Assembly (NCBI RefSeq): GCF_000787835.1
Contig: NZ_BBPP01000031.1
Span: 60,743 to 101,742 of the forward strand
Direction of reading: 5' to 3'
Length of the DNA stretch: 41,000 nt
From: Streptacidiphilus melanogenes
GTDB taxonomy: Bacteria > Actinomycetota > Actinomycetes > Streptomycetales > Streptomycetaceae
Both the position numbers and the translations under genes were made by a program. A model generated the notes under the pieces. The model was given only the letters and a program-made list of their open reading frames with translations, had not been told where the DNA came from and made no database searches. Positions 1 through 41,000 of the stretch are shown in pieces (within the stretch, counting starts at the first letter, position 1; each line of letters starts with the position of its first letter).

Positions 1-1452
1 GTCCTGGTCCTGTTCATCCGGGTGTGCGACTCCGTCGTCCTCGGATACTTCCTGGCCATCAACACCGCCTACCTCATCCTGGTCCTGATCGCAGCTGGCG
101 ACTTCGTGCGGCACCTGCGCCGGGCGCCGTTCTCCGGCTACGACGACATCGCAGCAAGCCCGTTCACCCCGCCCATCTCGCTGATCGTGCCCGCGCACAA
201 CGAAGAAGCCAGCATCGTCCCCGCCGTCGAGGCGATGCTCCTGCTTCGCTACCCCTCCTTCGAGGTGATCGTCGTCGACGACGGTTCGACGGACGCCACC
301 TTGGAGCGCCTGCGCGAGGCGTTCGACCTGATCGAGGTGCCGCACGTGGTACCCGGTGAGGTGGCCGTGCGAGGCGAGGTGGAGTCGGTCCATCTGCCCA
401 GTGGTGGCGCCGTCTCACTGCTGGTCGCCCGCAAGCGCAACGGCGGCAAGGCGGACGCTCTCAACCTCGGCATCGATCTGGCTCGCTACCCGTTGTTGTG
501 CATGGTCGACGCGGACTCGATCCTCGACCCGCAGGCGCTGCTGGCCATCGCCAAACCTTTCGCCGACGACCCGCTGCACGTGGTGGCCGCAGGCGGGGTC
601 GTCGGCGTCGCCAACGGCTGCACCGTGCTTGCGGGACGCATCGCGCAGGTCCGGATGCCGGACGGTCTGCTCGCCAGGATCCAGACGGTCGAGTACCTGC
701 GCGCGTTCCTGCTCGGCCGCACGGGCTGGTCACGGCTCGGCGGGCTGCTGGTGATCGCTGGGGCCTTCGGGCTCTTTCGCAGGGATGCCGTGGTCGCGAT
801 CGGCGGCATGGATCCGGACTGCCTGGGGGAGGACGCGGAGCTGGTCGTCCGCCTCCACCGGCACCAGCGCGAGCAGGGCCGTGATTACCGGATCGTGTTC
901 GTCGGCGAGCCGATCTCGTGGAGCGAGGCGCCGGAGACGGCGCGGATGCTCGGACGGCAGCGGCGACGCTGGCACCGCGGGCTGACCGAAATCCTGCTCA
1001 AACACCGCAGGCTGATCGGCAACCGCCGCTACGGCCGTGTCGGCGTGATGGCGCTCCCGTTCTACGTGGTGTTCGAGCTGCTGGCACCTGTCGTCGAACT
1101 CTCCGGTCTCGTCCTTGTGCCGCTCGGACTCCTGCTGGGGGCCGTCGACGTGGCCTTCCTATGGCGGTTCCTGCTCGTCGCTTACGGATACGCCGTCGTG
1201 GTGAGCCTGGCTGCCCTGGTGGCCGAGGAGTACGCGTTCCACCGCTACCCACGGTGGCGCGATCTTGGTGGCGCGGTCGTCGGGGCGTTCGCCGAGAACC
1301 TCGGCTACCGGCAGTACACGGCCTGGTGGCGGGTCCGCGGCATGTGGGACGCGCTGCGGGGCGCCCCACAGGTCTGGGGCGCCATGACCCGGCGCGGCTT
1401 CGGCACAGCGGACGACGAGCGCCCTGATGGCACGTCAGGCGAACGAGCCTGA
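1..1452 (+). CDS. Processive family 2 glycosyltransferase (5' end outside window)
   Basis: Membrane glycosyltransferase of the hyaluronan/cellulose/poly-GlcNAc synthase type, which polymerises a nucleotide-sugar at the inner membrane. The frame is open from base 1; the first GTG in it is at 22, so the true start probably lies upstream. Counting from that GTG: a membrane segment at about 5-25, DDGS (86-89), DAD (163-165), GED (269-271) and the processivity motif QRRRW (313-317), then further membrane helices at about 340-410. All catalytic motifs are intact. The gene converges on the NRPS-like gene and their 3' ends overlap by 18 bases. Related synthases (BcsA, PgaC) are controlled by cyclic-di-GMP, and a GGDEF/EAL gene sits 4 kb away, so exopolysaccharide synthesis is likely. 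The sugar cannot be read from the sequence. Confidence 0.85.
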   Translation, partial: VLVLFIRVCDSVVLGYFLAINTAYLILVLIAAGDFVRHLRRAPFSGYDDIAASPFTPPISLIVPAHNEEASIVPAVEAMLLLRYPSFEVIVVDDGSTDATLERLREAFDLIEVPHVVPGEVAVRGEVESVHLPSGGAVSLLVARKRNGGKADALNLGIDLARYPLLCMVDADSILDPQALLAIAKPFADDPLHVVAAGGVVGVANGCTVLAGRIAQVRMPDGLLARIQTVEYLRAFLLGRTGWSRLGGLLVIAGAFGLFRRDAVVAIGGMDPDCLGEDAELVVRLHRHQREQGRDYRIVFVGEPISWSEAPETARMLGRQRRRWHRGLTEILLKHRRLIGNRRYGRVGVMALPFYVVFELLAPVVELSGLVLVPLGLLLGAVDVAFLWRFLLVAYGYAVVVSLAALVAEEYAFHRYPRWRDLGGAVVGAFAENLGYRQYTAWWRVRGMWDALRGAPQVWGAMTRRGFGTADDERPDGTSGERA

Positions 1453-4400
1453 GGTCAACCGCGCCGCCTCCTCTTCCGCTGCCGGTAGCGGCGGCAGAAG
1501 GCTGTCGCGCTCGCGGAGCAGAGCGAGGTAGCGGGTCCGGGGCAGCAGCACGGCCCCCATCGCGCGCGCGTGTCTGCTGTCCCATTGGGCGTCCAGCACC
1601 GCCCCATCGACCTGGGCGAACCGCCGGGCCAGGTCCGCCACCGCGACCTGCGCGGCCCCGACCTGACGGCCGAACATCGAGTCCATGCTGAACACCTGGC
1701 CGATCCGGATGCCGAACACGCCGCCGATCAGCTGTTCGCCGTCCCACACTTCGACACTGTGCGCCCGGCCCATCTCATGCAGCCGGACCAGGCTGCGTAC
1801 GAGATCATCTGTCAGCCACAGCGGATCCCGCCCGGAGCGGCATTCGCGAACGACTGCCTTGAAGTCCCGGTTCGTGGTCGTCGTCCATTCCAGGCGGTTG
1901 CGCAGACGCCGCGCGAGCCTGTGGCTGAGGTGCACCTGACCGGGATACAGAACCGGCCGCGGATCGGGCGAATACCAGGCAACCGCCCAGGGATCGCCCG
2001 TGCGGGGGCCGACGAACCGGATCCTGCCCGCCGCCACCCCCTCGGCGGAGCTCGACTGGTGCAGGGCACGCGCGTCGTCGTCGGGGGCGGGCATGGGGAA
2101 GGCCCCGGCTTCGTAGCCCGCCAGCAACTGGTCAGGACCGATGTCGCCTCCGAACGCGACCGGCCCCTGTTTGGCGGACTGCGACAGATCGAGGTCGGCC
2201 CAGCCGACGTTCCCGCGCCCGCGCAGGGAGCCTCGCGGCGGCGGCAGGTAGCCGTCCGACTGGAGGAACCGCACGTAGGTGTCCAGCATGTGAAGGTCAA
2301 CGGGTGGGATCTCGATGGCGCTGTCCAGCAGGGCCCGTTCGGCGTTCGCCCGGGTGAATGCCGGGAAGACACCCTCGAGGTACATCTCGCTCACCGTGAG
2401 GTCGGCCCGGTTGCAGCGGTCCACGAACAGGGGCACGAACGGAGTCAGGGGGTGAGTGGGGTGGCCCGCCGCGAACTGGATGAGGTCGCGGACCCATGCG
2501 CCGTAGGGGACCAGCTCGACCGGGTAGCCGTGGAGCCGCAGGCAGTCGGCAAGCGAGCTGATCAGCGCAGGCCGGGGGTTGGTCAGGTGGTAGACCCTTC
2601 CGCGAGCCGGGCGGGTGGTGGAGATGTGACCGACCGCCCTGGCGAAGACGTCGGCGGGAAGGAAGTCCAAAGGCAGGCCGACCGCCGGACACTGGCCGGT
2701 GTCGGCGATGAACCTGATCAGCGCGCAGATTTCGGTACTGGTGTTGAGAACGCCGGTGTCGAGTGATCCGGTGATGTCCTGGAGCCGGTACACCGTCACC
2801 GGGACGCCTTCCTCGGCGGCCTGCCGCAGCATGGCCTCGGCCACCCATTTGGTCTCGACGTAGCCGACCGACAGGTAGTCGGCGTAGTCCAGTGGGGTCT
2901 CCTCGCTGACCGTCCGGATCCCAGCCGCTCCGAAGCCGGCCATGACGGCCAGACTGGACGCGTAGTGCAGTGGTACGGACCGCGGCGCGGCCAGACGGAC
3001 CAACTCGCGGACGGAGTCCACGTTGGCGCCCCGAAGGTCCTGGTAGGGGTAGATGAAGTTGACCAGTCCGCCCAGGTGGTAGACCAGATCGACGGTGTTC
3101 CCGAGCTCGGCGAAGACCTCCAGGGGCAGCCCGAGCCTCGGCCTGCTCAGATCGCCGGGCACCAGCAAGATCCTTTGGTTGCGCAGGACAGCGGGCAGGT
3201 CGCGGCGCAGGAACCGCTGGTGTGCCGCGCGGACGCGCTCCCACGCCTGTTCCCCATCCGCGGCGCGGACCAGGCAGTGCACGCGTGCCCGGGTGTGCTC
3301 CAGCAGATAGGCCAGCATGTGGGAGCCGCATAGGCCCGTCGCCCCGGTCAGCAGCACGTGCCCCGGATGCTGCCACACCGGCGCAGCGGCCGCGGCGTGT
3401 TCCCAGCTGAGCAGCAGCTGCGCTTCGGCGGCGAAGTCGGTGTCCACGTGTTCCGTTTGAGCCAGTGTGCCGGCGCGGGCCTGGCGCGCGTGTTCGGCGA
3501 AAGCCGAAAGGGTCGAGTGATGAAGGAGGGCGCGGGCCAGTTCGCGGACCTGATCGATGCCGATGCCGAACATGACCCTGGCGCGGGCCAGCATCTCCAT
3601 GGCCAGCAGCGAGTTCCCGCCGAGTTCGAAGAAGTCGTCCTCGGCCCTGATCCGCGGCACGTCCAAGATCCGTTCCCACAACTGCGCCATGCCGGCCTGC
3701 AGGGAGGCAGCCGGCGGCGCTGCTCCTTCCTCGACCGGGACCACGACCGGCTGAGCCTGGGGCATGGCCTTGCGGTCGATCTTGCCGTTGGGCGTCAGCG
3801 GCATGTCGGACAGCGGGGCCAGGACGCGGGGAACCATGTAGGCGGGCAGGAGTTCGGCCAGGGCGGCACGCAGCCGTTCCGGGGATGAGTCCTGCGGTGC
3901 CGTGCCGGCGCCGCACCTGGTGTAGAAGGCGGCCAGTTCCAGCTCCTGGCCCTGAGGGCCGGGGCGTGCGGTCACCACCGCCTGGGCCACACCCGGCTGG
4001 GAGCGCAGCACGCTCTCCACCTCTGCCGGGTCCACCCTGAAGCCGCGGATCTTGACCTGCTCGTCGACCCGGCCGAGGATCTCCAGGTTCCCGTCCGTGC
4101 GCCAGCGCCCCGTGTCGCCGGTGCGGTACATCCGCGCCCCTGGGACTTTCGCGTACGGGTCCGGCAGGAACTGCAGGGCAGTCAGGCCGGGCTGATCCCA
4201 GATGCCTTCCGCCAGGTGAGTCCCGCCGATCCAGACCTCCCCGCGCTCGCCCGGCGCGACGGGGCGCAGTCGCGGGTCGAGCACGTGCACGTGGGCGCCT
4301 GGTAGCGCCTGACCCACCGGCGCAGGCGCACTGCCGGGTGAGGACAGCAGCTGCTCGTTGAGCTCGCAAACGGTGGAGGTGATGACGGTCTCGGTCAGCC

Positions 4401-5571
4401 CGTAGGCGTTGACGAGCCGGGTGCCGGGGAAGTGCCGCAGCCAGGCGTGGCAGTCCTTCGCGTGGACGGTCTCGCCGCCCAGGATGACCAGGCGCACCGT
4501 GGACAGGCGCTCTTGGCCCGGGCCCAACAGGTCCAGTAGCCGGCGCCAGTAGGCGGGGGTGAGGTCGACGACCGTGACGCCGAGCTCGGGGACACCCTGC
4601 AGGAGGTCGGTGGGGGCCCACACCTGTGGGCCCGTCAGGACTGTCGCGGCGCCGTTGATGAGCGGCGCGAAGAGTTGCTCGAGCGAGGTGTCGAAACCCA
4701 GGGCGGCCAGGTGCAGCACCCGGTCCCCGGGAGCCAGGTCGTAGAAGTCGCCTGCGGCGGACAGGGCCCCTGCCCAGGCGTGGTGGGTGATCGCGACCCC
4801 TTTGGGCGGGCCCGTCGATCCGGAGGTGAAGATGACGTAGGCGACAGCGGCAGGATCCGGGTCCTGCGGCTGCCCGTCCGGCTCATCTGCAGGGTCGGCC
4901 AGCAGGTCCTCAACCGCCAGGACGCGGGGCGCTCCCGCAGCCCCGGCGCCGGGCTCGGAGCTCTTCGCGGCATCCGGAGACGACACGCCGAACAGGGGGC
5001 TGTACTGGTGGCTCGTCAGCACGTGTGTCGCTTCGACCTCGGCGGTGAGGCCGGTCAGGCGCCGTGCCGGAGCGGCGGGGTCCAGGGGGAGGAAGGCGGC
5101 ACCAGTGCGCTGCACGGCCAGGAGCGAGACGACCAGTTCGGGCACGCGACCCAGGCACACCGCCACCACCGCTCCTGGTTCAACGCCGCGTTCACGCAGC
5201 CGGCAAGCCAGTGAGTCGGCGCTGTCGTCCAGTGCGCGGTAGGGCAGCTCACCGCCTTCCCACAACACGGCGGGAGCGTTCGGGCTGGACTGCGCGAGCG
5301 ACCGGACTCGCGCGGAGACCGTCGCCGGCGGCGCGCCTGGTCCGATCGACGATTGCCGGCCGCCGACCGTGGGACGGCGGCCAAGCCGCCACTGCGCCGT
5401 CTTGCCGTCCAGGGCGGCGGCGGCCTCGGCAGCCGACGCGGCGGCCTCGCCGACCTGCCGCCAGCCTTCGGGCACCGGCAGGTACGAAGGCCACACGGCG
5501 TGGTGATCCTGGTCGTTGCGCAGCAGGAGCCAGGACTCGGGACGCTCGTCCGGGATCTGTTCTTCCGCCAC
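1435..5571 (-). CDS. NRPS-like fusion: MbtH-like, adenylation, carrier, thioester reductase, Aat-like domain
   Basis: A 1378-residue protein with an unusual order. Residues 12-65 resemble an MbtH chaperone (NDQDHHAVWP, PEGW) but are degenerate at the end. Adenylation spans about 85-605: FTSGSTGPPKG (248-258), FDTS with Asp294 where alpha-amino acids are bound, YRTGDTGRW (482-490), Lys598. Carrier has GGNSLL with Ser654. Thioester reductase has TGATGLCG (742-749) and YVETK (Tyr904, Lys908). Residues about 1138-1350 match leucyl/phenylalanyl-tRNA-protein transferase: GGDIGPDQLL, SPDPRPVL, HEMGRAHSVEVW, SMDSMF and LDAQ (Asp1327, Gln1329); the usual Glu of GESMF is Asp1297. GTG start follows a GGAGG site. 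It lies 18 bases after the GGDEF/EAL gene, probably one transcript. By inference an amino acid is activated, released as aldehyde or alcohol, and perhaps acylated from aminoacyl-tRNA. The product is unknown. Confidence 0.9.
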   Translation of the reverse strand: MAEEQIPDERPESWLLLRNDQDHHAVWPSYLPVPEGWRQVGEAAASAAEAAAALDGKTAQWRLGRRPTVGGRQSSIGPGAPPATVSARVRSLAQSSPNAPAVLWEGGELPYRALDDSADSLACRLRERGVEPGAVVAVCLGRVPELVVSLLAVQRTGAAFLPLDPAAPARRLTGLTAEVEATHVLTSHQYSPLFGVSSPDAAKSSEPGAGAAGAPRVLAVEDLLADPADEPDGQPQDPDPAAVAYVIFTSGSTGPPKGVAITHHAWAGALSAAGDFYDLAPGDRVLHLAALGFDTSLEQLFAPLINGAATVLTGPQVWAPTDLLQGVPELGVTVVDLTPAYWRRLLDLLGPGQERLSTVRLVILGGETVHAKDCHAWLRHFPGTRLVNAYGLTETVITSTVCELNEQLLSSPGSAPAPVGQALPGAHVHVLDPRLRPVAPGERGEVWIGGTHLAEGIWDQPGLTALQFLPDPYAKVPGARMYRTGDTGRWRTDGNLEILGRVDEQVKIRGFRVDPAEVESVLRSQPGVAQAVVTARPGPQGQELELAAFYTRCGAGTAPQDSSPERLRAALAELLPAYMVPRVLAPLSDMPLTPNGKIDRKAMPQAQPVVVPVEEGAAPPAASLQAGMAQLWERILDVPRIRAEDDFFELGGNSLLAMEMLARARVMFGIGIDQVRELARALLHHSTLSAFAEHARQARAGTLAQTEHVDTDFAAEAQLLLSWEHAAAAAPVWQHPGHVLLTGATGLCGSHMLAYLLEHTRARVHCLVRAADGEQAWERVRAAHQRFLRRDLPAVLRNQRILLVPGDLSRPRLGLPLEVFAELGNTVDLVYHLGGLVNFIYPYQDLRGANVDSVRELVRLAAPRSVPLHYASSLAVMAGFGAAGIRTVSEETPLDYADYLSVGYVETKWVAEAMLRQAAEEGVPVTVYRLQDITGSLDTGVLNTSTEICALIRFIADTGQCPAVGLPLDFLPADVFARAVGHISTTRPARGRVYHLTNPRPALISSLADCLRLHGYPVELVPYGAWVRDLIQFAAGHPTHPLTPFVPLFVDRCNRADLTVSEMYLEGVFPAFTRANAERALLDSAIEIPPVDLHMLDTYVRFLQSDGYLPPPRGSLRGRGNVGWADLDLSQSAKQGPVAFGGDIGPDQLLAGYEAGAFPMPAPDDDARALHQSSSAEGVAAGRIRFVGPRTGDPWAVAWYSPDPRPVLYPGQVHLSHRLARRLRNRLEWTTTTNRDFKAVVRECRSGRDPLWLTDDLVRSLVRLHEMGRAHSVEVWDGEQLIGGVFGIRIGQVFSMDSMFGRQVGAAQVAVADLARRFAQVDGAVLDAQWDSRHARAMGAVLLPRTRYLALLRERDSLLPPLPAAEEEAARLTSGSFA

Positions 5572-5589
5572 CTTGAGCCTCCAGCCCGC

Positions 5590-8500
5590 CTACCACGTGC
5601 CGTGGGTTGCGATCCCGGCTGACTCGGCCAGCAGGAACGACTGCGCTGCCTCCGAGTCCAGTGGCCGGGCGAAGAGGTAGCCCTGACCGAGAGGGCAGCC
5701 CATCGAGATCAGCAGGTCCCTTTGTGTGGTGTTCTCCACTCCCTCGGCGATGACCTTCATGCCGAGTGTGTCGGCGAGATGGGTGATCCCCTCGACCAGG
5801 GCGTACTGCTGGGGCGAGTGGCCGAGTTCGTCGATGAACGACTTGTCGATCTTCAGTATCGAGATCGGGAACTCCCTCAGGTAGCTGAGCGAGGAGTAGC
5901 CCGTGCCGAAGTCGTCGATCGCGATCCGGATGCCCATCTCCGTCAGGGCCTGCATCTCGGCCAGGACCCGCTCGTCCCGTCCCAGCAAAAGGCCCTCGGT
6001 CAGCTCCAGCACCAGCCGGGACGGGTCGACGCCGGAGCGGTCCAAGGACCACTGCATCACCTCCAGGAAGCTGCGGTCCCGGAATTGACGTGGCGAGACG
6101 TTCACACTCACGTACGGCAGTCCGGTGCTGGTGCCGTCGGCCAGTGCGACCGCGCGCTCGGCCAGCATCGAGTGCCACGCCACAGCCTCCTTGGACGCCT
6201 GTACCAGGACCCAGCTGCCCAGTGGCACGATCTGCCCGCTCTCCTCGGCGAGCGGGATGAACTGTTCTGGCATCACCATGCCGCGGGTGGAGTGAGGCCA
6301 CCGCAGCAGCGCCTCGAAGCCCGAGACCCGTCCGGTGCCGAGCTCGACGATGGGTTGGTAGACGACCTTGAACGACTCGACCTGCGCGCGGTCCAGGCTC
6401 TCTTGCAGGGCGTGCCGTTCCACCATGCCGCTCTGCAGCGCAGGGTGGTACCGACGCCACTGCCGCTTGCCGGCCGTCTTCGCCTCGTACAGGGCCAGGT
6501 CCGCGTGGGCCAGCAGCTCCACCGCGTCGAAGCTGTCCTCCGTCGTGGCGATGCCCACGCTTGCATAGACGCTCACCATTCCCACGCTGAGCCGGAAGGG
6601 CTCGGCGAAGACCTCGAGGACGTGGTCCGCGAAGGTCTCCACATCCTCGGGCGTCATCGGGTCCTCGACGAGAAGGGCGAACTCGTCACCGCCGATGCGT
6701 GCCGCGGTGTCCGAGGCACGGACGCTGGTCGACAGCCGTAGCGACAGGGCGACCAGAAGCTCGTCGCCGACGGCGTGGCCCTGCACGTCGTTGACCACCT
6801 TGAAGTCGTCCACGTCGACGAACAGCACGCCGACGACCTTTCCCGCACGCTGGCTCTGCGTCAGCGCGTGGGAGATGCGCTCCTGGAACAGCACCCGGTT
6901 GGCCAAACCGGTCAGCGGATCGTGAAAGGCCCGGTGGGTCAGCTCCCGCTCGAGCTTGCGCTGCTCGGTCACGTCGCGCAGGGTCAGCACGAGCCCTGCG
7001 ACGGTGGGGTCCTGGCGCAGATCGCTGCACCGGACCTCGACCTCGATGGTCGTCCGGTCGGCACGCAGCATCCGCCAGTGCTCACGGCGTCCCTGGAAGT
7101 CACGCTCCCGCATCTGGTCCAAGGTGCGGACAACTGCGCGGCTTTCCTGCGGCGGGACCAGCTCCGTGAGGCGGGATCCGACCAGCGTGGTCGAGCCCAG
7201 GAGCTGGTCGGCGGAGGGGCTCGCATACCGGATGCGGTCGTCGTCGAGGATGAGGATCACGTCCGACGCATTTTGAACCAGCGTTCTGAAGTAGGCCTCG
7301 CTGTTGCGCTTGCTGACCTCATGGCTGAGCAGGATGCGTTGCAGTGCCTGGGAGGCCTGGGTGGCCAGGGTCACGAGGCTGTCGTGGAGCACCGTCAGCT
7401 CGCGTTCGTCGCCGATGACCAGGAGCACACCGACGACAGGGTCCTTCGCGTCCGCCTTCAGCAGCGCGATCGGGCACACCAGCGCGCTGCGCCGGGGCTT
7501 GATCCATTCGAGCAGCGGCTTGGGCAGGCGCTCGGCGTTCAGTTGGCGTGGGCGGCCGTCGCCGACCAGTGCGCACAGTGCGGGGGCCGCCTGGGGCACG
7601 GCCGTCTCGAGTTCGCTTCGCGTCGCCCAGGCCGCCCAGGCGCCGCTCTCGTTGCTGATGGTGAACACCGCTTCCGGGCCGGAGCCACCCAGCAGTGCGG
7701 TGGTGGCAGCGTGGACCGCCGCGCAGATGTCGCTCAGGGAGTCCGCCTGACCGAGTTGGGCCGTAGCGGCACGCAGTACCTGTTCCCTGGTGACCGCCTG
7801 ACGGTGGGTGGCTGCCACGCCCGAGAGCCGGTAGAGCACCAGGAGGAACAAGATCGCGGAGAAGGCCCCGATCACGCCGGCGTTCCTGGTGTCCCCACGG
7901 GCGGCGGCCAGCAGCAGCATGCCGGGTGCGATCAGCGAGGCGAGGGTGAGCAGGCTCAGCCGTCCCCGTCCGGTCTCCGGTTTCGCTGGGACGGGCTGGG
8001 TCAGTGTCACCATCGACGGGTGCAGCGCGGCCGCGCCCCAGGCGGCGTAGAAGACCGCCCAGCCCAGGTCGACGATGGTGCCGGTCCGCCAGGTGCCGTA
8101 CAGCTGTATGAGCGCGTAGGCGATGTCGGAGGCGAGCAAACCCAGCGTGCCAATGGTGAGGAGCACCACCGAGGCGCTCTTGCCGCCGCGCGGGGCCAGC
8201 AGACGCAGCAGCATCGCGAGCACAAGGATGTCGCCCAACGGGTAGGCGATGGTGATGGCCTTCTGCAGCCACGACAGTCCGGCGGTGTGCGCGTAGGGGA
8301 CGATCACGTAGATCCAGCACAGCAGAGCCAGCCCGACAGTCAGCGTGAGCGCGTCGATGAAGCTGGCGCGGTCTCGGCGTGCCGAGCGCCATCGGACGAA
8401 GCCGAGCAGTCCGGCCGCGTAGAAGATGTACGTCGCCAGGTAGAAGCCGTCCGCCGTCGAGGGAAACGGGTCCTCGTGCAGGAATTGGATGAGCACGATC

Positions 8501-8736
8501 TGGGCGGACTGCCCGGCCGCGAAGCTCAGGTTCGCCGCCGCGAGAAAGAGCCACGGCAGCCGCCCGGCGGGCCGGTTGACGGCGACGCCGACGAGTATGG
8601 CCGACACACTGCTCAGGCCGATGGCCACGAAAATCAGCCGCTGACTGGAGAAGGCGTAGTAGAGGCAGGTGAGCAGGGTCACCAGGACACCGAAACCGGC
8701 CAGCAAACAAGGATGGGACCGCCGTTGAGAACTCAC
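5590..8736 (-). CDS. Membrane GGDEF/EAL cyclic-di-GMP enzyme with GAF and PAS domains
   Basis: Bifunctional diguanylate cyclase/phosphodiesterase setting cyclic-di-GMP levels. I place the start at a GTG at 8736, preceded by GGGAAGG; the frame stays open to 8886 but that stretch reads like leader. In the 1048-residue protein: about eight membrane helices (10-305), GAF-like region (320-465), PAS (478-595), GGDEF (600-755) and EAL (780-1030). The cyclase motif GGDEF (682-686) is intact, with an RxxD inhibitory site (RASD) five residues before IGGDEF. The phosphodiesterase side keeps EAL (808-810), DDFGTGYSS and EGVE. Both activities could therefore work. The layout resembles the RmdA/RmdB class of Streptomyces but I cannot assign an orthologue. 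It is the first gene of an operon with the NRPS-like fusion. Confidence 0.92.
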   Translation of the reverse strand: MSSQRRSHPCLLAGFGVLVTLLTCLYYAFSSQRLIFVAIGLSSVSAILVGVAVNRPAGRLPWLFLAAANLSFAAGQSAQIVLIQFLHEDPFPSTADGFYLATYIFYAAGLLGFVRWRSARRDRASFIDALTLTVGLALLCWIYVIVPYAHTAGLSWLQKAITIAYPLGDILVLAMLLRLLAPRGGKSASVVLLTIGTLGLLASDIAYALIQLYGTWRTGTIVDLGWAVFYAAWGAAALHPSMVTLTQPVPAKPETGRGRLSLLTLASLIAPGMLLLAAARGDTRNAGVIGAFSAILFLLVLYRLSGVAATHRQAVTREQVLRAATAQLGQADSLSDICAAVHAATTALLGGSGPEAVFTISNESGAWAAWATRSELETAVPQAAPALCALVGDGRPRQLNAERLPKPLLEWIKPRRSALVCPIALLKADAKDPVVGVLLVIGDERELTVLHDSLVTLATQASQALQRILLSHEVSKRNSEAYFRTLVQNASDVILILDDDRIRYASPSADQLLGSTTLVGSRLTELVPPQESRAVVRTLDQMRERDFQGRREHWRMLRADRTTIEVEVRCSDLRQDPTVAGLVLTLRDVTEQRKLERELTHRAFHDPLTGLANRVLFQERISHALTQSQRAGKVVGVLFVDVDDFKVVNDVQGHAVGDELLVALSLRLSTSVRASDTAARIGGDEFALLVEDPMTPEDVETFADHVLEVFAEPFRLSVGMVSVYASVGIATTEDSFDAVELLAHADLALYEAKTAGKRQWRRYHPALQSGMVERHALQESLDRAQVESFKVVYQPIVELGTGRVSGFEALLRWPHSTRGMVMPEQFIPLAEESGQIVPLGSWVLVQASKEAVAWHSMLAERAVALADGTSTGLPYVSVNVSPRQFRDRSFLEVMQWSLDRSGVDPSRLVLELTEGLLLGRDERVLAEMQALTEMGIRIAIDDFGTGYSSLSYLREFPISILKIDKSFIDELGHSPQQYALVEGITHLADTLGMKVIAEGVENTTQRDLLISMGCPLGQGYLFARPLDSEAAQSFLLAESAGIATHGTW

Positions 8737-9542
8737 GACCGCCACCTTCCCGGCCCCCTCGGCAGGCCAGAGGCCGACGAGAACGTCGCGGCGCAGCGGG
8801 GGCCGGCGCAGCCGCATGCAGACGGGTACGCGACTTCCGTAACCTGTCTCCCACTCCTTCGCAGTCCTTGGCTCGGCCCGGAACAACGCTATACCTGCCG
8901 ACTTTGACGTGCATTTGCTGAGCGCAGCCCAGGCTTCACTCGGCTCTTCCAGCGCCTTCGCGCCCGGCAGTCAGGCGCAGTCGCAGAAGATTTCGCGGTC
9001 AATCAACCGGGGAGAGGTGAGCGGGCGACGGCCGTATTCATCGAGCCGGGTAGCCCGGATGCCGACCTGGCTCGTGCACGGCGGCGACGTCCAACGCGGC
9101 ATTTGGCCGCCTGTGCCCGGTGCAGGACCGCGAAGCCGGGGCAACGATCCTGGCGGTGTCGTGAGCGGCTGTCGCCACGTCATCCACAACGGCACCCGCC
9201 CGAGCGGGTTCGATGGCCAACTCCCTTTCGGGGGTGCGGTCAAGGCACAGGGGCGGGCCTCGTCGCCCGGCAGGCGGTCCCAGGTCCTCGTGCCGCCCGC
9301 CCGCAGGGAGCCGCGACCTCTCCCGCGGCCTTCGGAGGGGACCGGATCGCCGCCGGCTGTCTGCGCCGGGTCCCTCGTTCGGGGCTGATCGCCGCAGGTG
9401 ACGCGAGTATCGGGGGCTGCTGGCGAGGCGGGACATCAGGTGGTGATCCCCATATGCTCCGCTGCAACGGAGCGTAGCTATTCGATTGCGTAGTGCTACT
9501 GGCCTGCGCGGCCGCGCTCGAGACGAAGAAGGAGGGATTGGC
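8737..9542. other. Intergenic region without a convincing gene
   Basis: About 800 bases between the divergent GGDEF/EAL and DUF11 genes. No frame shows coding-type bias with a ribosome site. It should contain promoters for both neighbours. The only structure I see is a small hairpin, ACCCGC/GCGGGT with a 4-base loop, at 9194-9209. Confidence 0.55.
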
Positions 9543-10418
9543 ATGCGCAGTCCGCGCATAGCGGCAGTGGTGGCAGCGGGCGTTGGGGTCCTCGGTATGG
9601 GCGCGCCGGCTTCGGCATTGGCCCAGGGGCACACCACTGGAGCGTCGGAGGGAGTCAACGTCGCCCTCGCGCCCGGTCACGAGCGGCCGCTCGCGAACGT
9701 CCTCGGCGCGGTCGAGAGGTCGCAGCCGCGACCGACTCGCGCAGGCCAGATCGGCATGGCCAAGCCGAACGCGAACCTGAGGCAGGCGGTGGTCCCCGGG
9801 CTCGACCTGTCCGTCGGCAAGTCCCACATCGGGCCTTTCCGACAGGGCCAGCACAACGCCACCTACATGATCACGGTGAGCAACCTCGGTTCCGTCCCGG
9901 CCTTCGGGCTGTTCTCGGTCACCGACTCCCTTCCCCCGTCGATGACCGCCACCTCGATCAGCGGCGTGGGCTGGGACTGCACACTGGCCACGCTCACCTG
10001 CGACCGGGCCCCGGGGCCGCTGCTTTCGGCCACGGACTTTCCCACGATCTACCTGACCGTGAACGTGGCGGACGACGCTCCCGGGTTCGCCACCAACACC
10101 GCGACGCTGACCGCCAGCGTGAACGGACGCCCCCCGATCGTCACCACGGTGACGGACCCGACCCGGATCCTGTCCGGAAACGAGGATCGGGATCCCGGCA
10201 AGGGCGGCCGCGTGGACGTCAAGATCGACAACCACAACAGCAGCGCCGCGCTGAACCTCAACCACACCTCGGCCCATGCTGGAGCCCACCAGGGCCAGGG
10301 CCAGGGCCAGGGTCAGAGTCAGAGCACGAGCGTGAAGACCAAGGTCAACACCAAGTTGCACGCGCACAACAGTGTGGTCGTCGGCAAGTCCCGGCACCAC
10401 CGCCACCACCACGGCTGA
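9543..10418 (+). CDS. Secreted protein with a DUF11 repeat domain and His-rich tail
   Basis: A 291-residue exported protein. The ATG at 9543 follows a strong site, AAGAAGGAGG. Residues 1-27 are a signal peptide (basic start, Ala/Val core, ASALA cleavage region). One DUF11 beta-sandwich (about 80-210) shows the family pattern: LDLSVGKS, YMITVSNLGS, FSVTDSLPP, TCDRAP and ATLTASV. DUF11 domains are found in surface and extracellular proteins of actinomycetes and have no enzyme activity. The tail has a GQ-repeat stretch and ends HHRHHHG. There is no LPXTG anchor or membrane anchor, so it is probably released or bound to the wall noncovalently. A strong hairpin follows 35 bases downstream. Confidence 0.82.
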   Translation: MRSPRIAAVVAAGVGVLGMGAPASALAQGHTTGASEGVNVALAPGHERPLANVLGAVERSQPRPTRAGQIGMAKPNANLRQAVVPGLDLSVGKSHIGPFRQGQHNATYMITVSNLGSVPAFGLFSVTDSLPPSMTATSISGVGWDCTLATLTCDRAPGPLLSATDFPTIYLTVNVADDAPGFATNTATLTASVNGRPPIVTTVTDPTRILSGNEDRDPGKGGRVDVKIDNHNSSAALNLNHTSAHAGAHQGQGQGQGQSQSTSVKTKVNTKLHAHNSVVVGKSRHHRHHHG

Positions 10419-10452
10419 CGCAACAAGGCTGACACCCAACGGGGATTGAAGC

Positions 10453-10487
10453 CCAGGTCCCGCTTCCGGCACGGAGGCGGGACCTGG
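10453..10487 (+). terminator. Hairpin terminator after the DUF11 gene
   Basis: Perfect 11-bp arms, CCAGGTCCCGC (10453-10463) and GCGGGACCTGG (10477-10487). The loop contains a second short pairing, TCCG/CGGA. It begins 35 bases after the stop codon. There is no long T tract, as is usual in this group. Confidence 0.75.
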
Positions 10488-10547
10488 CACATTCCCGAGA
10501 CGGAGCCGGATGTCCGAGGCCATGTAGGCGCCGTGAGCGGACCCTTG

Positions 10548-10575
10548 TGCCCTGCGTGGTTGGCCACGCAGGGCA
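10548..10575. terminator. Second strong hairpin, 12-bp perfect stem
   Basis: TGCCCTGCGTGG (10548-10559), loop TTGG, CCACGCAGGGCA (10564-10575). It lies 60 bases past the first hairpin and about 320 bases before the next gene. It may be a back-up terminator or a structured RNA; no gene overlaps it. Confidence 0.6.
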
Positions 10576-10893
10576 CGACGCTGTGCGGTACCAGTCCCGC
10601 CTTGGACGGGTGCCTGGGCCGGCGGCACACTGGCAGCGCCGTGATTACCCACCGGTGCCCGGGGGGCGCCCGCGACCTTCGGGCCGGGCGGGGAATGCCG
10701 AGCCGGCCCGTCAAGGCCACGCTGGCTGTCCAGCGGTGACCCGACCCATGGTCTTTGTCGCCGACGATGCGAGGCTCAGGGTTCATTTGAGCCACACCGG
10801 GTGCCGTGCTTTCTCCTTTCCCACTGATACCGGCATGAACCGGCAGGAGTTGGGTCATGTCTTCAGGGTGCCGCGGCAACGGGGAGGGAACCT

Positions 10894-11865
10894 GTGATCA
10901 CTGCGAATGCTGTTGGCGGGGCGCTCCGTGTGGGCGCCCCCGGACAATGGTTCCTGCTTCCCGATGCGGTTCGGGCGGATGTCGAGGCGGTGACCGGCGC
11001 CCGGGTGATCGGCGCTGACCACCTGGGCGGTTGCGGCTCACCAGGAGCGGTCCGACTACGTTTCGCTTCCGGGGCCCGCAGGCTCCTCAAGACCATTCCC
11101 CTCGACCACGTCCTGTTTCCGCGCTACAGGGCGGAGGCCGAGCACACTCGGGCGCTGCTGTCTGCGGGTTTGCCGGTGCCCAGGCTGCGTGTCGCCTGGC
11201 AGGCGGGTGGCTGGTGGCTGATGGCGTTCGACGACGTGAGCGGTGCCCGGCATCCGGATCTGTCTCCCGGGTCACCGGACATCCGACGCGCTCTGGGGCT
11301 GTTGGACCGGCTCTTCGCCACGCCCACTGCCACGCTGCGGCCGCGTGCGCGCGGCTTCGTTCCAGCTGTGGGCGAGGCGCTGTGCCGCTGGCGGCAGTTG
11401 GCCGAGCGCGGTGCCGATCTGGAGCCTTGGGCAGCCAGGAACCTGGACCGGCTCGTTGCGACTGAGCGGTTCTGGATCCACTATGGCGACGGCTCGACGC
11501 TGCTGCACGCGGATCTGGGCACGGACACCATGCTCCTGGCCGACAGACAAGGCGGTGACGTCGCGTTGGACTGGGCCTACCTGCACCGAGGCGCCGCCTG
11601 GATCGACCCAGCTCTGTTCGTGCCGCATCTCATCCTGGCCGGGCACACACCCGCGCAGGCGGAGGCTCTCATGGATGGTTCGGCTGCCGCGTGGGCGGAC
11701 GCGCCTGCGGAGGCGATCACCTTCTTCGCCATCGCGCTCACCGGCTACTGGGAGCACTCCTGCCGTCTTCCCTTCCTGCCGCAGGCACCTGACTTGCGGC
11801 TCTACCAGTCGCGGATGGCCGGTATCGGCCGCGCCTGGATCAGGCATCGCACCGACTGGACCTGA
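10894..11865 (+). CDS. Aminoglycoside phosphotransferase (APH)-fold protein
   Basis: A 323-residue member of the APH/choline-kinase-like superfamily, which phosphorylates small molecules with ATP. The GTG at 10894 follows GGGGAGGGAA. The catalytic loop reads LLHADLGTDTMLL: His205 and catalytic Asp207 are present, but the usual metal-binding Asn of HxDxxxxN is replaced by Thr. The second metal Asp is seen in VALDWAY (Asp226). A Lys in RLLKTIPLD could be the ATP-binding lysine. It appears monocistronic. Whether it is an active kinase is uncertain, and the substrate cannot be inferred. An antibiotic-resistance role is possible but not supported by the context. Confidence 0.75.
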   Translation: MITANAVGGALRVGAPGQWFLLPDAVRADVEAVTGARVIGADHLGGCGSPGAVRLRFASGARRLLKTIPLDHVLFPRYRAEAEHTRALLSAGLPVPRLRVAWQAGGWWLMAFDDVSGARHPDLSPGSPDIRRALGLLDRLFATPTATLRPRARGFVPAVGEALCRWRQLAERGADLEPWAARNLDRLVATERFWIHYGDGSTLLHADLGTDTMLLADRQGGDVALDWAYLHRGAAWIDPALFVPHLILAGHTPAQAEALMDGSAAAWADAPAEAITFFAIALTGYWEHSCRLPFLPQAPDLRLYQSRMAGIGRAWIRHRTDWT

Positions 11866-11984
11866 TCCCTCGCGTCCCTTCCGGTGCAGGTGTTGCCGCG
11901 GCCGTGGTGGGTTCGGTGAGCGGGGGTGGGGAAATTGCTGCAAAGTCTGGCCGGTCGTGTGCGCCCGATTACACACTGGATCGC

Positions 11985-12536
11985 ATGACCAACACCCTGG
12001 CCTTACGCAGTGCACTGCGGGCGGAGACCGTGCGTGGCGCTGCGGCCGTGCAGGTGGTGCCCTTGCTGCGCGCCTCGCTGGACCCTGCGTCACTTCGGGC
12101 CGACAGCCTCGAGGACTCTCCGGCAGGGCGCATCATCGCCCAGGTGCTCTATAGGGATGTGGACGCCGAGACGTTCGACGGCACGGCTCACCTGGCCGCG
12201 GGGGTGGTCCTGGTGCTGTCATGGCTGGTGCCGGCACTGGCGGCGCGAACGGGGGCAGGCAATCCGAAGGGACTGGCCGGTGAACTGGCCGCGCAGTCGC
12301 GGTGCGGCAGGGGTGGCCAGTACGTTGCCGACGTGTTGGACCGACTCTTTGACGGCAGCGCGGGGGCACCAGTGCTGCGAAAACTTCTCGCAGACGATCA
12401 GGAGACGCTGCTGGAGGTGGTTGCCAGGCTCGCCGAGGTTGCTGCGTTGCAGGCGCGAGCGGTGGCATTCAGTGACGGTACCGACCTGGAGGCGGTCCTG
12501 GCGCAGATCGAGGACGGTCTGCGAGACCACCCGTGA
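11985..12536 (+). CDS. Hypothetical protein, 183 residues
   Basis: Codon use and a clean frame support a real gene. I place the start at ATG 11985 (MTNTLALRSA); the frame remains open to a GTG at 11904. The ribosome site is weak. The protein is Ala/Leu-rich and helical. One hydrophobic stretch (about 67-85: AAGVVLVLSWLVPALAA) might be a membrane or core helix. I recognise no family. It stands 120 bases after the APH-fold gene on the same strand and could share its transcript. Confidence 0.6.
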   Translation: MTNTLALRSALRAETVRGAAAVQVVPLLRASLDPASLRADSLEDSPAGRIIAQVLYRDVDAETFDGTAHLAAGVVLVLSWLVPALAARTGAGNPKGLAGELAAQSRCGRGGQYVADVLDRLFDGSAGAPVLRKLLADDQETLLEVVARLAEVAALQARAVAFSDGTDLEAVLAQIEDGLRDHP

Positions 12537-12923
12537 TGGTGTGACCTGACCATCGGTGACCGTGTCCTGTCGTAGAGCGTGCTGTCGGCGGTCTGGGGGT
12601 GTCGAACGACAGACCCGCCCGGGCTGCCCTCACCGCTGCCAGGTCGCACCTGTCCGTCCCAGGGAATCGACGGTTGCACACCAGACCCCAGCCGGTTGCC
12701 GACGATCTTGAACCCGGCAAGCACCACCCGGGCAGACCTGGCAGGCGGAAGGTGCCGGCCAGCGGTCCTCCCGTGAGCGCACCGCCGATGCGAACGGGGC
12801 AGGCCATATGGCTTTGTTCATGAGTTGCGACAGCGGATGTACGCGACTTTGAACAGCACCGTCGAACCGCCGCGTTCGATCTTCACGAGAAGCGACAGCG
12901 CCGCCTGACGCCGCGCCGGGGAC
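12537..12923. other. Gap between two 3' ends, no gene seen
   Basis: About 390 bases between a + strand gene and the 3' end of the tetR gene on the - strand. I see no supported frame and no clear terminator hairpin. Confidence 0.5.
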
Positions 12924-13532
12924 TCAGCGTCGGCTGTCTGTCGGCCGAGCTGTGGCGGTCAGCCCGGGGGTGACCAGGGCGAGCCAACGGGCCCGAGCTG
13001 CGGGCGGTTGTTCGGTGGGGGCGGTGGAGAACAACAGGTAGATGTCGCCGACGGTGACGTCGGGGTGGATATCGCCGTCGGCCTGGCCCGCTCGGATGAG
13101 TGCGGCGACGGCGGCGCTGCCCCGGTCCTCGTCGACGCGATCGCCCGGCTCCGCGCCCAGCGTCTGCGCGGCCGCCTTCACGGCGCGGTCGGTAACGGAC
13201 TGCTCGATGACCCGGCCGAGGAAGGTGGTCAGCTCCTCCGCGGCCCGGGCTCCGGCAGTGACGCGGGCAAGGACGGCTTCGGCGTCGTCTGCGACGCGCG
13301 CGACGGACTCGGCGACGACGGCGGCGACCAGGTCCGTCTTGGTGGGGAAGTGCCGGTACAGGGTGCCCACGGCCACGCCGGCCGCGGCGGCGATCTCGTC
13401 CATGCCGACCTCGGGGCCGTGCTGGGTGATCTGCTTCCCGGCGGCGGTCAGGATCTTCCTTCGATTGCGCACCGCGTCGGCGCGCGGCGCCCTGGCCTGG
13501 GTCACGGGACTCGCCTGCCCTTCCACTTGCAT
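12924..13532 (-). CDS. TetR-family repressor
   Basis: A 202-residue TetR-type regulator. The N-terminal helix-turn-helix is clear: RNRRKILTAA, then MDEIAAAAGVAVGTLYRHF and the linker PTKTDLV. The C-terminal ligand domain is not assignable to a ligand class. I use the ATG at 13532 although it has almost no ribosome site and sits 5 bases from an operator. A GTG at 13505 (MTQARAPRAD) preceded by GGAAGGG is a real alternative. It is divergent from a short-chain dehydrogenase and most likely represses both genes through the two palindromes between them. Confidence 0.88.
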   Translation of the reverse strand: MQVEGQASPVTQARAPRADAVRNRRKILTAAGKQITQHGPEVGMDEIAAAAGVAVGTLYRHFPTKTDLVAAVVAESVARVADDAEAVLARVTAGARAAEELTTFLGRVIEQSVTDRAVKAAAQTLGAEPGDRVDEDRGSAAVAALIRAGQADGDIHPDVTVGDIYLLFSTAPTEQPPAARARWLALVTPGLTATARPTDSRR

Positions 13533-13537
13533 CAAGA

Positions 13538-13551
13538 TGAACCGCGGTTCA
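13538..13551. promoter_or_regulatory. Palindromic operator 1 for TetR protein
   Basis: TGAACCGCGGTTCA is a perfect 14-base palindrome. It lies directly before the tetR start and 48 bases before the dehydrogenase start, the usual place for a TetR-family operator. Confidence 0.75.
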
Positions 13552-13561
13552 GGATAGATGG

Positions 13562-13575
13562 TGAACCACAGTTCA
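13562..13575. promoter_or_regulatory. Palindromic operator 2 for TetR protein
   Basis: TGAACCACAGTTCA, a near-perfect second copy of operator 1 with a 24-base centre spacing. It lies within the likely promoter of the dehydrogenase, 24 bases before its ATG. Confidence 0.72.
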
Positions 13576-13598
13576 TCTTACATGTGAGGACTCCCGCC

Positions 13599-14429
13599 AT
13601 GCCCGCCAAGACCGCCCTTGTCACCGGTGCCTCCTCCGGCATCGGCGAGGCCACCGCCCTGAAGCTCCACGAGCTCGGCTACACCGTCTACGGGGCCGCC
13701 CGCCGCACCGACCGCCTGGCCAAGCTCGCCGACCGCGGCATCCGCCCGCTGGCCATGGACGTCACCGACGACGCCTCGATGCAGACCGGCATCGAGGCGA
13801 TCGTTGCCGAGACCGGCCGGATCGACGTGCTGGCCAACATCGCCGGCTACGGCTCCTACGGCGCCCTCGAAGACGTCCCCCTGGACGAGGCTCGCCGCCA
13901 GTTCGAGGTCAACGTCTTCGGCGCGGTCCGCCTGACCCAGCTCGTGCTGCCCCACATGCGAGTCCAGCGCTCCGGCACCGTCGTCAACGTCACCTCGATG
14001 GGCGGCAAGATCTACACCCCGCTCGGCGGCTGGTACCACGGCACCAAGTTCGCCCTGGAAGCGCTCAGCGACTGCCTGCGCCTGGAAGCCAAGCCCTTCG
14101 GCATCGACGTCGTCGTCGTCGAGCCGGGCGGCATCGCCACCGAATGGGGCGCCATCGCCGCCGCCAAACTGGAGAAGTCCTCAGCCGACGGCGCCTACGC
14201 CACCCAGGCCGCCGCCGTGGCCTCCTCCCTGCGCTCCGAGGCCAACGCGAAGCGCAACTCCCCGCCCAGCGTCATCGCCGACGCCATCGGCAAGGCCGTC
14301 ACCACCCACCGCCCCAAGACCCGCTACGCCACCGGCTTCGGCGCCCGTCCCCTCATCGCCCTGCGCCGGATCCTGCCCGACCGCGCCTTCGACACGGTCA
14401 TCTCCCGCGCCGTCGGCCTGCCGCGCTGA
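13599..14429 (+). CDS. Short-chain dehydrogenase/reductase
   Basis: A 276-residue classical SDR, an NAD(P)-dependent oxidoreductase. TGASSGIG (9-16) binds the cofactor and NIAGYG is the NAG-type motif. The catalytic set is Ser133 (NVTSMGG), Tyr146 and Lys150 (YHGTK). The basic residues in AARRTDR after the second strand favour NADPH. The start ATG is preceded by GAGGA. It is divergent from the tetR gene and shares its operators, so induction by a substrate or xenobiotic is likely. The substrate is unknown. Confidence 0.92.
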   Translation: MPAKTALVTGASSGIGEATALKLHELGYTVYGAARRTDRLAKLADRGIRPLAMDVTDDASMQTGIEAIVAETGRIDVLANIAGYGSYGALEDVPLDEARRQFEVNVFGAVRLTQLVLPHMRVQRSGTVVNVTSMGGKIYTPLGGWYHGTKFALEALSDCLRLEAKPFGIDVVVVEPGGIATEWGAIAAAKLEKSSADGAYATQAAAVASSLRSEANAKRNSPPSVIADAIGKAVTTHRPKTRYATGFGARPLIALRRILPDRAFDTVISRAVGLPR

Positions 14430-14810
14430 CCATCCGGGAAACAATCGGGGACCTGCAGGGCGCTGTCGAATCTCGTGAACTGTTCGATGGCCCTCGCCGC
14501 TCGGGTGCCTCCCAAACTCGTCAACAAGTGCTGTCGCAAATTGTGAACGCAGCCAGCCATACGAGCCGGGCCGTTCCAGGGGATCGCCACGCCCACGACG
14601 GCGAGAACGACAGCCCAGCGGCGGCGCGACCTGCCGCGTTGGACTTCGCCGGTTCCTTCCATATAAGGGAGCCGGTGCTGGCCCTCTCGTGCGCCAAGCG
14701 CCTGACAGTCACATCGCTATGGGGAATCTGCGTGAGCAGCGGTGGGCCGACGCCATGCAGGACGCTGGAGGGATGTGCGCTTGTCGGCAGGGTCCTTGAG
14801 GAGGGTGCTC
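14430..14810. other. Intergenic region without a supported gene
   Basis: About 380 bases between the SDR and DUF574 genes. I see no coding frame with a ribosome site. It presumably holds the promoter of the methyltransferase gene. Confidence 0.5.
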
Positions 14811-15647
14811 GTGGATGAGATGCCTGGTCCGCTTCCGTCGGAAGTGGACCTGTCGCAGCCCAATATCGCTCGGATGTGGGACTACCTCCTCGGCGGGCGC
14901 GTGAACGTCGAGGCGGACCGGGAGGCCGCCCGCAGGCTCATGAAGTCGATGCCTGAGCTGCCGGGCGTGCTACGTGCCAATCGGGCGTTCGCGGCCAGGG
15001 CGGTCCGTCTGCTGGCCAAGGCGGGCATCCGTCAATTCCTCGACCTAGGTTCCGGTCTGGCCACCGTCCACCCGGCCCATGAGGTCGTGGGGGAGGGGGA
15101 TGCGGAGGCACGGGTGCTGTACGTCGACAACGATCCCGTCGTGGCGGCACACAACAAACTCCTGGTCCCGACACGGACCTGCGCAGTGCTGCGGGCGGAC
15201 CTGCGTGACACCGCGGCTGTGCTGGAGTCGCCGCAAGCGCAGCGCCTCTTCGACCTGAACCAGCCGGTCGCGGTCCTGCTGATCGCAGTCCTGGACTCCC
15301 TTCCCCATGCAGACCGGCCCGCTGACATCGTGGCGCGCTATCGAGACGCCCTCGTCGCCGGCAGCTGCGTGGCGCTCACTCATGCCGTGGGAACCCAACC
15401 GCACACGAGCACGATCCAGGCCGCGCGGGCCTACGCGAAGCACGTCGCCCCGGTCCATCTGCGCACCCGTAGCGAGATCGCGGGGTTCTTGAATGGCTGG
15501 GACGTGCTGTACCCAGGGCTCGTGCCCACCCCCGATTGGCGCCCCGGACCAGCTGTGGCCGACCATGAGGCCACCTGGTTGAGCGGCCTGGCGGCAGTGG
15601 CGTGGAAGCCCCCGCAGCTGGCCGCGAACCGCTCCGCACCCGGCTGA
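14811..15647 (+). CDS. SAM-dependent methyltransferase, DUF574 family
   Basis: A 278-residue protein of the DUF574 (Methyltransf_19) family, abundant in Streptomyces. The GTG at 14811 is 5 bases after GAGGAGGG. Family marks are visible: PNIARMWDYLLGGRVNVEADR near the N-terminus, a SAM-binding loop FLDLGSGLATV, VLYVDNDPVV at the second strand, and LLIAVLDSLPH. The fold is a Rossmann methyltransferase but the substrates of this family are mostly unknown. It appears to be a single gene. Confidence 0.9.
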   Translation: MDEMPGPLPSEVDLSQPNIARMWDYLLGGRVNVEADREAARRLMKSMPELPGVLRANRAFAARAVRLLAKAGIRQFLDLGSGLATVHPAHEVVGEGDAEARVLYVDNDPVVAAHNKLLVPTRTCAVLRADLRDTAAVLESPQAQRLFDLNQPVAVLLIAVLDSLPHADRPADIVARYRDALVAGSCVALTHAVGTQPHTSTIQAARAYAKHVAPVHLRTRSEIAGFLNGWDVLYPGLVPTPDWRPGPAVADHEATWLSGLAAVAWKPPQLAANRSAPG

Positions 15648-15904
15648 GCCTCACAGCCTCCTAGGATGCCTCTCCACGAGCGGGAGGCGCCTCGAAGCCG
15701 CTGCCGCGCCGTGGCGGACCCGCGAGATCGACAGGTGACGCCGGACCGGCTGGCTCCCATTCCGGCCGACACGATGCGATCACCCAAGCAGAGGAAGCCT
15801 CTCGACGCTGAGCCATGTCGCGCCCCCATGCGGTCCGGAGACCGGTGGCCCTGGCCTTGCAGGCTCCCACCCGGCCGGAGGCCGAAGGGTGTCGTCCAGC
15901 CAGC

Positions 15905-15929
15905 GGTGGGCCCGGTTCGGGCCCCCACC
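15905..15929. terminator. Hairpin between convergent genes
   Basis: GGTGGGCCCG pairs with CGGGCCCCCACC around a GTT loop, with a 2-base bulge. It lies between the 3' ends of the DUF574 gene and the exported-protein gene and could stop transcription from both sides. I see nothing else in 15648-15947. Confidence 0.6.
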
Positions 15930-15947
15930 GCGGGTGGGTTGCGATGC

Positions 15948-16514
15948 TCATCGGGAGTAGGTGATCACGAAGTCGGAGTTGCCAGTGTCGGCAACGGAGG
16001 TGACGGTGACTCTTCCGTGGGCCCCCGCGTAGCTGCCCGTGCCGCTGGTGATCGTGAACTCCATCACGCTGTTGCCCGCGAGCTCCTGCGTGGAGTGATC
16101 GCAGATCAGCATCCCGCCGCTCAGCTGGAACTGAGCGGAGCAGGTGCCAGTGGTGGGGGCTTTGGTAATCAGGCAGTACAGATGGTCGCTGCCCACCGTC
16201 CGGGCCGAATGGTCTGCGTGGTTGCCGTCGTAGTCCGTATCGGTGCCAACCGCGTAACTGCCCAACGCCGGCACGGCGCGGGGATGGGAATCCGGCGTGC
16301 CGTCGGGCGCGTACAGAGCGGCCAAATCCTGGACGCCGTACAGATGCAAAGTAGTGGTGGTGCCAGACGTGCTGGAATGTGCAGAGGCGATGGCAGGAGA
16401 CGGCGGACCCACGGTGGACGCGCTGGAGGACGAACATCCGCACGCAACCGCCACCATCCCCGCCGCAAGGGCGGCCGCCGTCGCCGTGCACCAGGGCCGG
16501 CGCGAACTGCTCAT
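15948..16514 (-). CDS. Exported protein with allene-oxide-cyclase/dirigent-like barrel
   Basis: A 188-residue protein starting at ATG 16514 (MSSSRRPWCT). The N-terminus has two Arg and a hydrophobic stretch ending VAVACGCSSSS, which looks like a lipoprotein signal with a non-ideal lipobox. A Ser/Thr-rich linker follows. The C-terminal half (STQELAGNSVMEFTITSG, then GSYAGAHGRVTVT) resembles the beta-barrel of bacterial allene-oxide-cyclase-like proteins, related to dirigent proteins. I cannot name a ligand or reaction. Family assignment rests on pattern only. Confidence 0.7.
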   Translation of the reverse strand: MSSSRRPWCTATAAALAAGMVAVACGCSSSSASTVGPPSPAIASAHSSTSGTTTTLHLYGVQDLAALYAPDGTPDSHPRAVPALGSYAVGTDTDYDGNHADHSARTVGSDHLYCLITKAPTTGTCSAQFQLSGGMLICDHSTQELAGNSVMEFTITSGTGSYAGAHGRVTVTSVADTGNSDFVITYSR

Positions 16515-16814
16515 GGGCTCTCCAAGCTCGACATATAGACCCCTCGCATCACATTGTCCGCGCTGCATCCACGCCCTCTGCCTCGACCGGCCGGTCCTGA
16601 CGCCAGGACCATCAGGACGACAGGCGCGGTACTCGACGCGGGCGGACCCCCTCCTGCCAACTGCCGGCATACTGGCCTCACTTGGGAGGCACCTCCGCCC
16701 GCGCCTCCGGATGGGCTATTCGGAGGGGATGGGGAATTTGCCGAGCCCGCCGCCGGATCGCCCCGGCGTACCCGGCTCATCGGATACCCCTCCGGCACGG
16801 ACTCACCGCCGCCG
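16515..16814. other. Gap upstream of the exported-protein gene
   Basis: About 300 bases with no supported gene. It must hold the promoter of the exported-protein gene (-) and probably decayed flank of the transposase remnant. Confidence 0.45.
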
Positions 16815-17155
16815 CGATCAAACTGATCCGGCTTGACGGGTCTGAGGAGTCGACGGCCTCGCACCGGGAGACTGTCAGCTGTTCCCGCTCGGCCTGGGCG
16901 GTCATCTCTGCGGCGGTGCGGGCCGCCTCACCCGAAAATCGCGGTCAGACGGTCGGCCACCCACGCCTCGGCCTCGGCAGTTCCCGGTTTGTAGAAGGCG
17001 TGGGCAGCGGCCCAGACATACTCGGCGACGTGCACGAAGTCCAGCAGGACGTGGACCGTGACGCCGCGTCGGCCGGTCTCCGCTGCGATCAGGTCAAGCT
17101 GGTGGCGAACGCCATCGCCAACGCCTGGGCCACGTTGGACACGGCGGCCGGGCAC
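16815..17155 (-). pseudogene. ISKra4-like transposase remnant
   Basis: A dead fragment. Residues such as RHQLDLIAAETGRRGVTVHV and LLDFVHVAEYVWAAAHAFY match the catalytic middle of ISKra4-family transposases. The frame breaks at about 16930 (stop after LTAIFG) and continues one frame over as EAARTAAEMTAQAEREQLT before losing similarity. Both the N-terminal part and the C-terminal catalytic part are missing. I did not find terminal inverted repeats. Confidence 0.62.
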
Positions 17156-17225
17156 ACGCGCAGCCGCCCGGCCGCGCAGCCGCGCTCCTCCACAACTTGG
17201 CCTGGTTCAGTCTGAAACCACAGCA

Positions 17226-17258
17226 CAGCGGCGCCCAGGTACGAGCCTGGCGCCGCTG
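17226..17258 (-). terminator. Terminator of the ricin-type lectin gene
   Basis: CAGCGGCGCCCAGG (17226-17239) pairs with CCTGGCGCCGCTG (17246-17258) with a single bulged C and a 6-base loop. It starts 22 bases past the stop codon of the lectin gene on the - strand. Confidence 0.75.
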
Positions 17259-17279
17259 GCGTTCTGATGCTCTTGGATG

Positions 17280-17999
17280 TCAGTGCCAGTACTGGTTGCT
17301 ACCGCCGACGAACTGCCACAGCTGGACGCGCGTGCTGGGGTTGTTCATCGTGTTGGTGTCCGCGTCCAGGAAGTCGTGGATGCCGGCCGCACTGTCCTCG
17401 TTGGTGATCGTGCCGTTGGAGTTGACGGACCACCACTGGTTCGTGTTGCCGGAGATGAGGTCCCAGAGCTGGATCACGGTGCCGTTCTTGTTGAGGTTGT
17501 TCGCGTCCGCGTCCAGGTATCGGCCGCTGTACGCGTTCCAGAACCGGGCGTAGCTGCCGTAGTTGTCCTCGTACCACCACTGGTTCTTGTTGCCGGAGAT
17601 GCAGTTCCACAACTGGACCACGGTGCCGTCGCGGTTGATCGTGCCGAGGTCGGCATCCAGGCATTTGCCCGTGTCGTTGTTGTAGAGGTAGAACGGACCC
17701 GTCCTGGCGAAGGCCGCGGAAGCAGCCCCGGTGGTGGCCTTCGTGCCGCGCGGTGCGGAGGGCGAGGTGGTGGTCAGCAGTCCGCCGTGCGTCGTCTTGA
17801 TCCGGGGCGCGCCGGCGACCGGCACCGCGATCAGACCGTGACCGGTGGCGTCCTGCCGCACCGAGGCGGCCGAGCTCGTAGCTGACGTGGCGTGACTGGA
17901 CGCCGTCGACGCGCTCGCCGTCCCGGTCACGGCCGGGATCGAGATCAGCGCCGCGACTGCGGCCATGCTCAGCACTGTGACACGCTTCTTGATGTTCAC
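17280..17999 (-). CDS. Secreted ricin-B-type lectin (beta-trefoil)
   Basis: A 239-residue secreted carbohydrate-binding protein. The GTG start at 17999 follows AGGAGA. Residues 1-30 are a signal peptide (MNIKKR, hydrophobic core, TASAS). A low-complexity Ser/Ala/Thr region is followed by a ricin-B/CBM13 beta-trefoil (about 100-239). Its three repeats carry the signature: GKCLDADLG with NKNQWW, GRYLDADAN with NTNQWW, DFLDADTN with SNQYW. No catalytic domain is attached, so it probably acts alone as a lectin on xylan- or galactose-type sugars. A hairpin terminator follows. Confidence 0.88.
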   Translation of the reverse strand: MNIKKRVTVLSMAAVAALISIPAVTGTASASTASSHATSATSSAASVRQDATGHGLIAVPVAGAPRIKTTHGGLLTTTSPSAPRGTKATTGAASAAFARTGPFYLYNNDTGKCLDADLGTINRDGTVVQLWNCISGNKNQWWYEDNYGSYARFWNAYSGRYLDADANNLNKNGTVIQLWDLISGNTNQWWSVNSNGTITNEDSAAGIHDFLDADTNTMNNPSTRVQLWQFVGGSNQYWH

Positions 18000-18317
18000 G
18001 AGATCACATCTCCTATGGATCAGTTGACTTCTCGCTCAACAGGGCTGCTCAAGAGACGAGCAGCCGCGATGACGACGACAATCCCGTACAAGTCCGTACA
18101 CTGGCTGGGCTCTGGACCTGGGATGCGGATCCGGCCGCAACGCCTTGCACCTCGAGCCAGCCCCTTTCCCCCAGACAGCCCCGCTTGGAGTGGTCTTCAA
18201 ACGGCGAGACCAGGATGCTCAGGGCGGTTGGGTGATGTCGTCTTTCCTGCACGAATTCGTACACCCCGCTCTTAGACTCTCTTTGGTCAGGGGCACGGCT
18301 TCACAGTCGGGGGTTTC
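18000..18317. promoter_or_regulatory. Divergent promoter region, lectin and NB-ARC regulator
   Basis: About 320 bases between two divergent starts, more AT-rich than its surroundings. It contains a short inverted repeat, GTAC-AAGTCC-GTAC, at about 18088-18101. I cannot fix -35/-10 boxes with confidence. Confidence 0.45.
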
Positions 18318-20642
18318 ATGGCTGAGCAGGGCGGATCCATGCCGGATCCGGGCGGGGCCAAGGATCTGGCGGAGTTCGTCGCTCTGCTCGGTGAGTTGCG
18401 GGCGTGGGCGGGGATGCCCTCGTACAGGGTGCTGGCGAAGCGGGTCGAGGCACTGATACGGCCGCCGCGGACGATCTCACCCTCCACGCTCGTGAACGCC
18501 TTCAAGACCGGGCGTCAGCGTCTGGACCTGGACCTGGTGGTCGCGCTCGTCCGCGCACTCGGCGCGAGCGAGGGGGCAGTCGATAGCTGGCGCCATGCGT
18601 GTATCAAGGTCCACGCACAGGCCAAGACTGGCGGCCCGGTCGGTGCGTTCCGGCAACTTCCGGCCGATCTGCGCACGTTCACCGGCCGCCAGGAGGAGCT
18701 CGCGCAACTGATCGTGGCCGCGACGCAGCATCATGACAGCGGCGGCGCGAGGACAGTAGTGGTCTCAGCGATCGAGGGCATGGCTGGCGTGGGCAAGACC
18801 CAGCTCGCGATCCATGCCGCCCATCAGCTCGTCCGGCTCGGCCACTTCACCGACGTTCAGCTGCACGTCAACCTCCGGGGCTTCGACCCCGAGCTCCCAC
18901 CCGCTGACCCGTCCGCAGTACTGGAGGCCTTCCTGAGGCACCTGGGCGTCCCGGCGCAGCAAATCCCCGCAGGTGTCGATGAGCGCGCCGCGATGTACCG
19001 TGACCGGCTCCAGGACCGCAGCGCGCTGGTCCTGCTGGACAACGCCGCAGACGAGGACCAGGTCCGCGACCTGATACCGGCCAGTCCAACCTGTCTGGTC
19101 ATGATCACCAGTCGCCGTAGCCTGGTCGCGCTAGATGGGGTCTCCCCCCACCAGCTCGACGTCTTCACCGAGACCGAGTCCCTCGATCTCCTCTCCCAGA
19201 TCGCCGGCCCCGACCGCGTGGCCGACGAACCAGAGGCTGCCGCCCAGATCGCCGAATACTGCGGCCACCTGCCTCTCGCCGTCTCTTTGGCCGCGGCACG
19301 TCTGCGTTCCCGGCCCACCTGGACCCTGCAACACCTCGCCGACAAGTTACGCGCGGGACGCCTGACCGCCATCCGCGCCGACGGTCGAGCCCTGCGCCCG
19401 GCCTTCAACCTCTCCTACCAGGAACTCGACGCGCCACTGCGCCGGATCTTCCGGCTTCTCGGTCACCACCCCGGCCCCGACGCCACACCCGCCCATCTGG
19501 CCGCCCTGGCCGACATCACCGCAGAGGAGGCCGAGGATGCCCTGGAGCAACTCCAGGACGAGCACCTCCTGGCCCAGCCCACTCCGGGCCGCTACGAACT
19601 CCACGACCTGCTGCGTCTGCTGGCCGCCGAACTCGCCGCCGCCGAACCGGAACCCGTCGCTCCACTCACACGGCTCGCCACCTGGTGCGTAGCCACCGGG
19701 TATGCCGCAGCCGCCCTCATCGGCACCCCGAACCTGACCGGCGCCCCCGCGCAGGCCGCCGAGACTCCAGGCTTCGAAAGCTATGACGACGCCCTGACCT
19801 GGTTCGACCAGGAGCGAAACACTCTCGCTGCCGTCCAGCACGCCGCGGCCGAGGCCGGACTGGCCAGGCACGTGTGGCAGCTCGCAGAGACCCAGAAGCA
19901 GTTCTTCGTCGTCTGCCGCCACCTCGACGACTTCCTCGCCGCGCAGCAGTTGGCGCTGGTCGCCGCCCGGGCCGACGGCGACCGCAGAATCGAAGCCCAG
20001 ATGCTGACCGTGCTCGGAGGCGCGTACTGGATGGCAGGGCGGCTCGACGACTCCGAGGACTGCTGCCTGCAGGTCCGCCGCCTCTACCAGGCCCTGGGCG
20101 ACGCGACGGGTGAGGCGTCCGCACTGATGGCCCAGGGCGTGGTGCAGAACCATCGGGGACACCCAGAGCGCTGTGTCGACCTCATCACGCAGGCCCTCGC
20201 CCTCCTCGCCGGCCCGGACACGCTCCATCTGCGCGGGCAAGCGCTCATGAACCGCGCAGTGGTGTACAAGACCGCGCAGCATCGCCGTCCGCAAGACGTC
20301 GCTGACCTCCGCGAAGCCCTGACGATCTTTCAGCATGTGGGCGACCGTCGCGCCGAGGCCCTCGCCGTGGGCAACCTCGCTGACTTCCACCTACTGGACG
20401 CCGACCTTGATCTGGCGCTCCGCCTCTACCACGAACAGCAGAAGCTCGCCCGCGAGCTCGCGGACGCCTACGTTGAAGCGGAGTCACTGCGCGGAGCCGG
20501 AGACGTTCACGCCGCGGCCCACCGAACGGCGCAGGCACGACAAGCCTGGACCGAAGCCCTCGCCCTCTACGAGAAGATCGAGCACCCCAAGGCCGCCGAG
20601 GTTCGACAACGCCTCCAGACCGCCGCCGAGACCGCACCGTAG
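18318..20642 (+). CDS. STAND ATPase regulator: HTH-like N-terminus, NB-ARC, TPR
   Basis: A 774-residue signal-transduction ATPase. Residues about 14-95 resemble an XRE-like helical domain (SYRVLAKRVEAL, ISPSTLVNAFKTGRQRL) common before NB-ARC in Streptomyces regulators. The NB-ARC part holds the P-loop GMAGVGKT (154-161), Walker B ALVLLDNAADEDQ, sensor-type ITSRRS and CGHLPLAVSLAAARL. From about 500 to 770 are TPR-type helical repeats (AEAQMLTVLGG-like, ALMNRAVVYKTAQHRRPQDV). It has no SARP domain. Its family is thought to switch between ADP and ATP forms on sensing a ligand. The target is unknown; the divergent lectin is a possible one. Confidence 0.88.
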   Translation: MAEQGGSMPDPGGAKDLAEFVALLGELRAWAGMPSYRVLAKRVEALIRPPRTISPSTLVNAFKTGRQRLDLDLVVALVRALGASEGAVDSWRHACIKVHAQAKTGGPVGAFRQLPADLRTFTGRQEELAQLIVAATQHHDSGGARTVVVSAIEGMAGVGKTQLAIHAAHQLVRLGHFTDVQLHVNLRGFDPELPPADPSAVLEAFLRHLGVPAQQIPAGVDERAAMYRDRLQDRSALVLLDNAADEDQVRDLIPASPTCLVMITSRRSLVALDGVSPHQLDVFTETESLDLLSQIAGPDRVADEPEAAAQIAEYCGHLPLAVSLAAARLRSRPTWTLQHLADKLRAGRLTAIRADGRALRPAFNLSYQELDAPLRRIFRLLGHHPGPDATPAHLAALADITAEEAEDALEQLQDEHLLAQPTPGRYELHDLLRLLAAELAAAEPEPVAPLTRLATWCVATGYAAAALIGTPNLTGAPAQAAETPGFESYDDALTWFDQERNTLAAVQHAAAEAGLARHVWQLAETQKQFFVVCRHLDDFLAAQQLALVAARADGDRRIEAQMLTVLGGAYWMAGRLDDSEDCCLQVRRLYQALGDATGEASALMAQGVVQNHRGHPERCVDLITQALALLAGPDTLHLRGQALMNRAVVYKTAQHRRPQDVADLREALTIFQHVGDRRAEALAVGNLADFHLLDADLDLALRLYHEQQKLARELADAYVEAESLRGAGDVHAAAHRTAQARQAWTEALALYEKIEHPKAAEVRQRLQTAAETAP

Positions 20643-20879
20643 GGAGCCCGGCTGGTGCGGGGACAGCAACGATGGTGGCCGGTGCCGGTCGACGGCGTGC
20701 ACACGAGCCGCCAGCGGCGGCTGCGGGTACCTGGCGGGGTGAGTGGTGCATCGAGGACGGCCACCCACACCACGGCCAGGCTCGGCTCGGCGAACAGATG
20801 CCGGGCCCACGGGCGATCGCGGGGCGCCCGTCCTGGAGCTCGGTCTGGACGGCGCGCTGGCGGTGGTCCGTCGGCACAT

Positions 20880-21174
20880 CAGGCACCGGTGTACCCCGTC
20901 GTCGGACAGCTTGAGTAGCTGCTGGCGGCCGTCGCATGAACAGGGAGGACACTGATCGGACTGTGCAGGGTGCCCGCTCGTCTCTTCTACTGACCTTCGA
21001 GGTGTGATGTCGTCAGGGCGAGACCATCGCTGCACCGAGCGCAAGCTGACCCGTAAGTCCTTGGCGACCTCCCCGGTGGTGGCTCCGATGGAGAACCGCT
21101 CGGCTGCCTCCATCCGGATCCGCTCGAAACGCCTGCCGTTCAGGCGTCAGCCCACCACCCTGCGGATACCTCAT
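20880..21174 (-). pseudogene. IS630-family transposase remnant (N-terminus)
   Basis: Starting at ATG 21174 the reading is MRYPQGGGLTPERQAF, the usual IS630 N-terminus. A one-base shift near 21125 moves to the next frame: RIRMEAAERFSIGATTGEVA, then KDLRVSLRSVQRW, the helix-turn-helix. After about 21020 similarity fades, with a possible KLSDDG echo near 20900. The catalytic DDE domain is absent. This is a truncated, frameshifted insertion sequence. The rest of 20643-20879 shows nothing I can support. Confidence 0.65.
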
Positions 21175-21245
21175 ACACCCGGCATACCGCGACGATTACA
21201 CTCCGTCAGCCCCAACGACACCACGCCCCGAAAGTCAGTAACGCC

Positions 21246-21274
21246 AGCCCTCGGCCCGACTCGGACCGAGGGCT
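21246..21274. terminator. Hairpin downstream of the BTAD fragment
   Basis: Perfect 9-bp arms, AGCCCTCGG (21246-21254) and CCGAGGGCT (21266-21274). It lies 22 bases past the stop of the BTAD fragment on the - strand, and is followed by TTT on the + strand, so it could work in either direction. Confidence 0.65.
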
Positions 21275-21296
21275 TTACCAGTACTGGGGGAGGGCG

Positions 21297-21514
21297 TCAG
21301 GCACTGCCCTTCAGGAGCTGTGCGTAGACCCGCTCGATGAGCTCCTGGGTGGTGGGTTCCATCTCGACGTCCAGGGCCCGCAGTTCTTCCTGGAGGTGGG
21401 AGACGACCCGCTGGACCTCGGCGCGGTTGCCGCCGACGGCCTCGAGGGCGATCCAGTCCCTGTACAGCATCTCGGCCGCGGTGCGACATGCCGGTTTGGC
21501 GTCAGTAGGTGTGC
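21297..21514 (-). pseudogene. C-terminal fragment of a BTAD (SARP-type) regulator
   Basis: Reading from about 21506 on the - strand without a proper start gives AAEMLYRDWIALEAVGGNRA, then EVQRVVSHLQEELRALDVEM, and ends ERVYAQLLKGSA. This is the last helical repeat of the bacterial transcriptional activation domain of SARP-type regulators (LYRxxMxLxAxxGxxxxV pattern). The helix-turn-helix and most of the BTAD are missing. Similarity stops close to the palindrome CTGTCAGTGACAG at 21514-21526, suggesting that an insertion or deletion cut the gene there. It retains a terminator. Confidence 0.68.
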
Positions 21515-21526
21515 TGTCAGTGACAG
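21514..21526. repeat. Palindrome with TGTCA/TGACA, possible transposon end
   Basis: CTGTCA-G-TGACAG. TGTCA is the typical terminal sequence of Tn5053/Tn402-type elements. It sits where the BTAD fragment ends. No target duplication matching the other candidate end was found. Confidence 0.4.
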
Positions 21527-21618
21527 TACGGTGGCGGGATGGCTTTTTCGGCTGTTCGGCGGGTTGCTGGGGGTCGGGGTGGCCGCTGACGTGAGGGTGG
21601 CATGGTGGGTGCTTTTCT

Positions 21619-21627
21619 CTGTCATGG
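21619..21627 (+). repeat. CTGTCATGG repeat copy 1
   Basis: First of three identical 9-base copies within 1.25 kb. It lies just downstream of the peptidase gene. It may be a transposase-binding site. Confidence 0.4.
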
Positions 21628-21733
21628 TGTGGTGTTTCAGCGGCTCTGGTGCTGTCGTGGGGGCGGTATGTCTGATGACGGAGGGGGGCGGGTGTTCCGT
21701 TTTGGTGGACCGCCGGGGCCCGGAGTGGTCTGG

Positions 21734-22603
21734 TCAGTCGGTGTCGGTGTGGCTGGCAGTGGTCGTCTGACGAGCGAGGAGTTGCTGCTCGGCGTGCTCT
21801 GCCCGCTCTTGGGCCATGTCGTCGCGCAGTAGGCGCTCTGTGACTTTCCAGATGGGGGTCACGATGGAGATTGCTGTCATGGCGTCGATCCTCAGGTCGC
21901 TGCGGACTGTCCAGTGTCCGGGTGGCGCCTGCTCCTTGACCGGGATCGGGATCAGCTTCTGGCCCGTGTCGATTCCGAGGAGCCGGATCTCCGTGCTTGG
22001 GTTCGCGTAGGAGTTGCCGCGGAAGCTGCCGGATTCGATCAGCAGGCAGACGGCGGAGCCGCTGAAGCCCGACAGCGTGTGCATTTCCACGAGATAGGCC
22101 TCGACCCTGTGGCCCCGGCCGTCCAGGATTGGGTCATCGCGATTCGGCATCAGGGAGATGTTTCCGAACCGTGCGACCGGGTTGTTGGCCGCGCGCCCAG
22201 CGTGTCCGCTGAACCTGCCGATCATGAACGTGTCGTCGCCGGGTCCCACGTTGAGTTCCTGGGCTTCCTCCGGGGTCAGGGCCATCGTCTCGATGGGGAA
22301 CTGGACGGTGTTCGTACAGTCTGAGACCGTCAGTCGGGCCACGGCGTAGTCGTCCGGGATCCCGGTCTGCCAGTCCTCGTTGGGGATGTTCACGATACGG
22401 CCGTCATCGAGTCGTACCCACTGGCCGCCGCTTTCCACAACGTGGGCATTGGTCACCACGTAGCAGGTCCGCAGGTCCGATTCCGGGGTGCCGTGGCTGA
22501 CAAGAAACCCTGAGCCGCCCTCCGGCAGCCCTTCGAGCGCGGCGTCCTGAGACGGGTAGATGAAGACAACAGCCTTGAGGAAGTCGTCTGGGATACGGGG
22601 CAC
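21734..22603 (-). CDS. Cytosolic trypsin-like serine peptidase
   Basis: A 289-residue trypsin/V8-like protease with no signal peptide, so it acts inside the cell. The triad is visible: His54 (VVTNAHVV), Asp85 (PDDYAVARL) and Ser181 (LSGFSGSAV). The GTG start at 22603 follows AGGTGG. The C-terminal 50 residues are charged and helical (QERAEHAEQQLLARQ). Intracellular trypsin-like domains of this kind are used as effectors or sensors in actinomycete conflict systems. It is divergent from the transposition operon and lies within the possible element, so it may be cargo. The target is unknown. Confidence 0.85.
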   Translation of the reverse strand: MPRIPDDFLKAVVFIYPSQDAALEGLPEGGSGFLVSHGTPESDLRTCYVVTNAHVVESGGQWVRLDDGRIVNIPNEDWQTGIPDDYAVARLTVSDCTNTVQFPIETMALTPEEAQELNVGPGDDTFMIGRFSGHAGRAANNPVARFGNISLMPNRDDPILDGRGHRVEAYLVEMHTLSGFSGSAVCLLIESGSFRGNSYANPSTEIRLLGIDTGQKLIPIPVKEQAPPGHWTVRSDLRIDAMTAISIVTPIWKVTERLLRDDMAQERAEHAEQQLLARQTTTASHTDTD

Positions 22604-22788
22604 GGCTTGACCACCTGTCGCGGAACGGGGGTGCCGTGTCGTGGGTTTGGTGGCACCGGGGTGTTGATCCGCTGGTCATCGTAGTCCGCGTAGGGCCATG
22701 TCAATTCCGTTTTAGGTTGGGCGAATTGGCCTCCCTGTGGACCCCAGGGGTGGTGCGCCGGCGTGGCACCAGCATGGTGTCCACGGTG

Positions 22789-22851
22789 CTGTCATGGGCC
22801 GGTGTGTCGCTGACGTCTGCTGGTACACCCACCCCGCCCGCACTGTCATGG
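22789..22851 (+). repeat. CTGTCATGGG repeat copies 2 and 3
   Basis: Two identical 10-base copies at 22789-22798 and 22843-22852, 54 bases apart. They lie in the non-coding stretch between the peptidase start and the chimeric ATPase gene. Repeated short sites inside an end are typical of TnsB/TniA-type transposases. A TGTCA also occurs at 22699. Confidence 0.45.
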
Positions 22852-22944
22852 GAACGGCACTTTCTGCTCTCGCGGGTGCGGCGGCTGCCCATGGTGGTGG
22901 GTGTCCCCGGTGCCGGGGTGGGCGTCGTGGAGGGCGGGTCCGGG

Positions 22945-24285
22945 GTGGCGGTGCGAGCGCGTGGCCGCGGTGCTGACGTGGTCTCGGATGTGTTGCCGGT
23001 GTTGTCGGTCGAGCGGCCGGTGCTGGTGGCCCGGCTGCTGGAGTTGAAGGCGGCGGGGGCTTTGGCGTCGGCGCATGTGCGGGCCGGGGCGCAGGTGGCG
23101 GGGGTGAATGTCCGCACGGTGTGGCGGTGGTTGGAGACCGCGGAGGCGGAGGGGCGTTTCGAGCGGCGGCCGCGGCGGGGGTTCGTGATCACTGATGAGC
23201 AGTGGGATGTGCTCGGGCGTGCGGGTGGGTCGGTGGCGGTGCTGCACCGGCACCTGAAGGCCACGGCGGGCGAGGGTGCGCGGGTGCCGTCGCTGGCGAC
23301 GTTGTACCGGGTGGTGCACCGGGACCTGGAGGCGGGTCGGGTGCTGCCGGAGCGGGAGGCCGATGCCCGGGCCCAGGTGCGGATGGAGCGGGCGTTGACG
23401 GATCTCGCGCTGGCCGGCCGCGCCGAGGATGCTGCGGCGGGCCCGGAGCGGGGCGGGGCAGGGTATGCCCCGTCGCCGGCCGGCCGGACCGTGCCTGGGG
23501 CGGGTTCGGGGCAGCCGGGTAGGTCGGTGGGGCGGCCGGGCGTGGTGGCGGGTGTGGTGCTGGCGGCGGGAGCCGCGCTGGTGCGCACGGAGGCAGTCGG
23601 CGCGGTGGCGCAGGCGTTGGGGTCGGCGGTCGCGGGTGCCGGCCAGGGCATTGCGTGTGTGTACGGGGATACCGGGCGGGGCAAGACGGTGGCGCTGCGC
23701 GCGGCCGTGGCGGGGCTTCCGGCAGGGTTCGAGGCGGCCTGGGTGATGACGCCGGTGCGCCCGTCGCTGGCGGAGCTGCGCCGGGCGGTGTTCGACGCGC
23801 TGGGCTTGGCGGGCCGGTTCCCGCAGCGCTCCGCCCAGGCCGACGCCCTGATCGTGGAGGCGCTCGCCGAGCCGTGGGTGCTGGTGGTCGACGAGGGCCA
23901 GCGGTTGCCGGTGCCGTGCCTTCAGTACCTGCAGGGCCTGTTCGACCATCTGGGGACGCGGGTGACGCTGGTGCTGTGCGGGGCGGGTGTGGAACGTGCG
24001 GTGGTGCGCCTTCCGCAGTTGGCGTCGCGGGTCAGCGCCTGGCAGGAGGTTCCGCGCCTGCCTGCTGCCCGGGTGCCGGAGGTGATGGGTGACTTCCACC
24101 CGTTGTGGCGCACGGTGTCGGCCAAGGACCTGAGGTGGATCGACGGCGCCTGTGCGCGGGGCGGCTTCCGTGCGTGGTCGGCGCTGACCGTCCACCTGCA
24201 GAACGCACTGCTGACCGTCCCGGACGCGCAGGTGGACAGGACGGTGCTGCGCCGGCTGTTCCGGCGCGTGGGCCCGCCGCTGTGA
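22945..24285 (+). CDS. Chimeric protein: transposase-type DNA-binding N-terminus fused to TniB-like ATPase
   Basis: A 446-residue protein. I choose the GTG at 22945, which has GGAGGG 10 bases before it; the frame is open to 22636 but reads as noise. Residues 30-140 match the N-terminal helix-turn-helix region of the next gene's transposase: LLELKAAGAL versus LLELREGGAL, RTVWRWL in both, VPSLATLYRVVHRDL versus VPSLTTLHRAIRRDL. A Gly/Pro/Ala linker (about 155-205) then leads to an AAA+ domain like the ATPase two genes on: GDTGRGKT (241-248), VLVVDEGQ (312-319), FHPLW and GGFRAWSAL. The DDE core is absent. It looks like a duplicated tniA-tniB pair fused with the catalytic part lost. Perhaps it is a DNA-tethered target selector or regulator. 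Confidence 0.85.
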   Translation: MAVRARGRGADVVSDVLPVLSVERPVLVARLLELKAAGALASAHVRAGAQVAGVNVRTVWRWLETAEAEGRFERRPRRGFVITDEQWDVLGRAGGSVAVLHRHLKATAGEGARVPSLATLYRVVHRDLEAGRVLPEREADARAQVRMERALTDLALAGRAEDAAAGPERGGAGYAPSPAGRTVPGAGSGQPGRSVGRPGVVAGVVLAAGAALVRTEAVGAVAQALGSAVAGAGQGIACVYGDTGRGKTVALRAAVAGLPAGFEAAWVMTPVRPSLAELRRAVFDALGLAGRFPQRSAQADALIVEALAEPWVLVVDEGQRLPVPCLQYLQGLFDHLGTRVTLVLCGAGVERAVVRLPQLASRVSAWQEVPRLPAARVPEVMGDFHPLWRTVSAKDLRWIDGACARGGFRAWSALTVHLQNALLTVPDAQVDRTVLRRLFRRVGPPL

Positions 24286-24337
24286 CTGGTGCCGCAGGGG
24301 CCTCGCAGAGGAGTTGGATCGGAAGGGAGACGTGGCG

Positions 24338-26062
24338 GTGGACGGGGATCCAGAGGTGCATGGGGCGGGCACCGGCGGGTCCGCGTTGCCGGCCGCGTCG
24401 CTGGCGGCGCTTCGCGGCCCCGCGGTTCGTCGCCTGCTGGAACTGCGCGAGGGCGGCGCGCTGAAGAGCGACCATGTCCGCTCGGTGGCCGCTGCCTTGG
24501 CGGTCTCGGAGCGGACGGTCTGGCGGTGGCTGGCCGCGGCGCAAAGCAACCCCCACGCTGCCGCCGCTCCTGGGTTCCGCGACCGGAGAGCGACGCGGTT
24601 CACGGTCACCGAGGAGGTGCGGCGGCTGCTGGCGCTGTGGAAGGGGAACGTGGCAGCGGTCCAGCGCGAGCTCGCCGCCCGTGCGGCCGCCCGCACCGCG
24701 ATGGAGACGGCGCTGGAGGCGGCGCCGGGCCCGGGCCGGGGCGTGGTGGGGGTGCCGTCGCTGACGACGCTGCACCGGGCGATCCGCCGGGACCTGTCCG
24801 CGGGGGAGCGCGCGGGGCTTGCGGGCGGGGAGCGGGCCGCGCGCAAGCACGACGTGTTCCTGTCCCGGCCCCGGGGCTGGCGCAATCAGGTGTGGGAGAC
24901 CGACCATGTCCAGGTCCCGGTCCGGGTGGACGTCGAGGGCCGGCCGCAGCGCCCGTGGATCACCTGGTTCGTCGACTGCGCCACCTGCGCGGTCACGGGG
25001 GCCGCGGTCACCCCGGGCGCGCCCTCACGCGAGTCGGTCCTGGCGGCGCTGCGGTCGGCCGTGCTGACCCAGGAGCCCTACGGCCCGTTCGGCGGCCTGC
25101 CCGAGAGGGTACGCGTGGACCGCGGCAAGGACTTCCGCTCCAGGGCGGTCGCCGCCGCGTTCACCGCCCTGGACGTGACGGTCGAGGAACTGCCCGCCTA
25201 CACCCCGCACTTGAAGGGCACGGTGGAGGGCCTGAACCGGTCGGTGGAGTCGATGTTCCTCGTCGCACTGCCCGGCTACGTCCGCCAGCCCCGCCCCGGG
25301 CGGCGACCGGCCGCGCCGAGGGACGAGGAACTGCTTTCGTTCGAGGACTTCACCGAGCGGCTGCTGGAGTGGATCGGCTGGTGGAACACCGAGCACCATC
25401 CCCGGGGCCTGGGCGGGCGCACCCCACTTCAGGCCTGGCAGGCCGACGCCACCGTGCTGCGGGAGATCCCCGCCCGCGACGTGTGGACGCTCACCCTCGA
25501 GGACGCCGGAATGCGGAAGATCACCACCGGGGGCGTACGGTTCCGCAACCGCAGCTACGTGGCCGCGTGGATGACCGGGCACGCCGGCGCCCAGGTACGC
25601 GTGCGCTACATGCCGCACCACGACCACGAGATCGAGCTGTTCGACCCCGTAAGTGGCCGCCACCTCGGCTCCGCTCACCTCGCGGACCAGGCCACCCCCG
25701 ACCAGATCAGCGCCGTGCGCACCGCCCGCCAGGCACGCTCCCGACAACTGCGCAAAGACCTCGAGGCATCGCGGGACCGCGAGCGCTACGCGGCCGCCAC
25801 CGTCCCCGGCCCGCCCCGGACGCTCACGGCGCTCACCGCTGCCGAGGCCGAGGGGGAACTGGCGGCCGCCGATCGCACCGACCTGGCGGCGCTCGCTCTG
25901 CCCGACCTGCTGCCGCTGGCCGCGCCGCCACCTGGCTTGCCGGTTCCCGCGTCGGTGGCTGCCCGCCTCGCCCGCGCACACCCGACCCCGCCCGGACCTC
26001 ACCTGGTCGAGCCCGCGCCCGACCCCGCCCCCGACCGTCTGCCCGCTTGGGAGGAATCGTGA
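24338..26062 (+). CDS. Mu/TnsB/TniA-type DDE transposase
   Basis: A 574-residue transposase of the retroviral-integrase superfamily that cuts and joins element ends. The GTG at 24338 lies 8 bases after AAGGGAG; GTG 24332 and TTG 24314 are alternatives. An N-terminal helix-turn-helix (35-65, SERTVWRWL) and a second helical DNA-binding part precede the catalytic core: Asp189 (WETDHV), Asp261 (VRVDRGKDF), Glu297 (LKGTVEGLN), a D,D-35-E set. A Mu-transposase C-terminal beta-barrel follows (RFRNRSYVAA, VRVRYMPHHDHEIELFD), then a basic and acidic tail. It is 52 bases after the chimeric gene and overlaps the ATPase by 4 bases. The frame is intact, so it could be active. Confidence 0.92.
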   Translation: MDGDPEVHGAGTGGSALPAASLAALRGPAVRRLLELREGGALKSDHVRSVAAALAVSERTVWRWLAAAQSNPHAAAAPGFRDRRATRFTVTEEVRRLLALWKGNVAAVQRELAARAAARTAMETALEAAPGPGRGVVGVPSLTTLHRAIRRDLSAGERAGLAGGERAARKHDVFLSRPRGWRNQVWETDHVQVPVRVDVEGRPQRPWITWFVDCATCAVTGAAVTPGAPSRESVLAALRSAVLTQEPYGPFGGLPERVRVDRGKDFRSRAVAAAFTALDVTVEELPAYTPHLKGTVEGLNRSVESMFLVALPGYVRQPRPGRRPAAPRDEELLSFEDFTERLLEWIGWWNTEHHPRGLGGRTPLQAWQADATVLREIPARDVWTLTLEDAGMRKITTGGVRFRNRSYVAAWMTGHAGAQVRVRYMPHHDHEIELFDPVSGRHLGSAHLADQATPDQISAVRTARQARSRQLRKDLEASRDRERYAAATVPGPPRTLTALTAAEAEGELAAADRTDLAALALPDLLPLAAPPPGLPVPASVAARLARAHPTPPGPHLVEPAPDPAPDRLPAWEES

Positions 26063-26802
26063 CCGGATCCTGGCCGCACTACGTTGACCTGCCCGGCGCG
26101 CAGGTGGTCTCGACCCGGGCGCTTCTGGTCGCGCGGGAGAACTTGTCCGACACGATCGCGGCGCGGGCGATGATGTGTGTCCACGGTGCCGCGGGGCTGG
26201 GCAAGACGCTCGCGGTCAACACCTGCCTGCGGGAACTGGAGCCGGCCGAGGACGTGCGCCGTCTGACGTTCCGCGCCCGCCCGACCGCCCGCGCGGTGCG
26301 CTACGAGCTGTTCACGGCCCTGGATCTGCCGGGCGAGCCGCCGCGCCATCCCAGCGAGTTCGACCGCCTGCTGAAGACCACACTGGCCGAGCACCCGCGC
26401 ACCCTGCTGGTGGATGAGGCCCAGTGGCTCAACTCGGAGGCGTTCGAGTACTTCCGCTACCTGTGGGACGAGCCCGCGACCCAGCTCGCGATCGTGTTCG
26501 TCGGCGGAGCCGGCTGCCACACCGTGCTGCGGCGTGAGCCGATGCTGTCCTCGAGAGTGTTCATCTGGCAGCAGTTCTCCCGCCTCACCCTGAAAGAGGT
26601 CAAGGAGACCATCCCGCTGTTCCACCCGATCTGGGCCACCGCAGACCCCGCCGACATCGCCTTCGCCGACGGACACGCCGCGCACGGCAACTTCCGCGCC
26701 TGGGCCCAGTTGACCGCCCATGCCCGGACCGCGCTGGCCCGCACCGGCCGCTCGCGCATCGACCAGGAACTGCTGCGCTGGGCCTTCAGCCGCCTCGCGT
26801 GA
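26059..26802 (+). CDS. TniB/TnsC-like AAA+ ATPase
   Basis: A 247-residue transposition ATPase. The GTG start overlaps the transposase stop (GTGA), so translation is coupled. Walker A is GAAGLGKT (43-50) and Walker B TLLVDEAQ (115-122). FHPIW and GNFRAWAQL near the C-terminus are shared with the ATPase part of the chimeric gene upstream. Proteins of this class form filaments on target DNA and recruit and activate the transposase (TniB, TnsC, MuB, IstB). No TniQ/TnsD-type targeting protein or TnsA nuclease is visible next to it. Confidence 0.9.
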   Translation: MTGSWPHYVDLPGAQVVSTRALLVARENLSDTIAARAMMCVHGAAGLGKTLAVNTCLRELEPAEDVRRLTFRARPTARAVRYELFTALDLPGEPPRHPSEFDRLLKTTLAEHPRTLLVDEAQWLNSEAFEYFRYLWDEPATQLAIVFVGGAGCHTVLRREPMLSSRVFIWQQFSRLTLKEVKETIPLFHPIWATADPADIAFADGHAAHGNFRAWAQLTAHARTALARTGRSRIDQELLRWAFSRLA

Positions 26803-26848
26803 GCCCTCGCCCCGCGTGCCCGCGACGAACCGTGACGGAGGGTTCCTG

Positions 26849-27991
26849 ATGATGACCTGTTCCGACCCGCCCCCGGTCACCGTGGTGCTGGACCCGTTCG
26901 ACGACGCGCTTCACACCCGTGCCGCGCTGGCGGCGCACGACCCCGGCGCCGGCCGCCTCACCGTCCATCCCACTCCCGGCACCGACTCCAGTGTCTGCCT
27001 CGCCTACGACGTGCTCGCCGCACTGGGCAAACCGGTCCCCGTCAGCGGCTATCCGGGCCGGGCTGCCGGGCCGCCGTGGGCGATGGCCGCCGCCTGGATC
27101 CTCGCCACGTCGATCACCCGCCTGACGGTGCTGCGCGCCCACCTGCTGGACCGGCGCCGCCTTCAGGACCTGCTCGATCTCCGCTCCCGCACCGGCGTGC
27201 GCCTGGTCCTGGTCTGCCACCGCGGAACGGTCCCGGCCCCGGTGGAGCGGATGCTCGCCCCTGTCGGCTACCGTCTCGCGCACGCCTGCGCCGTGCTGCC
27301 CGGCGTACCGGACCCTTCCGTGTCCCAGTTGCCGCCCTACCGGCCGCTCGCGGGGCGCTGGCTTCCCCTGTCGGCGCTGACGACCCTGGTCGCGGCCGAC
27401 GGCCCAGACCGCCGCTGCCGCTGCACCGCACCCGCCGCCCAGGCCCGAGGCTTCCACCCACCGCAGATGCGCGCATCGGTAGCGGAGGAGATCGCCCACC
27501 GGCTCCACGCGGCGACCGCCCACCCGCATCTGGCCGCCGAGCTGGCCACCGCGGTCTTCACCGCCGCGTCCACCACACAGCTGGCCACCGTCCACCCGGG
27601 CGACCTGACCACTGGAGCGACCGCGATCACCCTCCACGACCCGGGCCGGCTGCGGCGGGGCTGCCTGACCCACCAGGTGCCCTCCTGGGCCCGCCCCTTC
27701 CTGCTGGCCGCCGCCTACCTGCGCCGCATCGCCGCCGTGCCCGACGAGCCGCTGTTCACCCCGCCCTTCCCGACCCGCGGTCTGCCCGCGCTGACCCGCT
27801 TCGCCGAGGCCTGCAAGCTGCGCCCGCCCCAGCCACGCCAGTCCCGCCCGGCCGCGGGAACCCGCGGGCGCCAGTCACCCAGCAAGACCGTCTGGCCGCT
27901 GAGCGCTGCGCACTACCACTACCCCTGGGCCGTCACCGAAGACCTGCGGGGATGCCCGCCCCCGCCCTCGTCGGGTCGGCGGCGGACCTGA
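26849..27991 (+). CDS. Unknown protein of the transposition operon, possible degenerate tyrosine-recombinase fold
   Basis: A 380-residue protein; ATG at 26849 has GGAGG 7 bases upstream, 46 bases after the ATPase gene. The first half lacks a P-loop but has an alternation of hydrophobic strands (TRLTVLRAHL, GVRLVLVCHR) like an inactive ATPase or Rossmann fold. Around 235-315 the pattern STTQLATVHPGDL, then HQVPSWARPFLLAAAYLRR and EPLFTPP resembles the helical catalytic region of tyrosine recombinases without the arginine and tyrosine. I do not recognise the family. Its operon place suggests it works with the transposase, perhaps where TniQ would. Confidence 0.72.
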   Translation: MMTCSDPPPVTVVLDPFDDALHTRAALAAHDPGAGRLTVHPTPGTDSSVCLAYDVLAALGKPVPVSGYPGRAAGPPWAMAAAWILATSITRLTVLRAHLLDRRRLQDLLDLRSRTGVRLVLVCHRGTVPAPVERMLAPVGYRLAHACAVLPGVPDPSVSQLPPYRPLAGRWLPLSALTTLVAADGPDRRCRCTAPAAQARGFHPPQMRASVAEEIAHRLHAATAHPHLAAELATAVFTAASTTQLATVHPGDLTTGATAITLHDPGRLRRGCLTHQVPSWARPFLLAAAYLRRIAAVPDEPLFTPPFPTRGLPALTRFAEACKLRPPQPRQSRPAAGTRGRQSPSKTVWPLSAAHYHYPWAVTEDLRGCPPPPSSGRRRT

Positions 27992-28043
27992 ACGCGGTCC
28001 TGGGGGAATCGCCATGTCCTGCTGCATGACCCGCGATGGGATG

Positions 28044-28058
28044 CCGGGCGCTGCCCGG
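28044..28058. terminator. Hairpin between convergent genes
   Basis: CCGGGC-GCT-GCCCGG, a perfect 6-bp stem with a 3-base loop. It lies between the end of the transposition operon and the 3' end of the HNH gene. Confidence 0.5.
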
Positions 28059-28154
28059 TTCCGGGGGCGCGGCGAGTCCCGCCGGATGTTCGAGTCCGAG
28101 TCGGCCCGAACCCACTGAACCCGCGTGTGTGGCCGACAGCTCGCGACGCGGACA

Positions 28155-28922
28155 CTACAGGTGGATGCCGGGTGGGCGGAGAATGCGGCTGTCCAGGGCG
28201 ATGGCGTGCTCGAAGCCGCCGGCCATGGTGGTGCCGTTGAGGTCCCGGGTGCGGGGGCCGGGCCCGCGCACATGGAGACCTTGGGGGTCCACCCAGACGT
28301 GCGTGTCGCCGTACCGCATGTCGAGGCGGGTGATATCGATGCGGTCGGGCACCTGGAACGAGGCCTCGAACTGGAAGTCCCCGGGGCCGTGGCGCAGCGT
28401 CAGCCGGGTGCCGATGAAGGTGATGTCCCAGGCGGTGGTGGCCAGCACGATCTCGTTCGCGACGATCAGCAGGGCGACCTCGCCCGAGCGGTCGGGAATG
28501 CTCGCATTGAGTTCGAGGTGCCCGTCGTTGTTGAAGTCGAACGCGATCGGCTCCTGGTTGTTCACCAGCATCGGGACCAGGCGCCGCCCCTCGGACAGGA
28601 AGCGGTTGCCGCCGAGCAGCATTTCGCACCGGCCGCCCGAGAAGTGCAGTCCGTAGGGGTCGGTGACGCCGCGGGATCGATTGAAGGGCTCCCTGTTTGC
28701 TGCCTGCACATCCGTGCGCGACAGGAGCCCCTTGGTCTTCTCCAACTCGTGGAGCGGACACAGCAGGGTCAGGTTCTCCCTCTCGTGCACTGGGTTCTCC
28801 GCGTACTCCACCATGTGCTCGTAGATGTAGAGCGGACAGCCACAGATGACGCATCCGAAGCCGCACCACTGGCGCACCTGGCGCTGCATCTCCGCTTTGA
28901 TCGCCTCACGATCGCCCACCAT
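28155..28922 (-). CDS. HNH-nuclease-like protein with C-terminal beta domain
   Basis: A 255-residue protein from ATG 28922, preceded by AAAGGGG. The N-terminus has the layout of an HNH nuclease: zinc-type Cys pair CVIC (24, 27), EH (35-36), then ENLTLLCPLHELEKTKG with Asn50, Cys55 and His58. The second half (about 100-255) is beta-rich with VNNQEPIAFDFNNDGHLEL, DITFIGTRL and RYGDTHVWVDPQGLHVRG, of unknown fold. It may cut nucleic acid, and such proteins occur in defence loci. It is divergent from the gntR-tap-tpg operon and lies inside the possible element, so cargo status is plausible. Confidence 0.75.
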   Translation of the reverse strand: MVGDREAIKAEMQRQVRQWCGFGCVICGCPLYIYEHMVEYAENPVHERENLTLLCPLHELEKTKGLLSRTDVQAANREPFNRSRGVTDPYGLHFSGGRCEMLLGGNRFLSEGRRLVPMLVNNQEPIAFDFNNDGHLELNASIPDRSGEVALLIVANEIVLATTAWDITFIGTRLTLRHGPGDFQFEASFQVPDRIDITRLDMRYGDTHVWVDPQGLHVRGPGPRTRDLNGTTMAGGFEHAIALDSRILRPPGIHL

Positions 28923-29044
28923 GGCGGCCCCTTTCTTCGGCGGAGAGTGATGCTGTCACGGTCCGGCCGGCACGAAGGACAGCTTTCACTTCCAATGCCT
29001 ATCACGTCTTAGGATAGTTACTGACAGTCTGTTAGGGTTGTGGG
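28923..29044. promoter_or_regulatory. Divergent promoter region with repeated TTAGG motifs
   Basis: It contains CTGTCACGG (28953-28961), a relative of the CTGTCATGG repeats. Just before the gntR start are GTCTTAGGATAG and GTCTGTTAGGG, a rough direct repeat that could be the GntR operator. TAGGAT (29010-29015) is a possible -10 box. TGACA at 29022-29026 is a candidate right end for the mobile element. Confidence 0.4.
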
Positions 29045-29392
29045 ATGCCGCTCTATCGGGACATCTACGCCGACCTCCGCCGGCGGATCGCCGAAGGCGA
29101 ATGGGAGGTCGGCGACCGACTCCCCGACCTCCAGGCGTTCATGGAGCACTACGACGCCTCACTGAACACCGTCCGCAGGGCTACCACGGACCTGCGCGAC
29201 GAAGGCGTCCTGCGCATCTCCCAGGGCGAGGGCACCTTCCTGGCCGCACTTCCGCAGCCCACCGGCGAGGAACTGCTGGAGCGACTGCGCAACGCCCAGG
29301 CCGCGATCGGCGACGCCATCGCCGCCCTGGAAGCCGTGAACCGGAAGACCACGAACACGACGCCGGAGGGAACGTCCGATGCCCAGCGGTGA
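29045..29392 (+). CDS. Short GntR-family regulator
   Basis: A 115-residue protein consisting almost only of the GntR winged helix: PLYRDIYADLRRRIAEGEWE, GDRLPDLQAFMEHYDASLNT, VRRATTDLRDEGVLRISQGE and GTFL. No ligand-binding domain follows, only a helix (ELLERLRNAQAAIGDAIAAL). Its 3' end overlaps the tap start by 14 bases, so it is the first gene of the tap-tpg operon and probably controls it by binding its own promoter. Short GntR proteins like this are common on actinomycete plasmids. Confidence 0.88.
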   Translation: MPLYRDIYADLRRRIAEGEWEVGDRLPDLQAFMEHYDASLNTVRRATTDLRDEGVLRISQGEGTFLAALPQPTGEELLERLRNAQAAIGDAIAALEAVNRKTTNTTPEGTSDAQR

Positions 29393-31640
29393 CGACGACA
29401 AGTTCGCCGGCGTCGACGCGTTGCTCGCCGCCGTGAACGCGGGCACGGTGTTGCCCGTCCCGGCCGAGCGGGTGCGCCTGCGCGAGGCTGCCGGTCTGAC
29501 CGTGGCCGCGGTGGCGCAGGCTCTGGGCACGCGTGGCCCGACGTTGGAGTCCTGGGAGGCCGGGCGCAGCGAGCCGACTGGTGACAAGCTTGCCGCCTAC
29601 CGGCGCCTGCTGGAGGGCCTGGCCCAGCGCTACCCCGCCACCCCGGCCCCCGTGGAGCCGACCCCGACGGCCCCTGCGCCGGCGGCGACACCCGGCCCGG
29701 ACCGCACCGAGCCGGTGCAGCCGGCCCCGACCGCTCCGACCACGCCCCGGCCCCCGGTCGCGGCCCCGATGCCTCCGGAGCGTTCCGCGCAGCCGTCCCC
29801 CCCGACCACGCGGACCGCCGCGCCGTCCCGGCGTCCGGCCTCGACCCCGGCCCGCACTGGCAGCCGACCCGCCGCGCAGCGGCCCGCGGAATCTGCCGCT
29901 CGGTGGTGGCCCGCGGTCGCCCTGGACGCCGCGCCGGATCGCTGGGTGCTGGACGTGCCGCAGGTCCCGGCCCCGGCCGGACCGAAGTTGACCGATGTTC
30001 TCGCGTGGCTGGGCACGGGTCTGCCGCTGCGGATCGAGCGGATTCACGCCGCTGGTCGCGGCGGCGACGGCATCGTCGTCCTGACCGCCGGAGCGCTCAC
30101 CCAGCTCGGCCTCCCCGTCACGCTGCCGTCGACGGACAAGGCCCTGGCCGCGTTGCAGGCGAAGCTGGCGAAGGCCGCCGCGAGCGTGGGCATGGAGGTC
30201 TCCGAGCAGATCGGCCCGACGTTCCACGCCTTCCGGCGCAAGGGTGCCGCGGGCGGCCCCCGTACCTCCCTGCGCGTCCTGGTCGCCCCGTGGCTCGGGC
30301 AGGGCGACGCCCGCCAGCAGGCCACCAGTTCCCTTGCCGCGCCCCTCGCGACCGGTGTGGACGGCAGTACGGACGGGCTGACGCTGGCCCGGCGGATCCG
30401 CGCGTTCACCGCCGACCTCGGCGTCGCGCCCGGCGCGTCGACGGCCACGACCGCGATGCTGCTCCTGGACGCCGTGCGCCCCCGCATCGAGTGGGAGCGG
30501 GACGAGACCACGGGGGAGTGGACCCACCACCTGCGCGACGGCGCGCTCCCGGCCGGGGACCTGTGCGTCGCCCCGGCCGCCGGGGCCAGGCACCCGCTGA
30601 CCCGTCAGCTCCTGTCCGAGGGCGGGGTGGTGTGTGAGGAGGAGGACTACAAGTGGTGGGCCCGCCCGCTCACCGCCGAGGAGGCGACCAGGCGGTTCGC
30701 GGTCGCGGTCGACGTCTGCGCCTCCTACCTGTCCGTGACCGAGTCCCTGCGCCTGCCCGTCGGCCCGCTCAAGCTGGTCAAGCAGCCAGTGTGGGACGAG
30801 AAGACGGCCGGCCTGTGGTGGGCGGATTTCACCACCACGCCGGTGGACGAGCTGCTGCCGCACCCGGCGACGTTCCACGGCATGCCGCCCACGGGGCCGG
30901 GCTGGTACGCCACCCCGACCGTCGCCTACATGGCTTCGGCGTACGGCTTCGACCCGGGCACGATCACCGAGGCGTACCTGTCGACGCACACGGCGCCCAT
31001 GCTGAAGGAGTGGACCGGCCGGCTGCGCGCGGGCTACAAGCGCACCTACGCCGTCCTCGGCCTGGTCGACGGCCTCGGCCCGGAGGCCTTCCTCGACATC
31101 TACGCCCTCCACAAGGACATCGGCACCGACGAGGACCTGGCCGACGCGCTGACCCTGGCGAAGCTCTACAAGAACGTCTACAAGGGCGGCATCGGCAAAT
31201 GGTCCGACTCCGCCCGCCACCTAGACGACCAGACGTGGCTGGAGAAGGTCGCCGCCTCGTGGGCGTACCGGCCCGAGATCCGGTTCCACATCATCGCCGC
31301 CGCCCGCATCGCCGCCCACCGTCGCCTGCGCAAGACCCTCCAGCTGACCGGCCGGGCCCCGTTCGCGGTCAACGTCGACTCGTACTTGTACGCCACCGAC
31401 GCCCCGTCACCGATCGAGCTGCTGCCGGTCAAGGACGACGGCTCCCCGGTCCCCGGCGCGCTGCGCCTGGGCATCGCCCCCGGCTCCCACAAGCACGAGT
31501 CCTCGTTCCCGCTGGCCGAGGCGGTGGCGGCGATGGAGCAGCAGGTGCACCCGTCCCGTCTGGTCCACCAGTACGGCACCGACGGCAACCCCATCAGCGA
31601 CGCCCAGGGCGACGACGTGCAGGAAGAAGGTGAGTTCTGA
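29379..31640 (+). CDS. tap: Telomere-associated protein Tap
   Basis: A 753-residue protein recognised as Tap, which binds the 3' overhang of streptomycete telomeres and recruits the terminal protein for end patching. The ATG follows GGAGGGA. Residues 25-85 are an XRE-like helix-turn-helix (RLREAAGLTVAAVAQALGTR, SWEAGRSEPTGDKL). A long Pro/Ala/Thr linker (about 90-175) leads to the large Tap core, with HLRDGALPAGDLCVAPAAGA, EEEDYKWWARPLTAEEATRR and GTITEAYLSTHTAPMLKEWT. Length is near the known family size. The stop overlaps the tpg start by one base (TGATG), so translation is coupled. Confidence 0.93.
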   Translation: MPSGDDDKFAGVDALLAAVNAGTVLPVPAERVRLREAAGLTVAAVAQALGTRGPTLESWEAGRSEPTGDKLAAYRRLLEGLAQRYPATPAPVEPTPTAPAPAATPGPDRTEPVQPAPTAPTTPRPPVAAPMPPERSAQPSPPTTRTAAPSRRPASTPARTGSRPAAQRPAESAARWWPAVALDAAPDRWVLDVPQVPAPAGPKLTDVLAWLGTGLPLRIERIHAAGRGGDGIVVLTAGALTQLGLPVTLPSTDKALAALQAKLAKAAASVGMEVSEQIGPTFHAFRRKGAAGGPRTSLRVLVAPWLGQGDARQQATSSLAAPLATGVDGSTDGLTLARRIRAFTADLGVAPGASTATTAMLLLDAVRPRIEWERDETTGEWTHHLRDGALPAGDLCVAPAAGARHPLTRQLLSEGGVVCEEEDYKWWARPLTAEEATRRFAVAVDVCASYLSVTESLRLPVGPLKLVKQPVWDEKTAGLWWADFTTTPVDELLPHPATFHGMPPTGPGWYATPTVAYMASAYGFDPGTITEAYLSTHTAPMLKEWTGRLRAGYKRTYAVLGLVDGLGPEAFLDIYALHKDIGTDEDLADALTLAKLYKNVYKGGIGKWSDSARHLDDQTWLEKVAASWAYRPEIRFHIIAAARIAAHRRLRKTLQLTGRAPFAVNVDSYLYATDAPSPIELLPVKDDGSPVPGALRLGIAPGSHKHESSFPLAEAVAAMEQQVHPSRLVHQYGTDGNPISDAQGDDVQEEGEF

Positions 31641-32266
31641 TGGCGGGCAGGGGCATGTTCGGCCGGGTCCGCGGGGCGCTGTTCCCCTCGCGGAAGGCCC
31701 CAGTGCAGGCGACCACGCGGGCCGAGCACGTCCGTGACAAGCTGTTCGGCGGCTCCACCCGGGCCATGGCCGCCGCGTACGGCGTGAGCCAGCGGACCGT
31801 GGAGCGCTGGATCAAGGGAACCCGCACACCCCCGGAGCTCTCCCGCGCCGCCGAACGGCGCTGGGAGAAGGAGAACGCCGCCCGCGAGAAGCAGGGCCGA
31901 CCGCCGCTCCCGCGCCCGGCCACGTCGGCCGACCGGCTGGCGAACGATGCGGTCCGCGCGCAGACCACCGAGCGCGGCCGCCAGCGCAAGGCCAAGCAGC
32001 TGCAGCAACTGCGCTTCTCCGGCCACACCGCCCGCGTCGGCCGCGCCACCACCTTCACCATCCGCGGCTCGGACGCCGTGCGCTCCCGCGACGTCCACGT
32101 CACCCTGACCGGCGAGCAGGCAGCCGCCCTGGCCCTGGCCGACACCGAGGAGCAGGTGCGTGCCGTCATCGGCCAGGTCCTCGCCGACTACTTCAACGGC
32201 GGCCCCTACGGCGGCTTCGGACCAGGCGACTTCGAATGGGACGAGAACGAGTTCGACGTCCGCTGA
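31640..32266 (+). CDS. tpg: Telomere terminal protein Tpg
   Basis: A 208-residue terminal protein, the protein that becomes covalently attached to the 5' ends of linear streptomycete replicons. The helix-turn-helix is plain (TRAMAAAYGVSQRTVERWIK) and is followed by the basic region PELSRAAERRWEKENAAREK. The C-terminal domain includes GRATTFTIRGSD and the acidic tail FGPGDFEWDENEFDVR. Length slightly exceeds the roughly 185 residues of the chromosomal type. It is the last gene of the gntR-tap-tpg operon. A GCGCAGCTGCGC palindrome lies 6 bases after the stop. Confidence 0.93.
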   Translation: MAGRGMFGRVRGALFPSRKAPVQATTRAEHVRDKLFGGSTRAMAAAYGVSQRTVERWIKGTRTPPELSRAAERRWEKENAAREKQGRPPLPRPATSADRLANDAVRAQTTERGRQRKAKQLQQLRFSGHTARVGRATTFTIRGSDAVRSRDVHVTLTGEQAAALALADTEEQVRAVIGQVLADYFNGGPYGGFGPGDFEWDENEFDVR

Positions 32267-32370
32267 CTCCCGCGCAGCTGCGCCCCTACGGCCTGGGGCC
32301 GGTGGCCGCGTGCTGGCCTGGAAAATTGAGCGGGGTGTTCCAGGTACAGCCACTACACTGGTTTCACCGA

Positions 32371-32444
32371 CGCGGGGTGGAACAGCTCGGTAGCTCGCTG
32401 GGCTCATAACCCAGAGGTCGCAGGTTCAAATCCTGCTCCCGCTA
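32371..32444 (+). tRNA. Initiator tRNA(Met), anticodon CAT
   Basis: The cloverleaf folds: acceptor CGCGGGG pairs with TCCCGCT with a C1:T mismatch at the end, typical of initiators. The anticodon stem is CTGGG/CCCAG with loop CTCATAA, showing the three G:C pairs of initiator tRNA. T arm is GCAGG-TTCAAAT-CCTGC. The D stem GAAC/GCTC has an A:C mismatch where GAGC is expected. CCA is not encoded (ACGA follows). A strong hairpin lies directly downstream. It may be functional, or an early pseudogene because of the D-stem change. Confidence 0.88.
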
Positions 32445-32449
32445 CGACA

Positions 32450-32479
32450 CGTGGGGTCCGGCGTTCGCCGGACCCCACG
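32450..32479 (+). terminator. Strong terminator of the tRNA gene
   Basis: CGTGGGGTCCGGCG (32450-32463), loop TT, CGCCGGACCCCACG (32466-32479): a perfect 14-bp stem starting 6 bases past the tRNA, followed by GTGCTTTCC. Confidence 0.85.
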
Positions 32480-32634
32480 GTGCTTTCCCGGGCTGTTCAG
32501 CCGCGGGCGTCCTTCCTCGCCGACAAACCTGACGGGTTGCCCGCCGCGCTTGGCCGTGGTCCAGGGGCGCACAGAGAGCTCGGCCGTAGCCCATTACCAG
32601 CGACAGCGCCGCCCCGGGCGCTAGCGTGGCCTCC

Positions 32635-33378
32635 ATGGCCACGTCCACTCCAGGTCCGCGCGACGACACCCAGGGAACGGGCCGCCGCGCCGCCACGGCG
32701 CGCCCGTACCGGGGAGAGTTGGAAGGCCACCTGTACGTGCCCGCGAGCAGGAAGCCCGGCTACCAGCAGGCGTCTGGATGGCTCTGTGCGGTGTGCCAGC
32801 AGGCGCCCGCGTCCGTCCTTGATCATTGCCACGAGCACGGCTACGTCCGCGCGCCGGTCTGCCCCTCCTGCAACTCCCGGGAGCGCCCGGAGTTCCTCTA
32901 CCGCACCGATGTCCTGGTCGGCAGCCGCTACGAGGGCCTGTTCGGCACCCAGGCCGAGGACTGGCTGCGCCATTGGCACCGCTGCCTGGGCTGCCGCACC
33001 CGCACCACTCTGCCGCTGCCGCATGTGGCCGGGCTGACCGCCCACCTGGCCGCAGCCGAGCTGCGCCCGACGCACCGCTCACCGGGCAGCGCGCGGGGAC
33101 GTAAGCCGTGCGGGGTGCTGCGCGCGTCGTGGACCGGGAGCCAGAACGCGCCCGTATCGTGCGAGATCACCGTGGCCGTGGATTTCTGCCCGAGCGGGGA
33201 GCACCGGATTTTGGCGCGTGTCTCCTACCGTGACGCGGTCGACCGCTTTCGTACGTGGCTGGCCGTCACGGCCCCTGGTGTGGCCGCTGCGGCCGGCCCC
33301 GGTCGCCACGACGGCATTCCCGCCCAGTTCCGGCCCGTGATCGCGGACACCAGCGGTGAGGGCCTGGCCCTGTTCTGA
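32635..33378 (+). CDS. Endonuclease-VII-like protein
   Basis: A 247-residue protein. The ATG at 32635 is preferred over a GTG at 32626; neither has a good ribosome site. Residues about 45-85 match recombination endonuclease VII and its HNH-type relatives: WLCAVCQQAP, LDHCHEHGYVRAPVCPSCN. The two Cys pairs bind zinc and the DHCH motif is catalytic in the phage enzyme. A second Cys pair (CLGC) follows. The C-terminal half is not recognised (SCEITVAVDFCPSGEHRILA). The phage enzyme resolves branched DNA, which would fit processing of replication ends near a telomere, but that is inference. Confidence 0.8.
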   Translation: MATSTPGPRDDTQGTGRRAATARPYRGELEGHLYVPASRKPGYQQASGWLCAVCQQAPASVLDHCHEHGYVRAPVCPSCNSRERPEFLYRTDVLVGSRYEGLFGTQAEDWLRHWHRCLGCRTRTTLPLPHVAGLTAHLAAAELRPTHRSPGSARGRKPCGVLRASWTGSQNAPVSCEITVAVDFCPSGEHRILARVSYRDAVDRFRTWLAVTAPGVAAAAGPGRHDGIPAQFRPVIADTSGEGLALF

Positions 33379-33422
33379 AGATCGGCGGTGACGCCCGCCG
33401 CTCGGCCCCGCGCCCCACGGCT

Positions 33423-33801
33423 CTACTGCCAGCGCATGCCGAGTTCGGTGAGCCGCTGGCCGCTCCGTGTGGATGGACGCCCTACTGCTGCGGCTGTTCG
33501 CGAGGAACAGCCCGAGGTGACGACTGCGGTGTTGCCGTCGTCCACACGATCTCCTCCTTGTGGCTGCAGGGCGTCCAGATGGACCTCACGCGCCCGGAAC
33601 TGCGCGGCGGCGAAAGACCCTGCGGCGCTCCTTCTCCGAGTGCCGCACAGGGCTCTGGGGCGCTCGGTGGGGGCCAGGGGCCACAAGGCCCAGGACGTGG
33701 TGACACATCCACTGCTGCGCCGGTGTGAGCTTGTCTGAGCGCAGCTGCTGGGTCCGCGCCCACCCGGCGAGGTCCTCACCCCTGTTCCGACGCACGCTCA
33801 A
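33423..33801 (-). pseudogene. Decayed copy of the telomere-type helicase C-terminus
   Basis: In broken frames the - strand gives GEDLAGWARTQQLRSDKLTP, AQQWMCHHVLGL, then FRAREVHLDALQPQ and RLTELGMRWQ at the end. These match the C-terminal helicase-associated part of the intact helicase at 37481-39952 (GEDLAGWARTQQLRWDNLGP, QQWMCQHVLGL, FRAREGHLNAP, RLTQLDMRWQ). Several small indels destroy the frame and the ATPase domains are missing. DNA similarity runs throughout the stretch. It is a relic of a second helicase gene in the same orientation. Confidence 0.85.
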
Positions 33802-33996
33802 AAGCTGATCTTCGGGTCTGCGTGGACCGCTTCAACAACGTGCGTTGAAACCAATGGCCGAGCGGTTGACGATGGTCCCACATCTTGATCCCTGATGCGT
33901 AACTGCTCTCTATTTCATAAGAGTTGATGGGATTTCTCATCTCTCCAAGTGTGTCAGTGGCCTCTCGGGGGAACCGTGTGGGCCAGGGAGGGGCAG
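33802..33996 (+). promoter_or_regulatory. Promoter region of the CHAT operon
   Basis: An AT-richer stretch. An inverted repeat TTCAAC-AACGTGC-GTTGAA at 33831-33849 could be an operator. TTGATC (33885-33890) is followed 17 bases later by CTCTAT (33908-33913), a weak candidate promoter. Confidence 0.4.
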
Positions 33997-36756
33997 ATGA
34001 CTTTCGCGGCAGAAGAACTGCAGGATCTCAACCTTGCGCGGTTGAAAGCCGAGGCGGCTCTGACTGAGGCGGGCATTCACGTGGTGACGGGTGCGCTCAC
34101 GCCCGAGCGTGAGCAGGCCGTTCGAGATGCGGCCGAGCGGCTCACCAGCATCGCTGACCGTTTCCAGCGTGCGTTCGATGCGAGCCCGGGAGCTCCAATC
34201 CTGCCGGCCACGGAGCCGGCGACCGCGCTACTGCGTGCTCAGGCGCTCGCGGCGGAGAAGCTGGCAGAGCTTGAGGAAGCTCGTGGCGATGCGGCAGCGG
34301 CCACGTCGCTGTACGACAAGGCGGCAGACGCTTGGCTTGCGGCCGGACGCACAGCCGACTTGCTGCGCTGCTTGGCTGCGGCGCGCTACTCCGGGCGGGA
34401 TGAGAGGAACCTTGACGAGGACATCACCCGGCTGCTGGCTCGGCTCAACGCCATCGACCATTCTGATCAGCGCACGGCTGGCGAACGCGCGGCCCTGGAG
34501 AGCCAGCTTGCGTATGTGTACTACCACGCGGGGGATTCCGTGGAGGCTTTGCTGTACTTGGAGCGTGCCCGCGTTGCGTTCCGCGATTCGCTTGTGCCTC
34601 CGCTTCCGGTTCTCCCCGAGGGGCCGCTGGGGCTGTCACCTGAGGTCATGGCCTATCTGGTTGCGCTTCAGGAGCGGGGCGAGCACTGGCAGGTAGGGGC
34701 TGACATCTCGCAGCTGGCTCTGCAGTTGGAGCCGAACGCGGAGAACCAAGCGGCCTTCAAGGAAGCAGCCGCGGCAGCGGGTGCCGACCTCGATGAAGCT
34801 CCTTGGGACCGTCTTCTCGCCCACGCGGATCAGGATTTTGCGGAGGCCGTCGAGACATGGCGGGCCGCGGCATCGAAGCCGTCCCAGATCGGCACGTTGG
34901 CGGCCGAGGTCGCGGACCTTGACCAGATTGCGGCCTCAGGCCTTGCGTCGGGGCCTGAGCGCGATGCTGTGCTGCTGTCGGCGCTGGATCGGGCTGTGCA
35001 GTTGATCGCTGATGCACAGGCGATCAAGGATCCGACGCTGCTCCTGGTCATCGGCGATCTCGTCGCCATCGGCGAACGTACGCATGCCGATCTCCTGCTC
35101 TTGGTCGGGCGCCCCCAAGATGCGCTCGAAGCCGCCCAGCACGGTTTGAAGCTCCTGAACGAGCAGCGGCGCCCAGACGTGCGAGCATCTCTGCTCCTGC
35201 GCGTTGTCCGAGCGCATTTGGCGCTCGATTCCCCTGAGCAGGCGCTGCAAGCTGCCAGCGAGGGCATCGACTTGGTAGAAGAGCGGCTGCGGTACAACAC
35301 GAGCGGTCTCTACACCCGCGACAGCCGCCTGCGCCCGTGGGTGGAGCTGTACCAGGCCGCAGCACGCTGCGTCCTGGCCACCGGTCGGAGCGCGCACGGA
35401 GTCGTGTACTTTGCGATGCTTGCGAGAGCGCGACGAATCACATGGGACAAGCAAGGCCTGGACCTCGCGGGTCTGGAGGCTCTCGACGACGAGCGTCCGG
35501 CAGAGCCGGCTTCCACGCCCAAGACACCCAAGACGCCCAAGGACGCTAAGGCCGAGGACCTGCGGCGGCGGCGGCGCCTCGCGTGGGACGCGGCGCTCGC
35601 CCACACCTCAAGCTGGCCGCCCCCGTCCCCGGCGGCCGCGATAGTCCAGCAGCGCCTGCGCCGTGGCGAGGCTGCGCTTGTGTACTACTGGGTCGGTGAG
35701 CGCGATCTCGCTGTTGCCCTGCTTACACGCGACCGGGTGAGCGTTGACATCCGGCAGCTCACCGCTGCTCGGCGCGACCGGCTCGCTGAGTGCATCGATA
35801 CCCTGCTCGCGGAGGGCCAGGATCACTTCCAGGCGGCGCAGCGCGTCTTGAGGGACATCGCTGAGTGGGCCGATGCGCTGCTACCTGACGATCCTGCCCT
35901 GTTGTCCGCAGATCGCCTGTTCGTGAGTGCTCACGGGATCCTGCACGGCTTCCCCATTCACGCTCTCACGCTTCAGGGAACACAGCTCGGCGTTCGGTTG
36001 CCGGTCACCTACCTGCCCAATCTCAGCGTTCTTGCCGAGGAGGCTCCGCCGTTGCCCGGCCCGGACACCCTGATCCTCGGCGTGTCGCAGTTCCCCGCTC
36101 ACGCTGGAATGCTCGACCTCAGCGGCGCCGAACCGGCCTTGCGACAGGTTGCCGATCTGCACCGCGACGACGGCCGCCGAGTGACCACGCTTCCCCAGCA
36201 GACCTCTCGCCGCTACCTAAACGATCTGCTTCGCAGGCCCGGAGCAGAGCGATACGGGGTGCTGCACCTGAGCACGCATGGGAGCAGTGTCCTGGCCGCG
36301 TCGCCCTTGGAGTCGAGCCTGCTTCTCCACGACAGCCATATCGACGGCCTCGACATCGCCGCGTGGCGCCTGGACGGTGCTGTCGTCGTGGCGACGGCCT
36401 GCTCCTCCGGGCAGCGCTCCCTGCTCGGGCGCTCTGGTGCCGGACGGGGGCTGGCCGGAGACGAGATTTTAGGCCTCCAGGCTGGCTTCTTCGCCGCCGG
36501 GGCGGAGTCCGTCCTTGGGACATTGTGGCCGGTGAGCGTCGATGTCGCTGCCAGGGTCACGCACGGTTTCCATCACGCTCTGCTGGGGGGCGCGACCGCG
36601 GACCGAGCACTGCACCGCGCTATCGCCGAGTACCGGGTGTACGCAACAGGTACAGACGCCCTGTCCTATCGGTGGACTCCGTTCTTCCTCAGTGCCAGGA
36701 CTCGGCCCCGCCCCTTCCCGAGCGCCAACCCAGACCCGCAGGAGACGGCCCGATGA
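33997..36756 (+). CDS. CHAT-domain caspase-like protease with helical-repeat N-terminus
   Basis: A 919-residue protein. The ATG at 33997 has AGGGAGG 5 bases before it; a GTG at 33949 is in frame. Residues 1-500 are helical, TPR-like repeats (LLRAQALAAEKLAELEEARG, DAAAATSLYDKAADAWLAAG). A Lys/Thr/Pro linker (about 505-520) precedes the CHAT domain (about 640-910). The catalytic pair is present: His761 (LHLSTHG) and Cys802 (ATACSSG), with GILHGFPIHAL and GTLWPVSVDVA around them. CHAT proteases are clan CD peptidases; in bacteria they act in defence and programmed death (gasdermin activation, Craspase). The next gene overlaps by 4 bases. Confidence 0.9.
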   Translation: MTFAAEELQDLNLARLKAEAALTEAGIHVVTGALTPEREQAVRDAAERLTSIADRFQRAFDASPGAPILPATEPATALLRAQALAAEKLAELEEARGDAAAATSLYDKAADAWLAAGRTADLLRCLAAARYSGRDERNLDEDITRLLARLNAIDHSDQRTAGERAALESQLAYVYYHAGDSVEALLYLERARVAFRDSLVPPLPVLPEGPLGLSPEVMAYLVALQERGEHWQVGADISQLALQLEPNAENQAAFKEAAAAAGADLDEAPWDRLLAHADQDFAEAVETWRAAASKPSQIGTLAAEVADLDQIAASGLASGPERDAVLLSALDRAVQLIADAQAIKDPTLLLVIGDLVAIGERTHADLLLLVGRPQDALEAAQHGLKLLNEQRRPDVRASLLLRVVRAHLALDSPEQALQAASEGIDLVEERLRYNTSGLYTRDSRLRPWVELYQAAARCVLATGRSAHGVVYFAMLARARRITWDKQGLDLAGLEALDDERPAEPASTPKTPKTPKDAKAEDLRRRRRLAWDAALAHTSSWPPPSPAAAIVQQRLRRGEAALVYYWVGERDLAVALLTRDRVSVDIRQLTAARRDRLAECIDTLLAEGQDHFQAAQRVLRDIAEWADALLPDDPALLSADRLFVSAHGILHGFPIHALTLQGTQLGVRLPVTYLPNLSVLAEEAPPLPGPDTLILGVSQFPAHAGMLDLSGAEPALRQVADLHRDDGRRVTTLPQQTSRRYLNDLLRRPGAERYGVLHLSTHGSSVLAASPLESSLLLHDSHIDGLDIAAWRLDGAVVVATACSSGQRSLLGRSGAGRGLAGDEILGLQAGFFAAGAESVLGTLWPVSVDVAARVTHGFHHALLGGATADRALHRAIAEYRVYATGTDALSYRWTPFFLSARTRPRPFPSANPDPQETAR

Positions 36757-37115
36757 CTGACCATGTCCAGGTCTTGATCTACTGGAAATTTGCGACGCGG
36801 GAGGAAGGTGAGGTTGCCGCCCAGGTCATCGACCGGGAGCTGGGGCAGATGGCTGGCGCGGTGGCCGTTGTCACCTCGGTCGAGTCGACCAGCATGGGTC
36901 ACGAGGAGCTGGTCCAGCAGGTCATCACGGTCCTTGAGGTTGCCAACACGGTGTACGGAACTGGTGAGCTGATCAAGCATCTTCGCGGCAAGGTAACGGC
37001 GTTGAAGGAGCACCTCCACGGCGCACGCGAAGTCAGCATCGACGCCCCTGATCCGGGGAACGCCCCGGGTGAGGCGGATGAGTCGGACGAAGCTGGGACC
37101 TCCGCCAGCCAGTAG
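36753..37115 (+). CDS. Small partner protein coupled to the CHAT protease
   Basis: A 120-residue protein whose ATG overlaps the CHAT stop (ATGA), so the two are translated together. A beta-rich start (VQVLIYWKF), a helix (EGEVAAQVIDRELGQM), a strand (AVAVVTSVES), two helices (ELVQQVITVLEVANTVYGTG, ELIKHLRGKVTALKEHL) and an acidic disordered tail. The layout recalls the small constant components (EACC1-type) reported beside CHAT and trypsin effectors in actinomycete conflict systems, but the match is by pattern only. A regulator, sensor or substrate of the protease are all possible. Confidence 0.78.
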   Translation: MTDHVQVLIYWKFATREEGEVAAQVIDRELGQMAGAVAVVTSVESTSMGHEELVQQVITVLEVANTVYGTGELIKHLRGKVTALKEHLHGAREVSIDAPDPGNAPGEADESDEAGTSASQ

Positions 37116-37480
37116 GTGACTGACCTGTAAAGGTGGATGCGTCGTGCAGGAACACGGCGTATCCACCAATTCGCGCCTGGCTGCCCCCGGCCGCCTGGCG
37201 AGCTTCGTCCGGCCTGGCTGCTCGTTGCGCGCTGGTGTGCCGTTGTGCGGTCGTGTGGGTTGAGCGCGCCGTGTGTCCACACGGGGTTGCAGCTCTCCCG
37301 CTCGGGTTGCCGGTTCGGCGTTCTCGCGGCTGTGTCGCGATCCCGTGTGACACCTCTGGCCTGCGGAGAAGTCCCGCGATTGGGTGGCGCCAGCCTGGCG
37401 TGTGAACCCACCGGGTCCCGAGCCCCCTGGCCCCCGGCCTGCGCCCGCCTCGTCCGTGCCGCTGCACTCCTACCTGCGGT
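37116..37480. other. Gap between convergent genes with a hairpin
   Basis: About 365 bases between the CHAT partner and the 3' end of the helicase. No gene is supported. A hairpin, CCGTGTG-TC-CACACGG at 37269-37284, may terminate transcription from either side. Confidence 0.5.
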
Positions 37481-39952
37481 TTATTGCCATCTCATGTCGA
37501 GTTGGGTGAGCCGGGCTGCGCGTTCGGTGGGGATGGACGCCCTCCTGTTGCGGGTGTTGGTGAGGTAGAGGCCGAGGCTGACGAGTTCGGTGGTGCCGTC
37601 GTCGAGCACGATCTCTTCCTTGTGCCCTCTGGGGGCGTTGAGGTGGCCTTCTCGGGCCCGGAACTTCTCTGCCGCCAGCAGGTTGCGGCGTTCCTTCTCT
37701 GCGTGGCTGACGGGGCTTTTGGGGCGCTGTTCGGGGGTCATGGGTTCCAGTCCGAGGACGTGTTGGCACATCCACTGCTGCGCGGGTCCGAGGTTGTCCC
37801 AGCGCAGTTGCTGGGTGCGGGCCCATCCGGCGAGGTCTTCGCCCTGGACCGCGATGCTGCCGGGCTCCGCGCCCAGCAGGACGCCGCCGGACTGGACGTG
37901 GCGCCGGGCCAGGGTGAAGCAGCGCTGCCACTCCAGGGGCCAGCCGGTGGGGCACCAGGCGGGGTCGATCGCGTCGTACGCGGCCTTGCGTTCCGCGGGG
38001 AGCGTGCCGGTCCAGTCCAGACTGGTCTCGCCGGCCTCGGCGCGGCGCTGGAGCGCCTGGGTGCGGCGTTGGGCGGTGCGGGCGTTCTTCATGATGGTGC
38101 CGACCGGTAGGCCGTTCCACACGGCGTCGTTCGGCGGGCAGGCGTGCCCGTGTTCGTGTGCGTAGCCGGCGACCGCGGTGAGGTTGTCGGTGAAGGCCGT
38201 GTCGAAGTGGCTCCACACGAACCCCTGCTCCTCCAGCAGCGAGACGCGTTCCTCGTCGAGGACGCCGGCGGCCTTGTAGCGGCGCTGGTCGGCGACCCAG
38301 ACCCCGAGCGGGTGCCCGGAGGGAGCCTTGTGGGCGTAGGGCACCTTCACGTCCCCGAACGCCGCCTTGTAGACCAACAGCTCGGCAAGTCCCCGCCGAA
38401 ACTCCTCCCGCTCGGGCTCCAGCACCCGGGTGGCGATGAACGCGGCGATCGCGGCGGGGTCACGCCGGGTGGAGAACGTCAGCAGCTCCCGCTCCCCGGA
38501 CGCCGACGCCTCCGTGCTGCTGCGCGGCTTTCGCTCCGCTCCCTCGGCCCCCTCGGACTGTGGCATCGCCAGGCGTTCGATCGCGGCGGCGTCGTGGGAC
38601 CGCAGCGCCATGAGGATCTTCGACAGGCCGTTGTACGCCTTCGAGGTGAGCAGCTGGTGGTCGCCGTCCTCGCCGGGCGCGAGCAGGATCGGGGCCACGA
38701 TCGTGGCGATTTTGCCGCTGCCGGGCTGCATCCGCAGGGCGCGGCCGACGGCCTGGACCAGGTCGACCATGGAGCCGCGGACGTCCGCGAAGAACACCGC
38801 GTCGCAGTGGAAGGTGTCCACACCTTCGCTGAGGACCTTGACCGAGGCGAGGATGTACCGCAGCCGCCGCCACCCGTCTTCGGTCAGCAGTGACGCGAAC
38901 TCCTCCAGCACCGCCTTGCGCTCCTGGGGCGTGTGGGCGGACTCCAGCCACGCGGTGCCGATCTGCGCCGGGGTCGGGTGCAGCGCCGGGTCCTGCTCCC
39001 ACAGGGTGCCGGCGGTCTCCAGCAGGCCGGTGCTCATCGCGCGTGCTTCGGCGACCCGGTGGTGGAACGACAGGACCCGGCCCAGGTCCCACTCTGCTGC
39101 GGCGGTGAGGGCGGCGGTCTGCAGCGCTGCGAGGCGTGCTCCGCGGTACTCGACGGACCGATCGTCCAGGCCGCGCTGGTCCAGCTCGTGGAGCAACGGG
39201 TCGTGGACGTCGACGCACAGGATCCGGTAGGGGGCGATGACGCCGTCGCTGATGGCCTTCCCGAGCGGGTAGTCGTGGGCGATGGGGCCGAACTGGGTCT
39301 CGTCGTCCATGCTCGCGATCAGCTCGGCCTCTTCCATCCCGGCCGCCGCAGCCCGCTCCAGGTCCCCTTCCCGGCCCTGCCACAGCCTGGGGGTGGCGGT
39401 CATGAACAGGCGCCGGTCGGCCGGCACCTTCGCGTTGTCCAGGATTGCCGCCCACGGCCGCCCAGCAGCCCCGGAGACCCGGTGCGCCTCGTCCACGACC
39501 GCGAGCGACCACGGCTCCAAACCCTGCTGGTGGGCCTCTTCGAGGTAGCCGAGCCCGAGCGAGTGGTAGGTGGCGAAGACGGTGACCTTCCCCGGCCCCT
39601 TCGTCCAGGCCACCAGCTCGCCGGGATCGGTGGTGCAGTCGATCCCCGGCTGCTCGCCGGCCTTCAGCGAGCACAGCCCGAACATCCGCCCACCGCGCCC
39701 CTCGGCCTGCCACACCCCGACGGTCTGCTCCAGCAGTGCCAGTGAGGGCACCAGGACGAGGACCCGCTCGGCGTGGAGCCGGGAAGCTACGTGAACCGCC
39801 GTCAGGCTCTTGCCCGCGCCCGTCGCCGCACGGATCTGGCAGCGCAGCCCCTCCAGAGGGACGATCCCGGACGCGGGCACCGTCAGAAGTCGTACCGATG
39901 AATCGCACGCCTCTTCCTGGTGCGGGCGGAGCTTCTTTGCCTTGCTTATCAT
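37481..39952 (-). CDS. Telomere-adjacent superfamily 2 helicase with helicase-associated repeats (TtrA-like)
   Basis: An 823-residue helicase. I use ATG 39952 (MISKAKKLRP), with AAAGGAAG about 10 bases before it; the frame is open to 40042. Superfamily 2 motifs are intact: ATGAGKS (43-49), DEAH (154-157), TAT (185-187) and QAVGRALRM. After about residue 470 come several helicase-associated modules, for example GVWVADQRRYKAAGVLDEER and LAGWARTQQLRWDNLGPAQQ. Large helicases of this type, such as TtrA of Streptomyces lividans and SLP2, sit next to telomeres and affect conjugative transfer of linear DNA. It is transcribed away from the presumed telomere. Confidence 0.9.
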   Translation of the reverse strand: MISKAKKLRPHQEEACDSSVRLLTVPASGIVPLEGLRCQIRAATGAGKSLTAVHVASRLHAERVLVLVPSLALLEQTVGVWQAEGRGGRMFGLCSLKAGEQPGIDCTTDPGELVAWTKGPGKVTVFATYHSLGLGYLEEAHQQGLEPWSLAVVDEAHRVSGAAGRPWAAILDNAKVPADRRLFMTATPRLWQGREGDLERAAAAGMEEAELIASMDDETQFGPIAHDYPLGKAISDGVIAPYRILCVDVHDPLLHELDQRGLDDRSVEYRGARLAALQTAALTAAAEWDLGRVLSFHHRVAEARAMSTGLLETAGTLWEQDPALHPTPAQIGTAWLESAHTPQERKAVLEEFASLLTEDGWRRLRYILASVKVLSEGVDTFHCDAVFFADVRGSMVDLVQAVGRALRMQPGSGKIATIVAPILLAPGEDGDHQLLTSKAYNGLSKILMALRSHDAAAIERLAMPQSEGAEGAERKPRSSTEASASGERELLTFSTRRDPAAIAAFIATRVLEPEREEFRRGLAELLVYKAAFGDVKVPYAHKAPSGHPLGVWVADQRRYKAAGVLDEERVSLLEEQGFVWSHFDTAFTDNLTAVAGYAHEHGHACPPNDAVWNGLPVGTIMKNARTAQRRTQALQRRAEAGETSLDWTGTLPAERKAAYDAIDPAWCPTGWPLEWQRCFTLARRHVQSGGVLLGAEPGSIAVQGEDLAGWARTQQLRWDNLGPAQQWMCQHVLGLEPMTPEQRPKSPVSHAEKERRNLLAAEKFRAREGHLNAPRGHKEEIVLDDGTTELVSLGLYLTNTRNRRASIPTERAARLTQLDMRWQ

Positions 39953-40123
39953 GGCGACATCACTTCCTTTCCCAAGCCTTTTCAAGCGAGTTATTCGCCG
40001 ACCGTTCCGCCGCCCAATGCGGGTTCCAGGACGTGCTCCCACTGCTACCGGGCCTTGTTCAGTCCTGCCCGCGCTGTGTCACGGCCTGGGCCGACGATTC
40101 CTCTGGTCACCAGATGCGGGCCC

Positions 40124-40438
40124 GTGGGACGATCGCTTGTGGGTTTCGATGAAGCTAACGCCCGCTCACTCCGGCGGCTGGTGTTCGGGGTTGCGGCCGC
40201 AGTGGGTGGTTCCTGGTGCGGCATAGCCGCCCTGGCTGTGTTGAGCGTGCTCTGGCCGCGCGACCACGTGCCGCAGATCCTGCTTGCCGCCTGGGTCCTG
40301 GCAACAGTGGCGAGAGTCGCCTACCGATGGCCCAAGGAAGCTCCAGGACGAAAGAACCGCGCAGGTGACATCGTGACAGCTCCTGCGATTGTGCTGCTTT
40401 GGCTAGTCGGTTACTGCTGGAAGACCCTGCGCCGCTAG
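40124..40438 (+). CDS. Possible small membrane protein
   Basis: A 104-residue frame from GTG 40124 (GTG 40139 is an alternative). It has hydrophobic stretches, LVFGVAAAVGGSWCGIAALA and PQILLAAWVLATVARVA, and a third near the end (APAIVLLWLVGYCW), with basic loops (YRWPKEAPGRKNR). That pattern is typical of a small integral membrane protein. No family is recognised and the ribosome site is poor. It is divergent from the helicase and is the last likely gene before the telomere-type palindromes. Confidence 0.5.
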   Translation: MGRSLVGFDEANARSLRRLVFGVAAAVGGSWCGIAALAVLSVLWPRDHVPQILLAAWVLATVARVAYRWPKEAPGRKNRAGDIVTAPAIVLLWLVGYCWKTLRR

Positions 40439-40851
40439 CTGCGCCCTGGACCCGGGCGGGCAGGACGTCACCGGGCGCGATACCCGAGCTCCCAGGCGAA
40501 GGCCCGTACGCGCCGGGCGACGCCCTGTTCTGGAGCACACCTGACCGACGTCGGCAGCAACCGCCCCTGGGGTCTGGGAAGGGGAGGGGCGCGCGCCTCT
40601 GCGCGTGGTGGCTGCTCTTTTCTTCAGCTTGGATAGTGCCGCTATCGTGCATTTCTCTCCCCTTTCTTGTTCCGTGTTTCCGTATGGTCCGGGATAATGT
40701 TTCCGTGGCGTCGTTTGGTCTGTCTTTTTCAGCGCCTGGAAGAGTCCCCCGGAGGCCTCTGCCTATCCCAGAGTCTAGCGCGTCACCATCTTTGATGCAT
40801 GCGAACGCTGAACCCCCGTCACCACACCACCCCAACGAGTGATCCACCAAG

Positions 40852-40864
40852 GGTGCGAAGCACC
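40852..40864. repeat. Telomere-type hairpin with GAA loop
   Basis: GGTGC-GAA-GCACC. It contains GCGAAGC, an exceptionally stable DNA mini-hairpin. Read inward from the right end it gives GCTTCGC, the same orientation as in known streptomycete telomeres. Confidence 0.65.
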
Positions 40865-40917
40865 TCACCCCCCAACCACTCCCACCAGGCCCAGCCCGTG
40901 CCCGCGGTGCGGCATCC

Positions 40918-40960
40918 CGCCCGCCGCCGCGGGTGACGGCCTGTCTGGTGGCGGCGGGCG
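40918..40960. repeat. Long inverted repeat near the right end
   Basis: CGCCCGCCGCC (40918-40928) is the exact reverse complement of GGCGGCGGGCG (40950-40960), separated by 21 bases. Its right arm overlaps the GCA-loop hairpin, so the two structures exclude each other. Confidence 0.6.
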
Positions 40961-40967
40961 CAGCCCG
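40955..40967. repeat. Telomere-type hairpin with GCA loop
   Basis: CGGGC-GCA-GCCCG. The C-GCA-G closure with a sheared G:A pair is the hallmark of Streptomyces telomere palindromes. Read inward it is GGGCTGCGCCC. Confidence 0.65.
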
Positions 40968-41000
40968 TGCCACCCCCACCCCGTGACGCAGGCTCAGGAT

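Follow-up and report, generated by a model that had tools for sequence, protein, structure and literature searches.

Livipeptin, the closest described product, is made by a system of Streptomyces lividans 66 encoded by Sli0883-0885 (PMC10548850). According to the main text of that paper, a leucyl/phenylalanyl-tRNA transferase (LFT) is proposed to act in place of a condensation domain, with support from RNase-sensitive cell-free work: the three genes were required and the activity was abolished by RNase. The inhibitory fraction, which required an N-acyltransferase, acts on trypsin and less on papain, and the A domain of the system is predicted to take Arg (PMC10548850). Fusions of A-PCP-R proteins to LFT are already reported there, with Streptacidiphilus and Kitasatospora in the paper's clade, and livipeptin is stated to be hard to characterise chemically. 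The system provides a precedent that a tRNA-using transferase can replace a condensation domain.

To our knowledge, the signals that feed c-di-GMP enzymes are largely unknown. In Streptomyces, c-di-GMP governs the switch to sporulation (PMC6205966). Here we describe a locus of Streptacidiphilus melanogenes in which a fused protein of the livipeptin type is encoded beside a GGDEF-EAL gene. The window is the whole stretch of DNA that was analyzed, 41,000 nucleotides in length, and its features are collected in Table 1.

Organization of the fused protein

Table 1. Features of the fused gene and its upstream partner, with positions in the window.
Feature	Position	Strand	Basis or remark
Fused MbtH-A-PCP-R-LFT protein, 1378 aa, GTG start	1435..5571	-	ORF with Pfam and TIGR profiles
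LFT domain, residues ~1145-1342	1546..2139	-	Pfam, phmmer
Thioester reductase, residues 738-1108, Tyr904 and Lys908	2248..3360	-	TIGR01746, above cut-off
Peptidyl carrier domain, residues 629-694, Ser654	3490..3687	-	Pfam PP-binding
Adenylation domain, residues 93-597	3781..5295	-	Pfam AMP-binding 93-458, AMP-binding_C 517-597
MbtH-like N-terminus, residues 8-45	5437..5550	-	Pfam; C-terminal part of MbtH profile missing
Partner gene: ~10 predicted helices, GAF-like region, PAS, GGDEF, EAL	5590..8886	-	
Membrane and GAF-like input region of partner, residues 45-520	7327..8754	-	Low-confidence model

Profile searches bear out the preliminary description of five domain types in a single 1378-aa frame, and the residues it named (Asp294, Ser654, Tyr904/Lys908, SMDSMF, LDAQ) are all present. 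By Pfam and TIGR profiles the protein is an A-PCP-R enzyme without condensation or thioesterase domains, joined to an L/F transferase in the same chain; a Pfam NAD_binding_4 match covers residues 741-980. A GGAGG lies 6 nt 5' of the GTG, as judged by eye. The MbtH match (PF03621) is partial, spanning positions 6-43 of the 53 in the Pfam profile, and scores 35.8 bits against a cut-off of 27. Three of the four other fused proteins scanned for MbtH also exceed the cut-off, with L062 below it at 23.2 bits. A family-built MbtH profile matches 58 of 62 N-termini, a set that includes the non-LFT A-T-R L031; one of the four misses is a non-member.

Fused proteins of this kind occur in other actinomycetes, as a search suggested in the preliminary description revealed. 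Five further fused proteins were found, in four other genomes and as one paralogue in the S. melanogenes genome, and the six form a single clade. Across the reductase-LFT linker the codon-position GC is 0.77/0.54/0.85, so that the coding pattern is maintained. A frameshift or assembly artefact is rejected, since five genomes carry such fusions, the present one has two of them, all fall in one clade, and the codon-position GC is even.

Most of the 62 loci compared come from Kitasatospora and are related by descent. L028-L030 were removed before counting, being the same loci as L056, L080 and L060. L031, an A-T-R without LFT, is outside the LFT and partner counts and inside the 62 of the pocket-code and MbtH counts. 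L077, a T-R remnant with a split LFT, is in the 62-locus partner count and outside the 61-LFT count, and L072, at a contig edge, is counted among 12 LFT-only loci. In a plasmid search with the whole fused protein, no record reached 80% query coverage at a single place; the best 20 of 3265 matches are A-T-R-like segments that stop around residue 1110-1141. The LFT domain matched 38 plasmid records, nearly all non-actinomycete, one being in Streptomyces sp. NBC_01216. In a search for the livipeptin cluster, no S. lividans plasmid was among the plasmid matches listed.

Adenylation pocket and LFT domain

The motif-anchored A-domain pocket code reads DTEDIGAITK, with Asp294, Glu298 and Asp336 in the pocket, and includes Lys597. 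Pocket positions were set by motifs and by the customary numbering, and the substrate call, which follows general code rules, is tentative. Of 62 A domains, 60 fit the pattern DTED[IVL]GA[IV]T[KR], with two acidic pocket residues; of the other two, L064 has a broken frame and L031 is an unrelated enzyme. This constancy points to one fixed substrate, predicted from the sequence to be a basic amino acid, Arg or Lys. Six pocket-code strings were looked for in the literature and gave no match.

The C-terminal region matches Leu_Phe_trans (PF03588) at residues 1196-1342 with 140.9 bits against a cut-off of 22.7, as the suggested domain search established, and phmmer with the fused protein recovers the E. 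coli LFT structures 2z3k, 2dps and 2cxa at E ~1e-36. TIGR00667 (aat) scores 125.7 bits, below the cut-off of 143.55 for the housekeeping Aat equivalog, which indicates a divergent LFT. The AlphaFold model of the domain, built from four sequences, is poor (mean pLDDT 41), and the fold assignment is thus taken from sequence profiles. A GNAT-like fold, earlier thought to speak against an LFT, would not do so, since the E. coli enzyme is itself grouped with FemABX/GNAT enzymes (PMC4964394).

Trp1252, Asp1297, Asp1327 and Gln1329 correspond to W111, E156, D186 and Q188 of E. coli LFT. For that enzyme, the preference for Arg/Lys acceptors has been tentatively attributed to E156 and Q188 (PMC4964394), two residues said to hold the acceptor's basic side chain. 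The Glu-to-Asp change at E156 had been read as a hint of altered specificity, and this does not set the present protein apart: Asp occurs in all 61 reductase-linked LFTs, where Gln at Q188, Asp at D186 and Trp at W111 are likewise invariant, and in 9 of the 11 remaining LFTs surveyed in the family. Glu is retained in six of six stand-alone LFTs, which belong to other families of the class and were taken as housekeeping. The two groups differ at the positions of E156, Y120 and G155, each in 61/61 cases. As a result, Asp at E156 marks the clade rather than a single protein, and a specificity change unique to the fused protein by this substitution is ruled out.

The GGDEF-EAL partner

The partner gene lies 18 bp upstream of the fused gene on the same strand, and the two form a putative operon. 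The preliminary description drew no link to this neighbor. Its GGDEF and EAL catalytic motifs are intact. An AlphaFold model of its N-terminal half has a mean pLDDT of 59 and was used for the helix count only. A search of the S. melanogenes genome with the partner gave nine matches; only two reach the N-terminal half, and both adjoin the genome's two fused genes.

A PAS-GGDEF-EAL partner adjoins 61 of 62 loci having a reductase gene and LFT, divergently in 50 and co-directionally in 11; these are not 61 independent events, as most come from one genus and share descent. L064 is the family member without the partner. At 60 loci the partner match is separated from the A or carrier domain by 157-773 bp; the spacing is 1946 bp in L077, which is without an A domain. 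Both motifs are retained in 59 of 59 linked partners with letters at these positions, the other two of the 61 rows being gaps. The next commonest neighbor family is present at 16 loci.

In addition, at 11 of 20 other, hand-picked loci the same GGDEF-EAL family has an alpha-oxoamine synthase as its neighbor or fusion partner. The membrane domain is found in actinobacterial proteins of 103 of 394 class genomes and is therefore not specific to the product of the fused enzyme. By description, the partner resembles in overall architecture the Streptomyces CdgF/CdgC proteins (10TM-PAS-PAC-GGDEF-EAL; PMC6205966), for which that paper sets an orthologue cut-off of at least 45% identity for CdgF; a word search of its available text returned neither 'aminotransferase' nor 'non-ribosomal'. 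Likewise, searching the livipeptin paper's main text (PMC10548850) for MbtH, GGDEF, diguanylate and c-di-GMP gave no hit. Searches of open-licence full texts found no report of a GGDEF-EAL pairing with A-T-R/LFT, or with an alpha-oxoamine or autoinducer synthase; these are weak nulls, since a comparable search also missed the existing livipeptin paper.

Proposed function

On balance, it is probable that the fused protein is a self-contained, livipeptin-type, tRNA-dependent dipeptide-aldehyde synthetase with some functional link to c-di-GMP. Given the observed domains, residues and gene pairing, family knowledge and the livipeptin experiments suggest three steps. The A domain, aided by its own MbtH part, would load Arg or Lys onto Ser654. 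The LFT would take an amino acid such as Leu or Phe from its charged tRNA and attach it to the free alpha-amine of the carrier-bound residue, with the Asp1297/Gln1329 pair replacing E. coli Glu156/Gln188. The reductase would then free the dipeptidyl aldehyde. Chemistry of this kind without a condensation domain had been proposed in the preliminary description; it fits the anatomy and matches the livipeptin proposal, and its implied novelty is largely taken because that paper holds both the proposal and the fusions.

We infer two further steps. As no N-acyltransferase gene was found among the scanned neighbors, the amine may remain free, close a ring with the aldehyde and give a pyrazinone on oxidation; alternatively, an unlinked enzyme may cap it. 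In the reading preferred here the product would be an uncapped X-Arg/Lys aldehyde. The product would act with the upstream membrane GGDEF-EAL protein, most likely as a signal tuning c-di-GMP, which is suggested by the near-constant position of the gene beside a c-di-GMP enzyme in the relatives examined.

A rather unlikely alternative is an ordinary protease inhibitor of the livipeptin type, in which an unlinked acyltransferase caps the aldehyde, trypsin- or papain-like proteases are hit, and the GGDEF-EAL neighbor only times the cluster. The shared A-T-R and LFT logic and the trypsin inhibition reported for livipeptin, weaker for papain (PMC10548850), are in its favor, and the formation of natural products by streptomycetes is reportedly under c-di-GMP control (PMC7026642). 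However, no N-acyltransferase family was found among the Pfam-scanned neighbors of both fused copies in this genome or of three other fused loci, a scan of few loci and part of their ORFs (including L179:127-2196 beside the paralogue and nine neighbors of the three other loci) in which some proteins matched no family. Since this enzyme is required for the inhibitory fraction of livipeptin, the product here may differ. It would also be odd for a membrane enzyme with predicted c-di-GMP-forming or -degrading activity to serve as the local regulator, and members of this enzyme's family accompany an unrelated synthase as well.

The pairing might instead be an inherited gene neighborhood without functional meaning. 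We regard this as improbable: the mostly Kitasatospora loci are related by descent, but adjacency is kept across two gene orientations and three genera while other neighbors vary, the two loci of one genome each have the partner between different outer flanks, and the same partner family is found with another synthase. It is very improbable that the LFT works on proteins in the N-degron pathway, with an independent A-T-R and a fusion of two unrelated jobs; the genome's only two LFT matches are within fused proteins and the catalytic D and Q are kept, yet the reductase-linked LFTs differ from stand-alone ones at the three fixed positions and, where the two genes are separate, a four-base overlap of the LFT gene with the A-T-R stop is seen in 39 of 56 pairs.

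Beyond a dipeptide-aldehyde synthetase linked to c-di-GMP, a broader reading is put forward tentatively, as plausible rather than probable. The locus would be one of a set of interchangeable actinomycete modules, each pairing a membrane GGDEF-EAL receptor with a small-molecule synthase, sometimes in one polypeptide. The synthase would be either a tRNA-dependent NRPS-LFT, with a dipeptide aldehyde or a pyrazinone as its product, or an aminoketone-forming alpha-oxoamine synthase, the class to which the Vibrio CAI-1 synthase belongs. The 10-helix domain would sense this product as an autoinducer and set c-di-GMP, and hence development. Should the ligand be what the synthase makes, product and signal would be identified at once. 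Through the conserved tie to a c-di-GMP enzyme the product gains a role that can be tested, and a single-chain, MbtH-equipped enzyme is handy for testing the tRNA-dependent step.

Comparison with known systems

The structure 4gr5, which we take to be SlgN1 with its MbtH part, is an MbtH-A fusion that aligns from query residue 16 through the A domain; in contrast to the protein here, its 570-residue chain is too short for a reductase or LFT. AusA-type synthetases share the terminal reductase and reductive release, although the match to NF047350 (AusA-type, aureusimine) is below the cut-off. AusA works with two A domains plus a condensation domain and releases an uncapped dipeptide aldehyde that cyclises to a pyrazinone, aureusimine; here the LFT would make the bond. 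Housekeeping Aat (2z3k, 2dps, 2cxa) belongs to the same Pfam family, and D186, Q188 and W111 are kept, whereas the present domain has Asp for E156 and Leu for Y120, scores below the TIGR00667 cut-off and is joined to an NRPS-like enzyme. The livipeptin system is similar in combining an NRPS-like A-PCP-R protein lacking a condensation domain with an L/F transferase. Clusters of the livipeptin branch, as given in that paper, include an N-acyltransferase, an O-methyltransferase and a butyryl-CoA dehydrogenase, whereas the locus here has no acyltransferase among its scanned neighbors and a GGDEF-EAL partner instead.

The fused protein and its origin

The preliminary description read the fused gene as a single chain of five domains with an Aat-type C-terminus. 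Pfam and NCBIfam domain searches confirmed this and give, from the N-terminus, an incomplete MbtH-like part, an adenylation (A) domain and its C-terminal subdomain, a carrier, a thioester reductase and, last, a leucyl/phenylalanyl-tRNA transferase (LFT; PF03588). Every domain scores above its Pfam cut-off, and the individual residues that had been named all lie at the positions assigned to them. The LFT part also matches E. coli LFT crystal structures in a sequence search, and falls under the NCBI housekeeping aat cut-off (125.7 versus 143.55 bits). Elsewhere, the window encodes NB-ARC/TPR and AAA proteins.

Features of the window and of genome stretches compared with it (L-numbers)
Feature	Stretch	Positions	Strand	Remarks
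Fused MbtH-A-PCP-R-LFT protein, 1378 residues	window	1435-5571	minus	single open frame
PAS-GGDEF-EAL partner	window	5590-8886	minus	18 bp upstream of the fused gene, same strand
935-aa protein, CHAT protease domain at C-terminus	window	33949-36756	plus	
Pro-kumamolisin activation domain protein	L007	14400-16061	plus	left of the window; what may be an aldehyde-inhibitor locus lies a few kilobases away
LFT frame overlapping an A-PCP frame without reductase	L120	7560-10299	minus	metallo-beta-lactamase-fold gene nearby
10-helix PAS-GGDEF-EAL with C-terminal alpha-oxoamine synthase	L147	6903-11384	minus	single polypeptide; likewise in L148-L153 and L155
PAS-GAF-SpoIIE phosphatase with anti-sigma-like ATPase domain	L179	127-2196	minus	adjoins the second fused gene of S. 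melanogenes (the paralogue) and converges on it; in L060, the fused gene is flanked by a relative (cluster c12)

A survey of 394 genomes of the family gave PF03588 matches in 68. We compared 74 LFT loci, for which 72 stretches were fetched in addition to the two S. melanogenes loci. A reductase gene accompanies the LFT in 62 of these, including L077, which holds only a T-R remnant in place of the adenylation-carrier-reductase (A-T-R) gene; the stretch contains no reductase gene in the other 12. One-frame fusions occur at six of the 62 loci, all in Streptacidiphilus. The A-T-R tree places the six together in a single clade (support 0.997) nested in a Streptacidiphilus clade (0.999) that includes two unfused pairs, which makes a single fusion event the simplest account of all six proteins. 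Among 56 unfused pairs, 39 have a four-base overlap between the A-T-R stop and a start codon of the LFT frame, so that losing one stop codon could have yielded the fusion.

An artefactual fusion is ruled out: both LFT matches in the S. melanogenes genome are terminal in fused proteins, the second on contig C99, and the six fusions among the 62 loci form one clade. In L077 and L066, the LFT looks broken up or degraded, suggestive of decay or misassembly, as does the A-T-R gene in L077.

An MbtH-like part was found in 58 of 62 proteins (E < 1e-3) with a profile of family N-termini, a count biased towards detection since 38 members of the same set made the profile. The four proteins without a match are those of L060, L086, L064 and the outsider L031; L060 has masked bases, and the same locus in L030 shows the MbtH part in another frame. 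With the Pfam model, three of the four other fused proteins scanned exceeded the cut-off and that of L062 fell under it. Judged by these profile matches, the MbtH part is a family trait and not peculiar to the window protein.

Substrate and acceptor pockets

The motif-anchored pocket code of the window A domain is DTEDIGAITK, and 60 of 62 A domains carry DTED[IVL]GA[IV]T[KR] by the same anchoring. Two acidic residues in an A-domain pocket suggest a basic substrate, so the domain probably loads a basic amino acid. Arginine is predicted throughout the clade covered by the livipeptin report (PMC10548850).

In E. coli LFT, whose numbering is used here, E156 and Q188 are thought to set Arg/Lys acceptor specificity (PMC4964394). 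These positions are Asp and Gln in all 61 reductase-linked LFTs, where D186 and W111 are invariant. Position 156 is Glu in all six stand-alone LFTs from other families; among 11 other survey LFTs, it is Asp in nine and Glu in two, and position 188 is Gln in eight and Glu in three. With Asp and Gln at these sites, the acceptor pocket would fit the amino acid expected on the A domain. The donor-pocket positions M144, F153, L170, F173 and I185 are V/A/T, L/F/I, V/I/L, L and L/V, respectively, in the LFTs here; this fits a hydrophobic donor, for example Leu or Phe, and does not decide the matter. On the LFT tree, the 61 cluster weakly (0.464). A wider clade (0.912) encloses them along with ten of the 11 survey LFTs outside this set; E. 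coli and stand-alone LFTs fall outside it.

Other LFT contexts were also seen. A second LFT class (L058, L065, L093, L099, L103) lies near multi-module NRPS genes in the first four of these stretches, and both neighbours of the L058 LFT are LuxR-type regulators (Pfam). In a third context (L091, L123, L124), an NRPS gene and a separate MbtH are nearby; also present, as checked with Pfam in L123, are a C-A-PCP gene that includes a TubC docking part, a carbamoyltransferase and a fatty-acid desaturase.

The GGDEF-EAL partner and a second synthase class

The PAS-GGDEF-EAL part of the partner is preceded by some ten predicted helices and a GAF-like region; one relative gives a weak GAF match. Relatives of the partner adjoin the synthetase in 61 of the 62 loci (50 divergent, 11 co-directional), which share descent and are not independent events. 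The distance to the A or carrier domain is 157-773 bp in 60 loci, against 1946 bp for the L077 remnant. Other neighbours are not conserved, the next commonest family occurring in 16 loci by rough gene calls. All 59 aligned linked partners retain intact GGDEF and EAL motifs; the other two of the 61 rows are gaps there. Nine matches to the partner were found in the S. melanogenes genome; the N-terminal half is covered in only two, both beside fused genes. Only L064 lacks the partner. Downstream it carries genes for an O-methyltransferase and a P450, and its next gene matches no family; a search of its genome with the N-terminal half of the partner found nothing at E 1e-10. The retention of the pairing across orientations, at two loci in one genome and in three genera speaks for a functional link between partner and synthetase.

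We also chose 20 loci, from a longer list, at which the partner's GGDEF-EAL family occurs away from LFT. In 11, the stretch contains a PLP enzyme (BioF/Kbl/serine-palmitoyltransferase class) and a methyltransferase, the enzyme being in frame with the GGDEF-EAL protein in eight and the next gene in three; the other nine, of which L160 and L161 are on short contigs, gave no PLP-enzyme match. The enzyme scores 65.5 bits versus a cut-off of 428 on the alpha-hydroxyketone autoinducer synthase model (E 3e-18). It scores higher, also below cut-off, on the bioF and serine palmitoyltransferase models, and its closest solved structures belong to those two classes. The methyltransferase in L147-L153 and L155 is related to the SCO2525 family, a label taken from L158's copy. 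LFT-linked stretches contained no PLP enzyme at E 1e-20. Among ten stretches from other families in a class-wide survey, one (L169) has the enzyme beside a GGDEF-EAL gene and nine gave no match. The partner's membrane half alone is frequent in actinobacteria (103 of 394 genomes), and this domain is not exclusive to synthetase or PLP-enzyme loci.

Predicted product and comparison with livipeptin

No acyltransferase family was found among those neighbours of both S. melanogenes loci that were Pfam-scanned, or among nine such neighbours at three other fused loci; a few of the proteins in these scans gave no family match. One would expect an uncapped dipeptide aldehyde to form a pyrazinone by cyclisation, in the way known for aureusimines. 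The aminoketones of alpha-oxoamine synthases are precursors of known autoinducers, for example CAI-1. As both synthase classes would make small amine-carbonyl products, we consider the product more likely to be a signal than simply a protease inhibitor.

According to the livipeptin report (PMC10548850), three proteins make the compound: an A-PCP-R enzyme of the C-minus kind, an L/F transferase and an N-acyltransferase. The same report describes fusions and shows that the inhibitory fraction requires all three genes and that activity is suppressed by RNase. The central idea of the preliminary description, a reduced dipeptide made without a condensation domain, has therefore already been published. 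In a word search, the main text of that report makes no mention of MbtH, GGDEF, diguanylate or c-di-GMP. Open-licence full texts yielded no published account of the synthetase/GGDEF-EAL pairing or the synthase swap, which is a weak null. The predicted chemistry of the fused protein is a variant of the known livipeptin type; novelty, within those searches, lies in how consistently the synthetase is paired with a c-di-GMP enzyme, and in the swap with a second synthase class.
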